In this document: positions 1 to 64,000 of the stretch, piece after piece
Layout of the letters: each line of letters opens with the position of its first letter
Numbering within the stretch: the first letter of the stretch is position 1
Source: Rhodospirillales bacterium
GTDB lineage: Bacteria; Pseudomonadota; Alphaproteobacteria; Rhodospirillales; JANQFP01
Reading direction: 5' to 3'
Assembly (NCBI GenBank): GCA_028277795.1
Contig: JANQFP010000166.1
Location: forward strand, 1 to 64,000
Length of the DNA: 64,000 nucleotides
Position numbers and translations under genes: made by a program
The notes under the pieces: generated by a model
The model's input: only the letters and a program-made list of their open reading frames with translations
The model's database searches: none
What the model was told of the DNA's origin: nothing

Positions 1-927
1 CGCATCCATACCCTGTCGCGGACCGAAAACGCGGGTCTGTTCGAAGCGGTCGTCGGGGGCTTGGGGCTGCTCGGCGTCGTATTGACGGCCACCCTGCGGC
101 TGAGGCCCATCGCCGGCGGCACCATCCGCGCGGCGATTCACCCCGTCCGCGATCTGGAGGAGTTGGAGGCCGTGTTCGCCGAAGCCACGTCCGCCGTCGA
201 TTACGGGTTCGGGTGGCTGGACACCTTCGACCGCAAGAACCGCGGCTACGTGGAGACCGCGCGCTGGACCGCGGAGCCCGGCGGCGCGGCCTACCGCGCC
301 ATCGACACCCGCCCCCACAGGCTGTTCGGGGTGCTGCCCTACCGGCCCGCCTATCCCGTCATCAGGCCCGTCATGGGCCGGCTGCCCATGCGCGTCTACA
401 ACGCCTTGAAGGCCCGGGCCGGAGACGGAGGGGCCGGCGAGCGCCCGGTCGATGTCGGCGAGTTCCTGTACCCGCAGGCCTTTTCCGTGCCGCAGCCGGC
501 GGGCCTGTTCCCCGGGGGCTACCTGGAATCCCAGATCCTGGTGCCCGACGACGGCGCCTTCCCGTGCTTCCGCGAGCTCCTCGCCATGGCGCGGGATGGC
601 GGATTCGAAAGCTGGCTGTGCTCGGTGAAGCGGCTGCGCGAGGACCAATTCCCGCTGTCGTTCTCCGGCACGGGGTACACCATCTCGTATGTGGTGCCCG
701 GACGCTGCCTGACGCGGCCGGGATTCGAGCCCTTCTTCCGGAGGGTGGTGGACATGACCCGAGACCGGGGCGGCAAGATCCATCTGGTGAAGGACCAGCT
801 CCTGCGCAGGGACGACGTTGAGGCCATGTACCCGCACCTTGCCCGGTTCCAGGAAGCCAAGGTGCAGATCGATCCAGGCGGGCTTTTCTCCAGCGACCTC
901 TACCGCCGGCTCTTGGCGGCGTCGTGA
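1..927 (+). CDS. FAD-linked oxidase, C-terminal part (5' end outside window)
   Basis: The reading frame is open from the first base, so the gene starts upstream of the window. The visible 308 residues begin with the end of an FAD_binding_4 (PCMH-type) domain: the GGLGLLGVV stretch followed by TLRLRPI is the usual end of that domain. A substrate-binding half follows, ending in IDPGGLFSSDL, typical of the C-terminal BBE-like segment of sugar-lactone/DprE1-type oxidases. The substrate cannot be told from this fragment. The 3' end overlaps the convergent gene at 900-1943 by 28 bases. Confidence 0.7.
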   Translation, partial: RIHTLSRTENAGLFEAVVGGLGLLGVVLTATLRLRPIAGGTIRAAIHPVRDLEELEAVFAEATSAVDYGFGWLDTFDRKNRGYVETARWTAEPGGAAYRAIDTRPHRLFGVLPYRPAYPVIRPVMGRLPMRVYNALKARAGDGGAGERPVDVGEFLYPQAFSVPQPAGLFPGGYLESQILVPDDGAFPCFRELLAMARDGGFESWLCSVKRLREDQFPLSFSGTGYTISYVVPGRCLTRPGFEPFFRRVVDMTRDRGGKIHLVKDQLLRRDDVEAMYPHLARFQEAKVQIDPGGLFSSDLYRRLLAAS

Positions 928-1943
928 GCGGCCCGGCAGCGGTCCAGCAACGGCCCCAGTTGCACCGCCAGCCGGCGCGAAAAGAGCTCGACGCTTCGTC
1001 GGTTCAGGTGCCCTCCATCCCAGGTTGCGAGCCCGGCCGGGTCGGGGAGCGCCGACATCAATCCCGCCCGGCGGGCGATTTCGCGAACCGCTTCCGGTGC
1101 CAAGCCATCGCTCGGCACGGACGTGACGATGAGACAGCCCCCCCGGTCGGCAATGAACTGTTTGAACCGGCGGGCGATCTCGATCATCCGGGGGAGGCGC
1201 TCACGGGTCGCGGGAGGGATGCCGTCCGCGAGTTCGATGGCGATCTCCCGATCGACGGGGAAACTGCGGTACTGCCACCGGCCGGTCCGGCGCGACCGGT
1301 AAATGGTCCCCTCGGTTCCGCACAGGGCCGGTTCCAGCCACGACCCACCGCCGGAGCAAACGCGCCGGTGGATCGGCTGCAGTATCCGCTTGGCATGGTA
1401 CTCGAGGATGGCCAACGCGCTTTGGCTCGTCACCAAAGTCCCCACACCCGTCTGGTTGTCGTAGAAGAAATGGTCCGCATTCACCACCACGGCCAGGGGC
1501 CGGAGGTCGAACCGTTCGATCACCGCGGCGGCGAACCGGTCCTGCTCGCCGTGGCCGAAACCCATAAGGTAGTACGGGAGCCCCCGGTCGCGGAAAAAGG
1601 CCTCCAACGCATCCGAGGAAAAGGCCGTTTGGGCCAGGCTGTTGCCTAGAAACAGGACCTCGGCGGCGCGCAGGCGCTCGACGACCCCGTCCTCGAGATC
1701 GTAGTAGACGGCACCATGCTCGTAATCCTGGAACTTGGCCGAACCGCACCAGGCCAGGTAATACTCCTCCGAATAGCCGCTGCCGTCGCAATCGCCGATC
1801 CACGCCCGCTGGGAGACGAACAGCCCCGCCGACGCCGCCGCCGATACGACGAAGCCGGCCAGCACGAACAGGAGATAGCGCCGTGCCAGCCGGCGGGCGG
1901 TCTCGCGGAACGGAGCGCCGGGGGCGGAGGTGTCGTCGGTCAT
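900..1943 (-). CDS. SGNH-hydrolase-like membrane-anchored partner of the MBOAT acyltransferase
   Basis: Protein of 347 residues with one N-terminal membrane segment (LLFVLAGFVVSAAASAGLFV), so the rest is probably periplasmic. A GNS motif (LFLGNSLAQTAF) and a late D-x-x-H block (TWDGGHLNR) match the nucleophile and Asp/His positions of the AlgJ/AlgX/DltD-like SGNH fold. The ATG at 1943 was chosen because it lies one base after the stop of the MBOAT gene and directly before a normal membrane anchor; the longer frame upstream is the antisense-like remainder of that gene. Such pairs transfer acyl groups to exported polysaccharides; the target polymer is unknown here. Confidence 0.6.
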   Translation of the reverse strand: MTDDTSAPGAPFRETARRLARRYLLFVLAGFVVSAAASAGLFVSQRAWIGDCDGSGYSEEYYLAWCGSAKFQDYEHGAVYYDLEDGVVERLRAAEVLFLGNSLAQTAFSSDALEAFFRDRGLPYYLMGFGHGEQDRFAAAVIERFDLRPLAVVVNADHFFYDNQTGVGTLVTSQSALAILEYHAKRILQPIHRRVCSGGGSWLEPALCGTEGTIYRSRRTGRWQYRSFPVDREIAIELADGIPPATRERLPRMIEIARRFKQFIADRGGCLIVTSVPSDGLAPEAVREIARRAGLMSALPDPAGLATWDGGHLNRRSVELFSRRLAVQLGPLLDRCRAAHDAAKSRR

Positions 1944-1944
1944 A

Positions 1945-3504
1945 TCAGAACTGGAAATAGAGGAATTCGTGCTCCTGGACGGTGCCGAACAGACTCCAGG
2001 CCGCGGCCGCTCCCACCACAACCGCCCAGGCGCGGCCGAGGCGCCACCTAAGCGGCAATGACGGCGCAACCGCCGGCTCGGCGCGGGCGCTTTCGAATCG
2101 GCGCCCGCGGATCATCGCTTCGTAGGTGTTGGGGAGGAACACGACCGCCAGAACCAGGCCCGCCAGAACCAGCACCTCCTGGTATCCGAAGAAGTAATGG
2201 AGCTCCTGGCCGGAAAACGACCAGCCGGCCGCCTTCAGCACCGGCGCCAGCGCCCCCAGTTGCGCTTCGAACTGGGCCGGCAGGACCAGTCCGTTGAGTC
2301 CGGCCATGCCGGCATAGACCATGATGGCACCGTCCAGGGTCTCGGCCCGGAACAGGACCCAGGCCACCACCACGGCGGCGAACGTGAGCGCCCACGACAA
2401 CCCCCGACCCAAGGGACCGGGCCGCACCGTCCGGCGCGGAACCACGGCGCGCCACAGGTGATTGATCGCCAGATAGAGGCCATGCAGTCCACCCCACAGC
2501 ACGAAGTTCCAGCTCGCCCCGTGCCACAGCCCGCCCAGCAGCATGGTCACCATCAGGTTCACGTAACGCCGCCCGGGCCCTTTGCGGCTGCCGCCGAGGG
2601 GAATGTACAGGTAGTCGCGCAGGAACCGCGACAGGGTCATGTGCCAACGGCGCCAGAAATCGATGATGCTGGCCGCCCGGTAAGGCGAGTGGAAATTGAG
2701 CGGCAGGCGAATGCCGAACATGTACCCGAGACCCAGCGCCATGTCCGAATAGCCGGAGAAATCGAAATAGAGCTGGAAGGTGTACGACAGCGCCCCGCCC
2801 CAGGCCTCCAGGAAGGTGACGGCGTGGCCCTGGTCCGCGGCAACGAATACGGGCGTCGCGTAGACGGCAACCCCGTCCGCGATCACCGCCTTCTTGAACA
2901 GGCCGACGAAGAACACGGACAGCCCCGTCGCCAGGTAGGGAAGCCGCAGCGTGTAGATGGCGTCGCGGGCGAACTGGGGCATCATCTCCTTGTGGTGGAC
3001 GATGGGCCCGGCGATGAGCTGGGGAAAGAAGGTCACGAACAGGCAGTAATGGAGGAAGCTGTACTCGCGCGTCAGTCCCCTCGCGGCGTCGGCGAGATAG
3101 GCGATCTGCTGGAAGGTGAAGAACGAGATGGCCAGCGGCAGGACGATGTCGCCCACGTCGATGGGAACGCCCGTCAGCGCTTCGACGTTGCGGGCGAAGA
3201 ACCCGGCGTACTTGAAGTATCCGATCAGGCTCAGGTTGGTGGCCACCCCGATGATCAGGAGGGTGCGGCGCCGGGAGTGGGACATGCCGGCCTGCGCCAA
3301 CACGATCCCCATGCCGTAATTGAACAGGACCGAGAACAGGATCAGGGTGACGAAGGCGGGATTCCACCAGCCGTAGAAGAACAGCGACGCCGCGACCAGC
3401 CAGCTAATGGCCACCCTGTGATGGCCGATCCCGCCGAGTGCAAAGAAGACCGCCACCGTGACCGGCAGAAATAGAAATATGAAAATATACGAGTTGAAAA
3501 GCAT
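1945..3504 (-). CDS. MBOAT-family O-acyltransferase (AlgI/DltB-like)
   Basis: A 519-residue polytopic membrane protein starting MLFNSYIFIFLFLPVTV, the standard N-terminus of AlgI/PatA/DltB-type membrane-bound O-acyltransferases. The family signature with the catalytic His is present in GLWHGASWNFVLWGGLHG, preceded by the FWRRWHMTLSRFLRDYLYIPLGG block. These proteins pass an acyl (usually acetyl) group across the membrane to an SGNH-type partner, and the adjacent minus-strand gene at 900-1943 fits that role. Length is normal for the family. No other polysaccharide genes are visible, so the substrate is not assigned. Confidence 0.85.
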   Translation of the reverse strand: MLFNSYIFIFLFLPVTVAVFFALGGIGHHRVAISWLVAASLFFYGWWNPAFVTLILFSVLFNYGMGIVLAQAGMSHSRRRTLLIIGVATNLSLIGYFKYAGFFARNVEALTGVPIDVGDIVLPLAISFFTFQQIAYLADAARGLTREYSFLHYCLFVTFFPQLIAGPIVHHKEMMPQFARDAIYTLRLPYLATGLSVFFVGLFKKAVIADGVAVYATPVFVAADQGHAVTFLEAWGGALSYTFQLYFDFSGYSDMALGLGYMFGIRLPLNFHSPYRAASIIDFWRRWHMTLSRFLRDYLYIPLGGSRKGPGRRYVNLMVTMLLGGLWHGASWNFVLWGGLHGLYLAINHLWRAVVPRRTVRPGPLGRGLSWALTFAAVVVAWVLFRAETLDGAIMVYAGMAGLNGLVLPAQFEAQLGALAPVLKAAGWSFSGQELHYFFGYQEVLVLAGLVLAVVFLPNTYEAMIRGRRFESARAEPAVAPSLPLRWRLGRAWAVVVGAAAAWSLFGTVQEHEFLYFQF

Positions 3505-4005
3505 GAATTATTAGACGCCAGTGCACCCCGCCCGTGAGGAAAGGACAAATCTAAACCAGCATGCACACCATCTAACATTTCCATACCAAGAATACCATGG
3601 GCCACGTGAGATGCATCGGTGGCCGGATGGCAAGTCTAATTGGCCGTTCAACGGTGGCGTCCCCACGCTCCCGGAACTCCAGTTCCCGCCAGCCGGATTG
3701 GATGAGGGTCTGCCGCAAACCCGCCATGGCGGGGTCCGGTCCTGCACGCGCGGCGCCGATGTGTGGTGATCCGAACAGTGCAGACCAATCGTCCGGATGG
3801 CCGGAACCCTCGTTAATGACCATTCCGTGATCACTACACCGGGCGATCGGACGCCGGCGGCTGCCGGAGTCTGTAACTTGTCCGTCCAAACCATCGTCCA
3901 AGACGTTGGAGCGCCGAAGGCCGCCTCTGCGCCGCCGTAAGTCCCCTCGCCCGATCGGTGGTATGGTTGTGACGGGGGGCACCGGTGCATGCCAGTGAGG
4001 GACAC
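3505..4005. other. Intergenic region between divergent MBOAT and MscS-type genes
   Basis: About 500 bases separate the two divergent genes. The first 100 bases next to the MBOAT start are clearly richer in A+T than the surroundings and probably hold its promoter. Several open frames cross the region on both strands, but none gives a protein with recognisable family character, a good ribosome-binding site or conserved-looking composition. No PpsR box, clear sigma-70 pair or TGATCC-type ECF element was found. A GAGGGA ribosome-binding site at its right end serves the start codon at 4006. Confidence 0.5.
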
Positions 4006-6138
4006 ATGCGGATCACCTGGGTCTTGATCGCCCTTCTGCTCTCAGGGTTCGCGGCCCGCGCCGCGACGGTGACCGACTTCGCCTCGCCGGACCCGGGCTT
4101 TGCCGTCGCCCAAGCCGAGCCCGTGGGGACCCAGATGGAGACCCTGGCCGTCCAGGTACGGTCGCGGCTGGCCGAGGTCCTGCTTCAGATGCCGCGGCTG
4201 TCCGACGAGGTCGCCGAAACCCTCGATGCGGCCGGGCCCGGGACCGGCAGCGGCTGGTTGTGGCCGGTGCTGGGCATTGGCGTCCTGTTGCTGGTGCTGG
4301 GCTACGGCGCCGACCGGGCCTTCCGCGCTTGGGCGCGGGGGCATTTCCGTCATCTCTATGACCCGCACGTCAGGCTGCGGCGGGACAAGATCGCGTACCT
4401 GTACCTGAGGGGCACCCTCGAGAGCCTCGGCGTCCTGCTGGGCGCCTTGGTGGCGGTGGTGGGGAGCCTGGCCGTCTATGGCGACCAGGCGGCGGCGCGG
4501 ACCACCCTTCTCGTCCTCATCGGCGCCGCCGTGGTGTTCCGGCTGCTGCGCATCGTGCTGATCGTGTTCCTGTGCCCCGACACCCCGACCCACCGCATGG
4601 CGGACCTGGACGACGCCTCCGCCCGGTCGCTCTATCGCGCGTTGGTGACCATGACCGCCATCTCCACCGCGGCCATCGCCGTGTGCCATTGGATGTGGAC
4701 GCTGGAGCTGGCCCACGACCCCCACGTGCTGTTCCTGATGACCGCCGAGCTGCTGGTAGCGGTGCTGTTCTCGGCGGTGGCCGTCGCCCATCGACGCACC
4801 ATCGGACGCCTCATCGACCCGCCGCGCGAGGACGAACGGCGCACCGGCTGGACCGTGCTGGCGCGCACCTGGCACGTCCTGGCCATCGCCTACATGGCCG
4901 GCGCCTGGGCCATGGGTGCCGTGGCCCTGCTGCTCGACCGGCCCGGCTCGTGGGGCCCGGTGATGGCGCCGGTGGCGGCGCTGTTCCTCGGGCTGGCCCT
5001 CCATGCCGGGTTCCTGTGGGCCATCGACCGTGCGTTCGGCGACCCCGGCGCGGACCAGCCCGAACCGGCGGCGGCCGACGATATGGAGGCGCTGCCGACC
5101 TACCGGGGGCTGGCGGAGCGGGTGGCCGCCATCGTGTCGGCCGGTGTCGGTGTGTGGTTCGTGCTGTTCGCGTGGGGCACCGACTTTTCCGCCGGCATGG
5201 GGAGTTCCCTGTGGGACGTCGCCCTGGTGCTGGTCCTCGCCTACGTGTCGTTCCACGCCGTACGCATCGCCATCGACCGCAAGATCATCGAGGAAGGCGG
5301 CTTCGAGGAGCCGGAGCCGGGCGAGGAAGGCTCGGCCGGCGGCGCCTCGCGCATCGCAACCCTGCTGCCCCTGTTCCGCAACTTCCTGCTGTTCACGGTG
5401 GCGGCCATCGCCGGCATGATCGCGCTCTCGGAGCTGGGGGTCGACATCGCGCCCCTGTTCGCCGGCGCCGGCGTCGTCGGCCTGGCCATCGGCTTCGGCG
5501 CCCAGACGCTGATCCGCGACATCTTCTCCGGCGCCTTCTTCCTGATGGACGACGCCTTCCGCCGCGGCGAGTACATCGACATCGGCGACGTCAAGGGGAC
5601 GGTCGAGAAGATCTCGGTGCGCTCCCTGCAGCTTCGCCACCATCTGGGCGCCCTGCATACGGTCCCCTTCGGCGAGATCAAGCACCTCACCAACTACTCC
5701 CGCGACTGGGTGATGATGAAGCTGCCGCTGCGGCTGACCTACGACACCGACCCGGAGCGGGTGCGCAAGCTGATCAAGCAGGTGGGCAAGGAGCTCCTCG
5801 AGGATCCGGTGATCGGCGACAAGTTCCTGCAGCCGCTCAAGTCCCAGGGCGTTTTCGCCATGGAGGACTCGGCGATGATCGTCCGCGTCAAGTTCATGAC
5901 CCCGCCCGGTGAGCAGTTCGTCGTGCGCAAGGCGGTATATGCCCGCATCCGCGAGGTGTTCGAACGCGAAGGCATCCGCTTCGCCCACCGCGAGGTCTCG
6001 GTGCGGGTGGCCGACACCCCGCCAACCCCGGCCCTCACCGAGGACCGCAAACGGGCCGTTGCCGGCGCCGCCCTGGCGGCCGTCGAAGCGGCCGGCGACG
6101 ATGGCCCCGAAGACAGCGCCGCGGACGAACGGCGGTAG
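4006..6138 (+). CDS. MscS-family mechanosensitive ion channel protein (large, YbdG/YnaI-like)
   Basis: A 710-residue protein with a signal peptide (RITWVLIALLLSGFAARAA), many membrane segments in the first 460 residues and a C-terminal MscS core. The core shows the pore-helix and beta-domain signature GLAIGFGAQTLIRDIFSGAF followed by FRRGEYIDIGDVKGTVEKI. MscS channels release solutes on hypo-osmotic shock. The ATG at 4006 was chosen over an upstream GTG at 3985 because it has a GAGGGA site 5-6 bases upstream and starts the signal peptide. The acidic, low-complexity tail (last 40 residues) is probably disordered. No functional link to the photosynthesis genes is evident. Confidence 0.85.
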   Translation: MRITWVLIALLLSGFAARAATVTDFASPDPGFAVAQAEPVGTQMETLAVQVRSRLAEVLLQMPRLSDEVAETLDAAGPGTGSGWLWPVLGIGVLLLVLGYGADRAFRAWARGHFRHLYDPHVRLRRDKIAYLYLRGTLESLGVLLGALVAVVGSLAVYGDQAAARTTLLVLIGAAVVFRLLRIVLIVFLCPDTPTHRMADLDDASARSLYRALVTMTAISTAAIAVCHWMWTLELAHDPHVLFLMTAELLVAVLFSAVAVAHRRTIGRLIDPPREDERRTGWTVLARTWHVLAIAYMAGAWAMGAVALLLDRPGSWGPVMAPVAALFLGLALHAGFLWAIDRAFGDPGADQPEPAAADDMEALPTYRGLAERVAAIVSAGVGVWFVLFAWGTDFSAGMGSSLWDVALVLVLAYVSFHAVRIAIDRKIIEEGGFEEPEPGEEGSAGGASRIATLLPLFRNFLLFTVAAIAGMIALSELGVDIAPLFAGAGVVGLAIGFGAQTLIRDIFSGAFFLMDDAFRRGEYIDIGDVKGTVEKISVRSLQLRHHLGALHTVPFGEIKHLTNYSRDWVMMKLPLRLTYDTDPERVRKLIKQVGKELLEDPVIGDKFLQPLKSQGVFAMEDSAMIVRVKFMTPPGEQFVVRKAVYARIREVFEREGIRFAHREVSVRVADTPPTPALTEDRKRAVAGAALAAVEAAGDDGPEDSAADERR

Positions 6139-6444
6139 CCCGCATTTCTCACATCCACCACGGCCGATCCCAGGCCCAACTTGACATGACCGAGTGCAAG
6201 GGGAAGATGTCCCTCTTTTTCGAGCCGGGACTGATCAGACGGGCGATGGGGACTGCATTGACGAGCAATTCGATACGGAGAGCCGGGGACTCGCCGAAAT
6301 CGGCGCCAGCGAAGCGTGGTCCGGGCATATCGCAACGACGCAAGCCCCGTTATGCCGAGCCCGTGTTCTTGATCGTCGCACCTCGTTGTCCGGGGGCCGG
6401 GAGGTCTTGGCCAGGCGCGCACCAGCGGCGTCGGGCTGCCTGAC
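6139..6444. other. Intergenic region upstream of bchI
   Basis: 306 bases between the MscS-type gene and bchI. It contains a TTGACA at 6181-6186 with only a poor -10 candidate (AAGATG, 17-base spacing) and no perfect TGT-N12-ACA box. The promoter of the bchIDO operon probably lies here, but I cannot define it. Short open frames in the region look non-coding. Confidence 0.4.
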
Positions 6445-7470
6445 ATGGCCACTGTCTTCCCTTTCTCGGCCATCGTCGGCCAGGATGAGATGAAGCTCGC
6501 GCTGCTGATCGCGGCGGTCGATCCCACCATCGGCGGCGTGCTGGTCTTCGGCGACCGCGGCACCGGCAAGTCGACGGCGGTGCGCGCCATGGCGGCGTTG
6601 CTGCCGCGCATGCGGGCCGTCGTCCACTGCCCCTACGGCTGCGAGCCGGAGTCCGTCGCCGGGCTGTGCGGCGTCTGTCAGCCGACCCGCAAGTCGGAGG
6701 CCCCCAAGAGCCGGCTGGTGCCGGTCCCGGTGGTCGATCTGCCTCTCGGCGCGACCGAGGATCGAGTGGTCGGCGCCCTCGACCTGGAGCGCGCCCTGAC
6801 CCGCGGCGAGAAGGCGTTCGAACCCGGCCTGCTGGCGCGCGCCCATCGGGGGTTCCTCTACATAGACGAAGTGAACCTGCTGGAGGACCACCTGGTCGAC
6901 CTGCTGCTCGACGTGGCGGCGTCGGGCGAGAACGTGGTCGAACGCGAGGGTCTCAGCGTTCGCCATCCGGCGCGTTTCGTGCTGATCGGCAGCGGCAACC
7001 CCGAGGAAGGGGAGCTGCGGCCGCAGCTCCTCGACCGCTTCGGCATGTCCGTCGAGGTCAAGACCCCCGAGGACATCGCCACCCGAATCGAGGTGGTCCG
7101 CCGGCGCGATGCCTTCGAAGGCGACCCCGAGGGGTTCGCCGAGGCGTGGAAGAAGGAGGAGCAGAAGCTCCGCCGCCGAATCGTCGCCGCGCGCAAGCGG
7201 CTGCCGGCGGTCGCGGTGCCGGACAGCGCCATGGAACGGGCGGCGCAACTGTGCATCGGCCTCGGCACCGACGGCCTGAGGGGCGAGCTGACCCTGGTCC
7301 GCGCCGCCCGCGCCGTCGCCGCCATCGACAACCACAAGGAGGTCGGCGACGCCCACTTCCGCCGCGTCGCACCGTCGGCCTTGCGTCACCGCCTGCGGCG
7401 GAACCCGCTGGACGACGCCGGCTCCACCGTGCGGGTCGAGCGCGGGATCGCGGAGGTCTTCGGCCCGTGA
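6445..7470 (+). CDS. bchI: Magnesium chelatase subunit I
   Basis: The AAA+ ATPase motor subunit of Mg-chelatase, which inserts Mg2+ into protoporphyrin IX at the branch point to bacteriochlorophyll. It has 341 residues, the usual length. Walker A is GDRGTGKS (residues 36-43) and Walker B is in GFLYIDEVNLL. The chelatase-I insertion CPYGCEPESVAGLC and the sensor/arginine-finger region GSGNPEEGELRPQLLDRFG are intact. Its stop overlaps the GTG start of bchD (GTGA at 7467-7470), indicating translational coupling. BchI assembles as a hexamer with BchD and acts on BchH, which is encoded at 41.8-45.5 kb on the other strand. Confidence 0.97.
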   Translation: MATVFPFSAIVGQDEMKLALLIAAVDPTIGGVLVFGDRGTGKSTAVRAMAALLPRMRAVVHCPYGCEPESVAGLCGVCQPTRKSEAPKSRLVPVPVVDLPLGATEDRVVGALDLERALTRGEKAFEPGLLARAHRGFLYIDEVNLLEDHLVDLLLDVAASGENVVEREGLSVRHPARFVLIGSGNPEEGELRPQLLDRFGMSVEVKTPEDIATRIEVVRRRDAFEGDPEGFAEAWKKEEQKLRRRIVAARKRLPAVAVPDSAMERAAQLCIGLGTDGLRGELTLVRAARAVAAIDNHKEVGDAHFRRVAPSALRHRLRRNPLDDAGSTVRVERGIAEVFGP

Positions 7471-9263
7471 CGCCGTCCGCCGCGGCCGCCCCGGCGCTGT
7501 GGGAGGACGCCGTGTTGGCTGCGTCGCTGCTCGCCGTCGATCCCCTGGGGACCGCCGGCGTGTCGCTGCGGGCCTGTCCGGGACCCGCCCGCGACCGCTG
7601 GCTGACGTTGGTGCGCGCGCTGCTACCCGAATCGGCGCCGGTCCGCCGCATCCCCCTGCACATCGGCGACGGCCGTCTGCTCGGTGGGCTCGACCTGGCA
7701 GCCACCCTGCGTGCCGGCCGGCCCGTGGCCGAGCGCGGCATCCTGGTCGATGCGGACGGCGGCGTGGTGGTGCTGGCCATGGCGGAGCGCCTGGCCCAGT
7801 CGACGGCGGCGCGCCTCACCGCGGCGCTGGACACCGGCGAGGTGGTCGTCGAACGCGACGGCCTGGCCCTGCGGACACCGACCCGTTTCGGCGTCGTCGC
7901 CCTGGACGAAGGCCTGACCGAGGACGAGAAGCCGCCCGCCGCCCTGCTCGACCGTCTGGCCTTCCATCTGGACCTGTCGGCCGTGGCGGTGCGGGACCTC
8001 GACGCGCCGGTCTCCAGCCGCGCGGACATCGGCGCCGCACGGGACCGGTTGGCCGCGGTCGTTGCCGGCGAGGACGGCGTGGCCGCCCTCTGTACCGCGG
8101 CCATGGCGTTGGGCATCGCCTCCATCCGGGCGCCGATGCTGGCGTTGCGCGTGGCCCGTGCGGCCGCCGCTCTCGAGGCACGGGGCGCCGTCGCGGAGTC
8201 CGACCTGGCGCTCGCCGCCCGGCTGGTGCTGGCACCGCGGGCGACGCAACTGCCCGCGCCGGAGCCTCCCGAGCCGGAGGCCCCCGAGCCGCCGGACCAA
8301 GAGGACCGCAGTGACGACGAGGGGGCGGATCAGCAGGATCCGTTGGAAGAAGTCGTGCTGGATGCGGCGCAGGCGGCGATCCCTCCGGGCCTGCTGGCAC
8401 AGCTTCAACTGGCCGGTAGGGACCGCACGCGGAACGCCGCCGCCGGACGGGCCGGGGCCGTGCAGCACGCCATGCGCCGGGGCCGGCCGGCCGGGGTGCG
8501 GCGCGGCGAGCCGCGCGCCGGCGCCCGCCTGAACGTGGTGGAGACCCTGCGCGCGGCCGCCCCCTGGCAGCCGCTGCGCCGGAGTGCGGCCCGAGGCGAA
8601 GCGGCGCAGGACCGCCCGTCGACGCGGGTCGAGGTGCACCGCGAGGATTTCCGCGTCACCCGCTACCGGCACCGCTCGCAGACCACCAGCATCTTCGTGG
8701 TCGATGCGTCGGGCTCCACGGCCCTGCACCGGCTGGCCGAAGCCAAGGGGGCCGTCGAGCTGCTGCTCGCCGACTGCTACGTGCGCCGCGATCAGGTGGC
8801 GCTGCTCGCCTTCCGGGGCCGTACCGCCGAGCTGCTGCTCCCCCCGACCCGCTCGCTGGTCCGCGCCAAGCGCAGCCTGGCCGGCCTTCCCGGCGGCGGG
8901 GCCACCCCCCTCGCCACCGCCATTCACGCCGCCGTCGATCTGGCCGACGCCGTCCGCCGGCGGGGCGAGACCCCCGTCGCCGTCCTGCTCACGGACGGCA
9001 CGGCCAACGTGGCACTGGACGGCGGGACCCAGCGGGCGCAGGCGGAAGAGGAAGCGCTGGCGGCGGCGCGGGCGCTGCGGGCGTCGGGGCTCACGGCGCT
9101 CCTCATCGACACGTCGCCCCGGCCCCGGCCGGCGGCCCACAAGCTGGCGATGGAGATGGATGCGGTCTATCTGCCGCTGCCCCATGCCGACCCTGCCGCC
9201 GTTTCGGACGCGGTGCGCGCGACGGCCGACGCCACCCGACCCGCCGCAGTCCCCGTACCGTGA
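7467..9263 (+). CDS. bchD: Magnesium chelatase subunit D
   Basis: 598-residue Mg-chelatase platform subunit. The N-terminal half is an AAA+-like domain with a degenerate nucleotide site. An acidic, Pro-rich linker follows (around residues 265-290, runs of EPPEPEAPEPP), then a C-terminal von Willebrand A domain. Its MIDAS motif DASGS starts at about residue 413 (nt 8703), with LLTDGTAN downstream. The GTG at 7467 overlaps the bchI stop; the longer open frame upstream runs through bchI in another phase and is not coding. The stop overlaps the GTG of bchO in the same way. Confidence 0.96.
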   Translation: MTPSAAAAPALWEDAVLAASLLAVDPLGTAGVSLRACPGPARDRWLTLVRALLPESAPVRRIPLHIGDGRLLGGLDLAATLRAGRPVAERGILVDADGGVVVLAMAERLAQSTAARLTAALDTGEVVVERDGLALRTPTRFGVVALDEGLTEDEKPPAALLDRLAFHLDLSAVAVRDLDAPVSSRADIGAARDRLAAVVAGEDGVAALCTAAMALGIASIRAPMLALRVARAAAALEARGAVAESDLALAARLVLAPRATQLPAPEPPEPEAPEPPDQEDRSDDEGADQQDPLEEVVLDAAQAAIPPGLLAQLQLAGRDRTRNAAAGRAGAVQHAMRRGRPAGVRRGEPRAGARLNVVETLRAAAPWQPLRRSAARGEAAQDRPSTRVEVHREDFRVTRYRHRSQTTSIFVVDASGSTALHRLAEAKGAVELLLADCYVRRDQVALLAFRGRTAELLLPPTRSLVRAKRSLAGLPGGGATPLATAIHAAVDLADAVRRRGETPVAVLLTDGTANVALDGGTQRAQAEEEALAAARALRASGLTALLIDTSPRPRPAAHKLAMEMDAVYLPLPHADPAAVSDAVRATADATRPAAVPVP

Positions 9264-10150
9264 CCCAGAAACTCCGTTGGGAGCGGGACGGCCGCGACTG
9301 GCCCAACCGCGAATTCAGCCAGTTCGTGCGGGCTGGGGGACTGCACTGGCACGTGCAGGTGATGGGCGACGGCCCGGTGCTGCTGCTGGTCCACGGCACC
9401 GGCGCGTCCACCCATTCCTGGCGCGCGCTCGGCCCGCTGCTGGCCCGGGATTTCACGGTCGTGGCGCCCGACCTGCCGGGCCACGGCTTCACGAGCGTCC
9501 TCTCCTATGACCGGCTTTCGCTGTCGGGCATGGCCCGATCGCTGGGCAAGCTCCTGCAGGCCCTGGAGGTGACGCCGGCCCTCGCGGTGGGCCATTCGGC
9601 CGGCGCCGCGATCCTGGTCCGCATGTGCCTGGACGGCCGGATCGCGCCGCGGGGTTTGGTGAGCTTCAACGGCGCCTTCCTCCCCTTCCCGGGGCTTGCC
9701 GGCCAGATCTTCCCGCCCATGGCCAAGTTGCTGTTCCTCAATCCGCTGACCCCGCGCCTGTTCACGTGGGGCGCCACCGACCGGTCCCGCGTCGAGCGCC
9801 TGATCGTCGACACCGGGTCCACCATCGAGCCCGAGGGGGTGACACTGTACCAGCGGCTGTTCCGCAGCCCGCCCCACGTGGCGGGGGCCCTGGGCATGAT
9901 GGCCAACTGGGACCTGACGCGGTTCCTCGACGACCTGCCCAACCTGGAGCCGCCGTTCATCATGGTCGTGGGCACCGCCGATCGTGCCGTCGCGCCGCAC
10001 ACCGCCGATCGCGTTCGCGAGCGGCTCGCGACCGCCGAGATCGTCACCATGGAGGGCCTTGGCCATCTGGCCCACGAGGAGCAGCCCGAAGCGGCCCTGG
10101 AAATCGTCACCCAACTGGCTCGGCGGGTCGAGATTCTGCCGAAGGCCTGA
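9260..10150 (+). CDS. bchO: Alpha/beta hydrolase, putative Mg-chelatase accessory protein BchO
   Basis: 296-residue alpha/beta-fold hydrolase. The nucleophile elbow is GHSAGAA, the oxyanion region is LVHGTGAS, and the late His is in GLGHLAHEE. Position directly after bchID with a GTGA overlap is the standard bchIDO arrangement. BchO is required for good Mg-chelatase/bacteriochlorophyll formation in some phototrophs, but its chemistry is not established. It could be described simply as a hydrolase, but the context makes the BchO assignment strong. Confidence 0.9.
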   Translation: MTQKLRWERDGRDWPNREFSQFVRAGGLHWHVQVMGDGPVLLLVHGTGASTHSWRALGPLLARDFTVVAPDLPGHGFTSVLSYDRLSLSGMARSLGKLLQALEVTPALAVGHSAGAAILVRMCLDGRIAPRGLVSFNGAFLPFPGLAGQIFPPMAKLLFLNPLTPRLFTWGATDRSRVERLIVDTGSTIEPEGVTLYQRLFRSPPHVAGALGMMANWDLTRFLDDLPNLEPPFIMVVGTADRAVAPHTADRVRERLATAEIVTMEGLGHLAHEEQPEAALEIVTQLARRVEILPKA

Positions 10151-10201
10151 CACCGGCGCGCCGAAAAAGCCCGCGCGGCACTTTCGCCATTGGCGGAAAC
10201 G

Positions 10202-10221
10202 ACACTCTGGTGTTAGAGTGT
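10202..10221. promoter_or_regulatory. Perfect inverted repeat upstream of crtI
   Basis: ACACTC-N8-GAGTGT lies 7-26 bases before the crtI start codon. It is a perfect 6-bp dyad but not a TGT-N12-ACA PpsR box: the half-site order is reversed and the spacing differs. A weak promoter (TTGGCG at 10190-10195) precedes it, so a protein bound here would cover the start region. The regulator is unknown. Confidence 0.45.
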
Positions 10222-10227
10222 CTAGTA

Positions 10228-11760
10228 ATGTTGACGGTCGCTGGGAAACAGAAAGTTGACACTGGTCGGCAATCGCGCCGGCCCCACGCCGTCGTCATCG
10301 GCAGCGGCTTCGGTGGATTGGCCGCGGCGGTCCGCCTGGGCGCGCGGGGCTACCGCGTGACGGTGCTGGAAAAGCTCGATGCACCGGGCGGCCGCGCCTA
10401 CGTTCACCGCCAAGACGGCTTCACCTTCGACGCCGGCCCGACCATCGTCACCGCGCCGTTCCTGTTCGAGGAGCTTTGGGAGCTGTGCGGACGCCGCCTG
10501 GCCGACGACATCGAGCTGCGGCCCATGGCGCCGTTCTACCGCATTCGCTTCCACGATGGGGAGACCTTCGACTATTCGGGCGACCCCGATGCCATGCGCG
10601 CGGAGATCGCCCGCCTGTCGCCGTCGGACGTGGCCGGCTATGACCGGTTCATGCGCGCCAGCGCAGACATCTTCAAGGTCGGCTTCGAGCAGCTCGGGGA
10701 CGTGCCCTTCGCTTCGTGGACGGACATGGCGCGGATCGTGCCGGACATGGTCCGCCTCCGCAGCTACCGGACCGTGTACGGGTTGGTCTGCACATATTTC
10801 AAGGACCCGCGGCTGCGTATCGCGTTCAGCTTTCATCCGATGTTGATCGGCGGCAATCCGTTCGCCGTCACGTCCATCTATTCGTTGATCAATTATCTGG
10901 AGCAGCACTGGGGCGTGTTTTTCGCCATGGGCGGCACGGGCCGCCTCGTCGATGGGCTGGTTCGGCTCATCGAGGGGCAGGGCGGCGCGGTCCTCTGCGA
11001 TGCGGAGGTGAGCGCGATCACCGTGACCGACGGTGCGGCGACGGGGGTCCAATTGGCCTCCGGCGAGCACATGGCGGCCGACGTGGTGGTGTCCAATGCC
11101 GACTCGGCGTGGACGTACCGGCACCTCCTGCCCTCGGACACCCGCCGGCGCTGGACCGACCGGCGGATCGAGCGCGCCCGCTACTCCAACGGCCTGTTCG
11201 TCTGGTACTTCGGCACCCGCCGGCAGTACCCGGACGTGCCCCACCACACCATCATGCTCGGGCCGCGCTACCGCGGCCTGCTGCACGACATCTTCAAGAA
11301 GCGGAGGCTGGCGCCCGACTTCAGCCTCTATATCCATCGCCCCACGGCGACCGATCCGTCGCTGGCGCCGGACGGGTGCGACACCTTCTACGCGCTCTCC
11401 CCCGTGCCCCATCTCGACGGGGAGCTGGATTGGCGTGAACGGGCCGAACCCTATCGCCGCGCCATCGCGGCCACGCTTGCCGAGACCCTGTTGCCCGGTC
11501 TGGAGGACGAAATCGTGACCTCGCGGATGGTGACCCCTCAGGATTTCCAGGATCAACTGCTGTCCTTCCGGGGCGCGGGGTTCGGCTTGGAACCGGTGCT
11601 GTCCCAGAGCGCCTGGTTCAGGCCCCACAACCGCAGCGAGGACGTCGACCACCTCTACCTGGTGGGCGCCGGAACCCATCCCGGGGCCGGACTCCCCGGC
11701 GTCCTCTCCTCCGCCCGCATCCTCGATTCGGTCGTGCCCGATGCCGCCGCCTGGACCTGA
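10228..11760 (+). CDS. crtI: Phytoene desaturase
   Basis: 510-residue FAD-dependent carotene desaturase that converts phytoene through neurosporene to lycopene in the bacterial route. The N-terminal dinucleotide-binding motif is VIGSGFGGLAAAVRLGARG, followed by LEKLDAPGGRAYVHRQDGF typical of CrtI. The C-terminal FAD/substrate segment is GAGTHPGAGLPGVLSSARI. The start ATG at 10228 gives the expected short leader before the Rossmann fold. It overlaps crtB by 20 bases, so the two are coupled. With CrtC, CrtD and CrtF in the window and no CrtA, it probably makes lycopene for spirilloxanthin-series pigments. Confidence 0.95.
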   Translation: MLTVAGKQKVDTGRQSRRPHAVVIGSGFGGLAAAVRLGARGYRVTVLEKLDAPGGRAYVHRQDGFTFDAGPTIVTAPFLFEELWELCGRRLADDIELRPMAPFYRIRFHDGETFDYSGDPDAMRAEIARLSPSDVAGYDRFMRASADIFKVGFEQLGDVPFASWTDMARIVPDMVRLRSYRTVYGLVCTYFKDPRLRIAFSFHPMLIGGNPFAVTSIYSLINYLEQHWGVFFAMGGTGRLVDGLVRLIEGQGGAVLCDAEVSAITVTDGAATGVQLASGEHMAADVVVSNADSAWTYRHLLPSDTRRRWTDRRIERARYSNGLFVWYFGTRRQYPDVPHHTIMLGPRYRGLLHDIFKKRRLAPDFSLYIHRPTATDPSLAPDGCDTFYALSPVPHLDGELDWRERAEPYRRAIAATLAETLLPGLEDEIVTSRMVTPQDFQDQLLSFRGAGFGLEPVLSQSAWFRPHNRSEDVDHLYLVGAGTHPGAGLPGVLSSARILDSVVPDAAAWT

Positions 11761-12865
11761 CCGGCACGCCGCACGGCGGTCCGACATCGCCGCCTGCCGG
11801 GCCACGCTGTCCGTCGGGTCGCGGACGTTCTTCCTCGCGTCCTTCCTGCTGCCGCGCAAGGTCCGCGAGCCGGCTTCGGCGCTCTATGCCTTCTGCCGGC
11901 TGGCCGATGACGAGGTGGACGTGCATGGCGGCCGCATGGCCGCCATCGACGAGCTGCGTGAGCGCCTGGACCGCGCCTATGCTGGGTGGCCCCTCGACAC
12001 GCCGGTGGATCGCGCCTTCGCCGACATCGTCGCCGAGTTCGCCGTTCCGCGGGCCCTGCCCGAGGCGTTGCTGGAAGGCCTCCAGTGGGACGCCGAGGAG
12101 CGGCGCTACGAGGACCTCGAGGATCTCCACGCCTACGCGGCGCGGGTCGCCGGCACCGTCGGCGCCATGATGACGGCCCTGATGGGGGTGCGCGACGCCG
12201 ACGTGGTCGCCCGCGCCTGCGACCTGGGTGTCGCCATGCAACTCTCCAACATCGCCCGCGACGTCGGCGAAGACGCCCGGGCGGGCCACGTCTACCTGCC
12301 GCTCCGTTGGCTGCGCGACGCCGGCATCGACCCGGACGCCTGGCTGTCGTCGCCGTCCTACAGCGAGGCCCTGGGCTCCGTCGTCCGGCATCTCCTTTGG
12401 GAGGCGGACAGGCTGTACGATCGGGCCGACGCCGGGATCGCGCGCCTGCCCCTGTCCTGCCGGCCCGGAATCTATGCCGCCAAGCTGCTGTATGCCGAGA
12501 TCGGCCGCGAGGTCGAGCGGCATGACGGCGACTCGATCTCGCGCCGCGCCGTGGTCCCGGCCTCCCGCAAGGCGGCCCTGCTCGGGCGGGCGCTGGCCGC
12601 CACGCCCAACGCGCCGCGGCTCCATCCGGTTCCGGCCCTGGCGCAGACCCGGTTCCTGGTCGAGGCGCTGGCCCCGGCCACGTCACCATGGTTGCAGCCG
12701 GCCGCGCAGGCCGATACGGCGATCCCATGGTGGAACCTCGCCGAACGGATCGGTCGGGTGCTCGAGCTGTTCGCGGAGCTGGAAGAGCGCCAAAATCTCG
12801 CTGCGGACTCCCACCGAACAGCCCCCATGGCCGAGCCCCGGCCGCAGGAAGGGGGCTTGGTATGA
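11741..12865 (+). CDS. crtB: Phytoene synthase
   Basis: 374-residue squalene/phytoene synthase family enzyme that condenses two geranylgeranyl diphosphates to phytoene, the first committed carotenoid step. Both Asp-rich regions are visible: CRLADDEVDV near residue 50 and NIARDVGEDARAGHVYLP near residue 170. The ATG at 11741 lies inside the end of crtI, so translation is probably coupled. The tail after about residue 345 is poorly ordered. The substrate is supplied by CrtE (16159-17028). Confidence 0.95.
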   Translation: MPPPGPDRHAARRSDIAACRATLSVGSRTFFLASFLLPRKVREPASALYAFCRLADDEVDVHGGRMAAIDELRERLDRAYAGWPLDTPVDRAFADIVAEFAVPRALPEALLEGLQWDAEERRYEDLEDLHAYAARVAGTVGAMMTALMGVRDADVVARACDLGVAMQLSNIARDVGEDARAGHVYLPLRWLRDAGIDPDAWLSSPSYSEALGSVVRHLLWEADRLYDRADAGIARLPLSCRPGIYAAKLLYAEIGREVERHDGDSISRRAVVPASRKAALLGRALAATPNAPRLHPVPALAQTRFLVEALAPATSPWLQPAAQADTAIPWWNLAERIGRVLELFAELEERQNLAADSHRTAPMAEPRPQEGGLV

Positions 12866-12946
12866 GGGGACTTCCACTTCGGGTGTCGCGCACCGGCTTG
12901 ATCCGGCCGGTACATCATCGCCCCGTCCTGTAGCCGCGGGATCACC

Positions 12947-13396
12947 ATGGAGAGTCAATTTTCCACCCGCTTCAAGTGGGTGACACGGGCGGAGCAATAC
13001 ATCTACTCCGTGACGGCCGTGATCCTGGTGGGGGCCGCAGCCGCCCTGATCGTGGTCGGACTCATCGAGACGGCGGAAATAACCCTCAGGGGCGAGTATC
13101 TCGACGGCCTGTTGCGCCTTCTCGATCGCGCCCTCCTGGTCCTCATGGTGACCGAGATCGTTCACACGATCCGCACCCACGCGGACCACAAGGGCCTGGA
13201 GGCGCGACCGTTCTTCATCGTGGCCATTATCGCCGCTATCCGCCGCATTCTGGTCATCACGGCCGAAAGCGCGGGCTTTTTCGATCTGACCGATCCCAAG
13301 TTCCAGGCCGCCCTCGCCGAGTTGGCGCTCCTCGCCGTGGTGATCGTCGCTCTCGCCTGGGCAATGCGCATCATACCCAAGGCGCAAGAGGACTAG
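12947..13396 (+). CDS. PsiE-like small integral membrane protein
   Basis: 149 residues with four likely membrane helices. The central LDRALLVLMVTEIVHTIRTH and FFIVAIIAAIRRILVITAE blocks match the phosphate-starvation-inducible PsiE family (DUF, function unknown). A good-looking start lies at 12947, about 80 bases after crtB. It sits on the crtIB strand and may be read through from it. A role in carotenoid metabolism or the photosynthetic membrane is only suggested by position. Confidence 0.7.
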   Translation: MESQFSTRFKWVTRAEQYIYSVTAVILVGAAAALIVVGLIETAEITLRGEYLDGLLRLLDRALLVLMVTEIVHTIRTHADHKGLEARPFFIVAIIAAIRRILVITAESAGFFDLTDPKFQAALAELALLAVVIVALAWAMRIIPKAQED

Positions 13397-13460
13397 CGGC
13401 GGCGCCGGCCGGGGTGATTCCGTCGCCGCGCCGGGACCCATCCTCGGAACGGTCTTCGAA

Positions 13461-13604
13461 ATGAACAGAATGATCCTGTTCGAACTGCTGATCTTCGTGG
13501 GCCTTGTCGTCTTCCTGCAGTGGGATCTGAGGAAGATGCGGCGCGAACAGCGTCGGGATCGCGAAGCCAAGGGCCGGCCGGACGAGGCCGATTCGGAGGA
13601 CTGA
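13461..13604 (+). CDS. Small single-span membrane protein (47 aa), hypothetical
   Basis: A 47-residue open frame starting ATG at 13461: a short hydrophobic helix (ILFELLIFVGLVVFLQW) followed by a strongly charged cytoplasmic tail rich in R, E and D. The frame follows the PsiE-like gene by 64 bases on the same strand and ends 27 bases before the convergent crtC stop. The ribosome-binding site is weak. The helix-plus-charged-tail layout is that of genuine small bacterial membrane proteins, but no family is recognised. Confidence 0.5.
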   Translation: MNRMILFELLIFVGLVVFLQWDLRKMRREQRRDREAKGRPDEADSED

Positions 13605-13630
13605 CTCCGCCCCGCGTAGCCCGGATTCGC

Positions 13631-14698
13631 CTACCGCCACACGCGGGGCATGCGGAACGGCAACATCCACTGGATCCACAAGGACCGGAACCGGTCGAGC
13701 GACAGGCTCTCGTGCATGGCGACCACCGGTTCGCCCAGGACGTGCGACGCCACCAGCGACCGCGCATAGAACGGGGTGTCCTCCAGGGTCCGAACGACGG
13801 TCGGCCGGTGGGCGCCCTCGGTCTGCGTGGCGCGCTCGATCCCCCACCGCGTGCGCGGCAGGGACATGGCCCCGGACATCGGAATCGGGTGCACGTGCCC
13901 GGCGGGATCGACCCGGATGGCCAGGTTGCTCGCCTGGCCGTCGCGGCGGGTGACGTCGTAGAGGATGGCCGTTCCCTCGCGGAGTTCGGCGCGGCTCCAG
14001 TGCCATCGCACGAAGCCGTCTTCCAGGGGAACGTCGCCGGCGTTGGTGTCGAAGTACGCCGAGCCCGACCAGCGGAGGGCGGGATGCTCCATGTCCACCT
14101 CGACGCGGGCGCACGGCGCCAGCGGCGACCAGCGGTGCAGGCCGTCGGCGTCGAGCGTCACCGGATGGTCGACCAGGGCCGTCGGGTGCAGCCGCACCGA
14201 GCCCCGAATCCGCCGCGGGACCGGGACCGTGCGCTCGTCGATGCGGACCGTGAGGCTGGTCCCGTCCCAGGAGACGGCGCTCGGCCCGACGACCAGCGTA
14301 TCGGGAGTCCGGTGCACCGCGGTCCGCCGGCGCTCGGTCATCGCCCAGCGTTTGCCGCGGCCCCCGTAAAGGGCCACGTTCAGCGCCGAGTGGTCGAGGG
14401 GATCGGGCTGGCCGCGTCGGCGCGCCCACGCGTAGTAAGGCGAGAACACGCTGCCGACGAAAGCGATGATGGTGAGGCCGTGACGCCCGTCCGTGCTCAG
14501 GCCGTCGATGTACCACCAGACGTAGCCGCCGGACGGGACCGGTTGATCGAACCGAGGTCCGCGAGCAGGCTCGCCGCCGCCTGCCGACCCGACAGCGCCG
14601 CCATCGGCACGCCCGGGCCCGGGTGCACGCTGCCCCCCGCCAGATACAGGCCCGGCAGCCGGCTGCGCGGGCCCGGCCGGCGAAACGAGGCCATCCAT
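13631..14698 (-). CDS. crtC: Carotenoid 1,2-hydratase (hydroxyneurosporene synthase)
   Basis: CrtC adds water to the C1-C2 double bond of neurosporene/lycopene ends, leading to the methoxylated carotenoids of purple bacteria. The conserved N-terminal core FDQPVPSGGYVWWYIDGLS starts at nt 14551, followed by IIAFVGSVFSPYYAWARRR; the body and C-terminus look normal. The start is a problem: no ATG, GTG or TTG lies just before the conserved block. The only canonical in-frame start upstream is the ATG at 14698, which adds 49 low-complexity residues and makes a 202-base overlap with crtD. The true start may be non-canonical and near 14551. It forms the crtDC operon with crtD. Confidence 0.85.
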   Translation of the reverse strand: MDGLVSPAGPAQPAAGPVSGGGQRAPGPGRADGGAVGSAGGGEPARGPRFDQPVPSGGYVWWYIDGLSTDGRHGLTIIAFVGSVFSPYYAWARRRGQPDPLDHSALNVALYGGRGKRWAMTERRRTAVHRTPDTLVVGPSAVSWDGTSLTVRIDERTVPVPRRIRGSVRLHPTALVDHPVTLDADGLHRWSPLAPCARVEVDMEHPALRWSGSAYFDTNAGDVPLEDGFVRWHWSRAELREGTAILYDVTRRDGQASNLAIRVDPAGHVHPIPMSGAMSLPRTRWGIERATQTEGAHRPTVVRTLEDTPFYARSLVASHVLGEPVVAMHESLSLDRFRSLWIQWMLPFRMPRVWR

Positions 14699-16038
14699 CC
14701 GTGCGACGCCCGGCCGTAGAGCGCCCCCCCCGTGGCCGGATAAAGGCGGTCGAAGTCCGTCGGGGTCGTCACCACGGTGCTCGCCCCTTGGCGGCGGACT
14801 TTGAGGCCGCAGTGCTCGAGGCGATGGAAGGCGCGGTTCTCGCATTGCTCGATCTCCGAAGCATCGTATGGATTCATATCCGCTCTCGGCGGCGCATTGA
14901 CCAGGCAGAACAGCCGTTCCGCGCCGCCAGTCCAGGCGTCCGTCGCGTCGTGCCGGTCCTGGGCGCAGACATAGACGGTGGGCCGCTCCGGCAAACGGGC
15001 ACGGCCGAAAATGTCGTCGAATTCGGACTTGTAGTCGTCGGAAAAGAACACCGAATGCCGGACCAGCGGAAAACCTTCGGTCTCGGCGACCAGGGCCCAG
15101 GTGACCGCCGACAAAGAGCGGGCCGTGGGCGGCATCGACGGGACGGCGCGGGCCACATGGCGGCCCAGGCGCCCGGCGGAGACGGCCGCGGCGTCGGCGT
15201 TGACGACGACGGCGTCGGCGTCCAGGCGCTCTCCCGTGGCCAGGCGCACGCCCGCGGCACGGCCTCCGGAGACCAGCACCTCGGCCACCTCGTCCCCGTA
15301 GCGGAAGGTGACACCAAGGCTGGCGCCCAGCTCCGCCAGTGCCGCCGCGATCCGATGCATGCCGCCGTCCACCAGCCAAACCCCCTCCCGCTCCACGTGC
15401 GCCACCAGCATGAGGGTGGCTGGTGCCGCGAAGGGCGACGACCCGCAGTAGGTGGCATAGCGGCCGAAAAGCTGGCGCAGGCGCGGGTCATGGAAGTGGT
15501 CGCCCAATGCCCGCCACATGGTGGTGAACGCCTTGATGTTCCAGAGGTCACCGAGCCCGCCCAAGCCGACGCCTCGGATCAGCCCGAACACGCTCGGCCG
15601 CTCGGCGCGGATGAACGGCCGATCCAGGGTCTCGAAGACCCGCTGAGCGCGGGTGCAGAACGCCTTGTAGCGCCGCCCCTCGTCCGGCCCGGCCAAGGCG
15701 CCGATGGCGTCCGCCGAGCGGTCCACGTCGGTGTAGAGGTCCAGCCGCTCGTCGGCGCTCCACGCATGCCGGGCCAGGACGTCCACCGGCTGCAGGCGCA
15801 CCCGGTCGGCGAGCGACGCGCCGGCCTCGGCGAAGATCTCCTCGAAGATCCAGCGCATGGTGAACACGGTGGGACCGACGTCGAGCCGGGCGCCGTCGAT
15901 ATCGACTTGGCGCAGTTTGCCCCCCGGCGCCTCCGCCCGCTCGACGACGGTCACGGCCAGACCGTTCCTGGCCAGGCCCACGGCAGCCGCCAGTCCCGCC
16001 ATGCCGGCCCCGATCACGACGACGCGTTCCGTATGCAT
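14497..16038 (-). CDS. crtD: 1-Hydroxycarotenoid 3,4-desaturase (methoxyneurosporene dehydrogenase)
   Basis: 513-residue CrtI-related FAD oxidoreductase that introduces the C3-C4 double bond in hydroxy/methoxy carotenoids. It has the Rossmann motif VIGAGMAGLAAAVGLARNG and the C-terminal GLYLAGGSVHPGPGVPMA block. It differs from the crtI product in the substrate region and sits divergent to crtE-crtF and upstream of crtC, the usual position of crtD. The ATG at 16038 is preceded by a GGAGGG site at good spacing. Transcription probably starts near 16090 from a promoter embedded in the PpsR box at 16091-16108. Confidence 0.92.
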   Translation of the reverse strand: MHTERVVVIGAGMAGLAAAVGLARNGLAVTVVERAEAPGGKLRQVDIDGARLDVGPTVFTMRWIFEEIFAEAGASLADRVRLQPVDVLARHAWSADERLDLYTDVDRSADAIGALAGPDEGRRYKAFCTRAQRVFETLDRPFIRAERPSVFGLIRGVGLGGLGDLWNIKAFTTMWRALGDHFHDPRLRQLFGRYATYCGSSPFAAPATLMLVAHVEREGVWLVDGGMHRIAAALAELGASLGVTFRYGDEVAEVLVSGGRAAGVRLATGERLDADAVVVNADAAAVSAGRLGRHVARAVPSMPPTARSLSAVTWALVAETEGFPLVRHSVFFSDDYKSEFDDIFGRARLPERPTVYVCAQDRHDATDAWTGGAERLFCLVNAPPRADMNPYDASEIEQCENRAFHRLEHCGLKVRRQGASTVVTTPTDFDRLYPATGGALYGRASHGWMASFRRPGPRSRLPGLYLAGGSVHPGPGVPMAALSGRQAAASLLADLGSINRSRPAATSGGTSTA

Positions 16039-16090
16039 CCCGGGGCCACCCTCCGAACGGGTCACGCTGGACCCTGGTGACGGTACCGAG

Positions 16091-16108
16091 TGTCTATTAT
16101 ACTTGACA
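16091..16108. promoter_or_regulatory. PpsR/CrtJ box with divergent crtD/crtE promoters
   Basis: A perfect TGT-N12-ACA site inside a larger perfect dyad (AGTGTC-N10-GACACT). It lies between the divergent crtD and crtE genes. The right half is part of TTGACA (16103-16108), a plus-strand -35 for crtE. A perfect minus-strand TATAAT lies at 16101-16096, with TTGTCA 15 bases upstream, pointing to crtD. A repressor bound here would block both promoters. Confidence 0.85.
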
Positions 16109-16158
16109 CTTCGCCGTGACAATGGAAAATGACACCAGGGATTTCCAGGGAGAGCGTC

Positions 16159-17028
16159 ATGATAGCCATGAATCGCGTTGAGCAGGCCATCGACGCCGCT
16201 GTTGCCGGTGTTTGCGCCAAGGACTGCCCGCCGAAGCTTGCCGAGGCGATTCGTTATGCTGTCTTTCCCGGCGGCGCCCGCATCCGGCCGCGTTTGTGCC
16301 TGGCCGTCGCCGCGGCCTGCGGCGAGGACACGCCGGCCGTCACCGACGCCGCCGCGACCGCCATCGAGCTGCTGCACTGCGCGTCGCTGGTGCATGACGA
16401 TCTTCCGTGTTTCGACGACGCCGAGACGCGGCGTGGCAAGCCGTCGGTCCATCGGGCCTTCGGCGAGCCCCTCGCGGTCCTGGTCGGCGACGGTCTCATC
16501 GTTCTCGCGTTCGAAACCCTGACTCGCGGAACGGTGAGCGCGCCCCAGCGCCTGCCCGCACTCCTGATGACCGTCAGCCGGTCGGTCGGCGCACCCTCGG
16601 GGATCGTCGCCGGACAAGCCTGGGAGTGCGAGGAGCGTGTCGACCTGGCGAGCTATCAGCGCGCCAAGACCGGGTCCCTGTTCGTTGCCGCGGCCGCCGC
16701 CGGCGCCGCGGCGGCCGGCGCCGCGCCCGACCCCTGGGCGCTGTTCGGAGATCGCCTCGGCGAGTCTTACCAAGTGGCCGACGACATCCGCGATGTCGCG
16801 GCCAACCCGGACGATCTGGGCAAGCCGGTGGGGCAGGACGAAAATCACGGCCGTCCGAATGCTGTCCTGAAAATGGGGATCGATGGCGCTATCGGGCATT
16901 TCAAGTCGCTCTTGTCCGCCGCCGTCGACGCGATCCCACCCTGTCCCGGACGGGAGGCACTTCGTGACCTCATCGTCGTCGAGTCCAAGCGCTTCCTCCC
17001 CAAGGAGGTCTTGCGACACGCCGCCTGA
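16159..17028 (+). CDS. crtE: Geranylgeranyl diphosphate synthase
   Basis: 289-residue trans-prenyltransferase making C20 diphosphate for phytoene and for the bacteriochlorophyll side chain. The first Asp-rich motif is HDDLPCFDDAETRRGKP and the second is YQVADDIRDV. The ATG at 16159 was chosen because AGGGAGAG lies directly upstream; an in-frame ATG at 16129 would fall almost on the expected transcription start. It is followed one base later by crtF, so crtEF is an operon under the shared PpsR box. Confidence 0.93.
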   Translation: MIAMNRVEQAIDAAVAGVCAKDCPPKLAEAIRYAVFPGGARIRPRLCLAVAAACGEDTPAVTDAAATAIELLHCASLVHDDLPCFDDAETRRGKPSVHRAFGEPLAVLVGDGLIVLAFETLTRGTVSAPQRLPALLMTVSRSVGAPSGIVAGQAWECEERVDLASYQRAKTGSLFVAAAAAGAAAAGAAPDPWALFGDRLGESYQVADDIRDVAANPDDLGKPVGQDENHGRPNAVLKMGIDGAIGHFKSLLSAAVDAIPPCPGREALRDLIVVESKRFLPKEVLRHAA

Positions 17029-17029
17029 C

Positions 17030-18205
17030 ATGCCCCGCCAACGGCGGCGGATCGGTCGCGGGCGCCGACCGCGGTTGGCGCTTCCTGACAACCCGTTGTT
17101 GGACTGGCTCCTCGACATGCGCGATCGCTTGCTCGCAAGTCCCAAGTTTCAGCGCTGGGCGGCGAGGTTTCCATTGACCCGGCCGGTCGCCCAGCGCCGG
17201 GCGCGGGACCTGTTCGATCTCTGCGCCGGGTTCGTCTATTCCCAGGTCCTTCTCGCCTGTGTCCGGCTGGGGCTGTTCAACCTGCTGAAGGAAGGACCAC
17301 AGACCGCCGACAGCGTGGGGCGGCGTCTGTCGTTGTCCGCCGACTCGACGACCCGTCTGCTCAACGCGGCGGTGTCCCTGCGTCTGGTCGCGCGGCGGGG
17401 GTCGGAGCGTTTCGCGCTCGGCCCGCTGGGCGCCGCTTTGTGCGGCAATCCCGCCATCGCCAACATGGTCGAGCACCACGGGCTGCTGTATGCGGACCTC
17501 GCGGATCCGGTGGCGCTCTTGCGCGCGCCGCGCCGGGACACGGAGCTGGCGCAGTTCTGGCCCTATGCGGGCGCCGAGCAGCCCAACGGCCTGGCCGCGG
17601 ATCAGGTGGCGGCCTACAGCGTCCTGATGTCGGCGTCACAAGCCCTGATCGCGGAGGACATCCTCGACGCCTATCCGCTGAAGCAGCACCAGTGTCTGCT
17701 CGACGTCGGCGGCGGAGACGGCAGCTTCGCCGCGGCCGCGGCCGCCCGCGCGCCCGACCTCCGCGTCATCGTCTTCGACCTGCCGCCGGTCGCCGAGCGG
17801 GCGCGCGAGACCCTGGCCGCCAAGGGGCTGGGCGACCGGGCCACCGCCGTCGGCGGCAGCTTCTTTTCCGATTCGCTGCCCGAGGGTGCGGATATCGCGT
17901 CCCTGGTGCGGATCATCCACGACCACGACGACGAGGGCGCCCTCGCCATCCTGCGCAACATCCGCCGGGCCCTGCCCGAGGACGGCACGCTGCTCCTGGC
18001 GGAGCCCATGTCGGGGACCGCCGGCGCCGAGCCCATCGGCGATGCCTATTTCGGCCTCTACCTGCTCGCCATGGGCCGGGGACGGCCGCGCACACCGGAC
18101 GAACTCGACGATCTTCTTTCTACTGCCGGGTTCAACGAGGTCCGGCTGCTCCCCACGCGAAGACCCCTTTTAACCAAGCTAATCCTAGCCCGTCCGGGCG
18201 TTTGA
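17030..18205 (+). CDS. crtF: 1-Hydroxycarotenoid O-methyltransferase
   Basis: 391-residue SAM-dependent O-methyltransferase that methylates the C1 hydroxyl made by CrtC. A dimerisation/winged-helix N-terminal half is followed by the SAM-binding motif LLDVGGGDGSFA and the catalytic region RIIHDHDDEGALAILRNIR. The start follows the crtE stop directly (one-base spacer). The promoter of bchC lies immediately after its stop, and read-through into bchCXYZ-puf, as in the classic superoperon, is likely. Confidence 0.92.
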   Translation: MPRQRRRIGRGRRPRLALPDNPLLDWLLDMRDRLLASPKFQRWAARFPLTRPVAQRRARDLFDLCAGFVYSQVLLACVRLGLFNLLKEGPQTADSVGRRLSLSADSTTRLLNAAVSLRLVARRGSERFALGPLGAALCGNPAIANMVEHHGLLYADLADPVALLRAPRRDTELAQFWPYAGAEQPNGLAADQVAAYSVLMSASQALIAEDILDAYPLKQHQCLLDVGGGDGSFAAAAAARAPDLRVIVFDLPPVAERARETLAAKGLGDRATAVGGSFFSDSLPEGADIASLVRIIHDHDDEGALAILRNIRRALPEDGTLLLAEPMSGTAGAEPIGDAYFGLYLLAMGRGRPRTPDELDDLLSTAGFNEVRLLPTRRPLLTKLILARPGV

Positions 18206-18217
18206 CTCCCGTCCGAG

Positions 18218-18235
18218 TGTAAGTAGTTCTTGACA
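18218..18235. promoter_or_regulatory. PpsR/CrtJ box and bchC promoter
   Basis: A perfect TGT-N12-ACA site, starting 12 bases after the crtF stop. Its right half is TTGACA (18230-18235), followed after 16 bases by TAAACT (18252-18257), a fair sigma-70 pair for bchC. Position and sequence match the known CrtJ/PpsR control of bchC in other purple bacteria. Confidence 0.85.
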
Positions 18236-18316
18236 TCTATACCAGTAAACTTAAACTGACACAAAGCCCGGGAAGCGTTGCCGCGCCGCGGCGTTTGGGC
18301 TTGGGGGAAGCGCTGC

Positions 18317-19255
18317 ATGGACACCATCGCAGTCGTGCTTGAGGGGCCTCAAAACCTCGTACTCAGCCGACTCGATCTTTTGCCGCCAGGAGAAGAGGAC
18401 GTCGTTGTCGACGTCGAATGGAGTGGCATCAGCACCGGCACCGAGCGCCTTCTGTGGATGGGGCAGATGCCGACGTTTCCGGGCATGGGCTATCCACTCG
18501 TTCCGGGTTACGAGTCGGTCGGCCGGGTTGCCGAGGCGGGTCCCCGGTCCGGCGGCCGCGTCGGAGACCGCGTGTTCGTCCCCGGCGCCCGCTGCTTCGG
18601 CGAGGTCCGGAGCCTGTTCGGCGGCGCCGCAGCGCGGGTCGTCGTTCCCGGCACCCGTGTCGTGCCCGTCGGCGAGGAGGTGGGGGAGCAGGCGGTCCTG
18701 CTGGCGCTCGCCGCCACCGCCTGGCATGCCATCGCCGGGTCCGAAGACAAGCCGGAGCTTATTGTCGGCCACGGGGTCCTCGGTCGCCTGCTGGCCCGGC
18801 TGGTGCCCTTGGCCGGTGGCGCGGCCCCGCTGGTGTGGGAGCGCGATCCGGACCGTCGGGACGGCGCCCTCGGCTACCAGGTCGTCGACCCGGCCGACGA
18901 TCCGCGGCACGACTATCGGGTCATCTGCGACGTCAGCGGCGACAGCGCCCTTCTCGACAGCCTCATCGCCCGCCTCGGGCCCGGAGGGGAGGTCGTCCTC
19001 GCCGGATTTTACAAGGATTCCCTGTCTTTCGCCTTCCCGCCGGCGTTCATGCGGGAGGCGCGGCTGCGCGTCGCCGCCGAGTGGCAGCGGGACGACCTTC
19101 TGGCCGTCAACGACCTGGTGCGGTCCGGGCGTCTGTCCCTCGACGGCCTCATCACCCATCGACAGGACGCCATGGATGCCCCGACGGCCTACGAGACGGC
19201 TTTCGGGGACCCCGGGTGCCTGAAGATGGTCCTGGACTGGGGAGCGGTTTCGTGA
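18317..19255 (+). CDS. bchC: Bacteriochlorophyllide a dehydrogenase (3-hydroxyethyl oxidising)
   Basis: 312-residue zinc-less alcohol-dehydrogenase-like protein that oxidises the C3 hydroxyethyl group to the acetyl group of bacteriochlorophyll a. The N-terminal GroES-like part contains SGISTGTERLLWMGQMP and the PGYESVGRV block, both typical of BchC. The ATG at 18317 is preceded by GGGGGAAG at proper distance. The stop overlaps a GTG at 19252 in the bchX frame, but the better bchX start is 19300. Confidence 0.94.
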   Translation: MDTIAVVLEGPQNLVLSRLDLLPPGEEDVVVDVEWSGISTGTERLLWMGQMPTFPGMGYPLVPGYESVGRVAEAGPRSGGRVGDRVFVPGARCFGEVRSLFGGAAARVVVPGTRVVPVGEEVGEQAVLLALAATAWHAIAGSEDKPELIVGHGVLGRLLARLVPLAGGAAPLVWERDPDRRDGALGYQVVDPADDPRHDYRVICDVSGDSALLDSLIARLGPGGEVVLAGFYKDSLSFAFPPAFMREARLRVAAEWQRDDLLAVNDLVRSGRLSLDGLITHRQDAMDAPTAYETAFGDPGCLKMVLDWGAVS

Positions 19256-19299
19256 CCGAAGGCGTGGCCGGCTTGTACCCGGACTCCCAGGAGTCGACC

Positions 19300-20271
19300 A
19301 TGACGGACCGGCTGCGCGCCGAGGCGGCGGTGGAGCCGGATCCCGTGGTGACGTCGCCCGCGCTCAAGGAGACCGAGATCATCGCCATCTACGGGAAAGG
19401 CGGCATCGGCAAGAGCTTCACCCTCGCCAACCTCTCCTACATGATGGCCCAGCAGGGCAAGCGGGTCCTGCTCATCGGCTGCGATCCGAAAAGCGACACC
19501 ACGTCGCTGCTGTTCGGCGGGCGGAGCTGCCCGACCATCATCGAAACGTCTTCCACCAAGAAACTGGCAGGGGAACCGGTGGAGATCGGCGACGTCTGCT
19601 TCAAGCGCGACGGCGTCTTCGCCATGGAGCTCGGGGGCCCCGAGGTCGGCCGTGGATGCGGCGGCCGCGGGATCATCCATGGCTTCGAGCTGCTCGAGTC
19701 GCTGGGCTTCCACGACTGGCAGTTCGACTACGTGCTGCTCGACTTCCTCGGCGACGTGGTGTGCGGCGGCTTCGGCCTGCCGATCGCGCGCGACATGTGC
19801 CAGAAGGTGATCGTCGTCGGGGCCAACGACCTGCAGTCCCTCTACGTCGCCAACAACGACTGCTCGGCGGTGGAGTACTTCCGCAAGCTGGGCGGCAACG
19901 TCGGCGTCGCCGGCATCGTCATCAACAAGGACGACGGAACCGGCGAGGCGCAGAGCTTCGCGGATGCCGTCGGCATCCCCGTGCTGACCACCATCCCGGC
20001 CGACGATGAGATCCGGCGCAAGAGCGCCAACTACCAGATCATCGGCCAACCGGGCGACCGCTGGGCGCCGGTGTTCGAGGAACTGGCCACCAATGTCGCC
20101 GAGGCGCCGCCACTCCAGGCGACTCCGCTGTCCCAGGAAGGGCTCCTCGCCCTGTTCAAGAGCGAGGACGTGGGCGGCGGCGTGGTCCTCGAATCGGCGA
20201 CGCACCAGGACCTGTGCGGCACGGACGTGGCCGCCAAGCCTTCCCTCGAAGTGATCTACGAAGACGTCTGA
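19300..20271 (+). CDS. bchX: Chlorophyllide reductase iron protein subunit X
   Basis: 323-residue nitrogenase-Fe-protein-like ATPase that delivers electrons to BchYZ for reduction of ring B (C7-C8). Walker A is YGKGGIGKS. The 4Fe-4S ligands are in GRGCGGRG and LGDVVCGG, with one cluster bridging two subunits. Start at 19300 was chosen for the CAGGAG site 6 bases upstream and because BchX proteins usually begin with this MTD...RAEAA segment. An upstream GTG at 19252 would couple to the bchC stop and cannot be excluded. Confidence 0.96.
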   Translation: MTDRLRAEAAVEPDPVVTSPALKETEIIAIYGKGGIGKSFTLANLSYMMAQQGKRVLLIGCDPKSDTTSLLFGGRSCPTIIETSSTKKLAGEPVEIGDVCFKRDGVFAMELGGPEVGRGCGGRGIIHGFELLESLGFHDWQFDYVLLDFLGDVVCGGFGLPIARDMCQKVIVVGANDLQSLYVANNDCSAVEYFRKLGGNVGVAGIVINKDDGTGEAQSFADAVGIPVLTTIPADDEIRRKSANYQIIGQPGDRWAPVFEELATNVAEAPPLQATPLSQEGLLALFKSEDVGGGVVLESATHQDLCGTDVAAKPSLEVIYEDV

Positions 20272-20296
20272 GCGCCGGGAGACGGACCCTGACGCC

Positions 20297-21865
20297 ATGA
20301 ACCATATTCGGCCCAAAACGCGCGACAAAGCCCGCACTTCGGCTGAGGTCATTTACCAGACTGCCGACGCGGCGCAGGCCGCAGACGAGGCGCACAAGGC
20401 GGACATCATGGGCTGTCACGCCGGCGCCGACGAGATGCGCCGCGCCGCGTCGGCCGCCGGTAACAGCGAGACCCTCGAGCGGTATGCGGCCGACTACCCC
20501 ACCGGGCCCCACGATCAGCCGCAGACCATGTGCCCGGCTTTCGGCTCGCTGCGTGTCGGGCTGCGCATGCGGCGCACGGCGTCCGTGCTCTCCGGGTCGG
20601 CCTGCTGCGTCTACGGCCTCACCTTCACCTCGCACTTCTATGGCGCCCGCCGTTCGGTCGGCTATGTGCCGTTCAATTCCGAGACCCTGGTCACCGGCAA
20701 GCTGTTCGAGGATATCCGGGATGCGGTCCACGAGCTTGCCGACCCGGCGCTCTACGACGCCATCGTGGTGACCAACCTCTGCGTTCCCACGGCCTCGGGC
20801 GTCCCGCTGCGTCTCCTGCCCAGCCAGATCAACGGGGTCCGCGTCATCGGCATCGACGTCCCCGGCTTCGGGGTGCCGACCCATGCCGAGGCCAAGGACA
20901 TCCTGGCCGGCGCGATGCTGCGGTATGCCCGCGGCGAGGCCGAGATCGGTCCGGTGCAGGCGCCGCGCGACGGACGGGCCGACAGGCCGACGGTGACGCT
21001 TCTGGGCGAGATGTTCCCCGCCGACCCGATGGGCATCGGCATGATGCTGGAGCCCCTGGGTCTCGCCGCCGGGCCGGTCGTGCCGACCCGCGAGTGGCGC
21101 GAGCTCTATGCCGCGCTCGACTGCGCGGCGGTTGCGGCCATCCATCCGTTCTACACATCCAGCGTCCGCGAGTTCGAGGCCGCGGGCCGGGCCATCGTCG
21201 GCTCGGCCCCGGTCGGCCTCGACGGGACCGCGGCGTGGCTGGAAGCCATCGGCGATGCCTGCGGCATCGCCTCCGAGAAGGTCGGTGTCGCCAAGCGTGT
21301 TCTCCCCACGATCAAGGGCGCGCTCACCGCGAACCCCATCCGAGGGCGCATAACCCTTTCAGGTTATGAAGGCTCGGAGCTCCTAGTAGCGCGTCTGCTG
21401 ATCGAAAGCGGCGCCGACCTCCGTTATGTCGGGACGGCCTGTCCGCGGACCCCCTGGTCCGATCCGGACCGCGAGTGGCTGGCGAGCAAGGGGGTGACGG
21501 TGCAGTACCGGGCATCCCTGGAGCACGACCTCGCGGCAGTGGCGGAGTTCCGTCCCGACCTCGCCATCGGCACCACGCCCGTGGTGCAGAAGGCGAAGGA
21601 GATGGCGATTCCCGGGCTCTATTTCACCAACGTCATCTCCGCCCGGCCCCTGATGGGCCTCGCCGGCGCCGGCTCCCTGGCCCAGGTGGTCAACGCCGCC
21701 ATCGGCGGCGCGCACCGGTTCGCCGAGATGAAGGCCTTCTTCGAGGGCGTCGGCACGGGCGAGACGGCCGGAGTCTGGGAGGACCTGCCTCCCCGGGCGC
21801 CGCAGCCGTCGTCGACACGCCCGGAGGAAACGCGGACGCCCCCGATCGAGGAGGCCGCCGAATGA
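20297..21865 (+). CDS. bchY: Chlorophyllide reductase subunit Y
   Basis: 522-residue NifD-like subunit of chlorophyllide a oxidoreductase. Conserved Cys residues appear in the N-terminal half ([20 protein letters not shown] and [10 protein letters not shown]), where the catalytic 4Fe-4S cluster is bound with BchZ. The C-terminal 30 residues are Pro/Glu-rich and likely disordered. The stop overlaps the bchZ start (ATGA at 21862), indicating coupled synthesis of the heterodimer. Confidence 0.95.
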
Positions 21866-23319
21866 TGATCCTCGATCACGATCGCGCCGGCGGCTACTGG
21901 GGCTCGGTTTATGTCTTCACGGCGATCAAGGGCCTGCAGGTGATCATCGACGGGCCGGTGGGGTGCGAGAACCTGCCGGCAACGGCGGTGCTGCACTATA
22001 CGGATGCCCTGCCGCCGCACGAACTGCCGATCGTCGTCACTGGCCTGTCCGAACAGGAACTGGGCCAGCACGGCACAGAGAAGGCGATGGAGCGGGCGCA
22101 CCGCACGTTGGATCCCGAGTGCCCAAGCGTCGTGGTCACCGGCTCCATCGCCGAGATGATCGGCGGCGGGGTGACGCCCGAGGGAACCAACATCCAGCGG
22201 TTCCTGCCCCGCACCATCGACGAGGACCAGTGGCAGAGCGCCAACCGCGCCATGTCCTGGCTGTGGACGGAGTACGGCCTCAAGCGGGGCAGGATGCCCA
22301 AGGCCAAGCCCCGTGCCGAGGGCGCCAAGCCGCGGGTCAACATCATCGGGCCCATCTACGGGGTGTTCAACACCTGGTCCGACCTCGCCGAGATCCGCCG
22401 CTTGGTGGAAGGCATCGGCGCCGAGGTGAACCTGACGTTCCCGCTGGGGAGCCATCTCACCGACGTGCCGCGCCTGGTCGACGCCGACGTCAACATCTGC
22501 ATGTACCGCGAGTTCGGCCGCCTGCTGTGCGAGGCACTCGATCGGCCCTACCTGCAGGCGCCCATCGGCCTGCACTCGACGACCAAGTTCCTGCGCGCCC
22601 TCGGCGAGCTGCTCGGCCTCGACCCCGAACCCTTCATCGCCCGCGAGAAGCACACCACGATCAAGCCGTTGTGGGACCTCTGGCGGTCGGTGACCCAGGA
22701 CTTCTTCGGCACCGCCACCTTCGGCATCGTCGCCACCGAGACCTACGCCCGCGGCGTGCGCAACTTCCTCGAAGTGGAGATGGGGCTGCCGTGCAGCTTC
22801 GCGTTCGCGCGCTCCGCCGGGGCCAAGCCCGACAACGAGGCGGTGCGCAAGGCGATCGCCGAACAAACGCCTCTGGTCCTGTTCGGCAGCTACAACGAGC
22901 GCATGTACCTGAGCGAGATCGGCGCCCGGGCGGTGTTCATTCCCGCCTCCTTCCCCGGCGCTATCGTCAGGCGCCACACGGGGACGCCGTTCATGGGCTA
23001 TGCGGGCGCCACCTACATGGTCCAGGAGGTCTGCAACGCCCTGTTCGACGCGTTGTTCCACATCCTGCCGCTGGCCACCGAGCTGGACCGCCTGGAGGCG
23101 ACGCCGGCCCGCGTGCACAAGGAGCTGCCGTGGGACGACGACGCGCGGGCGGCGCTGGACGACGTGATCGCGCGCCAGCCGGTGCTGATCCGGATTTCGG
23201 CCGCCAAGCGGCTGCGCGATGCCGCCGAACGTGAGGCGCGGCGCGCCGGAGAGACGCGGGTGACCGCGGACCGCTTTTCGGCCTCACTGGCCGGGCTGAT
23301 GGAGGGCCAAAGCGCTTGA
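21862..23319 (+). CDS. bchZ: Chlorophyllide reductase subunit Z
   Basis: 485-residue NifK-like partner of BchY. It shows the subunit-Z opening [20 protein letters not shown], the conserved GPVGCENLP cluster ligand and the C-terminal PCP_red-like helix region ([18 protein letters not shown]). Two consecutive ATGs (21862, 21865) are possible starts; the first overlaps the bchY stop. It is followed after about 180 bases by pufB without an intervening pufQ. Confidence 0.95.
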
Positions 23320-23413
23320 TCGCCATGCCCACCAACGACCGCAACACCGTTCGGCTCTCCCCGGGAGCGCCGCCGATTTTGGGAATTCGCTCGGCTCGCC
23401 CGAGCATCCGGTT

Positions 23414-23437
23414 CGTCGTGGCATGCGCGCCACGACG
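23414..23437. repeat. Perfect 9-bp inverted repeat in the bchZ-pufB interval
   Basis: CGTCGTGGC and GCCACGACG flank a 6-base loop. A second hairpin, GGGCC-TTC-GGCCC, follows at 23468-23480, just before pufB. This is the interval where puf promoters, activator sites (RegA/PrrA type) or RNA processing structures lie in other species. No pufQ-like frame is present. Confidence 0.5.
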
Positions 23438-23500
23438 GTCCCCGCCGTGCGGGACATGCACGGCAACGGGCCTTCGGCCCATGAAGCAAAGGTAGTGCAC

Positions 23501-23719
23501 ATGAACGAAAGACAAGGATCCTTGTCCGGCTTGTCGCCGGATGAAGCCAAGGAGTTTCACGGTGTCTTCGTGACGAGCTTCACCGCCTTCATGGCGGTCG
23601 CCGTCCTCGCGCACATTCTGGCGTGGGCCTGGCGGCCGTGGGGTTGGCACGGGTCCGAAGCCTCGTTGGTTGACGGCGTGAAGGTCGCTGTTCTCCAACT
23701 CCTTCCCGTCTTGACATAG
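23501..23719 (+). CDS. pufB: Light-harvesting 1 beta polypeptide (C-terminally extended)
   Basis: 72-residue LH1 beta chain. The N-terminal [17 protein letters not shown] and the membrane helix with the bacteriochlorophyll-binding His in [14 protein letters not shown] are typical. Usually the beta chain ends at the W-R-P-W segment; here about 23 further residues follow ([20 protein letters not shown] and three more). The frame is continuous to a stop 12 bases before pufA, so this is not an obvious frameshift. It pairs with PufA to form the ring around the reaction centre. Confidence 0.95.
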
Positions 23720-23731
23720 GAGGGACATGAC

Positions 23732-23947
23732 ATGTGGCGTATTTGGCTGCTGTTCGATCCACGGAGAACGTTGGTCGCGTTGTTCACCTTCCTCGCGGTG
23801 CTCGCGTTGCTGATCCATTTCATCTTGCTCAGCACGGTGCGCTTCAACTGGATGGACACCTCGTTCGCGACCGAAGTCGGGCCTCAGTCGGAAGTTGCTT
23901 CCCTGACTGTGCACCCGGTCGACCCGACGCGCACAACCGTGGTCTGA
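23732..23947 (+). CDS. pufA: Light-harvesting 1 alpha polypeptide
   Basis: 71-residue LH1 alpha chain. [20 protein letters not shown] is the canonical N-terminus, and the BChl-ligating His is in [26 protein letters not shown] site lies upstream. The periplasmic tail is rather long but within the family's range. It is followed by a large hairpin before pufL. Confidence 0.97.
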
Positions 23948-23954
23948 CAACAAC

Positions 23955-24017
23955 TGTCCGGCGGCAGCGAACTCTGGTTCGACTCCACGATCCGAACCCG
24001 GTTCGCTGCCGCGGACA
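23955..24017 (+). promoter_or_regulatory. pufA-pufL intercistronic mRNA hairpin
   Basis: Left arm TGTCCGGCGGCAGCGAAC (23955-23972) pairs with right arm GTTCGCTGCCGCGGACA (24001-24017) apart from one bulged base. A nested stem GGTTCG/CGAACC (23976-23981 with 23993-23998) lies inside. Stem-loops at this place protect the upstream pufBA mRNA from 3' decay in Rhodobacter and set the LH1:reaction-centre ratio; the same role is inferred here. Confidence 0.85.
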
Positions 24018-24065
24018 CCGCGAGATCTTGCGCGGACTGGCGCCCCGGGCGCTGAGGATAATGTG

Positions 24066-24890
24066 ATGGCACTGCTCAATTTCGAAAGGAAATACCGCGT
24101 TCGCGGGGGCACCCTGATCGGAGGGGATCTGTTCGATTTCTGGGTCGGACCGTTCTATGTCGGCTTTTTCGGCGTAACGACCGTCTTCTTCACCGCCCTC
24201 GGAACTGCTCTGATCATATGGGGTGCGGCCCTCGGACCGACCTGGAACATCTGGCAGATCAGCATCGCGCCGCCCGATCTCGAGTACGGTCTGGGTATGG
24301 CACCGCTGAGAGAAGGCGGCCTCTGGCAGATCATCACGTTCTGCGCCCTGGGGGCCTTCGTCTCGTGGGCACTTCGCCAGGTCGAGATCTCGCGAAAGCT
24401 CGGAATGGGCCTCCACATTCCGTTCGCTTTCAGCTTCGCGATCCTAGCCTACTTCACCCTGGTGGTCGTACGCCCGGTCCTGCTGGGCGCATGGGGTCAC
24501 GGCTTCCCCTACGGGATCTTCAGTCACCTCGACTGGGTGTCGAACGTCGGCTACCAGTACCTGCACTTCCACTACAACCCGGCCCACATGCTGGCGATCA
24601 CCTTCTTCTTCACCAATGCGCTGGCGTTGGCCCTGCACGGATCGGTGATCCTGTCGGCGACCAACCCGGGCGAGGGCGAGGTGGTCAAGGGCGCCGAACA
24701 CGAGAACACCTTCTTCCGCGACCAGGTCGGCTACTCCATCGGCACGCTCGGCATCCATCGGCTAGGCGTGTTCCTGGCCGTGTCGGCGGCCTTCTGGAGC
24801 GCCGTCTGCATCGTCCTCAGCGGTCCGTTCTGGACCCGTGGATGGCCGGAATGGTGGAACTGGTGGCTCTATCACCCGGTCTGGTCCTGA
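24066..24890 (+). CDS. pufL: Photosynthetic reaction centre L subunit
   Basis: 274-residue, five-helix L subunit of the type II reaction centre. It begins [19 protein letters not shown]. The special-pair and accessory BChl His residues lie in [11 protein letters not shown], and the non-heme-iron His residues in LALHGSVIL and GIHRLGVF. The ATG at 24066 is preceded by TGAGGA; an in-frame GTG three bases upstream is not needed. It forms the core heterodimer with PufM, and its mRNA segment lies after the protective hairpin. Confidence 0.98.
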
Positions 24891-24905
24891 GGAGGCACGC
24901 GAGAA

Positions 24906-25868
24906 ATGGCTGAGTATCAAAACGTATTCAATCGGGTCCAGGTCCGCGGTCCGGCCCATGACGGGGTGGCGCTGCCGCGCGGCAGCTTCACCCGCGTCGG
25001 CAAGCCGTACTTCTCGTACTGGCTCGGACGGATCGGCGATGCGCAGATCGGCCCCATCTACCTTGGTTGGGCCGGGGTGGCGTCGCTCATCTTCGGGTTC
25101 GTCGCCATCGAGATCATCGGCCTCAACATGATGGCGTCGGTGAACTGGAGCCCGATCGAGTTCATCCGGCAGCTGCCGTGGCTCGCTCTCGAGCCGCCGG
25201 CGGCGAAATATGGCGTGTCGATTCCGCCGCTGGCCGAGGGCGGTTGGTGGCTGATGGCCGGGTTCTTCCTGACCACCTCCATCCTGCTGTGGTGGTGGCG
25301 CACCTATCGGCGGGCCCGCGCCCTTGGGATGGGCACCCACGCCGCCTGGGCGTTCGCTTCGGCGATCTTCCTGTATCTCTCCATCGGGTTCATCCAGCCG
25401 CTGCTGGTGGGAAGCTGGAGCGCGTCCGTCCCGTTCGGCATCTTCCCCCATCTCGACTGGACCGCCGCATTCTCGATCCGCTACGGCAACCTCTACTACA
25501 ACCCGTTCCACGCGCTCTGCATCGCGTTCCTGTACGGCTCGGCCGTCCTGTTCGCCATGCACGGGGCGACGATCCTCGCCGTCGGCCGCTTCGGCGGCGA
25601 GCGGGAGGTGGAGCAGGTGATCGACCGCGGCACCGCCGGTGAGCGCGCCGCCCTGTTCTGGCGCTGGACCATGGGCTTCAACGCGACCATGGAATCGATC
25701 CATCGCTGGGCGTGGTGGTTCGCCGTGCTGGTCCCGTTGACCGGCGGCATCGGAATCCTGCTCTCCGGGACCGTCGTCGACAACTGGTACCTGTGGGGCA
25801 TCGAGCACGGCATCGTACCCGGCTATCCCGAGGCGACCACAGTCCCGGTCGACCCGACGGCGCAATAG
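24906..25868 (+). CDS. pufM: Photosynthetic reaction centre M subunit
   Basis: 320-residue M subunit, starting [20 protein letters not shown]. Conserved BChl and iron ligand regions are present ([21 protein letters not shown] and [10 protein letters not shown]). Only 15 bases separate it from pufL, with a GAGGAGGC site between. It is followed 11 bases later by pufC, so the reaction centre carries a bound tetraheme cytochrome. Confidence 0.98.
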
Positions 25869-25879
25869 GGAGAATCGAG

Positions 25880-26902
25880 ATGAAAAGCGTACTTTGGGTT
25901 GTCGGGATATTTGCCGCCGCCTTCGTCGTCATGGTGGCGATGGCGGGATGGGATCGCCCCCCGATCGATATCACCCAGGGCGGGTATCGGGGCCTCGCCA
26001 TGGAGCACGTCGTCAATCCGCGCAGGGAAGCCCTCGTGAAGGCCCAGAACCAGCTTCCGGAGCCTTTCGACCCGGTGGAACCCGGAGGGCCGCCGGCGAC
26101 GGAGATCTACACGAACATCCCGGTCCTCGCCGATCTCAGCCAGGAGCAGTTCGATCGTCTCATGCTCGGGATCACCCAGTGGGTGTCCCCCGAGCAGGGC
26201 TGCGCCTACTGTCACGACGAGGAGAAGCTGGAGGCCGATACGAAATACACCAAGCCGGTCTCGGCCCGGATGCTCCAGATGACGGCCCACATCAACAAGG
26301 AGTGGAAGAACCACGTCGGTGAGACGGGGGTGACCTGCTACACCTGCCACCGGGGGAAACCCGTGCCGGACGGCATCTGGTTCACCGATCCCGGCCCGCC
26401 GGCGGCCAAAGGTGCGGCGGGGAACAAGTTCGGTCACAACGTCCCGACGCCGGACAACGGTTCGACCTCTCTGCCCTACGACCCGTTCACCACCTTCCTG
26501 AAGGTGGACGACAAGCCGATCCGCATCATCCCGACCAAGGCTCTGCCCCCGACCCCGGGTGCCGGCGCCACCATCAGGCACACCGAAGAGTCCTATTCGT
26601 TGATGATGCACATCTCGGGGGCCCTCGGAGTCAACTGCACCTATTGCCACAACAGCCGGTCTTTCTTCGCCTGGGACCAGAGCACGCCCCAGCGCACGAC
26701 GGCGTGGCACGGCATCAACTTGGTGCGCGAGCTCAACACCAAGTTCATGGAGCCGCTGACTTCGACGTTCCCGGCCAACCGCCTCGGCCCGACTGGAGAT
26801 GTGGCGAAGGTGAGCTGCGCGACGTGCCATCAGGGCGTCGCCAAGCCGTTGTACGGCGCCCCGATGTTGGCGCAGTACCCGGAACTCGACGCGGCCAAGT
26901 AG
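25880..26902 (+). CDS. pufC: Reaction-centre tetraheme cytochrome c subunit
   Basis: 340-residue periplasmic cytochrome that re-reduces the photo-oxidised special pair. Four heme-binding CxxCH motifs are seen: CAYCH at residue 108, CYTCH at 153, CTYCH at 253 and CATCH at 313. Axial Met candidates lie in SARMLQM and SLMMHIS. The N-terminal hydrophobic segment (VLWVVGIFAAAFVVMVAMAG) is followed by WDRPP, with Trp where lipoprotein forms such as the Blastochloris subunit have Cys; it is therefore probably held by an uncleaved membrane helix. It is the last reaction-centre gene of the puf operon. Confidence 0.96.
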   Translation: MKSVLWVVGIFAAAFVVMVAMAGWDRPPIDITQGGYRGLAMEHVVNPRREALVKAQNQLPEPFDPVEPGGPPATEIYTNIPVLADLSQEQFDRLMLGITQWVSPEQGCAYCHDEEKLEADTKYTKPVSARMLQMTAHINKEWKNHVGETGVTCYTCHRGKPVPDGIWFTDPGPPAAKGAAGNKFGHNVPTPDNGSTSLPYDPFTTFLKVDDKPIRIIPTKALPPTPGAGATIRHTEESYSLMMHISGALGVNCTYCHNSRSFFAWDQSTPQRTTAWHGINLVRELNTKFMEPLTSTFPANRLGPTGDVAKVSCATCHQGVAKPLYGAPMLAQYPELDAAK

Positions 26903-26952
26903 GATAGGTCATACTATCCCGGTCGGGATATCGAATGGTCGCGTAACGTTGC

Positions 26953-27678
26953 ATGGCGCTTCGCCAGGCAGAGGTCAACGACAACGGCCCACCCGAGGGT
27001 GAAACCCGCGGGTGGGCCGATCTGTTCCGCGAACGGACACGCTCCCTTCACGCCGAGGCGGAGCGGTCGGGGATCGTCCACGACATCCTGCGCGGACGGG
27101 CGACGCTGCATGGATACGCGCTCTATCTGCGTAATCTGCTTCCGGCCTACCGGGCCATGGAGGACGGGTTTGCGCGCCGGCAGGACACGCCATGGGTCCG
27201 GGCCGTGGCGCACCCCTCGGTGCTTCGTGTCCCGGCCCTCGAGTCGGACCTCGTGAGGCTCTCCGGGGCCGCGTGGCACCAGACGCTTACCCTCCTCCCC
27301 GCCGGCGAGCGGTATGCCCGGCGGGTCGCCGCGGCCGCGGACGGTGACGCCATCCGTCTGGTCGCGCACGCCTACACGCGCTACCTGGCCGACCTCAACG
27401 GCGGCCAGGCTCTGCGACGGACGCTGTCCCGGTCGCTGGACCTGGAGCCGGCGGCGCTGGCCTTCTACGACTTCCCGGACATCGGCGACCGGCACGCCTT
27501 CATCGCGGCCTACCGCGATGCCATCGACCGTGCCGGCGCGGACGTCACCGACATCGAGCCGGTCTTGGAAGAGGCGGCGGCGGCCTTCCGGCACAACATC
27601 CAGGTGTCGATCGCCGTCCGCGACGCGGCGGCGCGCCCGCCGTCCGGTTCGGCTCACGGGGAAACGTTCGCATCCTGA
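26953..27678 (+). CDS. hmuO: Heme oxygenase (biliverdin-forming)
   Basis: 241-residue HO-1-fold enzyme that cleaves heme to biliverdin, CO and iron. The proximal heme ligand is His33 in RSLHAEAERS, and the distal-helix signature YLADLNGGQALRR matches the family. It starts only 50 bases after pufC on the same strand, so it may be read as the last gene of the puf operon. It is convergent with the bacteriophytochrome gene, whose chromophore it would supply. The ribosome-binding site is weak. A bphO name would serve equally well. Confidence 0.9.
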   Translation: MALRQAEVNDNGPPEGETRGWADLFRERTRSLHAEAERSGIVHDILRGRATLHGYALYLRNLLPAYRAMEDGFARRQDTPWVRAVAHPSVLRVPALESDLVRLSGAAWHQTLTLLPAGERYARRVAAAADGDAIRLVAHAYTRYLADLNGGQALRRTLSRSLDLEPAALAFYDFPDIGDRHAFIAAYRDAIDRAGADVTDIEPVLEEAAAAFRHNIQVSIAVRDAAARPPSGSAHGETFAS

Positions 27679-27680
27679 CA

Positions 27681-27704
27681 CGGGCGCGCCATAGGCGCGA
27701 CCCG
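27681..27704. terminator. Candidate bidirectional hairpin terminator between hmuO and bphP
   Basis: CGGGCGCGCC and GGCGCGACCCG form a 10-bp stem (one bulged A) around a 3-base loop, immediately after the hmuO stop and before the convergent bphP stop. Neither side carries a U-rich run, so a simple rho-independent terminator is not proven. Confidence 0.4.
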
Positions 27705-27745
27705 CGAAACAATGCCATGACGTGCCGGGCCCCGCAGGACCCCGG

Positions 27746-29920
27746 TCAGTCCTCCTTCTCCACCGAGCGGGCGTGCCACATCAGGTGCTGGAGAAGCTCG
27801 GCGGTGCGGTGGACCGACGACCGCACGCTCTCCAGGTTCTCGGGTATGCGGGCGACATCGACGCCGTGCGTGATCTCCAGGGCCGCGAGCTGGGCGTTTC
27901 CGACGACGGACGACAGCATGTCCTTGTAGACGGTCCCCGACACGGACGTCAGCGTCGCGATCTTGGCCTGGTTCTCCGCAGCCACCCCTTCCTGGAAGCG
28001 CCGACGGGCGTCCTCGGCCACTTTCCGTTCGCGCAGGTCGGCGAACAGGATCACGAAACCCAACACCCTATCGCGCGACGAGAAGACCGGATCGGCACGA
28101 ACGAGGAGCGGCTTGGCCTCGCCCGACTTGCCGGTCAAGCTGACTTCCCCGCGCCAGCTTCGCCTGTCCCTGAGAAGATCCTGAAGGCGGCGGCGCGCCT
28201 CGGTGGCATCGGAAAACACCGATGACAGATCGTCCAGGTGGAGCAGTTGGGACTGGCCCGCCTGCAGGAGCTGCTCGAACGATTCGTTGGTGACGAGGAT
28301 TCGGCCTCCGGAATCGGCGATGATGACGGGCGGATCCGACCTCACCACTTGCCGGCTCGCCCGCTCGAGCTGATCTTGCGCAATCAGCATGCGAACGGAT
28401 CGGAACTGAATGACGATGTCCGCCACCGTCTCGCCGATCAGACGCGCAGCCGCCATGTCGGCTGGTGTCCACGGTTCGGATGTGCCTTCCACGAGTTGGT
28501 GCCATTTGGCGAAGGACCTGCGCGGCGAAAGGGTGGTGAGATCGTCACTGACCACCACCGGCTTGTACGGATCGCCACCCCAGGTGACGGTCCGGATCTG
28601 CTCCGGTCGGACCCAGACCAGGTATTCACCGGGGGAACTCGATACGGGGATGGCGAGAATCCCGCTCGCCACCGGCCGCAGCGGCTCGAAGGCGGCCACG
28701 TCGGTGGTCAGGGACGCGGTCGCGACGACGGGATCCTTGGGCTGTCCATTCAGCCACTTGCCGATCTCGCGCAACTCCGCGGTGCCGGGCACCTCGCCGA
28801 CGGTGAACACCTGATCTTCGAACAGCAGCGCGGCACCGGTGGCGTTCAGCGGCTCCAGCAACGTCTTCGGATTGTCGAACAGCGCCGATCTCCAGTCGCC
28901 GTCCCGGGAGACCGCGGCAATCATCCTCTGTTCGAGGCGCCGGACCGCCAACTCCGCGTCCGCCTGAACGAAACTTTCCAAAGCGGCAATACGGGTGGCG
29001 ACGGTCTCCGCCAGCAGCTCGCACACCGCACGGGTCTCGTAATGGACGTGTTTCGCAGAGCCATGGTGGCAGGCGAAGAGACCCCACAGGCGCCCGCCGA
29101 CGACCAGCGAGGCGACCAGCGTTGCCGCCACTCCCATGTTCTGGAGGTACTGGATGTGGATCGGTGACATGCTCCGCAGGAAGCACAGGGACATGTCGAG
29201 ATGGCGGCCCGTGAGCGGCGACAGCCGAGGCGTCAAGGGGACGGGCGTGTAGCCCACGTCGACCAGCAATCGAACGCGATTCCGTATGTAGAGATCCCGA
29301 GCCATCTGAGGGATGTCCGAGGCCGGGTATCGCATGCCGAGGTACGGCTCCAGGTGCGGCAGCCTTTGCTCGGCGAACACCTCGCCGTGGCCCTCGTCGT
29401 CGAACCGGTACACCATGACCCGGTCGTACCCGGTCAGATCGGCGAAGATCTTCGCCGCTTCGGTGCACAGCATGGACAGTGAATCGCACGCGACGATGGT
29501 GCGAAGGGATTGCTCGACGTGTTTGGAGAGGTCGACGATGGGGCCGGGGGGTTCCAGCTCGATGACCAGTCCACCCTCCGGCGGCCGATGAACGAGGCCG
29601 TCGAACGCGGTCGACGACGTGCCCACCCGGCATTGCACCGCACTCGGAATGACATGCAGCGGGTTATCCAGGTGGGGCCAGATACGCTCTCCGAGATCGC
29701 CCCCCAATTCGGTGATCGAGCGGCCCAGCAGGCCATCGGCGTCCAGGCCCAGGAACTCCGCGGCGTTGGCGCTCGCCTGGACGATCACGTGATCGGGTTC
29801 GCTGACGACCAGCAACGCCCCGTGTGGCTGGATCGACCCCGCAAGGTGGATTTGTTCGCGTTCACAGTTCGACAGGTCGGCCTGACCGAAGGCCGGCGCC
29901 GAAAACGGTTGAGAACCCAC
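27746..29920 (-). CDS. bphP: Bacteriophytochrome with kinase-dead output (BphP1/BrBphP-like)
   Basis: 724-residue biliverdin photoreceptor. A PAS domain carries the chromophore Cys19 (NCEREQIHLAGSIQPHG), followed by a GAF domain with RYPASDIPQMAR and a PHY domain with the tongue motif PRRSFAKW. A further PAS domain and a short DHp-like helical end complete it. That end (VYKDMLSSVVGNAQLAALEI) lacks the phospho-acceptor His expected at this place, and there is no ATP-binding domain. The layout and length match R. palustris BphP1 and Bradyrhizobium BrBphP, which act by binding PpsR rather than by phosphotransfer. It starts with GTG and is read with ppsR2 (22 bases apart). Confidence 0.93.
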   Translation of the reverse strand: MGSQPFSAPAFGQADLSNCEREQIHLAGSIQPHGALLVVSEPDHVIVQASANAAEFLGLDADGLLGRSITELGGDLGERIWPHLDNPLHVIPSAVQCRVGTSSTAFDGLVHRPPEGGLVIELEPPGPIVDLSKHVEQSLRTIVACDSLSMLCTEAAKIFADLTGYDRVMVYRFDDEGHGEVFAEQRLPHLEPYLGMRYPASDIPQMARDLYIRNRVRLLVDVGYTPVPLTPRLSPLTGRHLDMSLCFLRSMSPIHIQYLQNMGVAATLVASLVVGGRLWGLFACHHGSAKHVHYETRAVCELLAETVATRIAALESFVQADAELAVRRLEQRMIAAVSRDGDWRSALFDNPKTLLEPLNATGAALLFEDQVFTVGEVPGTAELREIGKWLNGQPKDPVVATASLTTDVAAFEPLRPVASGILAIPVSSSPGEYLVWVRPEQIRTVTWGGDPYKPVVVSDDLTTLSPRRSFAKWHQLVEGTSEPWTPADMAAARLIGETVADIVIQFRSVRMLIAQDQLERASRQVVRSDPPVIIADSGGRILVTNESFEQLLQAGQSQLLHLDDLSSVFSDATEARRRLQDLLRDRRSWRGEVSLTGKSGEAKPLLVRADPVFSSRDRVLGFVILFADLRERKVAEDARRRFQEGVAAENQAKIATLTSVSGTVYKDMLSSVVGNAQLAALEITHGVDVARIPENLESVRSSVHRTAELLQHLMWHARSVEKED

Positions 29921-29941
29921 GGCAGGGTCTCCGCCCTGGAG

Positions 29942-31297
29942 TCAGATGTTCCTTTTGGTCGCTGTCCCGGAGTCGCCGTCCAACCCGTAGCGATTGAGCT
30001 TAACATAGAGGCTTTGGCGACTGAGGCCCAGGATCTCCGCGGTTGAGGTGCGATTGCCGCCGGTGAGTTCGAGCGCGGCCGCGATGTAATGGCGTTCGAT
30101 GGCACCGACGGTATTCTTCACCAGCTTGCTGAGCGGGTTCTGCCCCACCTGCTGGGCCAGTGTGGCGAGCACCGCGCCCATGCCGTCACCGGCGCCGGCC
30201 ATCGGCAGCCGATGCCCGACGGCACGAATGAGGACGCCGATGTACGGAGACCCCGAATCGCTGGTCCCCGCCGCCGAGATCTCCACTTCGGTATCCGTCC
30301 CCAGCTCGCCGTGAAGGGTCGTCGAGAAGAGCCTGACCACCTTGTGCTGGCGAATGCTGGTCAGCAGGACCTTGAGGTCGGCACCGGGCCGGCCGAGCCA
30401 TCGTCCGAGCCGTTCGCCCACCACCTCCCCTTCGGCCCCGGCCTGGACGAGATCCAGGAACGCCCGATTGGAGCGCAGGATGACCCCGTCCTGGTCGATG
30501 ACCACAAAGCCATCCGGCATCCGGTCGACGAATTCCTCGACCGGGACGGAGTCGCTCACGTCCGAATCCTGCAGTGCGAGTCCGGCAGGGGACAGGTGGA
30601 GCAGGAAGACCGATCCCGGCTGCGAGGTCATGACCGACGCGCGAACCAGCCACGGATGCCGGTCCGGGCCCAGGTGAACCAGGAGCCCGGGCGCCTTGCC
30701 CTGCTCGCGGACGCGCACGAGCATCGTCTGTACGATGTCTCGATCCTCCGGTGCCAGCTCCTGCAGCAGGTCCCGGCCCTCCGGGTTGACCCCGAGCGCG
30801 CGTCTCGCCGCCGGATTGGCCTCGATGATGTGGAGGTTCGAAACCCTGACCAGCAGGACGGCCTCGCTCGAGACGTCGAACAGCAGGCGATAGCGGGTCT
30901 CGACCTCGCGGAGCTTCCAATAATCCCGCTCCATGGCCTGCTGCGCCGCGACAAGGCGGGCTTGCAGTTCGGCGACGGCCTCGAGACTCTTGCCGACGGC
31001 GACCAAGCCGGTGTCGTCGCCGAGCGAGACGATCGTGTACTCGATCGGCACCTCGAGGCCGCTGGGGAAGCGCTGGTTGACCTGGCGGAAGGCCGAGACC
31101 CCGTTCGCGAGCGCGTCGTCGACCATCCGGCGCACCTTGTCGGCGCCGATGTCGGCAACGGTGTCTGTCCACAAGCGCCCGATCCACCCGTCGGTTTGCC
31201 CACCGGAAACATCGTTCGAGATCTTCGCTTCGCGAATGATCCCTTTACTGTCGAGGACAAGCGTGATGTCGGGTTCCGCGATACTGACGTCTGCCAT
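29942..31297 (-). CDS. ppsR2: PpsR/CrtJ-type transcriptional regulator lacking cysteines (PpsR2-like)
   Basis: 451-residue regulator with N-terminal PAS-like domain, coiled-coil Q-linker (LQARLVAAQQAMERDYWKLR), two further PAS domains and a Fis-type helix-turn-helix at the end (EILGLSRQSLYVKLNRYGLD). It aligns throughout with the second PpsR at 50281-51687 but contains no cysteine at all, so the disulfide/redox switch of classic PpsR is impossible. Genetic linkage to bphP is the arrangement of PpsR2 in R. palustris and Bradyrhizobium. A possible promoter (TTGGGT, 16 bases, TATATT at 31354-31349) lies upstream. It probably binds the same TGT-N12-ACA boxes. Confidence 0.93.
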   Translation of the reverse strand: MADVSIAEPDITLVLDSKGIIREAKISNDVSGGQTDGWIGRLWTDTVADIGADKVRRMVDDALANGVSAFRQVNQRFPSGLEVPIEYTIVSLGDDTGLVAVGKSLEAVAELQARLVAAQQAMERDYWKLREVETRYRLLFDVSSEAVLLVRVSNLHIIEANPAARRALGVNPEGRDLLQELAPEDRDIVQTMLVRVREQGKAPGLLVHLGPDRHPWLVRASVMTSQPGSVFLLHLSPAGLALQDSDVSDSVPVEEFVDRMPDGFVVIDQDGVILRSNRAFLDLVQAGAEGEVVGERLGRWLGRPGADLKVLLTSIRQHKVVRLFSTTLHGELGTDTEVEISAAGTSDSGSPYIGVLIRAVGHRLPMAGAGDGMGAVLATLAQQVGQNPLSKLVKNTVGAIERHYIAAALELTGGNRTSTAEILGLSRQSLYVKLNRYGLDGDSGTATKRNI

Positions 31298-31593
31298 TGT
31301 CGTTGAGCCTCAACGCCCCGGTTTGGTGGTCGGACTTTCCCACCCCCTAATATAACATTTTATTGCGGATACCCAAAAGACTCATCGCAACCCGTTGCCG
31401 GTTGCCAACCCTTCGATGTCCGGTCTCTGTCAATCCGCCCCGACACTCACGGGTCCCGTTCAGTCTTCGGGAAATTCCCATTGGCCGCGTTGTTATGCTG
31501 AATCGGCCTTATGACAGCGACCTATGTCTTTCGTCAATCATGTTGTTATGATTTTTTCCGTAGACCGGATTCGTCACCGTGCATCGGGCGTAT
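31298..31593. other. A+T-rich intergenic region upstream of ppsR2
   Basis: 296 bases between the ppsR2 start and the CBS-protein stop, notably richer in A+T than the rest of the cluster. It carries a minus-strand promoter candidate for ppsR2 (TTGGGT at 31376-31371, TATATT at 31354-31349). An imperfect TGA-N12-ACA at 31499-31516 is the nearest thing to a PpsR box. No gene is seen. Confidence 0.45.
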
Positions 31594-32025
31594 TTACTTG
31601 GGCTGTTGTGTCCGATCGATCAACTGCTCAAGGGCGAGTCTCGTCACCTCGTAAAGGTCGCGGACCGAAACCATCCCGACCAAACGCCCCCTGTCGACCA
31701 CCGGCAGGTGGCGATAGCCCCGCAGGCGCATCAGGTCCAGTGCGTCCTGCGCCGTGTCGTCGGGCGCCAGGGCATCCGGGTTGGGGGTCATGACGTCCGA
31801 CAGCGGCACGGTCGTCGGGTCTCGGCGCTCGGCAACCACCCGCTGGGTGATGTCCCGCTCGGTGACGATCCCGATCATCCCGCCGCGCTCGTCGACGACG
31901 ACGATCGCTCCGATCTTGAAGAACCGCATGCGGCGGGCCGCTTCATCGACCCGGCCGTCGGGCTGCATGGCGCAGACCTTCTTGTCCCGCACGACATCCG
32001 GAATGATTTTGAGTCGGCTCGGCAT
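31594..32025 (-). CDS. CBS-domain-pair protein
   Basis: 143 residues made of two CBS motifs: one with AMQPDGRVDEAARRM...GIVTERDITQRVV and one with DVMTPNPDALAPDDTAQDAL...GMVSVRDLYEV. CBS pairs bind adenine nucleotides and act as energy or redox sensors; this is a stand-alone form with no effector domain. The ATG at 32025 was chosen because the CBS fold starts there; a longer form from 32058 is possible. It lies between bchJ and the ppsR2-bphP pair on the same strand, so a role in regulating the cluster is possible but unproven. Confidence 0.75.
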   Translation of the reverse strand: MPSRLKIIPDVVRDKKVCAMQPDGRVDEAARRMRFFKIGAIVVVDERGGMIGIVTERDITQRVVAERRDPTTVPLSDVMTPNPDALAPDDTAQDALDLMRLRGYRHLPVVDRGRLVGMVSVRDLYEVTRLALEQLIDRTQQPK

Positions 32026-32102
32026 TGTCGGGTCCCGGTTTGAGCGTTTCGTACCCATTCGGGAGCGTCCGGCGCGGCCGCTCCCGATAGGCGGCCCCCG
32101 GT

Positions 32103-32723
32103 TCAGGGCCACCGGACCTCGAACACGCAAGCCGCCTCCCCGCGCGCCTCGCAGGCGGTTTCCCGGACTTCGGCGCCAGGATGAACCAGCACCCGAAACA
32201 GCCGTTCGAAGGTCGCCGAGAAGTATGCGCATGCGGGCCAATCGGCTGTCAATTCACGGCAGATCGGACAACCGGCAATCGAGATCCGCGCCAACGCGCC
32301 GCTTGCCGCCCTGAAGGTCCCGCTGCCGGCGAAGGTCCATGCGTTGCGCCCGATGGCGGCAAGGAGCAGGCGGCTGGCCAGACGGGCCGGGAGAACGCGC
32401 AGCAGGAGCTGCGCCGGGCCCGGGATCCGGTTGGCCAACAGGTAGTCGCCGGTCCGCAGCCCGGCCGACCGGGAGACCGCCCGTGCCAGCTCCGCGCCGA
32501 GAGACGAGACCACGGCGGCATGCAGTGCCGACACCTCCCGCTCGTCGACCATCCGATCGGGAGGCGCGTCCAGGTAGCCGGCGAGACCGGCGGCGGCGAA
32601 CACGTCGCGGGTCGCCGCACGGTCGAGCGTCTCGTCCAGAGCGGCGGCCATTTGGATGATCGCATTGGGGCCGATGCGCGACGCCTGGCCGTGGCCAGCG
32701 TGACGCGATGCCGGACCCGTCAT
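32103..32723 (-). CDS. bchJ: BchJ, V4R-domain protein (4-vinyl reductase or accessory)
   Basis: 206-residue protein with the BchJ N-terminal segment IGPNAIIQMAAAL and a C-terminal V4R (4-vinyl reductase) domain rich in Cys/His (AGCPICRELTADWPAC, TACEARGEAACVFEV). It was first called the 8-vinyl reductase; later work on other species assigns that reaction elsewhere and treats BchJ as a substrate-handling protein. The ATG at 32723 has a CGGGAG site 8 bases upstream; another ATG at 32780, 9 bases after bchE, would add 19 residues. Downstream of bchE in the same operon. Confidence 0.85.
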   Translation of the reverse strand: MTGPASRHAGHGQASRIGPNAIIQMAAALDETLDRAATRDVFAAAGLAGYLDAPPDRMVDEREVSALHAAVVSSLGAELARAVSRSAGLRTGDYLLANRIPGPAQLLLRVLPARLASRLLLAAIGRNAWTFAGSGTFRAASGALARISIAGCPICRELTADWPACAYFSATFERLFRVLVHPGAEVRETACEARGEAACVFEVRWP

Positions 32724-32789
32724 CCGCGTCGCTCCCGTCTCCCGTTCCACGGCGACCGGAAGCGCCGCGGCATCGACCATCGCCCGCGC

Positions 32790-34478
32790 CTACTCGGCTG
32801 CCGCCGAGACCCGGGTGTCCTTGTCCGCCATCTGCTGATCGCCGCCACCGCAGGCTTTGGCGGCAGCCGCCGGCACGAGCGTGTCCTCCTCGGCCATCTG
32901 CTGATCGCCGCCGCCACAGGCCTTTGCGGCGGCCAGGCTCGCCTGGCCCTTGCGGGACCGATCGGCCGCGGCCTGCCAGTCCTCCATCTGCGCCTGGGCG
33001 ATGGTTCGGCTGGAGTCGAACTGGAAATCCACGTTCTTCTTCGATTGCGGTCCCCAGTAGTTCACCTTGCCCAGATCATAGAACTTGCGCTGGAAGCCGG
33101 CCTTGAGGAAGGCCTTGAGGCAGCCGAGGAGATAGCGCCGGCGGAATCCGGTCCCCGCCCACGGGTAGGAGAACAGCGCCTTGGCGGAGTAGAAACGCCG
33201 GTAGTTGTGCATGACCCGGTCGAGCAGCTCGGCCCGGTCCATGGCCTCCGGCTTGATGATTGGCGTCACGAAGTTGTACTTCTCGAAGTCGAAGATCTCG
33301 ACCTTGTCGCCCAGCTCATGGAACAGGTTGGAGAACGGCCAGGGTGTATACATGGCCCAATTGACCAAGTCCGGCTTCCACTCCTTGGCCATCCGGTAGG
33401 TCTCTTCCAGGGTCTCGGCCGTCTCGTTCTCGAGTCCGACGATGAACTGGGCCTCGACGACGATGCCGGCCTCCCGCAACAACCGCACGGCCTTATGGTT
33501 GTGGGCGACCGTGGTCTCCTTGTTGAAGCGGTCGAGCTTGAGCTGCGCCGCCGCCTCGGTGCCGAGCGAGACGTGAACCAGGCCGGCACGATGATAGAGC
33601 GGCAGCAGTTCCTCGTCGCGAAGCACGTCGGTGACCCGCGTGTTGATCCCCCACTTGACCTTGTCGGGCAGGCCGCGGGAGATCAGCTCGTTGCAGAATT
33701 CAACGAACTTGCGGCGGTTGATGGTCGGCTCCTCGTCGGCCAGGATGAAGAAGCCGATCTGGTGATCGCGGACCAGGGTCTCGATCTCGTCGACCACCTT
33801 CTTGGGGTCGCGGATGCGGTAGTCCCGCCAGAACTTCCACTGGGAGCAGAACGAGCACGTGAACGGGCAGCCGCGCGCCATGTTGGGGATGGCGACCCGG
33901 ACGCCGAGGGGAATGTACTGGTACTTGTCCCACTCGAGCAGGCTCCAGTCCGGGTTGATGGCGTCGACGTCCTTCACCGTGGGCGCCGCTTCGGTGGCCA
34001 CGATCTGGCCCCCGTCGCGGAAGGCGAGGCCCTTGATGTCGTGCTTGCTCTCTGGCCAACCCCCGTGGTCGATCTCGCGGATCAGATCGACGATGATCTC
34101 CTCGCCTTCGCCGCGGACGATGGCATCGATCCAGGGCGCCTCGCTCAGCACCTGCTTGTACATGAAGGTGGCGTGGACGCCGCCGAGAACGGTCACGACG
34201 TCCGGGTCCACCTCCTTGGCGATCTCGAGCGCCCGTTCGGCCTTGTAGATGGACGGCGTGATGGCGGTTGCGCCGACCACGTCGGGGCGATACGCGATCA
34301 GCTCCTCGCGCAATGCCTCCTCCGACAGGTCGTTGGTCATGGCGTCGATGAACCGAACGTCGTCGAACCCGGCCGATTTCAGCGAGCCGGCAAGATAGGC
34401 GACCCATGCCGGGGGCCAGTTGCCCGCGATCTCGGCCCCGCCCGAGTGGTAGTTGGGATGGATCATTACGATGCGCAT
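32790..34478 (-). CDS. bchE: Anaerobic Mg-protoporphyrin IX monomethyl ester cyclase
   Basis: 562-residue B12-binding radical SAM enzyme forming ring E with oxygen from water. The cobalamin-binding N-terminal half ([19 protein letters not shown]) is followed by the radical-SAM CxxxCxxC (Cys204, Cys208, Cys211). The C-terminus carries an unusual 22-residue tandem duplication: [10 protein letters not shown] occurs twice, with Cys521 and Cys543, encoded by a 66-bp direct repeat at 32815-32935. No oxygen-dependent cyclase (acsF) is in the window, so pigment synthesis here may depend on low oxygen unless acsF is elsewhere. Confidence 0.95.
32815..32935 (-). repeat. 66-bp tandem duplication inside the bchE 3' end
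   Basis: Two adjacent copies of a 66-bp unit begin at 32815 and 32881 (both start GTGTCC on the plus strand) and keep the reading frame, giving two [10 protein letters not shown] units in BchE. The second copy has diverged at several positions, so it is not a very recent duplication or an assembly artefact. Confidence 0.8.
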
Positions 34479-34547
34479 CGCGATCTCCGGTACTTTCTGG
34501 TCATGCCTGTTGATCTTCTTTGTTCAGGCCCGTTGGCGATCCGTCGA

Positions 34548-35759
34548 TTAAGCCGCCCGCTTCAGGCTCAGGTCCGTCCAGATGGTCGACAGAGCCTGGA
34601 CGAACCGGTCGATGTCGTCGTCCGAGTGCAGCGGCGACGGCGTGATCCGCAGCCGCTCGGTCCCGCGCGGAACGGTCGGGTAGTTGATGGGCTGGACGTA
34701 CATGTTGAATTCGTCGAGCAGGCGATCGGTGATTTGCTTGCAGCGAACCGGATCGCCGACCATCACGGGAACGATGTGGCTCGGGTTGTCGTAATGTGGC
34801 ACGCCGACCGCGTCGAGGCGGCTGCGCAGCATCCCGACCCGATCCCGATGGCGGTCCCGCTCGGCCTGGCTGGCCTTGAGGTGGCGGATGCTGGCGAGGG
34901 CGCCGGCCGCCACCGCCGGCGGCAGCGCCGTGGTGAAGATGAAGGCGGAGGCATAGCTTCTGACGAAGTCGCACAGGGCCGCCGTGCCGGCGATATATCC
35001 GCCGAGCACGCCGAACGCCTTGGCCAGGGTCCCTTCGATGACCGTCAGGCGATGCGCGACGCCGTCCCGCTCCGAGACCCCGCCACCCCGCGGCCCGTAC
35101 AGGCCGACCGCGTGGACCTCGTCGAGATAGGTCATGGCGCCGTGCTTGTCGGCGACGTCGCAGATCTCGGCGATGGGCGAGATGTGGCCGTCCATGGAGT
35201 AGACGGACTCGAAGGCGATGAGCTTCGGCCGGTTCGGGTCGAGAGCGCTCAGCTTCCGATCCAGGTCCTCGGGATCGTTGTGCTTGAAGATCTTCTTCTC
35301 GGCGCGGGAGTGCCGGATGCCCTCGATCATCGAGGCGTGGTTCAACTCGTCGGAAAAGACGACACAGTCCGGAAGCCGGGCCGCGATGGTCGCCAGCGAG
35401 GCCAGGTTGGACACGTACCCCGAGGTGAACACCAGCGCCGCCTCGGTGCCGTGCAAGTCGGCCAGCTCCTGCTCGAGCAGCACGATATTGTGGTTGGTGC
35501 CGGAGATGTTGCGGGTGCCACCGGCCCCGGCGCCGCAGGTCTCCAAAGCGCTCTGCATGGCGGCAATTACGTCCGGGTGCTGCCCCATACCCAGGTAGTC
35601 GTTGGAGCACCAGACGGTGATCTCGGCCTCGCCTTTCTCACGATAGTGGCGGGCCCGCGGAAAGCTGCCGGCATGTCGAGCGAGGTCGGCGAAGACGCGG
35701 TAGCGGCCCTCGCCACGAAGGGCTTCGATTTCCCGCTCGAAGAACGCTTGATAGTCCAT
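34548..35759 (-). CDS. hemA: 5-Aminolevulinate synthase
   Basis: 403-residue PLP enzyme condensing glycine and succinyl-CoA, the Shemin-pathway entry to tetrapyrroles in alphaproteobacteria. The PLP Lys lies in [12 protein letters not shown], and the substrate region [12 protein letters not shown] is typical. A strong GGGAGGT site overlaps the puhE stop just upstream. Location inside the photosynthesis operon suggests precursor supply tuned with bacteriochlorophyll demand; a second housekeeping copy may exist elsewhere. Confidence 0.96.
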
Positions 35760-35763
35760 GGTG

Positions 35764-36681
35764 TTACCTCCCGCTATGAGTTGCGGCCGAATGTGGGGGT
35801 GACGAGACGCGCACCGGGACGATGTCCAGCCCGGCGAGCGGCTTTTTCGAGGGACGAGAGCGGCCGGCTGGCTTGGCGTCCGCCTGCGCGGTCAGCGGAG
35901 CGCGGACCTCCGGCCCGTTTGCCACGTCGCGCGCCGGTAGCGCCCAGTTCCAAAGGGCTGAATCGGGCAGGGGCACGACGAGAAACCCATGCTCGAGAAT
36001 GGCGAGCAGGATCAGGGTTCCGAGCAACAGCGATGCGGTGACGTCGAACGGCGTCGCATTGGCGCTGACGGCGTTCGACAACACGTGCGCGGCGACGACG
36101 ACGGACGCCGCCACCGACACGGGAAACAGTGAATTCATCGGGCGCCGGACGATGAAGCTCTCCAGATAGCGGAGGTGGTCCGGGAACCACTGCAAATTGA
36201 GCTTCGGCACGCCCAGGAAGATGTTGAGCTTGGCGCTCCAACGCATCAGCCACAGGATGACGAACGTCCACGTCCCGACCTGGTTCGGCGCCCCCCACGT
36301 CAACGCCACCATGAGACCGGCGAACACCAGGATGGCGAACTCGTGATAGAGGCTGGCCTGGAGCGCCAGGGCGAACCGCCGCCACCGGGTGACCCTTGGC
36401 GGGCATGCGTAGGGGCGCGGACCGGTGATGAGCCCCATGCAATAGGTCATCTCGATCCAGCCCCAGATCAGGACGCCGCAGCAGAACCCCGCATAGGCGT
36501 TGACGACCGTGGCCGCCGAACTGGTCCACGCCAGGCAGGACAGCGCGCCGACAAGCACCACCGTCGCGACGGCCATGCTCCAGGCATAGGTCGTCGGGCT
36601 CCGGTTGACGATGAACAGGACGATGCCGGTGGTGGCCCACCACACGGCCAGTGTTAACAGAATCGGGAGTGCGTACGTCAT
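35764..36681 (-). CDS. puhE: Photosynthetic complex assembly protein PuhE (DUF3623)
   Basis: 305-residue membrane protein with about seven hydrophobic helices, starting [20 protein letters not shown], the family opening. The central [21 protein letters not shown] block is characteristic of PuhE. PuhE influences reaction-centre/bacteriochlorophyll accumulation in Rhodobacter. The ATG at 36681 has AGGTGAG about 10 bases upstream; a GTG at 36696 overlaps the puhC stop and is the alternative. The last 60 residues are hydrophilic and probably disordered. Confidence 0.9.
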
Positions 36682-36692
36682 GTCAACTGAGC

Positions 36693-37184
36693 TCACCTAC
36701 CAGGCCGGTCCGGCCCCGATTGCGCAGGCGCCTCGGCAACGAGGAGCCGTGCGAACGCACCGGCATTGGTCGGTCCGAAGGCGGTTAGATCGATCAAACG
36801 GCCGGTCGACGGGTCTTCGAGAGTCAGCGCCCCGCCACGGCCGCGGACGAGGCGGACGGGGGACGGGGAGTCGACCCCGTGAAGCATCCGTTCGCGGGCC
36901 AGCCCCCGCAAGACCCCCCGGACGAAGCCGCCCTCGCCCGATGGGAACACGTCGATGACGCGCCCCGCCTCGACGTCGTAGACGACCACGGCACCATCGG
37001 CCCGGTCCTCGAAGCGCAGGTCGCGGCTCTGGGTGAGTTCGGCGCGCGGCGTCTCGACGATCCCGAACCCCGACATCCGGCCGGCGACGGTGAGCACCAG
37101 GGCGAAGGCGACCAACGCCGCCGCCCCTATGAGCACCGCACGCGGGATACTGTCTTGACGAACCTGTCCGCTCACCGGCTCCAT
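36693..37184 (-). CDS. puhC: Photosynthetic complex assembly protein PuhC
   Basis: 163 residues with one N-terminal membrane helix (AVLIGAAALVAFALVLTVAG) and a periplasmic domain starting RDLRFEDRADGAVVVYDVEAG, the PuhC hallmark. PuhC helps reaction centre-LH1 assembly in Rhodobacter. It sits in the normal order puhA-puhB-puhC-puhE with only 7 bases after puhB. Confidence 0.92.
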   Translation of the reverse strand: MEPVSGQVRQDSIPRAVLIGAAALVAFALVLTVAGRMSGFGIVETPRAELTQSRDLRFEDRADGAVVVYDVEAGRVIDVFPSGEGGFVRGVLRGLARERMLHGVDSPSPVRLVRGRGGALTLEDPSTGRLIDLTAFGPTNAGAFARLLVAEAPAQSGPDRPGR

Positions 37185-37191
37185 CCCATCG

Positions 37192-37863
37192 TTATGCCGC
37201 GGTCACCAGCGGCTCGGGCTCCCGGGTCGGCGGCTCGGCCGCCGAAGGGGAGTCCGCCTCGCCCGTCCGCTCCGCCACCGAGTGCATGGCCGCCAGGGAG
37301 TCCGCGAGGATCTCGGCCACGCGGGCGGCATCGGGGACGCTGCGCATGGTCGGTTCCGGCCTGCCGATCCGCCAGGGCCGGACATGGGGCCACAGGACCG
37401 CATAGCCGACCCTCTGCGAGCCGTTCAGGACCACGCTGATGTCGCCCTTTCCGCCGTTGAAGGCCTTCAGGCGCGCCGTGTCGACCGCGCTGAACGGCAG
37501 ATTGATGGTCATCGGCAGAGCGATTCCGAAGCGCATGACCAGCCGCCGGTTGGTGATCGTGTAGACCGTCGTGCGTCCGATCAGCCACGCCAGCAGCGCC
37601 AGCAACCCGAGTCCGACCAGGAGGACCGGAACCAGCATCAGCGCCGACTGGACGGCCTCTGTCACAGCCGCCCCGTCCGCCCACGTGCTGATCCCGCTCC
37701 AGGCCATGAGGATCGCGAAGTAGACGACCACCTTCCTGGCATGGAAGACCCTGCGGTTGAGGCTCCGCCAACACGGGGCGCCCTGCCACAGGATGGTCTC
37801 ACCCGGTGGCGGGCGCTCCGGCAGACCCCGGATCGGCTCGGGTGCGTGGTCGTGATCGGTCAC
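37192..37863 (-). CDS. puhB: Photosynthetic complex assembly protein PuhB
   Basis: 223-residue membrane protein with a bacterial PH-like domain (TVYTITNRRLVMRFGIALPM) after two hydrophobic helices. The N-terminal GLPERPPPGETILWQG is the family opening. The GTG at 37863 was chosen: it overlaps the puhA stop (GTGA) and has GGAG 9 bases upstream; a GTG at 37869 is possible. PuhB is needed for efficient reaction-centre assembly. Confidence 0.93.
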   Translation of the reverse strand: MTDHDHAPEPIRGLPERPPPGETILWQGAPCWRSLNRRVFHARKVVVYFAILMAWSGISTWADGAAVTEAVQSALMLVPVLLVGLGLLALLAWLIGRTTVYTITNRRLVMRFGIALPMTINLPFSAVDTARLKAFNGGKGDISVVLNGSQRVGYAVLWPHVRPWRIGRPEPTMRSVPDAARVAEILADSLAAMHSVAERTGEADSPSAAEPPTREPEPLVTAA

Positions 37864-38726
37864 AGCCACGGCTCCGAGCGCCCGGGCTCGGCATACATGT
37901 GACCGCTCGCGTAGTAGGCGCTGATCCGGTCTTCCTCGAGCATGGTGACCTGATCCGGGTTCTTGAGGGTCGGCACGTGGGCGAATTGGCTGGCCAGGAT
38001 CGACGCGACGTTGACCTGGTTGTTGCCGATGTCGTAACGCACGAAGGTGATCGGCAAGAGGACGCGCTTGGCGACCGGCGTCGCTGGCTTGGCCGGCGCC
38101 TTGGCCGCCCCCTCACCCTGCGGCGTTTCCGGCTTAACCGGCGCCGGTGCCGGCGCCGGCGTCACCGTCACGCCCGTGAGCTCGACTTCGAGATGCCTGA
38201 TCATGGGCTCGGCCCGATCCACCCAGACGTCGTAGACGGTGCCGGCCACGACGCCGTCGGCGGCAACGACGGACATCCCGCGCGGATCCGGATCGTTGGG
38301 CTCGACGAAGAAGTCGCTGGCGACGCGGAGCGGCGCCATCCTCGGCTCTCCCTCCAGCATGGCCTCGGGCTTGTCCGGACGCAGGGCGTAGGCGGCCGGG
38401 CCGACGCCATCGCGCATGGGATCGCCGGTCGGCTCCAGGGGCGCCCCCGTCCAGCCGGCGACGGGTTTGGCCCGGATCTCCCGGGTGTCCCTCTCGTCAC
38501 GCGGAGCCGTCCGGGTGCCGCCATCGGGCAGCCGGAACGTCTTCGGTTCCGGAACCCAGATGATCCCGGGGTCCATGCGCTCCCCGGTCGTCTCGGACTC
38601 GAGCGGGTACCCTTCCCGCCGGTCCTCACGCCGGAGATAGAAAATCAATCCAGCAAAAAAGAGCCAAAAGGCATACAGGACGACTTGAGCAACGTCCATT
38701 CCCGTTCCGATAGCGCCGGCTTCCAT
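37860..38726 (-). CDS. puhA: Photosynthetic reaction centre H subunit (with Pro/Ala-rich insertion)
   Basis: 288-residue H subunit: one membrane helix (VVLYAFWLFFAGLIFYLRRED) and a cytoplasmic cap over the quinone side of L and M. The PRC-barrel part shows DFFVEPNDPDPRGMSVVAADG. Between HLEVEL and RVLLPITFVRYD an insert of about 30 residues rich in P, A and K (about residues 187-219) interrupts the cap; most H subunits are near 255-260 residues and lack it. A strong AAGGAGGA site precedes the ATG. Confidence 0.95.
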   Translation of the reverse strand: MEAGAIGTGMDVAQVVLYAFWLFFAGLIFYLRREDRREGYPLESETTGERMDPGIIWVPEPKTFRLPDGGTRTAPRDERDTREIRAKPVAGWTGAPLEPTGDPMRDGVGPAAYALRPDKPEAMLEGEPRMAPLRVASDFFVEPNDPDPRGMSVVAADGVVAGTVYDVWVDRAEPMIRHLEVELTGVTVTPAPAPAPVKPETPQGEGAAKAPAKPATPVAKRVLLPITFVRYDIGNNQVNVASILASQFAHVPTLKNPDQVTMLEEDRISAYYASGHMYAEPGRSEPWL

Positions 38727-38749
38727 TTTGTCCTCCTTGCGCTTTGGTT

Positions 38750-40198
38750 CTAGCCGGGCAACTCGGCAAGGCCGAGTCTCGACGACGCCGGCATCCGCTT
38801 GACGCCGGCTGGCCCGACTAGCGGACCGATTGCCACCAAGGTGGCGAAAAGCAAGACGATCTCCAGGTGATAGACCACGCTGTACCCGACGGCGGGGCCG
38901 GTGAGGGCTTCACCCAGCAATCCTCGATCGGCGAGCGCCGCAACGCCGTCGCGCAGGGCGCCGCCCAGGGCGATGGCGCCTCCGGCGGCCGTCGCCTGCA
39001 CCGCACCCCAGGCACCGAGCGCCAGTCCGCTTTGGCCGTGTTCGGCCAGGTCCATGGCGGCCGTCAGGGTGCCCACGGCGAAGATGCCGCCGCCGAATCC
39101 GATAACGGCCGTGCCCGCCCGGAAGATCAGGGCCGAGTCCAGGGGCGCGGCGAAAATCACCGCCGAAAACCCGATGCAGCCGAAAAGCACGCCCAGCGCG
39201 GCCAGGCGATGCGGATCGAAGCCATGGCCCAGCCACCTGGCGGCGATAAAGAACCCGGCCAGCGCCCCGCCCGCGAACAGGGCGGTCAGCGCGGTCGTCG
39301 CGCCGACCGTCAGGCCCAGGACCTGTCCGCCGTAGGGCTCGAGCAGGATGTCCTGCATGCTGAAGCCGGCGGTGCCCAGCCCGACGGCGAACAGAAGGCG
39401 GCCCGCGCGCCCGCCGGCGCTGAACGCCTCCCAAGCCTCGCGCAGACCGGGCCGCGCCACGTGCGGCGCCGTGCGTGCGGGGTCGCGGGCCTCCTGCTTC
39501 CACAGGGCGATCAGGTTGAGGACCATGGTCACCACGGCCGCGCCCTGGATGACCTGGATGAGCTGGACCTGGGTGAAATCGACCAGCAGCACGCCGAAGG
39601 TCAGCGAGCTGACGACCATGCCGATCAGCAGCATGACGTAAAGAAGCGCCACCACCCGTGGCCGCGTGTCCGGCGTCGCCAGGTCGGTGGCCAGGGCCAA
39701 GCCGGCGGTCTGGGTCGTGTGCAGTCCGGCGCCGACGAGCAGGAAGGCCACGGCGGCTCCGGCCGGTCCGACGTAGTCCGGCACCGGCGCCTGCGCGTCG
39801 CCCGACAGAACCAGGAGCGCGAACGGCATGATGGCCAAGCCGCCGAACTGGATGAGCGTACCCATCCAGATGTACGGCACGCGCCGCCAGCCCAGGAACG
39901 AGCGGTGGGTGTCGGAGCGGAATCCGATAAGGACGCGGAAGGGGGCGAAGATCAGCGGCAGGGACACCATCAGGGCGACCAGCCAGGCCGCGACACCCAA
40001 CTCGACGATCATCACCCGGTTCAGCGTACCGGTGAGAAGCACCACGGCCATGCCGACCGACACCTGGAACAGGGACAGCCTGAGCAGACGGCCGATGGGC
40101 AGCTCCGGCGTCGCCGCGTCGGCGAACGGCAGGAACCGGGGCGCGATCTGGCTCCAGCCGGCCGCGAGGAAGTCGTTGATGCCGTTCACGCGTCGCAT
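38750..40198 (-). CDS. lhaA: LhaA, PucC-family light-harvesting assembly protein
   Basis: 482-residue MFS-type membrane protein of the LhaA/PucC group, with IAPRFLPFADAATPELPIGRL and the LLRLSLFQVSVGMAVVLLTG helix typical of LhaA. It promotes LH1 assembly, perhaps by delivering bacteriochlorophyll. The ATG at 40198 overlaps the end of bchM; a GTG at 40189 that overlaps the bchM stop is the alternative. Position between bchM and puhA is standard. Confidence 0.92.
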   Translation of the reverse strand: MRRVNGINDFLAAGWSQIAPRFLPFADAATPELPIGRLLRLSLFQVSVGMAVVLLTGTLNRVMIVELGVAAWLVALMVSLPLIFAPFRVLIGFRSDTHRSFLGWRRVPYIWMGTLIQFGGLAIMPFALLVLSGDAQAPVPDYVGPAGAAVAFLLVGAGLHTTQTAGLALATDLATPDTRPRVVALLYVMLLIGMVVSSLTFGVLLVDFTQVQLIQVIQGAAVVTMVLNLIALWKQEARDPARTAPHVARPGLREAWEAFSAGGRAGRLLFAVGLGTAGFSMQDILLEPYGGQVLGLTVGATTALTALFAGGALAGFFIAARWLGHGFDPHRLAALGVLFGCIGFSAVIFAAPLDSALIFRAGTAVIGFGGGIFAVGTLTAAMDLAEHGQSGLALGAWGAVQATAAGGAIALGGALRDGVAALADRGLLGEALTGPAVGYSVVYHLEIVLLFATLVAIGPLVGPAGVKRMPASSRLGLAELPG

Positions 40199-40895
40199 TG
40201 CGGTACCAGCTCTGCGGCTTGTGACATGTAGAAGCCATTCACGATCCGCTCGGTCCGGGCGAACTGCCAGCCGGCGAGATCGGGGTCGGCGGCCAACCGG
40301 CTGCGGATGGCGCTCTCGCCAATGGGCTCGATGGACGGAGCCCGGTTGCGTCTCGGGAACAGGCGGCCCACCGCGTGCATCGCGGCCAGGGTCGGGGTCC
40401 TCGGCGCGAAGGTGAACAGCAGCGACCGGTCCGTGCGCGCCGCCAACCCGGCCAAGGTCCGGATCACGTCGTCGGCTGCGTAGTGGATCAGTGAGTCCAT
40501 GGCGACGACGTGATCGAAGCGTCCCAGCGCCGGGTCGAGCATGTCGCCGACCAGGAACTCCACGCTGCCGGGACCGGCGACGCTGGGCGCGCGTTCGCGG
40601 GCCAGCTCGATCAACGAGGGCGAGAGATCGATCGCCACCACCTTCGCCCCCCGACTCGCCGCCTCGACCGCCAGGGCACCTGTGCCGCAGCCGGCATCCA
40701 GCAGCCTGGCGCCCCGCAGATTGTCCGGCAGCCAGTCGAGCAGGGTCTGGCGCATGCGGTTGCGGCCCGCCCGGACGGTGGCGCGGATGCGGCTGACCGG
40801 CGACTCGGAGGTCAGGCGCGACCACGCCTCCATCGCCGTCTTGTCGAAGTAGGTGGCGATCTGCCCGCGCCGCTCCTGGTAGGTCACGCTCGGCA

Positions 40896-40896
<1 letters not shown>
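40186..40896 (-). CDS. bchM: Mg-protoporphyrin IX O-methyltransferase
   Basis: 236-residue class I SAM methyltransferase forming Mg-protoporphyrin IX 13-monomethyl ester, the substrate of BchE. The SAM motif is LLDAGCGTGALAVEAA. The N-terminal RRGQIATYFDKTAMEAWSRL matches BchM. Its ATG shares one base with the bchL stop (TGATG), indicating coupling. Confidence 0.94.
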
Positions 40897-45491
<4,595 letters not shown>

Positions 45492-45517
<26 letters not shown>

Positions 45518-47069
45518 CGTAAAGTGTCTCGACGGTGATCAGGCCGACGCCCTGCTCGTGGGCGAAGCGTTCGGTGTTTCGACGGGCCTTGCCGCGCACG
45601 AAGAACGGGACCTTCCGCAGCTCCAGCTCGGCCTCTTCCGCCCACCCGATGGCGGCTTCGTCGGCGGACAGGCGGGACGGCACGGCCGGTTCCGGCTCCG
45701 ACGCGCGGTCGGCGCGCAGGGCGGCGGTTCCGAGGTGGGACGGCGCCGCCCCGTCGTGGAACTCGAAATCGTCGCGGAACATGGTGATCAGGTGCTCTTC
45801 GAGGCCCATCATCAGCGGGTGCACCCACGTGTCGAACAGGACGTTCGCCCCCTCGAAGCCCATCTGCGGCGAATAGCGGGCCGGATAGTCCTGGACGTGC
45901 ACCGGCGCCGAGATCACGGCGCAGGGGATGCCCAGCCTCTTGGCGACGTGCCGTTCCATCTGGGTGCCCAGCACCAGTTCCGGCTGCAGGTCGGCGACCG
46001 CGGCCTCGACCTCCAGGTAGTCGTCGGTGATCAGGGCCTCGACGTCGTGGGCCCTCGCCGCCTCGCGGACCTCGCGGGCGAACTCGCGGCTGTAGGTGCC
46101 GAGGCCGGCCACCGTGAAGCCGAATTCCTCGGCCGCCACCCGTGCCGCGGCAAGGACGTGGGTGGCATCGCCGAAGATGAACACCCGCTTGCCGGTCAGA
46201 TAGGTGGAATCCACCGAATGGGAGTACCACGGCAGCCGCGACGGCTCGCCCGCCAGCGCCGGGGCCGGATCGACACCGGCGACCCGCGCCACCTCGTCGA
46301 CGAAGTCGCGCGTCGCGCCGACGCCGATGGGCACGGTCGCGACCAGGGGCTGCCCGAAGGTGCGCTTGAGCCATTGGGCGGCGACATTCGCCACCTCGGG
46401 ATACAGGGCCACGTTGAAGTCGGCCTCGCCCAGCCGGGCGAGGTCGGCGGGAGTCGCCCCGAGCGGTGCGACGACGTGCACATCGACACCCATGCGGCCG
46501 AGCAGGTCGGTCACTTCGCGCACGTCGTCGCGATGCCGGAAACCGAGCGCCGTGGGACCGAGCAGGTTGCAGCGCGGCCGCGCACCGGGCCGGCGCTCCC
46601 GCGGCTCCGCTGCGGACCGTTGCCCGGCGGCCCCGGCGAAGGCGCGGACCAGCCGATAGAACGTCTCGGCCGCCCCCCAGTTCTCCTTCTTCTGATAGGA
46701 CGGCAGGTCGAGCGGAATGACCGGGATCGGCAGGGCGAGTGCACTCGCCAGACCGCCCGGATCGTCCTGCAGAAGCTCGGCGGTGCACGAGGATCCGACG
46801 ATCATGGCTTGCGGCCGGAACCGTTCGTACGCCTCGCGGGCCGCGGTCTTGAACAGCTCGGCCGTGTCGCTGCCCAGATCCCGCGCCTGGAACGTCGTGT
46901 AGGTCACCGGCGGCCGTTTCGACCGGCGCTCGATCATGGTGAACAGCAGATCGGCGTAGGTGTCGCCCTGGGGGGCGTGCAGCACGTAGTGCAGGCCCTC
47001 CATGGCCGTGGCGACGCGCATGGCGCCCACATGGGGCGGTCCCTCGTAGGTCCAGACCGTGAGCTTCAT
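45492..47069 (-). CDS. bchB: Light-independent protochlorophyllide reductase subunit B
   Basis: 525-residue NifK-like subunit of DPOR. It opens [20 protein letters not shown], and the cluster-ligand region [16 protein letters not shown] is present. The C-terminal protochlorophyllide-reductase helix domain is in the segment [20 protein letters not shown] onward. It works with BchN (adjacent, 4 bases upstream) and BchL. Confidence 0.96.
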
Positions 47070-47073
47070 GGCC

Positions 47074-48983
<1,910 letters not shown>

Positions 48984-49164
48984 CTGTTGACAACACCTGG
49001 CTGTGAGTTACTAATTCAACCCTGAGGGGGGCGTCGTGCGCCCACGAATCCGCGGGGGGCCAGATGGATCAGGTCTGGGGCGTATTCGGTTCGTCGAGAA
49101 ATCAAGACGCGTCTCCCCGCGCGTACTCGAAAACGAGTTCGACTCTAGACGCCCCCCGCCCCTA

Positions 49165-49182
49165 TGTCAACACAACTGAACA
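49165..49182. promoter_or_regulatory. PpsR/CrtJ box and bchF-operon promoter
   Basis: A perfect TGT-N12-ACA site. On the minus strand its half-site is TTGACA (49170-49165), followed after 17 bases by TAGAGT (49147-49142): a good sigma-70 promoter for the bchFNBHLM-lhaA-puh-hemA-bchEJ operon. Repressor binding would cover the -35 box. Confidence 0.85.
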
Positions 49183-49191
49183 CTTCAGTGC

Positions 49192-49207
49192 GTCAACACG
49201 ACTTGAC
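49192..49207. promoter_or_regulatory. GTCAA-N6-TTGAC dyad at the ppaA promoter
   Basis: A perfect 5-bp dyad overlapping the plus-strand -35 candidate (TTGACA 49203-49208). It is neither a PpsR box nor a standard FNR box (TTGAT-N4-ATCAA). The regulator is unknown. Confidence 0.35.
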
Positions 49208-49358
49208 ATCTCCGAACGGAGTGGCCCTAATGGCATGGCCACTGATCGCGGTCGGTCTTACCACGAGCTGATTTCGGTCGCCGCGTCGGGCTCATGGAGG
49301 GTGTCAACGTGCTGAAGACGCACGGTTAGTCCTGCGACATCGCCCTGGGAGAACGCCC

Positions 49359-50255
49359 ATGACCGAAGTGCGACAGCTCATAATTGAAGAGCCCGGCTGG
49401 GACCAAAAGGACGACATCCGCCTTGTGGATCAGCAGAAGAAGAAGACGGCCCCGAGCGGCTGGGCCGACTCGCGGCGGGCCAAGTTCGGCCGCACCATCG
49501 AGGGTGACATCATTCCCCGGCTCATGGTGGCCCACAAAGCGGACACGGCGCAGTCGGACGGCGGGCAGGCGCTCGATGACGGCGCGGTATCGGAATTCGC
49601 CAAGGTCCTGCTGGCGCAGGACACGACGCCGGCCGCCACGTTCGTTGACGAGTTGTGCACGCGCGACGTTCCGTTGGAGTCGGTCTTCCTCGACTATATG
49701 GCGCCGGCGGCCAAGCGGCTCGGCGATCTGTGGGAGGCCGACCAATGCAGTTTCACCGACGTCACGGTGGCACTCGGCCGGCTCCAGCAGACTCTGCGCG
49801 TCCTGAGCCGGGCCTTCTACGACGAGGCCCTGTTGTGGGAGTACGGCCGCCGCGCCCTGCTGGTTCCCGCTCCCGGTGAACAGCACACCTTCGGCCCGCT
49901 CATGGTCGCCGAGTTCATGCGCCGGGCGGGCTGGGACGTGTTTTCCGAACCCGGCGTCTCGCCCCGTGAGGTGGTGGCGAACGTCCGCGCCGAATGGTTC
50001 GACGTGGTCGGGGTGTCGGTCAGCAGCGAGCAGCATTTGGAGCCGCTGTCGGCCATGATCCGCACGATCCGTCGTGAATCGTTGAACCCGTCCGTCGGCA
50101 TCATGGTCGGCGGCAACGCCTTTATCGACCATCCGGAGTTCGTCACCCTTGTCGGTGCAGACGCCACTGCCGCGGATGCCCTGCAAGCGGTCAACCAGGC
50201 TGAGAACATGCTGACTCTGCTCCCCGCCAGCAGCGCGGAGGGCAGTAGCCCGTAG
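49359..50255 (+). CDS. ppaA: PpaA/AerR, B12-binding antirepressor
   Basis: 298-residue regulator of the AerR/PpaA group. A helical four-helix region (YMAPAAKRLGDLWEADQCSF) precedes a Rossmann-type cobalamin-binding domain with the His-containing EQHTFGPLMVAEFMRRAGWD motif. In Rhodobacter this protein binds cobalamin and counteracts CrtJ/PpsR in light. GGGAGA precedes the ATG. It lies directly upstream of ppsR (25 bases), the classical pairing. Confidence 0.94.
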   Translation: MTEVRQLIIEEPGWDQKDDIRLVDQQKKKTAPSGWADSRRAKFGRTIEGDIIPRLMVAHKADTAQSDGGQALDDGAVSEFAKVLLAQDTTPAATFVDELCTRDVPLESVFLDYMAPAAKRLGDLWEADQCSFTDVTVALGRLQQTLRVLSRAFYDEALLWEYGRRALLVPAPGEQHTFGPLMVAEFMRRAGWDVFSEPGVSPREVVANVRAEWFDVVGVSVSSEQHLEPLSAMIRTIRRESLNPSVGIMVGGNAFIDHPEFVTLVGADATAADALQAVNQAENMLTLLPASSAEGSSP

Positions 50256-50280
50256 GGAGTATCACCTGGCAGTCGAGGTC

Positions 50281-51687
50281 GTGAAGCAGTTTCAAAGTCC
50301 ACAAGAATCGCTGGGCGACCTCGATGCCAAGACGGCCAGCACGGTCATCTCGGCGGCCGCCGATGTTGCGCTGATCATTGACGCGGACGGGGTCGTTCGC
50401 GACCTCGCCTATGGCAGCGCCAGTTTCGCACCGGACGAGTATTCGCGATGGGTCGGCCAGCCCTGGGCCGACATCGTCACCACGGAAAGCCGGCCCAAGG
50501 TCGAGGCGCTGATTCACCAAGCGTCGTCCGAGGCCGGCGGCCCCTGGCGCCAAGTCAATCACAAGTCTCTGCGCGGCGCCCCGGTTCCGGTCATGTATGC
50601 CAGCGTACCCATCGGCGACGACGGCCGCGTGGTGGCGATCGGCCGCGATCTCAGCGACGTGGCGGCGCTCCAGCAGCGGCTGGTCCACGCGCAACAGTCC
50701 CTGGAACGGGACTACGCCCGCCTGCGCCAGGCGGAAATGCGCTATCGGCTGCTGTTCCAGATGACCTCGGAGGCCGTTCTGGTGGTCGATGCCGCGACCC
50801 AAATGGTCACCGAGACCAACCCGGCAGGCATCGAGCTGCTCGGCGGAGACGCCAATCAGATCGTCGGCCGGAGGTTCCCCGAGAACTTCGACCGCCAAGG
50901 CACGCAAGCCGTGGAATCCCTCATGGCGACGGTCAGGGCCGTCGGGCGGGGTGACAGTGTCCGGGCCCAGTCGGCGGACGGATCGCGGGAGTTCGTCGTC
51001 TCAACGTCGTTGTTCCGCCAGGATCAGGCCTCTTACTACCTGGTCCGGCTGTCGCCGGTCAAAACCGATCAGGCCGGCGCCGAGCCGCTCGAAGCTAGAT
51101 CCACCTTGTGCCGTTTTGTCGAGAACTCCCCCGACGGTTTCATCGTCACCGACCCCAACGGCCGGGTCATGGTCGCCAACCGCGCATTCCTCGACATGGC
51201 CCAGCTCGCCGTGGAGAAACAGGCGACCGGCGAGTCCCTGGAGAGGTGGCTCGGACGGCCCGGGGTGGACCTCAAGGTCCTGGTCAACAACTTGCGGGAG
51301 CATGGGTCCATACGGTTGTTCTCGACCACCCTGCGCGGCGAGCACGGCAGCACCATCGAGGTCGAGGTCTCGGCGGCATCCGTTTCCGACGGCGATCAGC
51401 TTCACTTCGCGTTCGTCATCCGCAACGTTCGCCAGCGTCCCAGCCCCGCCCACCGGGAGGGCAAGGAGCTGCCGCGCTCGGTCGAACAACTGACCGAACT
51501 GGTCGGCGGCGTCCCGCTGAAGGAGATCGTCCGTGAATCGACCGACCTGATCGAGCGCCTGTGCATCGAGGCGGCCCTCGAGTTGACCGGCGACAACCGG
51601 GCCTCCGCCGCCGAACTGCTCGGCCTCAGCCGGCAGAGCCTGTACGTGAAGCTGCGGCGCTACGGCCTCGAGGACAGCGGGTCTTGA
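50281..51687 (+). CDS. ppsR: PpsR/CrtJ master repressor with two redox-type cysteines
   Basis: 468-residue PAS-PAS-PAS-HTH repressor of photosynthesis genes. A Q-linker coiled coil (LQQRLVHAQQSLERDYARLR) lies between the N-terminal and second PAS domains, and the C-terminal Fis-type HTH is LLGLSRQSLYVKLRRYGLE. It has exactly two Cys, at residues 277 and 428 (RLCIEAALELTGDNR), the region and spacing of the redox Cys pair of Rhodobacter CrtJ/PpsR. Start is GTG at 50281; a CTG at 50266 has a better-placed AGGGAG site, so the start is uncertain. It probably binds the four TGT-N12-ACA boxes of this cluster. Confidence 0.95.
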   Translation: MKQFQSPQESLGDLDAKTASTVISAAADVALIIDADGVVRDLAYGSASFAPDEYSRWVGQPWADIVTTESRPKVEALIHQASSEAGGPWRQVNHKSLRGAPVPVMYASVPIGDDGRVVAIGRDLSDVAALQQRLVHAQQSLERDYARLRQAEMRYRLLFQMTSEAVLVVDAATQMVTETNPAGIELLGGDANQIVGRRFPENFDRQGTQAVESLMATVRAVGRGDSVRAQSADGSREFVVSTSLFRQDQASYYLVRLSPVKTDQAGAEPLEARSTLCRFVENSPDGFIVTDPNGRVMVANRAFLDMAQLAVEKQATGESLERWLGRPGVDLKVLVNNLREHGSIRLFSTTLRGEHGSTIEVEVSAASVSDGDQLHFAFVIRNVRQRPSPAHREGKELPRSVEQLTELVGGVPLKEIVRESTDLIERLCIEAALELTGDNRASAAELLGLSRQSLYVKLRRYGLEDSGS

Positions 51688-51760
51688 TACCCCCGCACGG
51701 GGTCGTCCGTTCCGTCCCCGCCGCACGGTTGACGGAGGCCCGAAAAGGCTCGGTCACGAG

Positions 51761-51800
51761 TGTCAGGATTCGTTGACAGTTATTTGTGTCAGATTATAGT
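51761..51800 (+). promoter_or_regulatory. PpsR/CrtJ box and bchG promoter, nearly leaderless
   Basis: A perfect TGT-N12-ACA site (51761-51778), whose right half is TTGACA (51773-51778), followed after 16 bases by TATAGT (51795-51800). The bchG ATG is at 51809, so transcription would start within a base or two of the start codon. Confidence 0.85.
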
Positions 51801-51808
51801 GTTTTGCC

Positions 51809-52723
51809 ATGACATCGCCGGCATCCGTTGCGCTCGTTGATTCGCGCCCGACCTTGTCGGCGGCTCTAACCCTCTTGAAGCCCGTCACTTGGTTCGCGCC
51901 CATGTGGGCCTTCGGGTGCGGCGTCGTCTCCAGCGGGCTGCCCGTGCAGGACCGGTGGCTGGTGGTGGTGGCGGGCGTGCTGCTCGCCGGGCCCCTGGTC
52001 TGCGGCACCAGCCAGGCGGTCAACGACTGGTTCGACCGCCATGTGGATGCCATCAACGAGCCGGATCGGCCGATCCCCTCCGGGCGTGTACCGGGCCGCT
52101 GGGGCCTCTACATCGCCATCGGCTGGACGCTGCTGTCCCTGGTCGTCGCGGCGTTTCTCGGCGCGTGGGTGCTGGGCGCCGCGGTCGTCGGTCTCGCGTT
52201 GGCCTGGGCCTACAGCGCACCGCCCATCCGGCTCAAGCAGAACGGATGGTGGGGCAACGCGGCGGTCGCCGTCTCCTATGAAGGGCTCGCCTGGTTCACT
52301 GGGGCCGCCGTCATGATCGGCGCCCTGCCCGACTGGCGCATCATCGCCTTGGCCGCGCTCTACAGCGCCGGCGCCCACGGCATCATGACCCTCAACGACT
52401 TCAAGTCGGTCGAGGGCGACCGGCGCATGGGCATCCGGTCGCTGCCGGCGACCCTCGGCGTGACCACCGCGGCGCGGCTGGCATGCGTGGTCATGGCGCT
52501 GCCCCAGGTCATCGTGGTGGCGCTGCTCTTCACCTGGGGATTCCCCATGCACGCCGGTGTGGTTACCCTCCTGGTGCTGGTGCAGGGGGTGCTGATGGCG
52601 CGCCTCCTCAGCGATCCCCGCCGGCACGCCCCCTGGTACAACGCCACGGGCACCACCCTCTCGGTGTCCGGCATGATGGTCAGTGCCTTCGCCATCGGCT
52701 CGACCCTCGCGGTGACGCCATGA
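51809..52723 (+). CDS. bchG: Bacteriochlorophyll synthase (chlorophyll a synthase family)
   Basis: 304-residue UbiA-superfamily prenyltransferase that esterifies bacteriochlorophyllide a with geranylgeranyl/phytyl diphosphate. The first Asp-rich motif is NDWFDRHVDAINEPDRPIPS; a second region is in LNDFKSVEGDRRMG. About eight membrane helices. There is no ribosome-binding site before the ATG, consistent with a leaderless message from the promoter at 51773-51800. Its stop overlaps the following MFS gene (ATGA). Confidence 0.96.
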   Translation: MTSPASVALVDSRPTLSAALTLLKPVTWFAPMWAFGCGVVSSGLPVQDRWLVVVAGVLLAGPLVCGTSQAVNDWFDRHVDAINEPDRPIPSGRVPGRWGLYIAIGWTLLSLVVAAFLGAWVLGAAVVGLALAWAYSAPPIRLKQNGWWGNAAVAVSYEGLAWFTGAAVMIGALPDWRIIALAALYSAGAHGIMTLNDFKSVEGDRRMGIRSLPATLGVTTAARLACVVMALPQVIVVALLFTWGFPMHAGVVTLLVLVQGVLMARLLSDPRRHAPWYNATGTTLSVSGMMVSAFAIGSTLAVTP

Positions 52724-54078
52724 CCACCGCGCCTCTCGGCTGGACCGGGATTGTTCGATTGGGCCTGGTGCAGACGGCGCTGGGCGCCATCGTCGTGCTG
52801 ACCACATCGACCATGAACCGGGTGATGGTGGTCGAACTGGCCCTGCCGGCCATGTTGCCCGGCATCCTGGTGGCCATTCACTACGCCGTTCAGATGCTGC
52901 GGCCGCGCCTCGGCTACTTCTCCGACGTCGGCGGCAGACGGACCCCGTGGATCGTCGGCGGCATGGCGCTCCTGGGCCTGTCCGGCGTGGGCGCGGCGGT
53001 GGCGACGGCGTGGATGGAGACCAACACGGCCGCCGGCATTGTCCTCGCGGTCGTCGCCTTCGTGCTCATCGGCGTCGGCGTCGGCGCGACCGGGACGTCG
53101 CTCCTGGTGCTGCTGGCGGAGAAGGTGGATTCCCGCCGCCGGGCGGCCGCGGCGACCATCGTCTGGGTGATGATGATCGCCGGGTTCGTGGTCACTGCCA
53201 CGGCGGCCGGCGAGTTCCTAGACCCGTTCTCGTCGGCCCGCCTGGTCGCGGTCACGGCAACGGTCGCCGCGGCGGCGTTCCTGCTCACGGTTGTGGCGGT
53301 CCGCAACGTGGAGGGGCCCTCGAAACCGTCGGTCCCCGCCAACGCGGAGTCCGAAGCCGAGGAAAAGCCGCCATTCCGCGAGGCCTTCGCCCAGGTGTGG
53401 TCCGAGCCGCGGGCGCGGCGGTTCGCCATCTTCGTCTTCGTATCCATGCTCGGCTACAGCGGCCAGGACCTGATTCTGGAGCCGTTCGCAGGCGCCGTGT
53501 TCGGGCTCACGCCGGGCGAGTCGACCAAGTTGGCCGGCATCCAGCACGCCGGTGTGTTGATCGGGATGATCCTTGTCGGCATCGCCGGGAGCTCCGTCGT
53601 CGGATCCCGGCTCGGGTCGCTGCGTGCCTGGATGATCGGCGGCTGCATTGCCTCGGCGGCAGCGTTGTTCAATCTCGCCGTCGCTGGATACGTCGCTCCC
53701 GACTGGCCGTTGCGCGGGTCGGTGTTCGCGCTCGGCGTGGCCAACGGGGCCTTCGCCGTCGCCGCCATCGGATCGATGATGGGACTGGTCGCCGCCGGCC
53801 GGGCGTCCCGCGAAGGCGTCCGGATGGGTCTGTGGGGGGCGGCGCAGGCGATCGCGTTCGGCCTGGGCGGCATCCTTGCCACGTCTGCCGTCGACCTCAC
53901 CCGGTTTCTTTCCGACTCGTCCGTCGCCGCCTACGCCACCGTGTTCGCGTGCGAGGCCGCCCTGTTCATCGTCGCCGCCGCCATCGTCACGCGGCTAGGC
54001 CCGTCGCGGGCCGAGGAACCGCCTATTCGTTTGCTGCAACCCGGCCAAACCTACGCGGCCGGCCTGGATCAGGCGTGA
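52720..54078 (+). CDS. PucC/Bch2-family MFS protein
   Basis: 452-residue twelve-helix protein of the PucC/LhaA group, opening with LVQTALGAIVVLTTSTMNRV and with the GYSGQDLILEPFAGAVFGL motif shared with LhaA. It matches the open frame often called orf428/bch2 that lies between bchG and bchP in other clusters. Proposed to handle newly made bacteriochlorophyll; direct evidence is limited. The ATG overlaps the bchG stop. Confidence 0.9.
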   Translation: MTTAPLGWTGIVRLGLVQTALGAIVVLTTSTMNRVMVVELALPAMLPGILVAIHYAVQMLRPRLGYFSDVGGRRTPWIVGGMALLGLSGVGAAVATAWMETNTAAGIVLAVVAFVLIGVGVGATGTSLLVLLAEKVDSRRRAAAATIVWVMMIAGFVVTATAAGEFLDPFSSARLVAVTATVAAAAFLLTVVAVRNVEGPSKPSVPANAESEAEEKPPFREAFAQVWSEPRARRFAIFVFVSMLGYSGQDLILEPFAGAVFGLTPGESTKLAGIQHAGVLIGMILVGIAGSSVVGSRLGSLRAWMIGGCIASAAALFNLAVAGYVAPDWPLRGSVFALGVANGAFAVAAIGSMMGLVAAGRASREGVRMGLWGAAQAIAFGLGGILATSAVDLTRFLSDSSVAAYATVFACEAALFIVAAAIVTRLGPSRAEEPPIRLLQPGQTYAAGLDQA

Positions 54079-54083
54079 GACCC

Positions 54084-55289
54084 ATGGACACCATTGAAAC
54101 CTTCGATGCGGTTGTGGTCGGCGGGGGGCCGGCCGGGGCGACAGCAGCGACCGACCTAGCCAATGCCGGCCGGTCGGTGCTGCTGCTCGACCGGGCGGGC
54201 AAGATCAAGCCGTGCGGCGGCGCTATCCCGCCGCGCCTCATCCGCGACTTCGCCATCCCCGAGTCCCTGCTGGTCGCCCGCGTGGGCAGCGCCCGCGTCG
54301 TCGCCCCGTCCGGCAAGCGCGTGGACATGCCCATCAATGGCGGCTTCGTCGGCATGGTCGACCGCGAGGAGTTCGACGAATGGCTGCGGGTGCGGGCGGC
54401 GGACGCCGGCGCGGTGCGGCGGGACGGCACGTTCGAGCAGTTGACCCGGGACTCGGACGGGACCGCCGTCGTCCACTACCGGCCGAAATCCGGCGTGAAT
54501 GGCGCCGGCGACCTGGTGCAGGTGCGGGCTCGTGCCGTGATCGGGGCCGACGGCGCCAACTCGGCCGTGGCCCGCGCGACCTTGCCGGCCGACGAGCGCA
54601 TGCCCCACGTATTCGCCTACCATGAGATCGTCCGCTCGCCGAGCGAAGGTGGCGCCGCCGAGTTCGACGGCACGCGCTGCGACATCTATTACGAGGGCCA
54701 CGTTTCGCCGGACTTCTACGGCTGGGTGTTCCCCCATGGAGAGACCACCAGCGTCGGGACCGGAACGGCGCACAAGGGGTTTTCCCTGCGCGATGCGGTC
54801 GGGGCGCTGCGCGGCGCCACCGGGCTCGCCGACGTGGAGACCTTGCGCCGCGAAGGGGCGCCGATCCCGCTGCGCCCCCGTCGGCGCTGGGACAACGGAC
54901 GCGACGTGGTGCTGGTCGGCGACGCGGCGGGGACGGTCGCCCCCGCCTCGGGCGAGGGCATCTACTACGCCATGGCCGGTGGCCGGCTGGTGGCCGAGGC
55001 CGTCGACGCCTTCGTCGCGTCCGGTGATGCGCGCGTCCTGGCGACGGCGCGCAAGCGCTTCATGAAGGCGCATGGCAAGGTGTTCTGGGTCCTTGGACTG
55101 CTGCAGCGGTTCTGGTATTCGAACGACCGGCGGCGCGAGCAGTTCGTCAACATCTGCCGCGACCCCGACGTGCAGCAGCTCACCTGGGAAGCGTACATGA
55201 ACAAGGAGCTCGTCCGCCGGAAGCCCCTCGCCCACGTGCGGATCTTCTTCAAGGACCTGGCGCACTTGTTCCGCCTGGTGTCTCCGTGA
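54084..55289 (+). CDS. bchP: Geranylgeranyl diphosphate/bacteriochlorophyll reductase
   Basis: 401-residue FAD-dependent reductase that saturates three double bonds of the geranylgeranyl tail to phytyl. N-terminal FAD motif VVGGGPAGATAATDLA, family motif KPCGGAIPPR, and the second FAD block VVLVGDAAGTVAPASGEGIYY. The stop overlaps the GTG of the TspO gene. Confidence 0.96.
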   Translation: MDTIETFDAVVVGGGPAGATAATDLANAGRSVLLLDRAGKIKPCGGAIPPRLIRDFAIPESLLVARVGSARVVAPSGKRVDMPINGGFVGMVDREEFDEWLRVRAADAGAVRRDGTFEQLTRDSDGTAVVHYRPKSGVNGAGDLVQVRARAVIGADGANSAVARATLPADERMPHVFAYHEIVRSPSEGGAAEFDGTRCDIYYEGHVSPDFYGWVFPHGETTSVGTGTAHKGFSLRDAVGALRGATGLADVETLRREGAPIPLRPRRRWDNGRDVVLVGDAAGTVAPASGEGIYYAMAGGRLVAEAVDAFVASGDARVLATARKRFMKAHGKVFWVLGLLQRFWYSNDRRREQFVNICRDPDVQQLTWEAYMNKELVRRKPLAHVRIFFKDLAHLFRLVSP

Positions 55290-55783
55290 CCGGAGAGCGA
55301 CGGCAGACCTGGGCCCCCTTTCTCGTCGCTGCCCTCGCCACGATCGCGGTGGCGGCCGTCGGCAACGTCCTGACCGACCTGGGGCCTTGGTATCAGGCGC
55401 TGGAGAAGCCGTCCTGGCAGCCGCCCCGCTGGGCGTTTCCCTTGGCATGGACCACCATCTTCACCCTGGCCGCCGGCGCGGCGGCCCTGGCGTGGCGGGG
55501 CGCCTCCACCGGCGCGCGCCGAGCGGCGATCGTCGGGTTTTTCGCCATCAACGGGGCACTCAACATCCTCTGGAGCGCGTTGTTCTTCCAGCTCCAGCGT
55601 CCGGACTGGGCGTTGATCGAAAACGTCTTCTTGTGGCTGTCCGTCGCATCACTGATCGTGGTCGTCGCCCGCGCCTCCCGGGCCGCGGTCTGGCTGTTGG
55701 TTCCGTATTTGGCCTGGGTCACCGTGGCCGGATATCTCAACTTCACTGTGGTCCGGCTCAACGAACCCTTTCCCGGGGCGTGA
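55286..55783 (+). CDS. tspO: TspO/MBR family tryptophan-rich sensory protein (CrtK)
   Basis: 165-residue five-helix outer-membrane-type TspO. Signature residues are in LEKPSWQPPRWAFPLAWT and FINGALNILWSALFFQL-like NGALNILWSALFF. TspO binds tetrapyrroles and in Rhodobacter tunes photosynthesis gene expression to oxygen. Its GTG overlaps the bchP stop (GTGA at 55286-55289), so it is made with bchP. Confidence 0.93.
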   Translation: MTGERRQTWAPFLVAALATIAVAAVGNVLTDLGPWYQALEKPSWQPPRWAFPLAWTTIFTLAAGAAALAWRGASTGARRAAIVGFFAINGALNILWSALFFQLQRPDWALIENVFLWLSVASLIVVVARASRAAVWLLVPYLAWVTVAGYLNFTVVRLNEPFPGA

Positions 55784-55787
55784 GGCC

Positions 55788-56069
55788 ATGTGGGCCGGGT
55801 TGGACGCGCTGCTCGCATCCGGCCATGCGGTCGACCTTATCCTGGGGCTCCTGCTGGTCGAGGTCCTGGCATTGATCGCCTACCGTCGGGTCACCGGACG
55901 CGGCGTCCCGCTGGCCGACGTCGCCACCACCGCGCTGTCGGGAGCCTGCCTGCTGCTGGCCCTGCGGGCCGCGCTGGTGGGCTGGTCGCCGGCCTGGATC
56001 GTCCTTTGCCTGGCCGGCGCGCTGGTCGCGCACTTGGCCGACCTCCGGCGCCGCCTGCGAGCCGAGTGA
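55788..56069 (+). CDS. Small hydrophobic membrane protein, unknown function
   Basis: 93 residues forming about three membrane helices (VDLILGLLLVEVLALIAY, ALSGACLLLALRAALVG, AWIVLCLAGALVAHLADL) with a basic C-terminal end. It starts 4 bases after the tspO stop, so it belongs to the same operon. No family is recognised beyond a generic small inner-membrane protein. It ends 20 bases before the convergent ubiG stop. Confidence 0.65.
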   Translation: MWAGLDALLASGHAVDLILGLLLVEVLALIAYRRVTGRGVPLADVATTALSGACLLLALRAALVGWSPAWIVLCLAGALVAHLADLRRRLRAE

Positions 56070-56089
56070 TGCTGGATCCCGCCCGCGCA

Positions 56090-56863
56090 TCAGGCCGCGG
56101 GCCGCGCCGCCAACGCCATGTAGTTGACGTTCCGATCCTGAGTGTGCCGCCAGTGCCGGGTCAGCGGGTTGTACGACACCCCGATGACCTCCCGGACGTC
56201 GGTTCCGCGGGCGGTGAGGGCCGCGGACAGCTCCTCCGGCCGCACGAACCGGCGCCAGTCGTGGGTGCCCTTGGGCAGCAGGCGGAGCAAGTACTCGCCG
56301 CCGATCTTGGCGAACAGCAGCGACTTCAGGGTCCGGTTGAGGGTCGCCACGACCATCACCCCACCCGGCTTCATCATGGCGCAGCACCCGTCCAGGAAGC
56401 TGTCCACGTTGGCCACGTGCTCGATCACCTCGGTATTCAGGATCACGTCGAAGGTCTCGCCGGCGGCGGCCAGGTCTTCGACCAACGCGTGGCGATAGTC
56501 GATGGCCAGGCCGGAGGTGGCGGCGTGGGCGCGGGCCACCTGCACCAGCTTGGCCGATGCGTCGATGGCCACCACCTCGGCGCCCATCCGCGCCATGGGC
56601 TCGGCCAGCAGGCCGCCGCCGCACCCGATATCGAGCAGCCGCAGCGCGGCAAACGGTGCGTCGCCCTCGGACTCACGGCCGAAATGGGCGCACACGCGGT
56701 CGCGAATATAGGCGATGCGGATGGGATTGAACCGGTGCAGGGTGCCGAACCGGCCTTTCGGGTCCCACCATTCGTCGGCCATCACCGAGAACCGCGCGAT
56801 CTCGCGGGGGTCGGCGGTCACCGCGGCGGGGATCGGCGTGTCCAGCCGGTCGCGCCAGAGCAT
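56090..56863 (-). CDS. ubiG: Ubiquinone biosynthesis O-methyltransferase
   Basis: 257-residue SAM methyltransferase for both O-methylations of ubiquinone. Characteristic opening EIARFSVMADEWWDPKGRF, SAM motif LLDIGCGGGLLAEPMARMG, and the TEVIEHVANVDSFL block. It lies next to the photosynthesis cluster on the minus strand, 16 bases after gpx. Confidence 0.93.
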   Translation of the reverse strand: MLWRDRLDTPIPAAVTADPREIARFSVMADEWWDPKGRFGTLHRFNPIRIAYIRDRVCAHFGRESEGDAPFAALRLLDIGCGGGLLAEPMARMGAEVVAIDASAKLVQVARAHAATSGLAIDYRHALVEDLAAAGETFDVILNTEVIEHVANVDSFLDGCCAMMKPGGVMVVATLNRTLKSLLFAKIGGEYLLRLLPKGTHDWRRFVRPEELSAALTARGTDVREVIGVSYNPLTRHWRHTQDRNVNYMALAARPAA

Positions 56864-56879
56864 GACCCGGCCCCGCCGG

Positions 56880-57449
56880 TTACGACTCCGGGGCGGCGGG
56901 CAGAACCGCCTCGACCGCCCGGCGCAGGCGGTCGGAGTTCGGAGACGTGGTGGTGGAGAACCAGTCCACCAGCCGGCCGTCGGGCGCCATCAGATACTTG
57001 TGGAAGTTCCAGCGGGGTTTGGCCAGCATCCCCAGCTCCTTGGCCGCCCAGCGGTAGAATGGATGGGCCTGGGCCCCGCGCACGTGCTCCTTGGTGGTCA
57101 GCGGGAAATCGACGTTGAAGTTGACCTCGCAGAACTCCTTGATCTGTTCCGCGCTGCCCGGCTCCTGGCCGCCGAAGTCGTTGGACGGCACGCCGAGCAC
57201 AATTAGACCACGGTCCCGATAACGCTCCCACAAGGCCTGCAGGCCCTCGTACTGCTTGGTGAAGCCGCAGAAGGAGGCGGTGTTGACCACCAGCACGGCC
57301 TTGCCGCGGAACGCTGACAGGGGCAGCGAGCCACCGTCGATGGACGTGAAGCTGAAGGCGTGCGCGTCGGTCGCCCCGACCGCCGCGGTCGGGTTGGCCA
57401 GGGCCGCTGCCGTCACGGCCACCGCCAGGCCTTTCGCGAGTCCGGGCAT
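56880..57449 (-). CDS. gpx: Glutathione-peroxidase-family protein, exported
   Basis: 189-residue thioredoxin-fold peroxidase. The peroxidatic Cys61 lies in NTASFCGFTKQYEGL, with the FGGQEPG and RWNFHKYL blocks completing the Cys-Gln-Trp-Asn site. The ATG at 57449 begins a signal peptide, so it should act in the periplasm on lipid or organic peroxides. It follows a Met-rich micro-ORF and a TGATCC-type ECF promoter candidate; a glutathione peroxidase is also in the Rhodobacter RpoE singlet-oxygen regulon. Confidence 0.9.
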   Translation of the reverse strand: MPGLAKGLAVAVTAAALANPTAAVGATDAHAFSFTSIDGGSLPLSAFRGKAVLVVNTASFCGFTKQYEGLQALWERYRDRGLIVLGVPSNDFGGQEPGSAEQIKEFCEVNFNVDFPLTTKEHVRGAQAHPFYRWAAKELGMLAKPRWNFHKYLMAPDGRLVDWFSTTTSPNSDRLRRAVEAVLPAAPES

Positions 57450-57469
57450 GTCTGTCTCCCAGCCACCGG

Positions 57470-57583
57470 TCACGTGGTCATGCTGGCGACCATCTGCAAC
57501 ATCAACATGGTCGCCATCGTCATGAGCAAGACAGTGGTTGGGGTTCCAGGCGCCAACGATCGGGTACGGATGCGCGCGTTCAT
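57470..57583 (-). CDS. Met-rich micro-ORF (37 aa), putative small membrane peptide
   Basis: A 37-residue frame: a basic head (NARIRTRS) and a hydrophobic Met-rich helix (TVLLMTMATMLMLQMVASMT) with six Met in about 15 residues. An AAGAGG site lies 8 bases before the ATG. It sits between a candidate ECF-type promoter (57647-57618) and gpx, 20 bases upstream of gpx. No homologue is known to me; Met oxidation-sensing is an attractive but unproven idea. Confidence 0.45.
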   Translation of the reverse strand: MNARIRTRSLAPGTPTTVLLMTMATMLMLQMVASMTT

Positions 57584-57617
57584 GGATAGGACCTCTTATG
57601 TATGAGTTGCGTCACTC

Positions 57618-57647
57618 TGGTTACGAGGGATGCGGGCCATCGGATCA
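57618..57647 (-). promoter_or_regulatory. ECF-sigma (RpoE-type) promoter candidate for micro-ORF/gpx
   Basis: TGATCC (57647-57642), 18-base spacer, TAACCA (57623-57618) on the minus strand. Spacing and -35 box resemble the RpoE-ChrR promoters of Rhodobacter and mirror the divergent element at 57675-57704. Confidence 0.6.
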
Positions 57648-57674
57648 CCGGGAATGAGCAGTCTGACGGTGGCG

Positions 57675-57704
57675 TGATCCGGTGGACGGGAAACCACGTA
57701 AGCC
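57675..57704 (+). promoter_or_regulatory. ECF-sigma (RpoE-type) promoter candidate for the DUF6134-SDR operon
   Basis: TGATCC (57675-57680), 18-base spacer, TAAGCC (57699-57704). The ATG of the next gene is at 57713, so the message would have almost no leader. Confidence 0.65.
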
Positions 57705-57712
57705 TCCATGTG

Positions 57713-58408
57713 ATGACCATTCACGCCATCAAGTCCCGCGCCCCCGCCGCCATCCTGTTCGGACTGTTGACCGCAGCGGCGCCCGCCGCGGCGGACATCG
57801 ACCCGGTGGCGCTCTACGGCGGCGACCTCCAATTCGACGTGCTGCGCAACGGCGACGTCGTCGGCGAGCACAACGTTCAGTTCGCGCTCTCCGGCCGGGA
57901 CCTCACGGTGGACGCCCGTTTCGAACTGGAGATCCGGATCCTGTTCTTCCCGGCGTACCGGTACGCCTACCAGTCCACGTCCGTGTGGCGGGACGGCCGG
58001 CTGGTCCGGCTCGATGCCCTGACAGATGATGACGGTTCGGTATCGGAAGTCGCCGCCCGTGCGGAGGACGGACGGGTGCGCATCCGTGGACGGGACGGCA
58101 CCGAATGGGGCGATCCCTCGCTCATCCCCACGGACCATTGGAACGCCGACGTGCTGGGGTCCGATACCGTTCTCAACACCATCACCGGGGAGGTCAGCCG
58201 GGTGTCCATCCGCGACATGGGCGAGGAGACCCTGCCCACTGCCACGGGCACCTGCCAGGCCCGGCGCTATGCGTACAGCGGAGACCTGGAGACCGAGGTC
58301 TGGTACGACCCCGACGGCCGTTGGGTGGGTATGCGGTTCCAGGGCAAGGACGGATCGACCATCGACTACCGGTGTCGGCGCTGCGGGCCCGTGTGCGGAG
58401 AAGGCTGA
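57713..58408 (+). CDS. DUF6134-like exported protein
   Basis: 231-residue protein with signal peptide (AAILFGLLTAAAPAAA) and a beta-rich body containing YGGDLQFDVLRNGDVVGEHN and a C-terminal Cys cluster (YRCRRCGPVCGEG). I place it in the DUF6134 group from its general form; function is unknown. The ATG at 57713 follows the TGATCC-N18-TAAGCC promoter by 8 bases, and there is no clear ribosome-binding site. It is followed by an SDR gene after 6 bases. Confidence 0.65.
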   Translation: MTIHAIKSRAPAAILFGLLTAAAPAAADIDPVALYGGDLQFDVLRNGDVVGEHNVQFALSGRDLTVDARFELEIRILFFPAYRYAYQSTSVWRDGRLVRLDALTDDDGSVSEVAARAEDGRVRIRGRDGTEWGDPSLIPTDHWNADVLGSDTVLNTITGEVSRVSIRDMGEETLPTATGTCQARRYAYSGDLETEVWYDPDGRWVGMRFQGKDGSTIDYRCRRCGPVCGEG

Positions 58409-58414
58409 CCGGCC

Positions 58415-59176
58415 GTGACGCGCAACGTGTGGATTACCGGCGCCGGCAAGGGCATCGGCCGCGCCCTCGCCCTGAAATACGCGCAGGACGGCGCAACGGT
58501 GGCGGCCAGCGCGCGGACGACCGCGGACCTGGAAAGCCTGGCCGTAGACGCGGCGGCGCTGTCCGGCCGTATCGTCGCCGCGCCCCTCGACGTGACCGAC
58601 GAGGCGGCGACAGGGCGGACGTTCGCCGATCTGGAGACGAAGCTGGGTCCTTTTGACCTGGTGGTGCTCAATGCCGGCACCCATGTGCCGACCCCCGCCG
58701 CGGCATTCGACACGTCGGTGGTGCGTCGTCTGGTGGAGGTCAACCTGATGGGGGCCGTGCATGGCCTGGCCGCAGTGATGCCCGCCTTCATGGCGCGACG
58801 ACGCGGCCACATCGCCGTCGTGGCGTCGGTCGCCGGCTACCGCGGGCTGCCTACGGCCGCCGCCTACGGCGCCACCAAGGCGGGCCTTATCGCCCTGTGC
58901 GAATCCCTGCGGCCGGAACTGAAGAGTGCCGGCGTCAACCTCAGCCTCATCAATCCCGGATTCGTGAAGACGCCGCTGACCAACCGCAACCCCTTTCCCA
59001 TGCCCTTTCTGATGCCCGTCGACGCCGCGGCCGAACGCATCGTGCGAGGTCTCGAGCAAGGCCGGTTCGAGATCACCTTTCCCCGCCGTTTCACCTGGGG
59101 TCTGAAGCTGCTGCGGTGCCTGCCCTACGCCCTGTTCTTCTCGATCACGGCGCGGATGCAGGGCCGGCCCGACTGA
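58415..59176 (+). CDS. Short-chain dehydrogenase/reductase
   Basis: 253-residue classical SDR. Cofactor motif TGAGKGIG near the N-terminus, NAG in VLNAGTHVP, catalytic Ser/Tyr/Lys in VASVAGYRGLPTAAAYGATKAG. Substrate unknown. Start GTG at 58415, 6 bases after the DUF6134 stop. An SDR occurs in the Rhodobacter RpoE-dependent lipid cluster together with the same neighbours as here (DUF3833, MFS, Cfa, DUF1365). Confidence 0.88.
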   Translation: MTRNVWITGAGKGIGRALALKYAQDGATVAASARTTADLESLAVDAAALSGRIVAAPLDVTDEAATGRTFADLETKLGPFDLVVLNAGTHVPTPAAAFDTSVVRRLVEVNLMGAVHGLAAVMPAFMARRRGHIAVVASVAGYRGLPTAAAYGATKAGLIALCESLRPELKSAGVNLSLINPGFVKTPLTNRNPFPMPFLMPVDAAAERIVRGLEQGRFEITFPRRFTWGLKLLRCLPYALFFSITARMQGRPD

Positions 59177-59179
59177 GCG

Positions 59180-59752
59180 CTATTCCGCGGCGACCTGTGG
59201 GGCGTCCGCAGCACCGACCTGCTGGTCCTCCGCCTTCATGAAGGCCAGCGTGACGGCGCCGATCTCGATGCCCCAGCGGCTGACGTAGGCCCGATTGATC
59301 AGGACCCCGTCCGGCTGCAGGAACATCCAGTCGTCGAACCGCACCCGCCACTGGCCGTCGCCGACCTTGAGGTCCATCTCGTAGCGCCAGTTCAGCGTGT
59401 TTCCGAACACCTGGCCACGGGCCGTCCCGATGATGCCGTTGGCCCGCCCTTCATAGGTATGATCGTCCAGCTTGGTGATGGTCCACACGCGGTGCTCGGT
59501 CTCGCCATCCCGGTAATAGAAGGACTCGTCCAAGGTCAGGACGTTGCCGTCCACGGTGCCGACGATGTCGACGGTGAACTGCCGGCGCAGGTTGCCGAAC
59601 CGATCCTCGAAGATGCCCCAGGCCCGGGTCTTGCCGGCGAAGTACGATTCCAGGGCGAACTGTGGCTCACTGCCGGCGAATTGTTCGACTTTCATGTCCG
59701 TGCATCCCGTTAAGACTATGACCAGCGCGGTGACAGTCAGTCTCTTGCCCAT
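59180..59752 (-). CDS. DUF3833 lipoprotein
   Basis: 190-residue protein with a lipobox (VIVLTGCTDM), so lipid-anchored. Body with GRANGIIGTARGQVFGNTLNWRYEMDL, typical of DUF3833. Its ATG shares one base with the stop of the upstream MFS gene. Function unknown; it is a regular member of this Cfa/DUF1365 cluster. Confidence 0.85.
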   Translation of the reverse strand: MGKRLTVTALVIVLTGCTDMKVEQFAGSEPQFALESYFAGKTRAWGIFEDRFGNLRRQFTVDIVGTVDGNVLTLDESFYYRDGETEHRVWTITKLDDHTYEGRANGIIGTARGQVFGNTLNWRYEMDLKVGDGQWRVRFDDWMFLQPDGVLINRAYVSRWGIEIGAVTLAFMKAEDQQVGAADAPQVAAE

Positions 59753-61104
59753 CAGAAACGGCTTCCGGCTGCGACGCGTGACGCCAGGGTCTCGAGGCGG
59801 CGACGGATGATCTGCTGGCGCCTCAGCGTGATCGGATGGTGCCAGACCAGGACCACCGCCCCTGCCTTGAGTACGACCGGCACCAGCGCGTAGATCACCG
59901 CCAGAACGAAAACCACCTCGGGCGGGTTGCCCCCGGCAGGGTCGAGACCCGCCGCATCGACCAGGGGAAACGCCAGGCCCACCGCGCAGGCCAGCGCCAG
60001 CTTGGTGGTCATGCTCCACAGGGCGAAGAACATGCCCGCCCGCCGCCGCCCCGAGCGCAGGGAATCGAGATCGACCACGTCGGCCTGCATGGCGGGCGGC
60101 AGCGCCAGGTCGGCACCCAGGGCCATCCCCGTGACCACGCAGACCAGGAAGAAGGCTGCGATATGGCCGGCCGGGATCCATGGCACCCAGACGAAGGCGG
60201 CGCACGCCAGGGCCATGGCGACGCACCAGGCGCGATGCTTGCCCAAGCGCCGGCTCAGCCGCAGCCACACCGGAATGGCCAGCACGCCGCACAGAAAATA
60301 GGTGAAGATCAGGATGCCGCGCTGCTCCTCCGATGCCTCCAGACCGTGCTCCAGGTAGAGCGGGAACAGCACCGCCGGAAAGCCGTTGGCCAAGCCGTTG
60401 ACGAACCAGGCGGCGATCAGGCGCACGAACGGCCGGTTGTCGAACATGGCCCGCAGGGCACGTCCGGGCCGGGCCGGCTGCGGGTCCGCGGCGGCGGCCG
60501 GCACGTCCGGCACCCGCCACAGCAGCAACGCGACGGCCGGCGCCCCGAGACCGATGGCCATCCACGACACAAGGGTGAGGGCGTCGCGCTCGCTGACACC
60601 GTACGCGGCGGCCCCGACCGGGACCGCGCCCGCCGCCAGGATGCCGAGCAACATGGCCCCCTCGCGGCCGCCGGTGAGCAGGGTCCGTTCGTGGTAGTCC
60701 CGCGACAGCTCCGCGCCCCATGCGAAGTACGGGATGGCAACGAAGGTCCAGCCGACGAACAGCACCGCCGCCCAGATCAGCAGATACGGCCCGCCGGCAT
60801 CGGCGGGCGGGTCGAACAGCCGGACCAGGGCTGCGGCGGCGAGCACCGAGCCGCCGAGGATCCACGGCTTGCGGCGCCCCCAGGTGGCGCGGAAGCGGTC
60901 GCTGACGTAGCCGGCCAGCGGATCGCTGACCACGTCGACGATCCGGGCCGCCAACAGGAGGGTCCCGGTGGCCGTGAGACCGATGGCGCCGGCATACAGG
61001 GTCGGCAGGTACACGTAGGCGGGAATGGTCGGCATCGCCAAGGCGAAGCCGGGCAGAGCATAGAAGACGATTGTGGCTCGGGGCAGCGGCCCGGGACCGG
61101 CCAC
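59752..61104 (-). CDS. GPH-family MFS transporter
   Basis: 450-residue twelve-helix transporter of the glycoside-pentoside-hexuronide:cation symporter type, with the family loop DPLAGYVSDRFRATWGRRKPW. Substrate not evident; in this lipid-modification context it may move a lipid or precursor rather than a sugar. Only 3 bases separate it from the Cfa gene. Confidence 0.85.
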   Translation of the reverse strand: MAGPGPLPRATIVFYALPGFALAMPTIPAYVYLPTLYAGAIGLTATGTLLLAARIVDVVSDPLAGYVSDRFRATWGRRKPWILGGSVLAAAALVRLFDPPADAGGPYLLIWAAVLFVGWTFVAIPYFAWGAELSRDYHERTLLTGGREGAMLLGILAAGAVPVGAAAYGVSERDALTLVSWMAIGLGAPAVALLLWRVPDVPAAAADPQPARPGRALRAMFDNRPFVRLIAAWFVNGLANGFPAVLFPLYLEHGLEASEEQRGILIFTYFLCGVLAIPVWLRLSRRLGKHRAWCVAMALACAAFVWVPWIPAGHIAAFFLVCVVTGMALGADLALPPAMQADVVDLDSLRSGRRRAGMFFALWSMTTKLALACAVGLAFPLVDAAGLDPAGGNPPEVVFVLAVIYALVPVVLKAGAVVLVWHHPITLRRQQIIRRRLETLASRVAAGSRF

Positions 61105-61107
61105 GGC

Positions 61108-62355
61108 TCACCACCCTTCGATGCGGAAGTGTCCGACGTCGATGGTCCCGGCCCGGAATCCCGCCTCGCAGTACGCCAGGTAGTATTCCCACATGCGCCG
61201 GAAGCGGGCATCGAAGCCCTGCGCCGCGATGTCGGGCCAGGCACGCTGGAACCTCTGGGACCAAAGGCTCAGGGTGCGGGCATAGGAGGGGCCGAAGAAC
61301 CGGGTTTCGGTCAGGTGCAGGCCGGCGCGCCGGATCTCGTCGGCCAGGCGGGCCGGCGACGGCAGCATGCCGCCGGGAAAGATGTAGCGCTGAATGAAGT
61401 CCGCGCCGCCCCGGTAGCTCTCGAACCGATCGTCGGCGATGGTGATGATCTGCAGCGCGGCCGTGCCGCCGGGCGCCAGGCGATCGCGCAGCGACCGGAA
61501 GAACACGGGCCAATGGCTTTCCCCGACCGCCTCGAACATCTCGATGGATGCGATGCGGTCGAAGCGGCCCTCGACGTCCCGGTAGTCCTGGAGCCTGATC
61601 TCGACGCGATCGCCGAGGCCGGCATCGAAGATGCGCTTACGGGCGTGGTCGAACTGCTCCCGGGACACGGTCACCGCCGTCACCCGGCATTGGCATTCCT
61701 TGACCGCGAACTCCGCGAAGCCGCCCCAGCCGCACCCGATCTCCAGCACGTGGTGTCCGGGCCCCAGATCAAGGAGCCGGGCCAGCTGGCGATACTTGGC
61801 GGCCTGGGCCTGCTCCAGATCGAGAGCCGGTGTCTCGAACAGGGCGGACGAATAGGTCAGTCCCTCGTCCAGCCACGCCGCGAAGAAGGCGTTTCCAAGG
61901 TCGTAGTGCCGGGCGATGTTGCGCCGGCTGCCGCGGCGGGTGTTGGGCCGCAGCACGTGCCGCAGGCGGTGCGCGAGCCGCGCCGCCCGCAGACCCGGCG
62001 GGCACCGCGACGACCCTTCGTCGTTGAAGGCGGCAAGCTCGATGAGGGACGTCAGGTCAGGGCTGGTCCAGTCCCCGTCAATGTAGGCCTCGGCGAAACC
62101 GACCGAGCCGCCCAGGACCAGGCGGCGAAAGGCGCGCGGCCGGATGACGTTGAGAACGGCCTGCGGTCCCCCGGCGAGGCGACCGTCGAAATGCCGGGTC
62201 GTGCCATCGGGCAATACCAGGGTAAGGCGGCCGATCTGCAGCGCCTCGAGCCACGCCATGACGACGCGGGTCCAAAGATCGCCGGACCGCGGCCGATCCG
62301 CGGCCGGCGAAAGCGCAGGCGTCACCTGGCCGAAAAGCTCGTTGTCTCGAGGCAT
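61108..62355 (-). CDS. Cyclopropane/methyl fatty-acyl-phospholipid synthase
   Basis: 415-residue SAM-dependent enzyme of the Cfa family, acting on unsaturated acyl chains in phospholipids. Motifs: NIARHYDLGNAFFAAWLDEG, SAM loop VLEIGCGWGGFAEFAVKE, and FFRSLRDRLAPGGTAALQ. Related proteins either make cyclopropane acids or, in the furan-fatty-acid route of Rhodobacter, methylate vaccenoyl chains. Context (DUF1365, FAD amine-oxidase-like, SDR) allows the latter. Confidence 0.9.
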   Translation of the reverse strand: MPRDNELFGQVTPALSPAADRPRSGDLWTRVVMAWLEALQIGRLTLVLPDGTTRHFDGRLAGGPQAVLNVIRPRAFRRLVLGGSVGFAEAYIDGDWTSPDLTSLIELAAFNDEGSSRCPPGLRAARLAHRLRHVLRPNTRRGSRRNIARHYDLGNAFFAAWLDEGLTYSSALFETPALDLEQAQAAKYRQLARLLDLGPGHHVLEIGCGWGGFAEFAVKECQCRVTAVTVSREQFDHARKRIFDAGLGDRVEIRLQDYRDVEGRFDRIASIEMFEAVGESHWPVFFRSLRDRLAPGGTAALQIITIADDRFESYRGGADFIQRYIFPGGMLPSPARLADEIRRAGLHLTETRFFGPSYARTLSLWSQRFQRAWPDIAAQGFDARFRRMWEYYLAYCEAGFRAGTIDVGHFRIEGW

Positions 62356-62371
62356 CGGGAAGAACTCCGGT

Positions 62372-63160
62372 TCAGCGGGATTCGACGGTCGCCACGGTGG
62401 TGACGGGCTCCACCGGCGGCGCCGGGCGGCGATGAAGGGGGACGCCTTTGCGCCACAGCCGCAACGCCTCCCAGTGGATGCCGGCGATGACCTTCAGGGT
62501 CATCAATGGGTAGCCGACGAAGGCCTGGCGGAGCGACCGGCCGGTCAATCGGTGGCGCCGGGCGACGAAGGAGGCGTGGAGGAGCGCCCCATCATCGTCC
62601 GACTGCCGGATGACCACGGCGAGGCGATCGCCCGGCGGCACGATGCTGAAATCGTAGCGCGCGTCCATGGCGATGAACGGCGAGACGTAAAGGGCCTTGC
62701 GGCACGCCTGGCGGATGGGGCCCGGGCCATCGCCCTGCGCCGGGATCAGGTAGGTGTGACGCTCGCCGAAGGTGTTGCTGACCTCGTACAGGATCGCCGC
62801 CAGGGCGCCGTCCGGCCGGTGACAGAAATAGACGCTGAGGGGATTGAAGACGTACCCCAGGATCCGAGGATAGCAGAGCAACCGAATGGCGCCGCCGTCG
62901 AGATCGATGCCGGCGGCGGCGAGGTGCCGCTCGACCCACGGACGCAACGGCGACCCGTCGCCCGGACCGTGATCCGAGTCCCGGAAGCTGAACAGGTTGA
63001 AGCGGTTATGGGAGAACGCGGGCAGCACGGCATGGAGCCTGGCGAGCTCGTCGAGATCGATGAGCATGGCGAAGACACGGTAACGGAGATCGTGGCGCCG
63101 GGGCCGGAGCCGCCGATGCACGACGGTGCCGTGGTAAAGGGCGGAGGCGAAGGCGGTCAT
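62372..63160 (-). CDS. DUF1365 family protein
   Basis: 262 residues beginning TAFASALYHGTVVHRRLRPR, the family opening, with LGYVFNPLSVYFCHRPDGAL and FIAMDARYDFSIVPPGDRL in the middle. Function unknown; nearly always encoded between a FAD amine-oxidase-like gene and a Cfa gene, as here. The ATG overlaps the upstream stop (ATGA). Confidence 0.88.
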   Translation of the reverse strand: MTAFASALYHGTVVHRRLRPRRHDLRYRVFAMLIDLDELARLHAVLPAFSHNRFNLFSFRDSDHGPGDGSPLRPWVERHLAAAGIDLDGGAIRLLCYPRILGYVFNPLSVYFCHRPDGALAAILYEVSNTFGERHTYLIPAQGDGPGPIRQACRKALYVSPFIAMDARYDFSIVPPGDRLAVVIRQSDDDGALLHASFVARRHRLTGRSLRQAFVGYPLMTLKVIAGIHWEALRLWRKGVPLHRRPAPPVEPVTTVATVESR

Positions 63161-64000
63161 GCGGCGGCGGCCTCGCCGACGGCCATGCGCACGATGCGGC
63201 CCGACTCGTCGTCCACCGACCAGGGCCGGCGCACGCCGCCCAGGTCTTCCGCCACCGCCAGCCCGGCCTGGAGACCGTCCTCGTGGAATCCGGCGCCGAA
63301 GTAGCATCCGCAGTACCAGGTGTTGCGCCTGCCCTGCAGGCTCCAGAGGTGCCGCTGGGCGCGCACCGTCCGGCAGTCGAACAGCGGATGTTCGTAGGTG
63401 AACGTCTGGATGGTCTTGTGGGACCGGGGCGGGTAGAGGGGGTTGAGGGTGACGAACAACGGGCTCTCGGGCGCCAGCCCCTGCAAGCGGTTCATCCAGT
63501 AGGTCACGTGGGCGGCCGGCGCCTTGGCCGCGCCCGCCCGCCGCCCTTCGACGTAGTTCCAGCTCGCCCACACCTCGGGCCGACGCGGCATGAGCTGCTG
63601 GTCGCTGTGCAAGACGGCGACATTGGACCGATAGCGGAACACCCTGAGGAGCCGCCGCTCGTCGTCTGTCGGATCGTCGAGCAACGCCAGCGCCTGGTCG
63701 GCGTGGGTCGCCACGACCACGTGATCGAACCGGTGCGACACGCCCTCATCGTCGATCACGGTCACCAGGCCGGGGGCCCGGGAGATGGTCCGCGCCCCGG
63801 TTCCCAGTCGGATGCGGTCGGCATAGCGGGCAGTGAGGCGGCGCACGTACTCCCGGCTGCCGCCGGTCACGGTCCTCCACGCCGGGCGACCGCTCAGCCT
63901 CAGCAGCCCGTGGTTGTCGAAGAACCGGATGAAGGCCGCGGCCGGATAGGCGCGCACCTGCTCGGCCTTGGTCGACCAGATGGCAGCGGCCATGGGCAGC
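63157..64000 (-). CDS. FAD-dependent amine-oxidase/desaturase-like protein (5' end outside window)
   Basis: The visible 280 residues are the C-terminal part of a COG2907-type NAD(P)/FAD-binding protein; the frame is still open at base 64000, so the FAD-binding N-terminus is missing. Family blocks: YVRRLTARYADRIRLGTGAR, FDHVVVATHADQALALLDDP and NTWYCGCYFGAGFHEDGLQ. A protein of this type is proposed to desaturate methylated acyl chains in furan fatty-acid synthesis. First visible gene of the minus-strand lipid operon. Confidence 0.85.
   Translation of the reverse strand, partial: LPMAAAIWSTKAEQVRAYPAAAFIRFFDNHGLLRLSGRPAWRTVTGGSREYVRRLTARYADRIRLGTGARTISRAPGLVTVIDDEGVSHRFDHVVVATHADQALALLDDPTDDERRLLRVFRYRSNVAVLHSDQQLMPRRPEVWASWNYVEGRRAGAAKAPAAHVTYWMNRLQGLAPESPLFVTLNPLYPPRSHKTIQTFTYEHPLFDCRTVRAQRHLWSLQGRRNTWYCGCYFGAGFHEDGLQAGLAVAEDLGGVRRPWSVDDESGRIVRMAVGEAAAA

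Follow-up and report, generated by a model that had tools for sequence, protein, structure and literature searches.

In Rhodobacter sphaeroides, the ECF11 sigma factor RpoE (σE) and the anti-sigma factor ChrR are accompanied by a linked operon, RSP1091-1087, which encodes UfaD, UfaO, a 402-amino-acid symporter, a 186-amino-acid protein and a short-chain dehydrogenase (SDR), as described in the available extracts of the papers concerned (PMC7380195, PMC7074977, PMC5507510). UfaD (RSP1091) and UfaO (RSP1090), the latter containing DUF1365, make furan fatty acids with UfaM; the same extract gives single deletions of RSP1087, RSP1088 and RSP1089 as having no detectable effect on fatty acids in this organism (PMC7380195). 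In Shewanella, the RpoE2 promoters, as listed in the extract, are like the motif found here, and one of them, with a mapped start, belongs to a periplasmic glutathione peroxidase (PMC4336711). In Rhodobacter capsulatus, rpoE-chrR has the BsaA1 glutathione peroxidase operon as its neighbour, with the photosynthesis cluster close by, and homologues of RSP1087-1091 seem, from the portion of the paper available, to be absent (PMC7074977). The consensus printed for PSPTO_1043, an ECF factor of Pseudomonas syringae, reads TGATCCn16CGTA in the extract (PMC5507510).

The locus described here, from a Rhodospirillales bacterium, has the sigma/anti-sigma pair and the linked operon in common with R. sphaeroides. 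It differs in that a cfa/ufaM-like gene lies inside the operon, the SDR gene stands behind DUF6134 with a promoter of its own, a glutathione peroxidase gene (gpx) joins the set, and a predicted intragenic promoter faces DUF3833. Like the RpoE2-ChrR system of Shewanella oneidensis (pgpD-hemH2), it has a signal-peptide glutathione peroxidase behind TGATCC-N16-CGTAA, although the Shewanella gene is in an operon with hemH2; it shares the proximity of rpoE-chrR, glutathione peroxidase and photosynthesis genes with R. capsulatus but not the apparent lack of RSP1087-1091 homologues; and its sites are identical to the P. syringae consensus, whereas gene set and layout differ. We consider it very probable that ECF11 promoters under σE–ChrR control drive gpx, DUF6134–SDR, the sigma factor's own operon, the ufa-type operon and DUF3833.

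The window, that is, the whole stretch of 64,000 nucleotides that was analysed, comprises bases 1-64000 of a contig of 95,653 bases. The block begins with ubiG and gpx on the minus strand, followed by the promoter pair, DUF6134 and SDR on the plus strand, and DUF3833, MFS and the cfa/ufaM-like gene on the minus strand. It continues with the ufaO-like DUF1365 gene and the ufaD-like FAD gene, also on the minus strand, and, past the window end, a minus-strand promoter at 64782, a plus-strand promoter at 65002, and rpoE and chrR on the plus strand. The UfaD-like FAD and UfaO-like DUF1365 genes stand side by side and are so named by family only, and the gene of the CMAS family inside the operon is likewise assigned at family level, as UfaM or Cfa. 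The SDR appears to be RSP1087-like by family and neighbourhood, and from size and position RSP1088 would correspond to DUF3833. The block had been placed next to a photosynthesis cluster, and this neighbourhood is real, since PpsR, BchG and BchP score above their curated cut-offs; the TspO match falls below its own. In the order relatives that were fetched (L074-L113), MFS, DUF3833 and SDR genes are common; the extract of PMC3818230 gives their conservation as restricted to Rhodobacteraceae.

Table. Features of the block (positions in the window unless marked as contig positions)
Feature	Position	Strand	Evidence or remark
Glutathione peroxidase, gpx	56880..57449	-	Pfam GSHPx, E 6e-33 for 56880-57473
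Doubtful 37-codon ORF, gpx leader	57470..57583	-	behind AAGAGG
Predicted ECF11 (RpoE-ChrR) promoter TGATCC-N16-CGTA for gpx	57622..57647	-	exact match
Predicted ECF11 promoter TGATCC-N16-CGTA for DUF6134-SDR, facing outwards	57675..57700	+	exact match; site kept in relatives
DUF6134 protein, signal-peptide-like start	57713..58408	+	Pfam PF19630, E 4e-57
Short-chain dehydrogenase, SDR	58415..59176	+	Pfam adh_short, E 7e-48
DUF3833, probable lipoprotein (by inspection)	59180..59752	-	Pfam PF12915, E 4e-65
MFS transporter (MFS_2), host of the intragenic site	59752..61104	-	Pfam MFS_2, E 5e-82
Predicted intragenic ECF11 promoter TGATCT-N16-CGTA, 3' part of MFS coding sequence	59872-59897	-	faces DUF3833
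Cfa/UfaM-type SAM-dependent methyltransferase	61108..62355	-	Pfam CMAS, E 7e-86
DUF1365 protein, UfaO-like	62372..63160	-	Pfam PF07103, E 4e-85 for 62372-63151
FAD amine-oxidase family protein, UfaD-like	63157..64000, on to contig 64527	-	Amino_oxidase/NAD_binding_8
Predicted ufaD promoter, exact site	contig 64782-64807	-	outside window
Predicted rpoE promoter, exact site	contig 65002-65027	+	outside window

The initial annotation had read the promoters as of RpoE-ChrR type and had made this reading depend on finding the two genes in the genome. They are present on the same contig, about 1 kb beyond the window end, rpoE ending at contig 65726 and the chrR ORF (65723-66385) overlapping that end. 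RpoE found its best PDB match in 2q1z_A (RpoE, ECF SigE; E 4.5e-51), followed by SigK at E 1.5e-20. ChrR matched the NCBI model TIGR02451 at contig 65735-66379 (E 2e-63, 215 bits against a cut-off of 124.5) and, in the PDB, the ChrR chain of 2q1z/2z2s (E 3.1e-56). The metal ligands listed for ChrR in the extract of PMC6852236 are H6, H31, C35 and C38 in the zinc anti-sigma domain and H141, H143, E147 and H177 in the cupin-like domain, and all eight are aligned and identical in the ChrR of this genome. With an exact promoter of its own ahead of it, rpoE is predicted to be autoregulated. A small ORF of about 70 codons lies between the ufaD promoter and ufaD (L012, about 8742-8529, minus strand).

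Within the window, two mirror-image TGATCC-N18-TAA elements had been reported between divergent genes, and both copies are exact: TGATCCGATGGCCCGCATCCCTCGTAA at 57621-57647 on the minus strand and TGATCCGGTGGACGGGAAACCACGTAA at 57675-57701 on the plus strand, with 27 bases separating their −35 boxes. The divergent genes are likewise as described, Pfam matches placing the glutathione peroxidase on the left and DUF6134 followed by SDR on the right. In both elements the motif reads TGATCC-N16-CGTAA, which is the ECF11 form and supports the RpoE-ChrR interpretation. Chance accounts poorly for these sites: TGATCC followed by TAA at a spacer of 17-19 is expected 0.17 times in 64 kb and occurs twice (two in 1 of 100 shuffles), TGATCC-N16-CGTA is expected 0.03 times and also occurs twice (two in 0 of 100 shuffles), and within 20 kb there are five TGATCY-N16-CGTA sites against 0.02 expected. 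The reading needs two corrections. The pair itself would serve gpx and DUF6134-SDR only; DUF3833, MFS, Cfa, DUF1365 and FAD run on the opposite strand and have their predicted promoter outside the window. As to gpx, a glutathione peroxidase had, according to the available part of a 2015 paper, not yet been identified in the R. sphaeroides regulon (PMC4336711); precedents for it come from Shewanella (PgpD) and R. capsulatus (BsaA1).

Conservation of the sites was examined in relatives. A DUF6134 homologue was found in 128 of the 199 order genomes searched, and 40 loci were chosen manually among its higher-scoring matches, not all of which were taken, so that the sample is non-random. A site was counted when an exact TGATCY-N16-CGTA lay no more than 450 bases upstream on the coding strand, and genes with fewer than 150 bases upstream (one DUF1365, two Cfa) were left out. 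By this measure, a site precedes DUF6134 at 24 of 40 loci (24/35 with SDR downstream versus 0/5 without), FAD (ufaD) in 20/27 relatives, rpoE in 25/28 and DUF3833 in 26/30; the exact site is absent at 16/40 DUF6134, 7/27 FAD and 3/28 rpoE loci. None of the control genes has a site ahead (SDR 0/35, DUF1365 0/27, Cfa 0/29, MFS 0/30, ChrR 0/28), and every other spacer from 12 to 20 occurs on the coding strand at most once per gene. At the level of sequence, the motifs and the sigma/anti-sigma pair are thus established, as are the conservation and the specific placement of both. For a phototroph, this would bring glutathione peroxidase and the DUF6134 protein under the singlet-oxygen response, promoter and gene order having been retained throughout an order. 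The combination of gpx and DUF6134 at one promoter pair was seen in no other genome, either among the outward-facing pairs of 317 order genomes or at the 40 loci, and in one relative in which the two genes are divergent (L112), the DNA separating them lacks an exact site.

The third ECF11-type site in the window lies in coding and not intergenic DNA, and the DUF3833 sites of the relatives are placed in the same way. Among 31 order MFS genes (our own and those of 30 order relatives), 26 carry the exact site in their last 300 bases, compared with 0.26 expected from synonymous shuffling, and five do not; in one further order gene it lies over 300 bases away from the frame end that was used. For a wider set from the class, a DUF3833 match was obtained in 132 of 385 genomes and 69 loci were used besides our own, of which 49 have MFS upstream; one of these belongs to a genome of the order set and was removed, so that 48 remain. 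Here the site is present at 15 loci and absent from the last 300 bases at 33, with 0.16 expected, and the count may be an underestimate since some of the MFS frames overran the likely stop. In these shuffles, synonymous codons were permuted within each gene for 300 rounds, and never did more than two loci in either set gain a site. When spacers of 15-17 were allowed within 350 bases upstream of DUF3833, 18/49 class loci with MFS and 2/20 without it had a site. The site-bearing order relatives span eleven families, judging by genome labels. Presence of the site showed no significant tie to that of ChrR (15/43 versus 0/5, P 0.17).

To what extent the protein could itself impose this pattern is seen from the codons. 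In the 31 aligned MFS genes, the −10 codon is GTA at 28 of 29 valine positions, compared with 84 of 1138 valine codons overall, and among 197 columns it ranks first in codon conservation (log10 P -30.3), ahead of the −35 ATC (-7.3) and the third column (-4.5). These P values assume independent relatives, and since nine site-bearing relatives belong to one genus, the ranking outweighs the numbers. A Y-A-x-x-P-x-V segment is conserved in the MFS protein and GTA is a rare codon that could slow translation, so the site might have arisen from constraint on the protein or its codons, such as a rare-codon pause, without being a promoter. We consider this very unlikely, however, because the synonymous shuffles recover the site so rarely in either set. 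Moreover, C precedes GTA in 28/28 genes whether the codon concerned specifies Val, Ile, Thr or Ala, and TG is kept ahead of the −35 ATC across Val, Leu and Met codons, despite the changing amino acids. Spacers from 12 to 20 other than 16 are absent from the MFS ends, save for one of 17 in the class set. Furthermore, 4 of the 15 class sites sit 7 codons downstream, where a different stretch of the protein is encoded, and one class site lies at the end of the MFS gene in another frame; such changes of register point to repeated gain of the site.

From the shuffling, the codon columns, the spacer specificity and the repeated gain, we read the intragenic site as a selected promoter. The alignments leave little doubt that selection acts on its DNA, and as a σE promoter it would give DUF3833 transcripts of its own. 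It would be an unusually clean case of overlapping codes, in which one rare codon is held, so that silent substitutions would suffice to probe it. It would also mark DUF3833 as a product for which these cells may have a raised demand. In the available part of PMC7380195, deletion of RSP1088, whose size and operon position match DUF3833, left R. sphaeroides fatty acids unchanged. RSP_1088 is less induced than the upstream genes in the table of PMC7074977, as far as that source is available, so that these data give no sign of an intragenic promoter in R. sphaeroides. Among the matches listed, the papers naming RSP1088 mention no such promoter in the parts available, and the phrase 'intragenic promoter' does not occur among the matches listed in the literature search, as far as their available text goes; an earlier mention elsewhere is possible.

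A further feature concerns the start of rpoE. At 40 of 62 distinct rpoE sites, counted after removal of identical stretches, an ATG lies 8-9 nt after CGTA, and all 40 are in frame with rpoE and open. Control genes have an ATG at this distance, in any frame, at 0/47 (FAD), 5/25 (DUF6134) and 1/26 (DUF3833) sites. In our genome this ATG is at contig 65037, 9 bases past CGTA, giving a gene at 65037-65726 (L012:9037-9726). It lies 52 codons ahead of the start used for the PDB search, and from that later start the alignment to the solved chain begins at chain residue 14. An ATG at about +1 of the predicted transcription start would make the rpoE mRNA leaderless. RpoE is thus probably made from a leaderless mRNA and with an N-terminal extension, the conservation of the start position being the firmer part of this proposal. 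If true, stress-induced translation would be linked to stress-induced transcription. Among the matches listed, no publication joins the terms leaderless, ChrR and ECF sigma factor in the text available. The DUF6134 gene of our genome is itself nearly leaderless, with GTG 9 nt and ATG 12 nt after CGTA, as is not the case in most relatives.

The intragenic promoter and the rpoE start are new elements here, beyond the initial annotation, and neither layer was found in the available text of the literature examined. Overall, it seems likely that a selected intragenic σE promoter, gained more than once, uncouples DUF3833 from its operon, and that a leaderless rpoE encodes a longer N-terminus than that of the Rhodobacter chain. 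In the mechanism that we propose, the zinc anti-sigma factor ChrR, whose gene adjoins rpoE, would keep σE inactive until its own inactivation by singlet oxygen or organic peroxides sets the sigma factor free, a step that we infer by analogy, as we do the roles of the enzymes in peroxide removal and membrane lipids. Free σE would direct transcription leftward into gpx, for the removal of lipid and organic peroxides, and rightward into DUF6134-SDR. From the two promoters past the window, it would drive its own operon and the furan-fatty-acid type operon (ufaD, ufaO, cfa/ufaM-like, MFS and DUF3833). The further promoter in the 3' part of MFS would yield the separate DUF3833 transcripts, and under stress RpoE would probably be translated by the leaderless route.

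On general grounds, the large number of ECF factors and the overlap of their promoter boxes make it conceivable that the pair consists of sites for another ECF factor with a similar box, in which case the genes would be part of another stress regulon. Across the genome, TGATCC-Nk-CGTA is most frequent at k=16, with 10 matches against a same-codon-phase mean of 3.1 (Poisson P 0.0015), and k=15 reaches 9, so that the excess at spacer 16 is modest. Looser scans (TGATCY-N16-19-GTAA and TGATC-N17-19-CGTA) returned mostly background-like matches and were set aside in favour of spacer 16. Four of the ten strict sites are inside the block, and two look like chance by inspection, one in an rplO-like gene and one in a mobile-element-like region. 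Others, with distances running from the site's first base to the start codon, stand 58 bases before a PrxQ/Bcp-type peroxiredoxin gene (L116:3563-4091), 35 bases before the gene of a SOUL heme-binding protein (L118:4427-5097), where ATG follows CGTA by 9 bases as it does for rpoE, 85 bases before a PALP-family (cysteine-synthase-like) gene (L117:3043-4129) and 343 bases before hemE. The SOUL protein, the peroxiredoxin and the PALP enzyme are candidate members of the regulon. The ORF beside the SOUL site resembles, from its translation by eye, another ECF factor, in keeping with the alternative. Nevertheless, the motif agrees with that printed for factors of ECF11 type in the available extracts (PMC5507510, PMC4336711), most of the relatives fetched have the sites and rpoE-chrR in one block, and a site stands ahead of rpoE itself in 25 of 28, so we regard control by another ECF factor as very unlikely and retain σE–ChrR. 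Separately, an AhpC/TSA-family gene (L120:4053-4825) stands behind GGTA instead of CGTA and is a further candidate for the regulon.

Among 317 order genomes, 26 (our own included) have outward-facing pairs of sites separated by 14-44 bases, and in 18 of these the pair is located between FAD and rpoE; the reversed control pattern gave no match among the matches listed for the order genomes. That the half-sites are mirror images would suit the binding site of a dimeric repressor or a chance palindrome, but a gap that varies from 14 to 42 in the 26 genomes is unlike a dimer site, and with the −35 to −10 spacing fixed at 16 and single copies ahead of other genes, this explanation is highly improbable beside a pair of promoters. 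The gaps cluster at 14-18 and 27-29. Helical phasing was dropped as an explanation and is suggestive only, with Rayleigh P values of 0.16, 0.08 and 0.04 at periods of 10, 10.5 and 11, obtained against uniform gaps from 26 non-independent pairs of which two are of identical sequence (L222-L247).

By inspection, the gpx product has a signal-peptide-like N-terminus and is of the Cys type. The 37-codon ORF in the gpx leader encodes a Met-rich product (7 Met) with hydrophobic residues and one hydrophobic stretch. No homologue was found in 40 relatives at E 1e-3, and in two relatives with gpx close behind a site no in-frame start comes earlier than 25 or 34 nt past CGTA; for these reasons we rejected it as a conserved small protein. 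Two relatives of the same sequence (L226 and L232) have an outward-facing ECF11 pair with a gpx homologue (67-68% identity) nearby and, on its opposite flank, a small ORF resembling a membrane protein.
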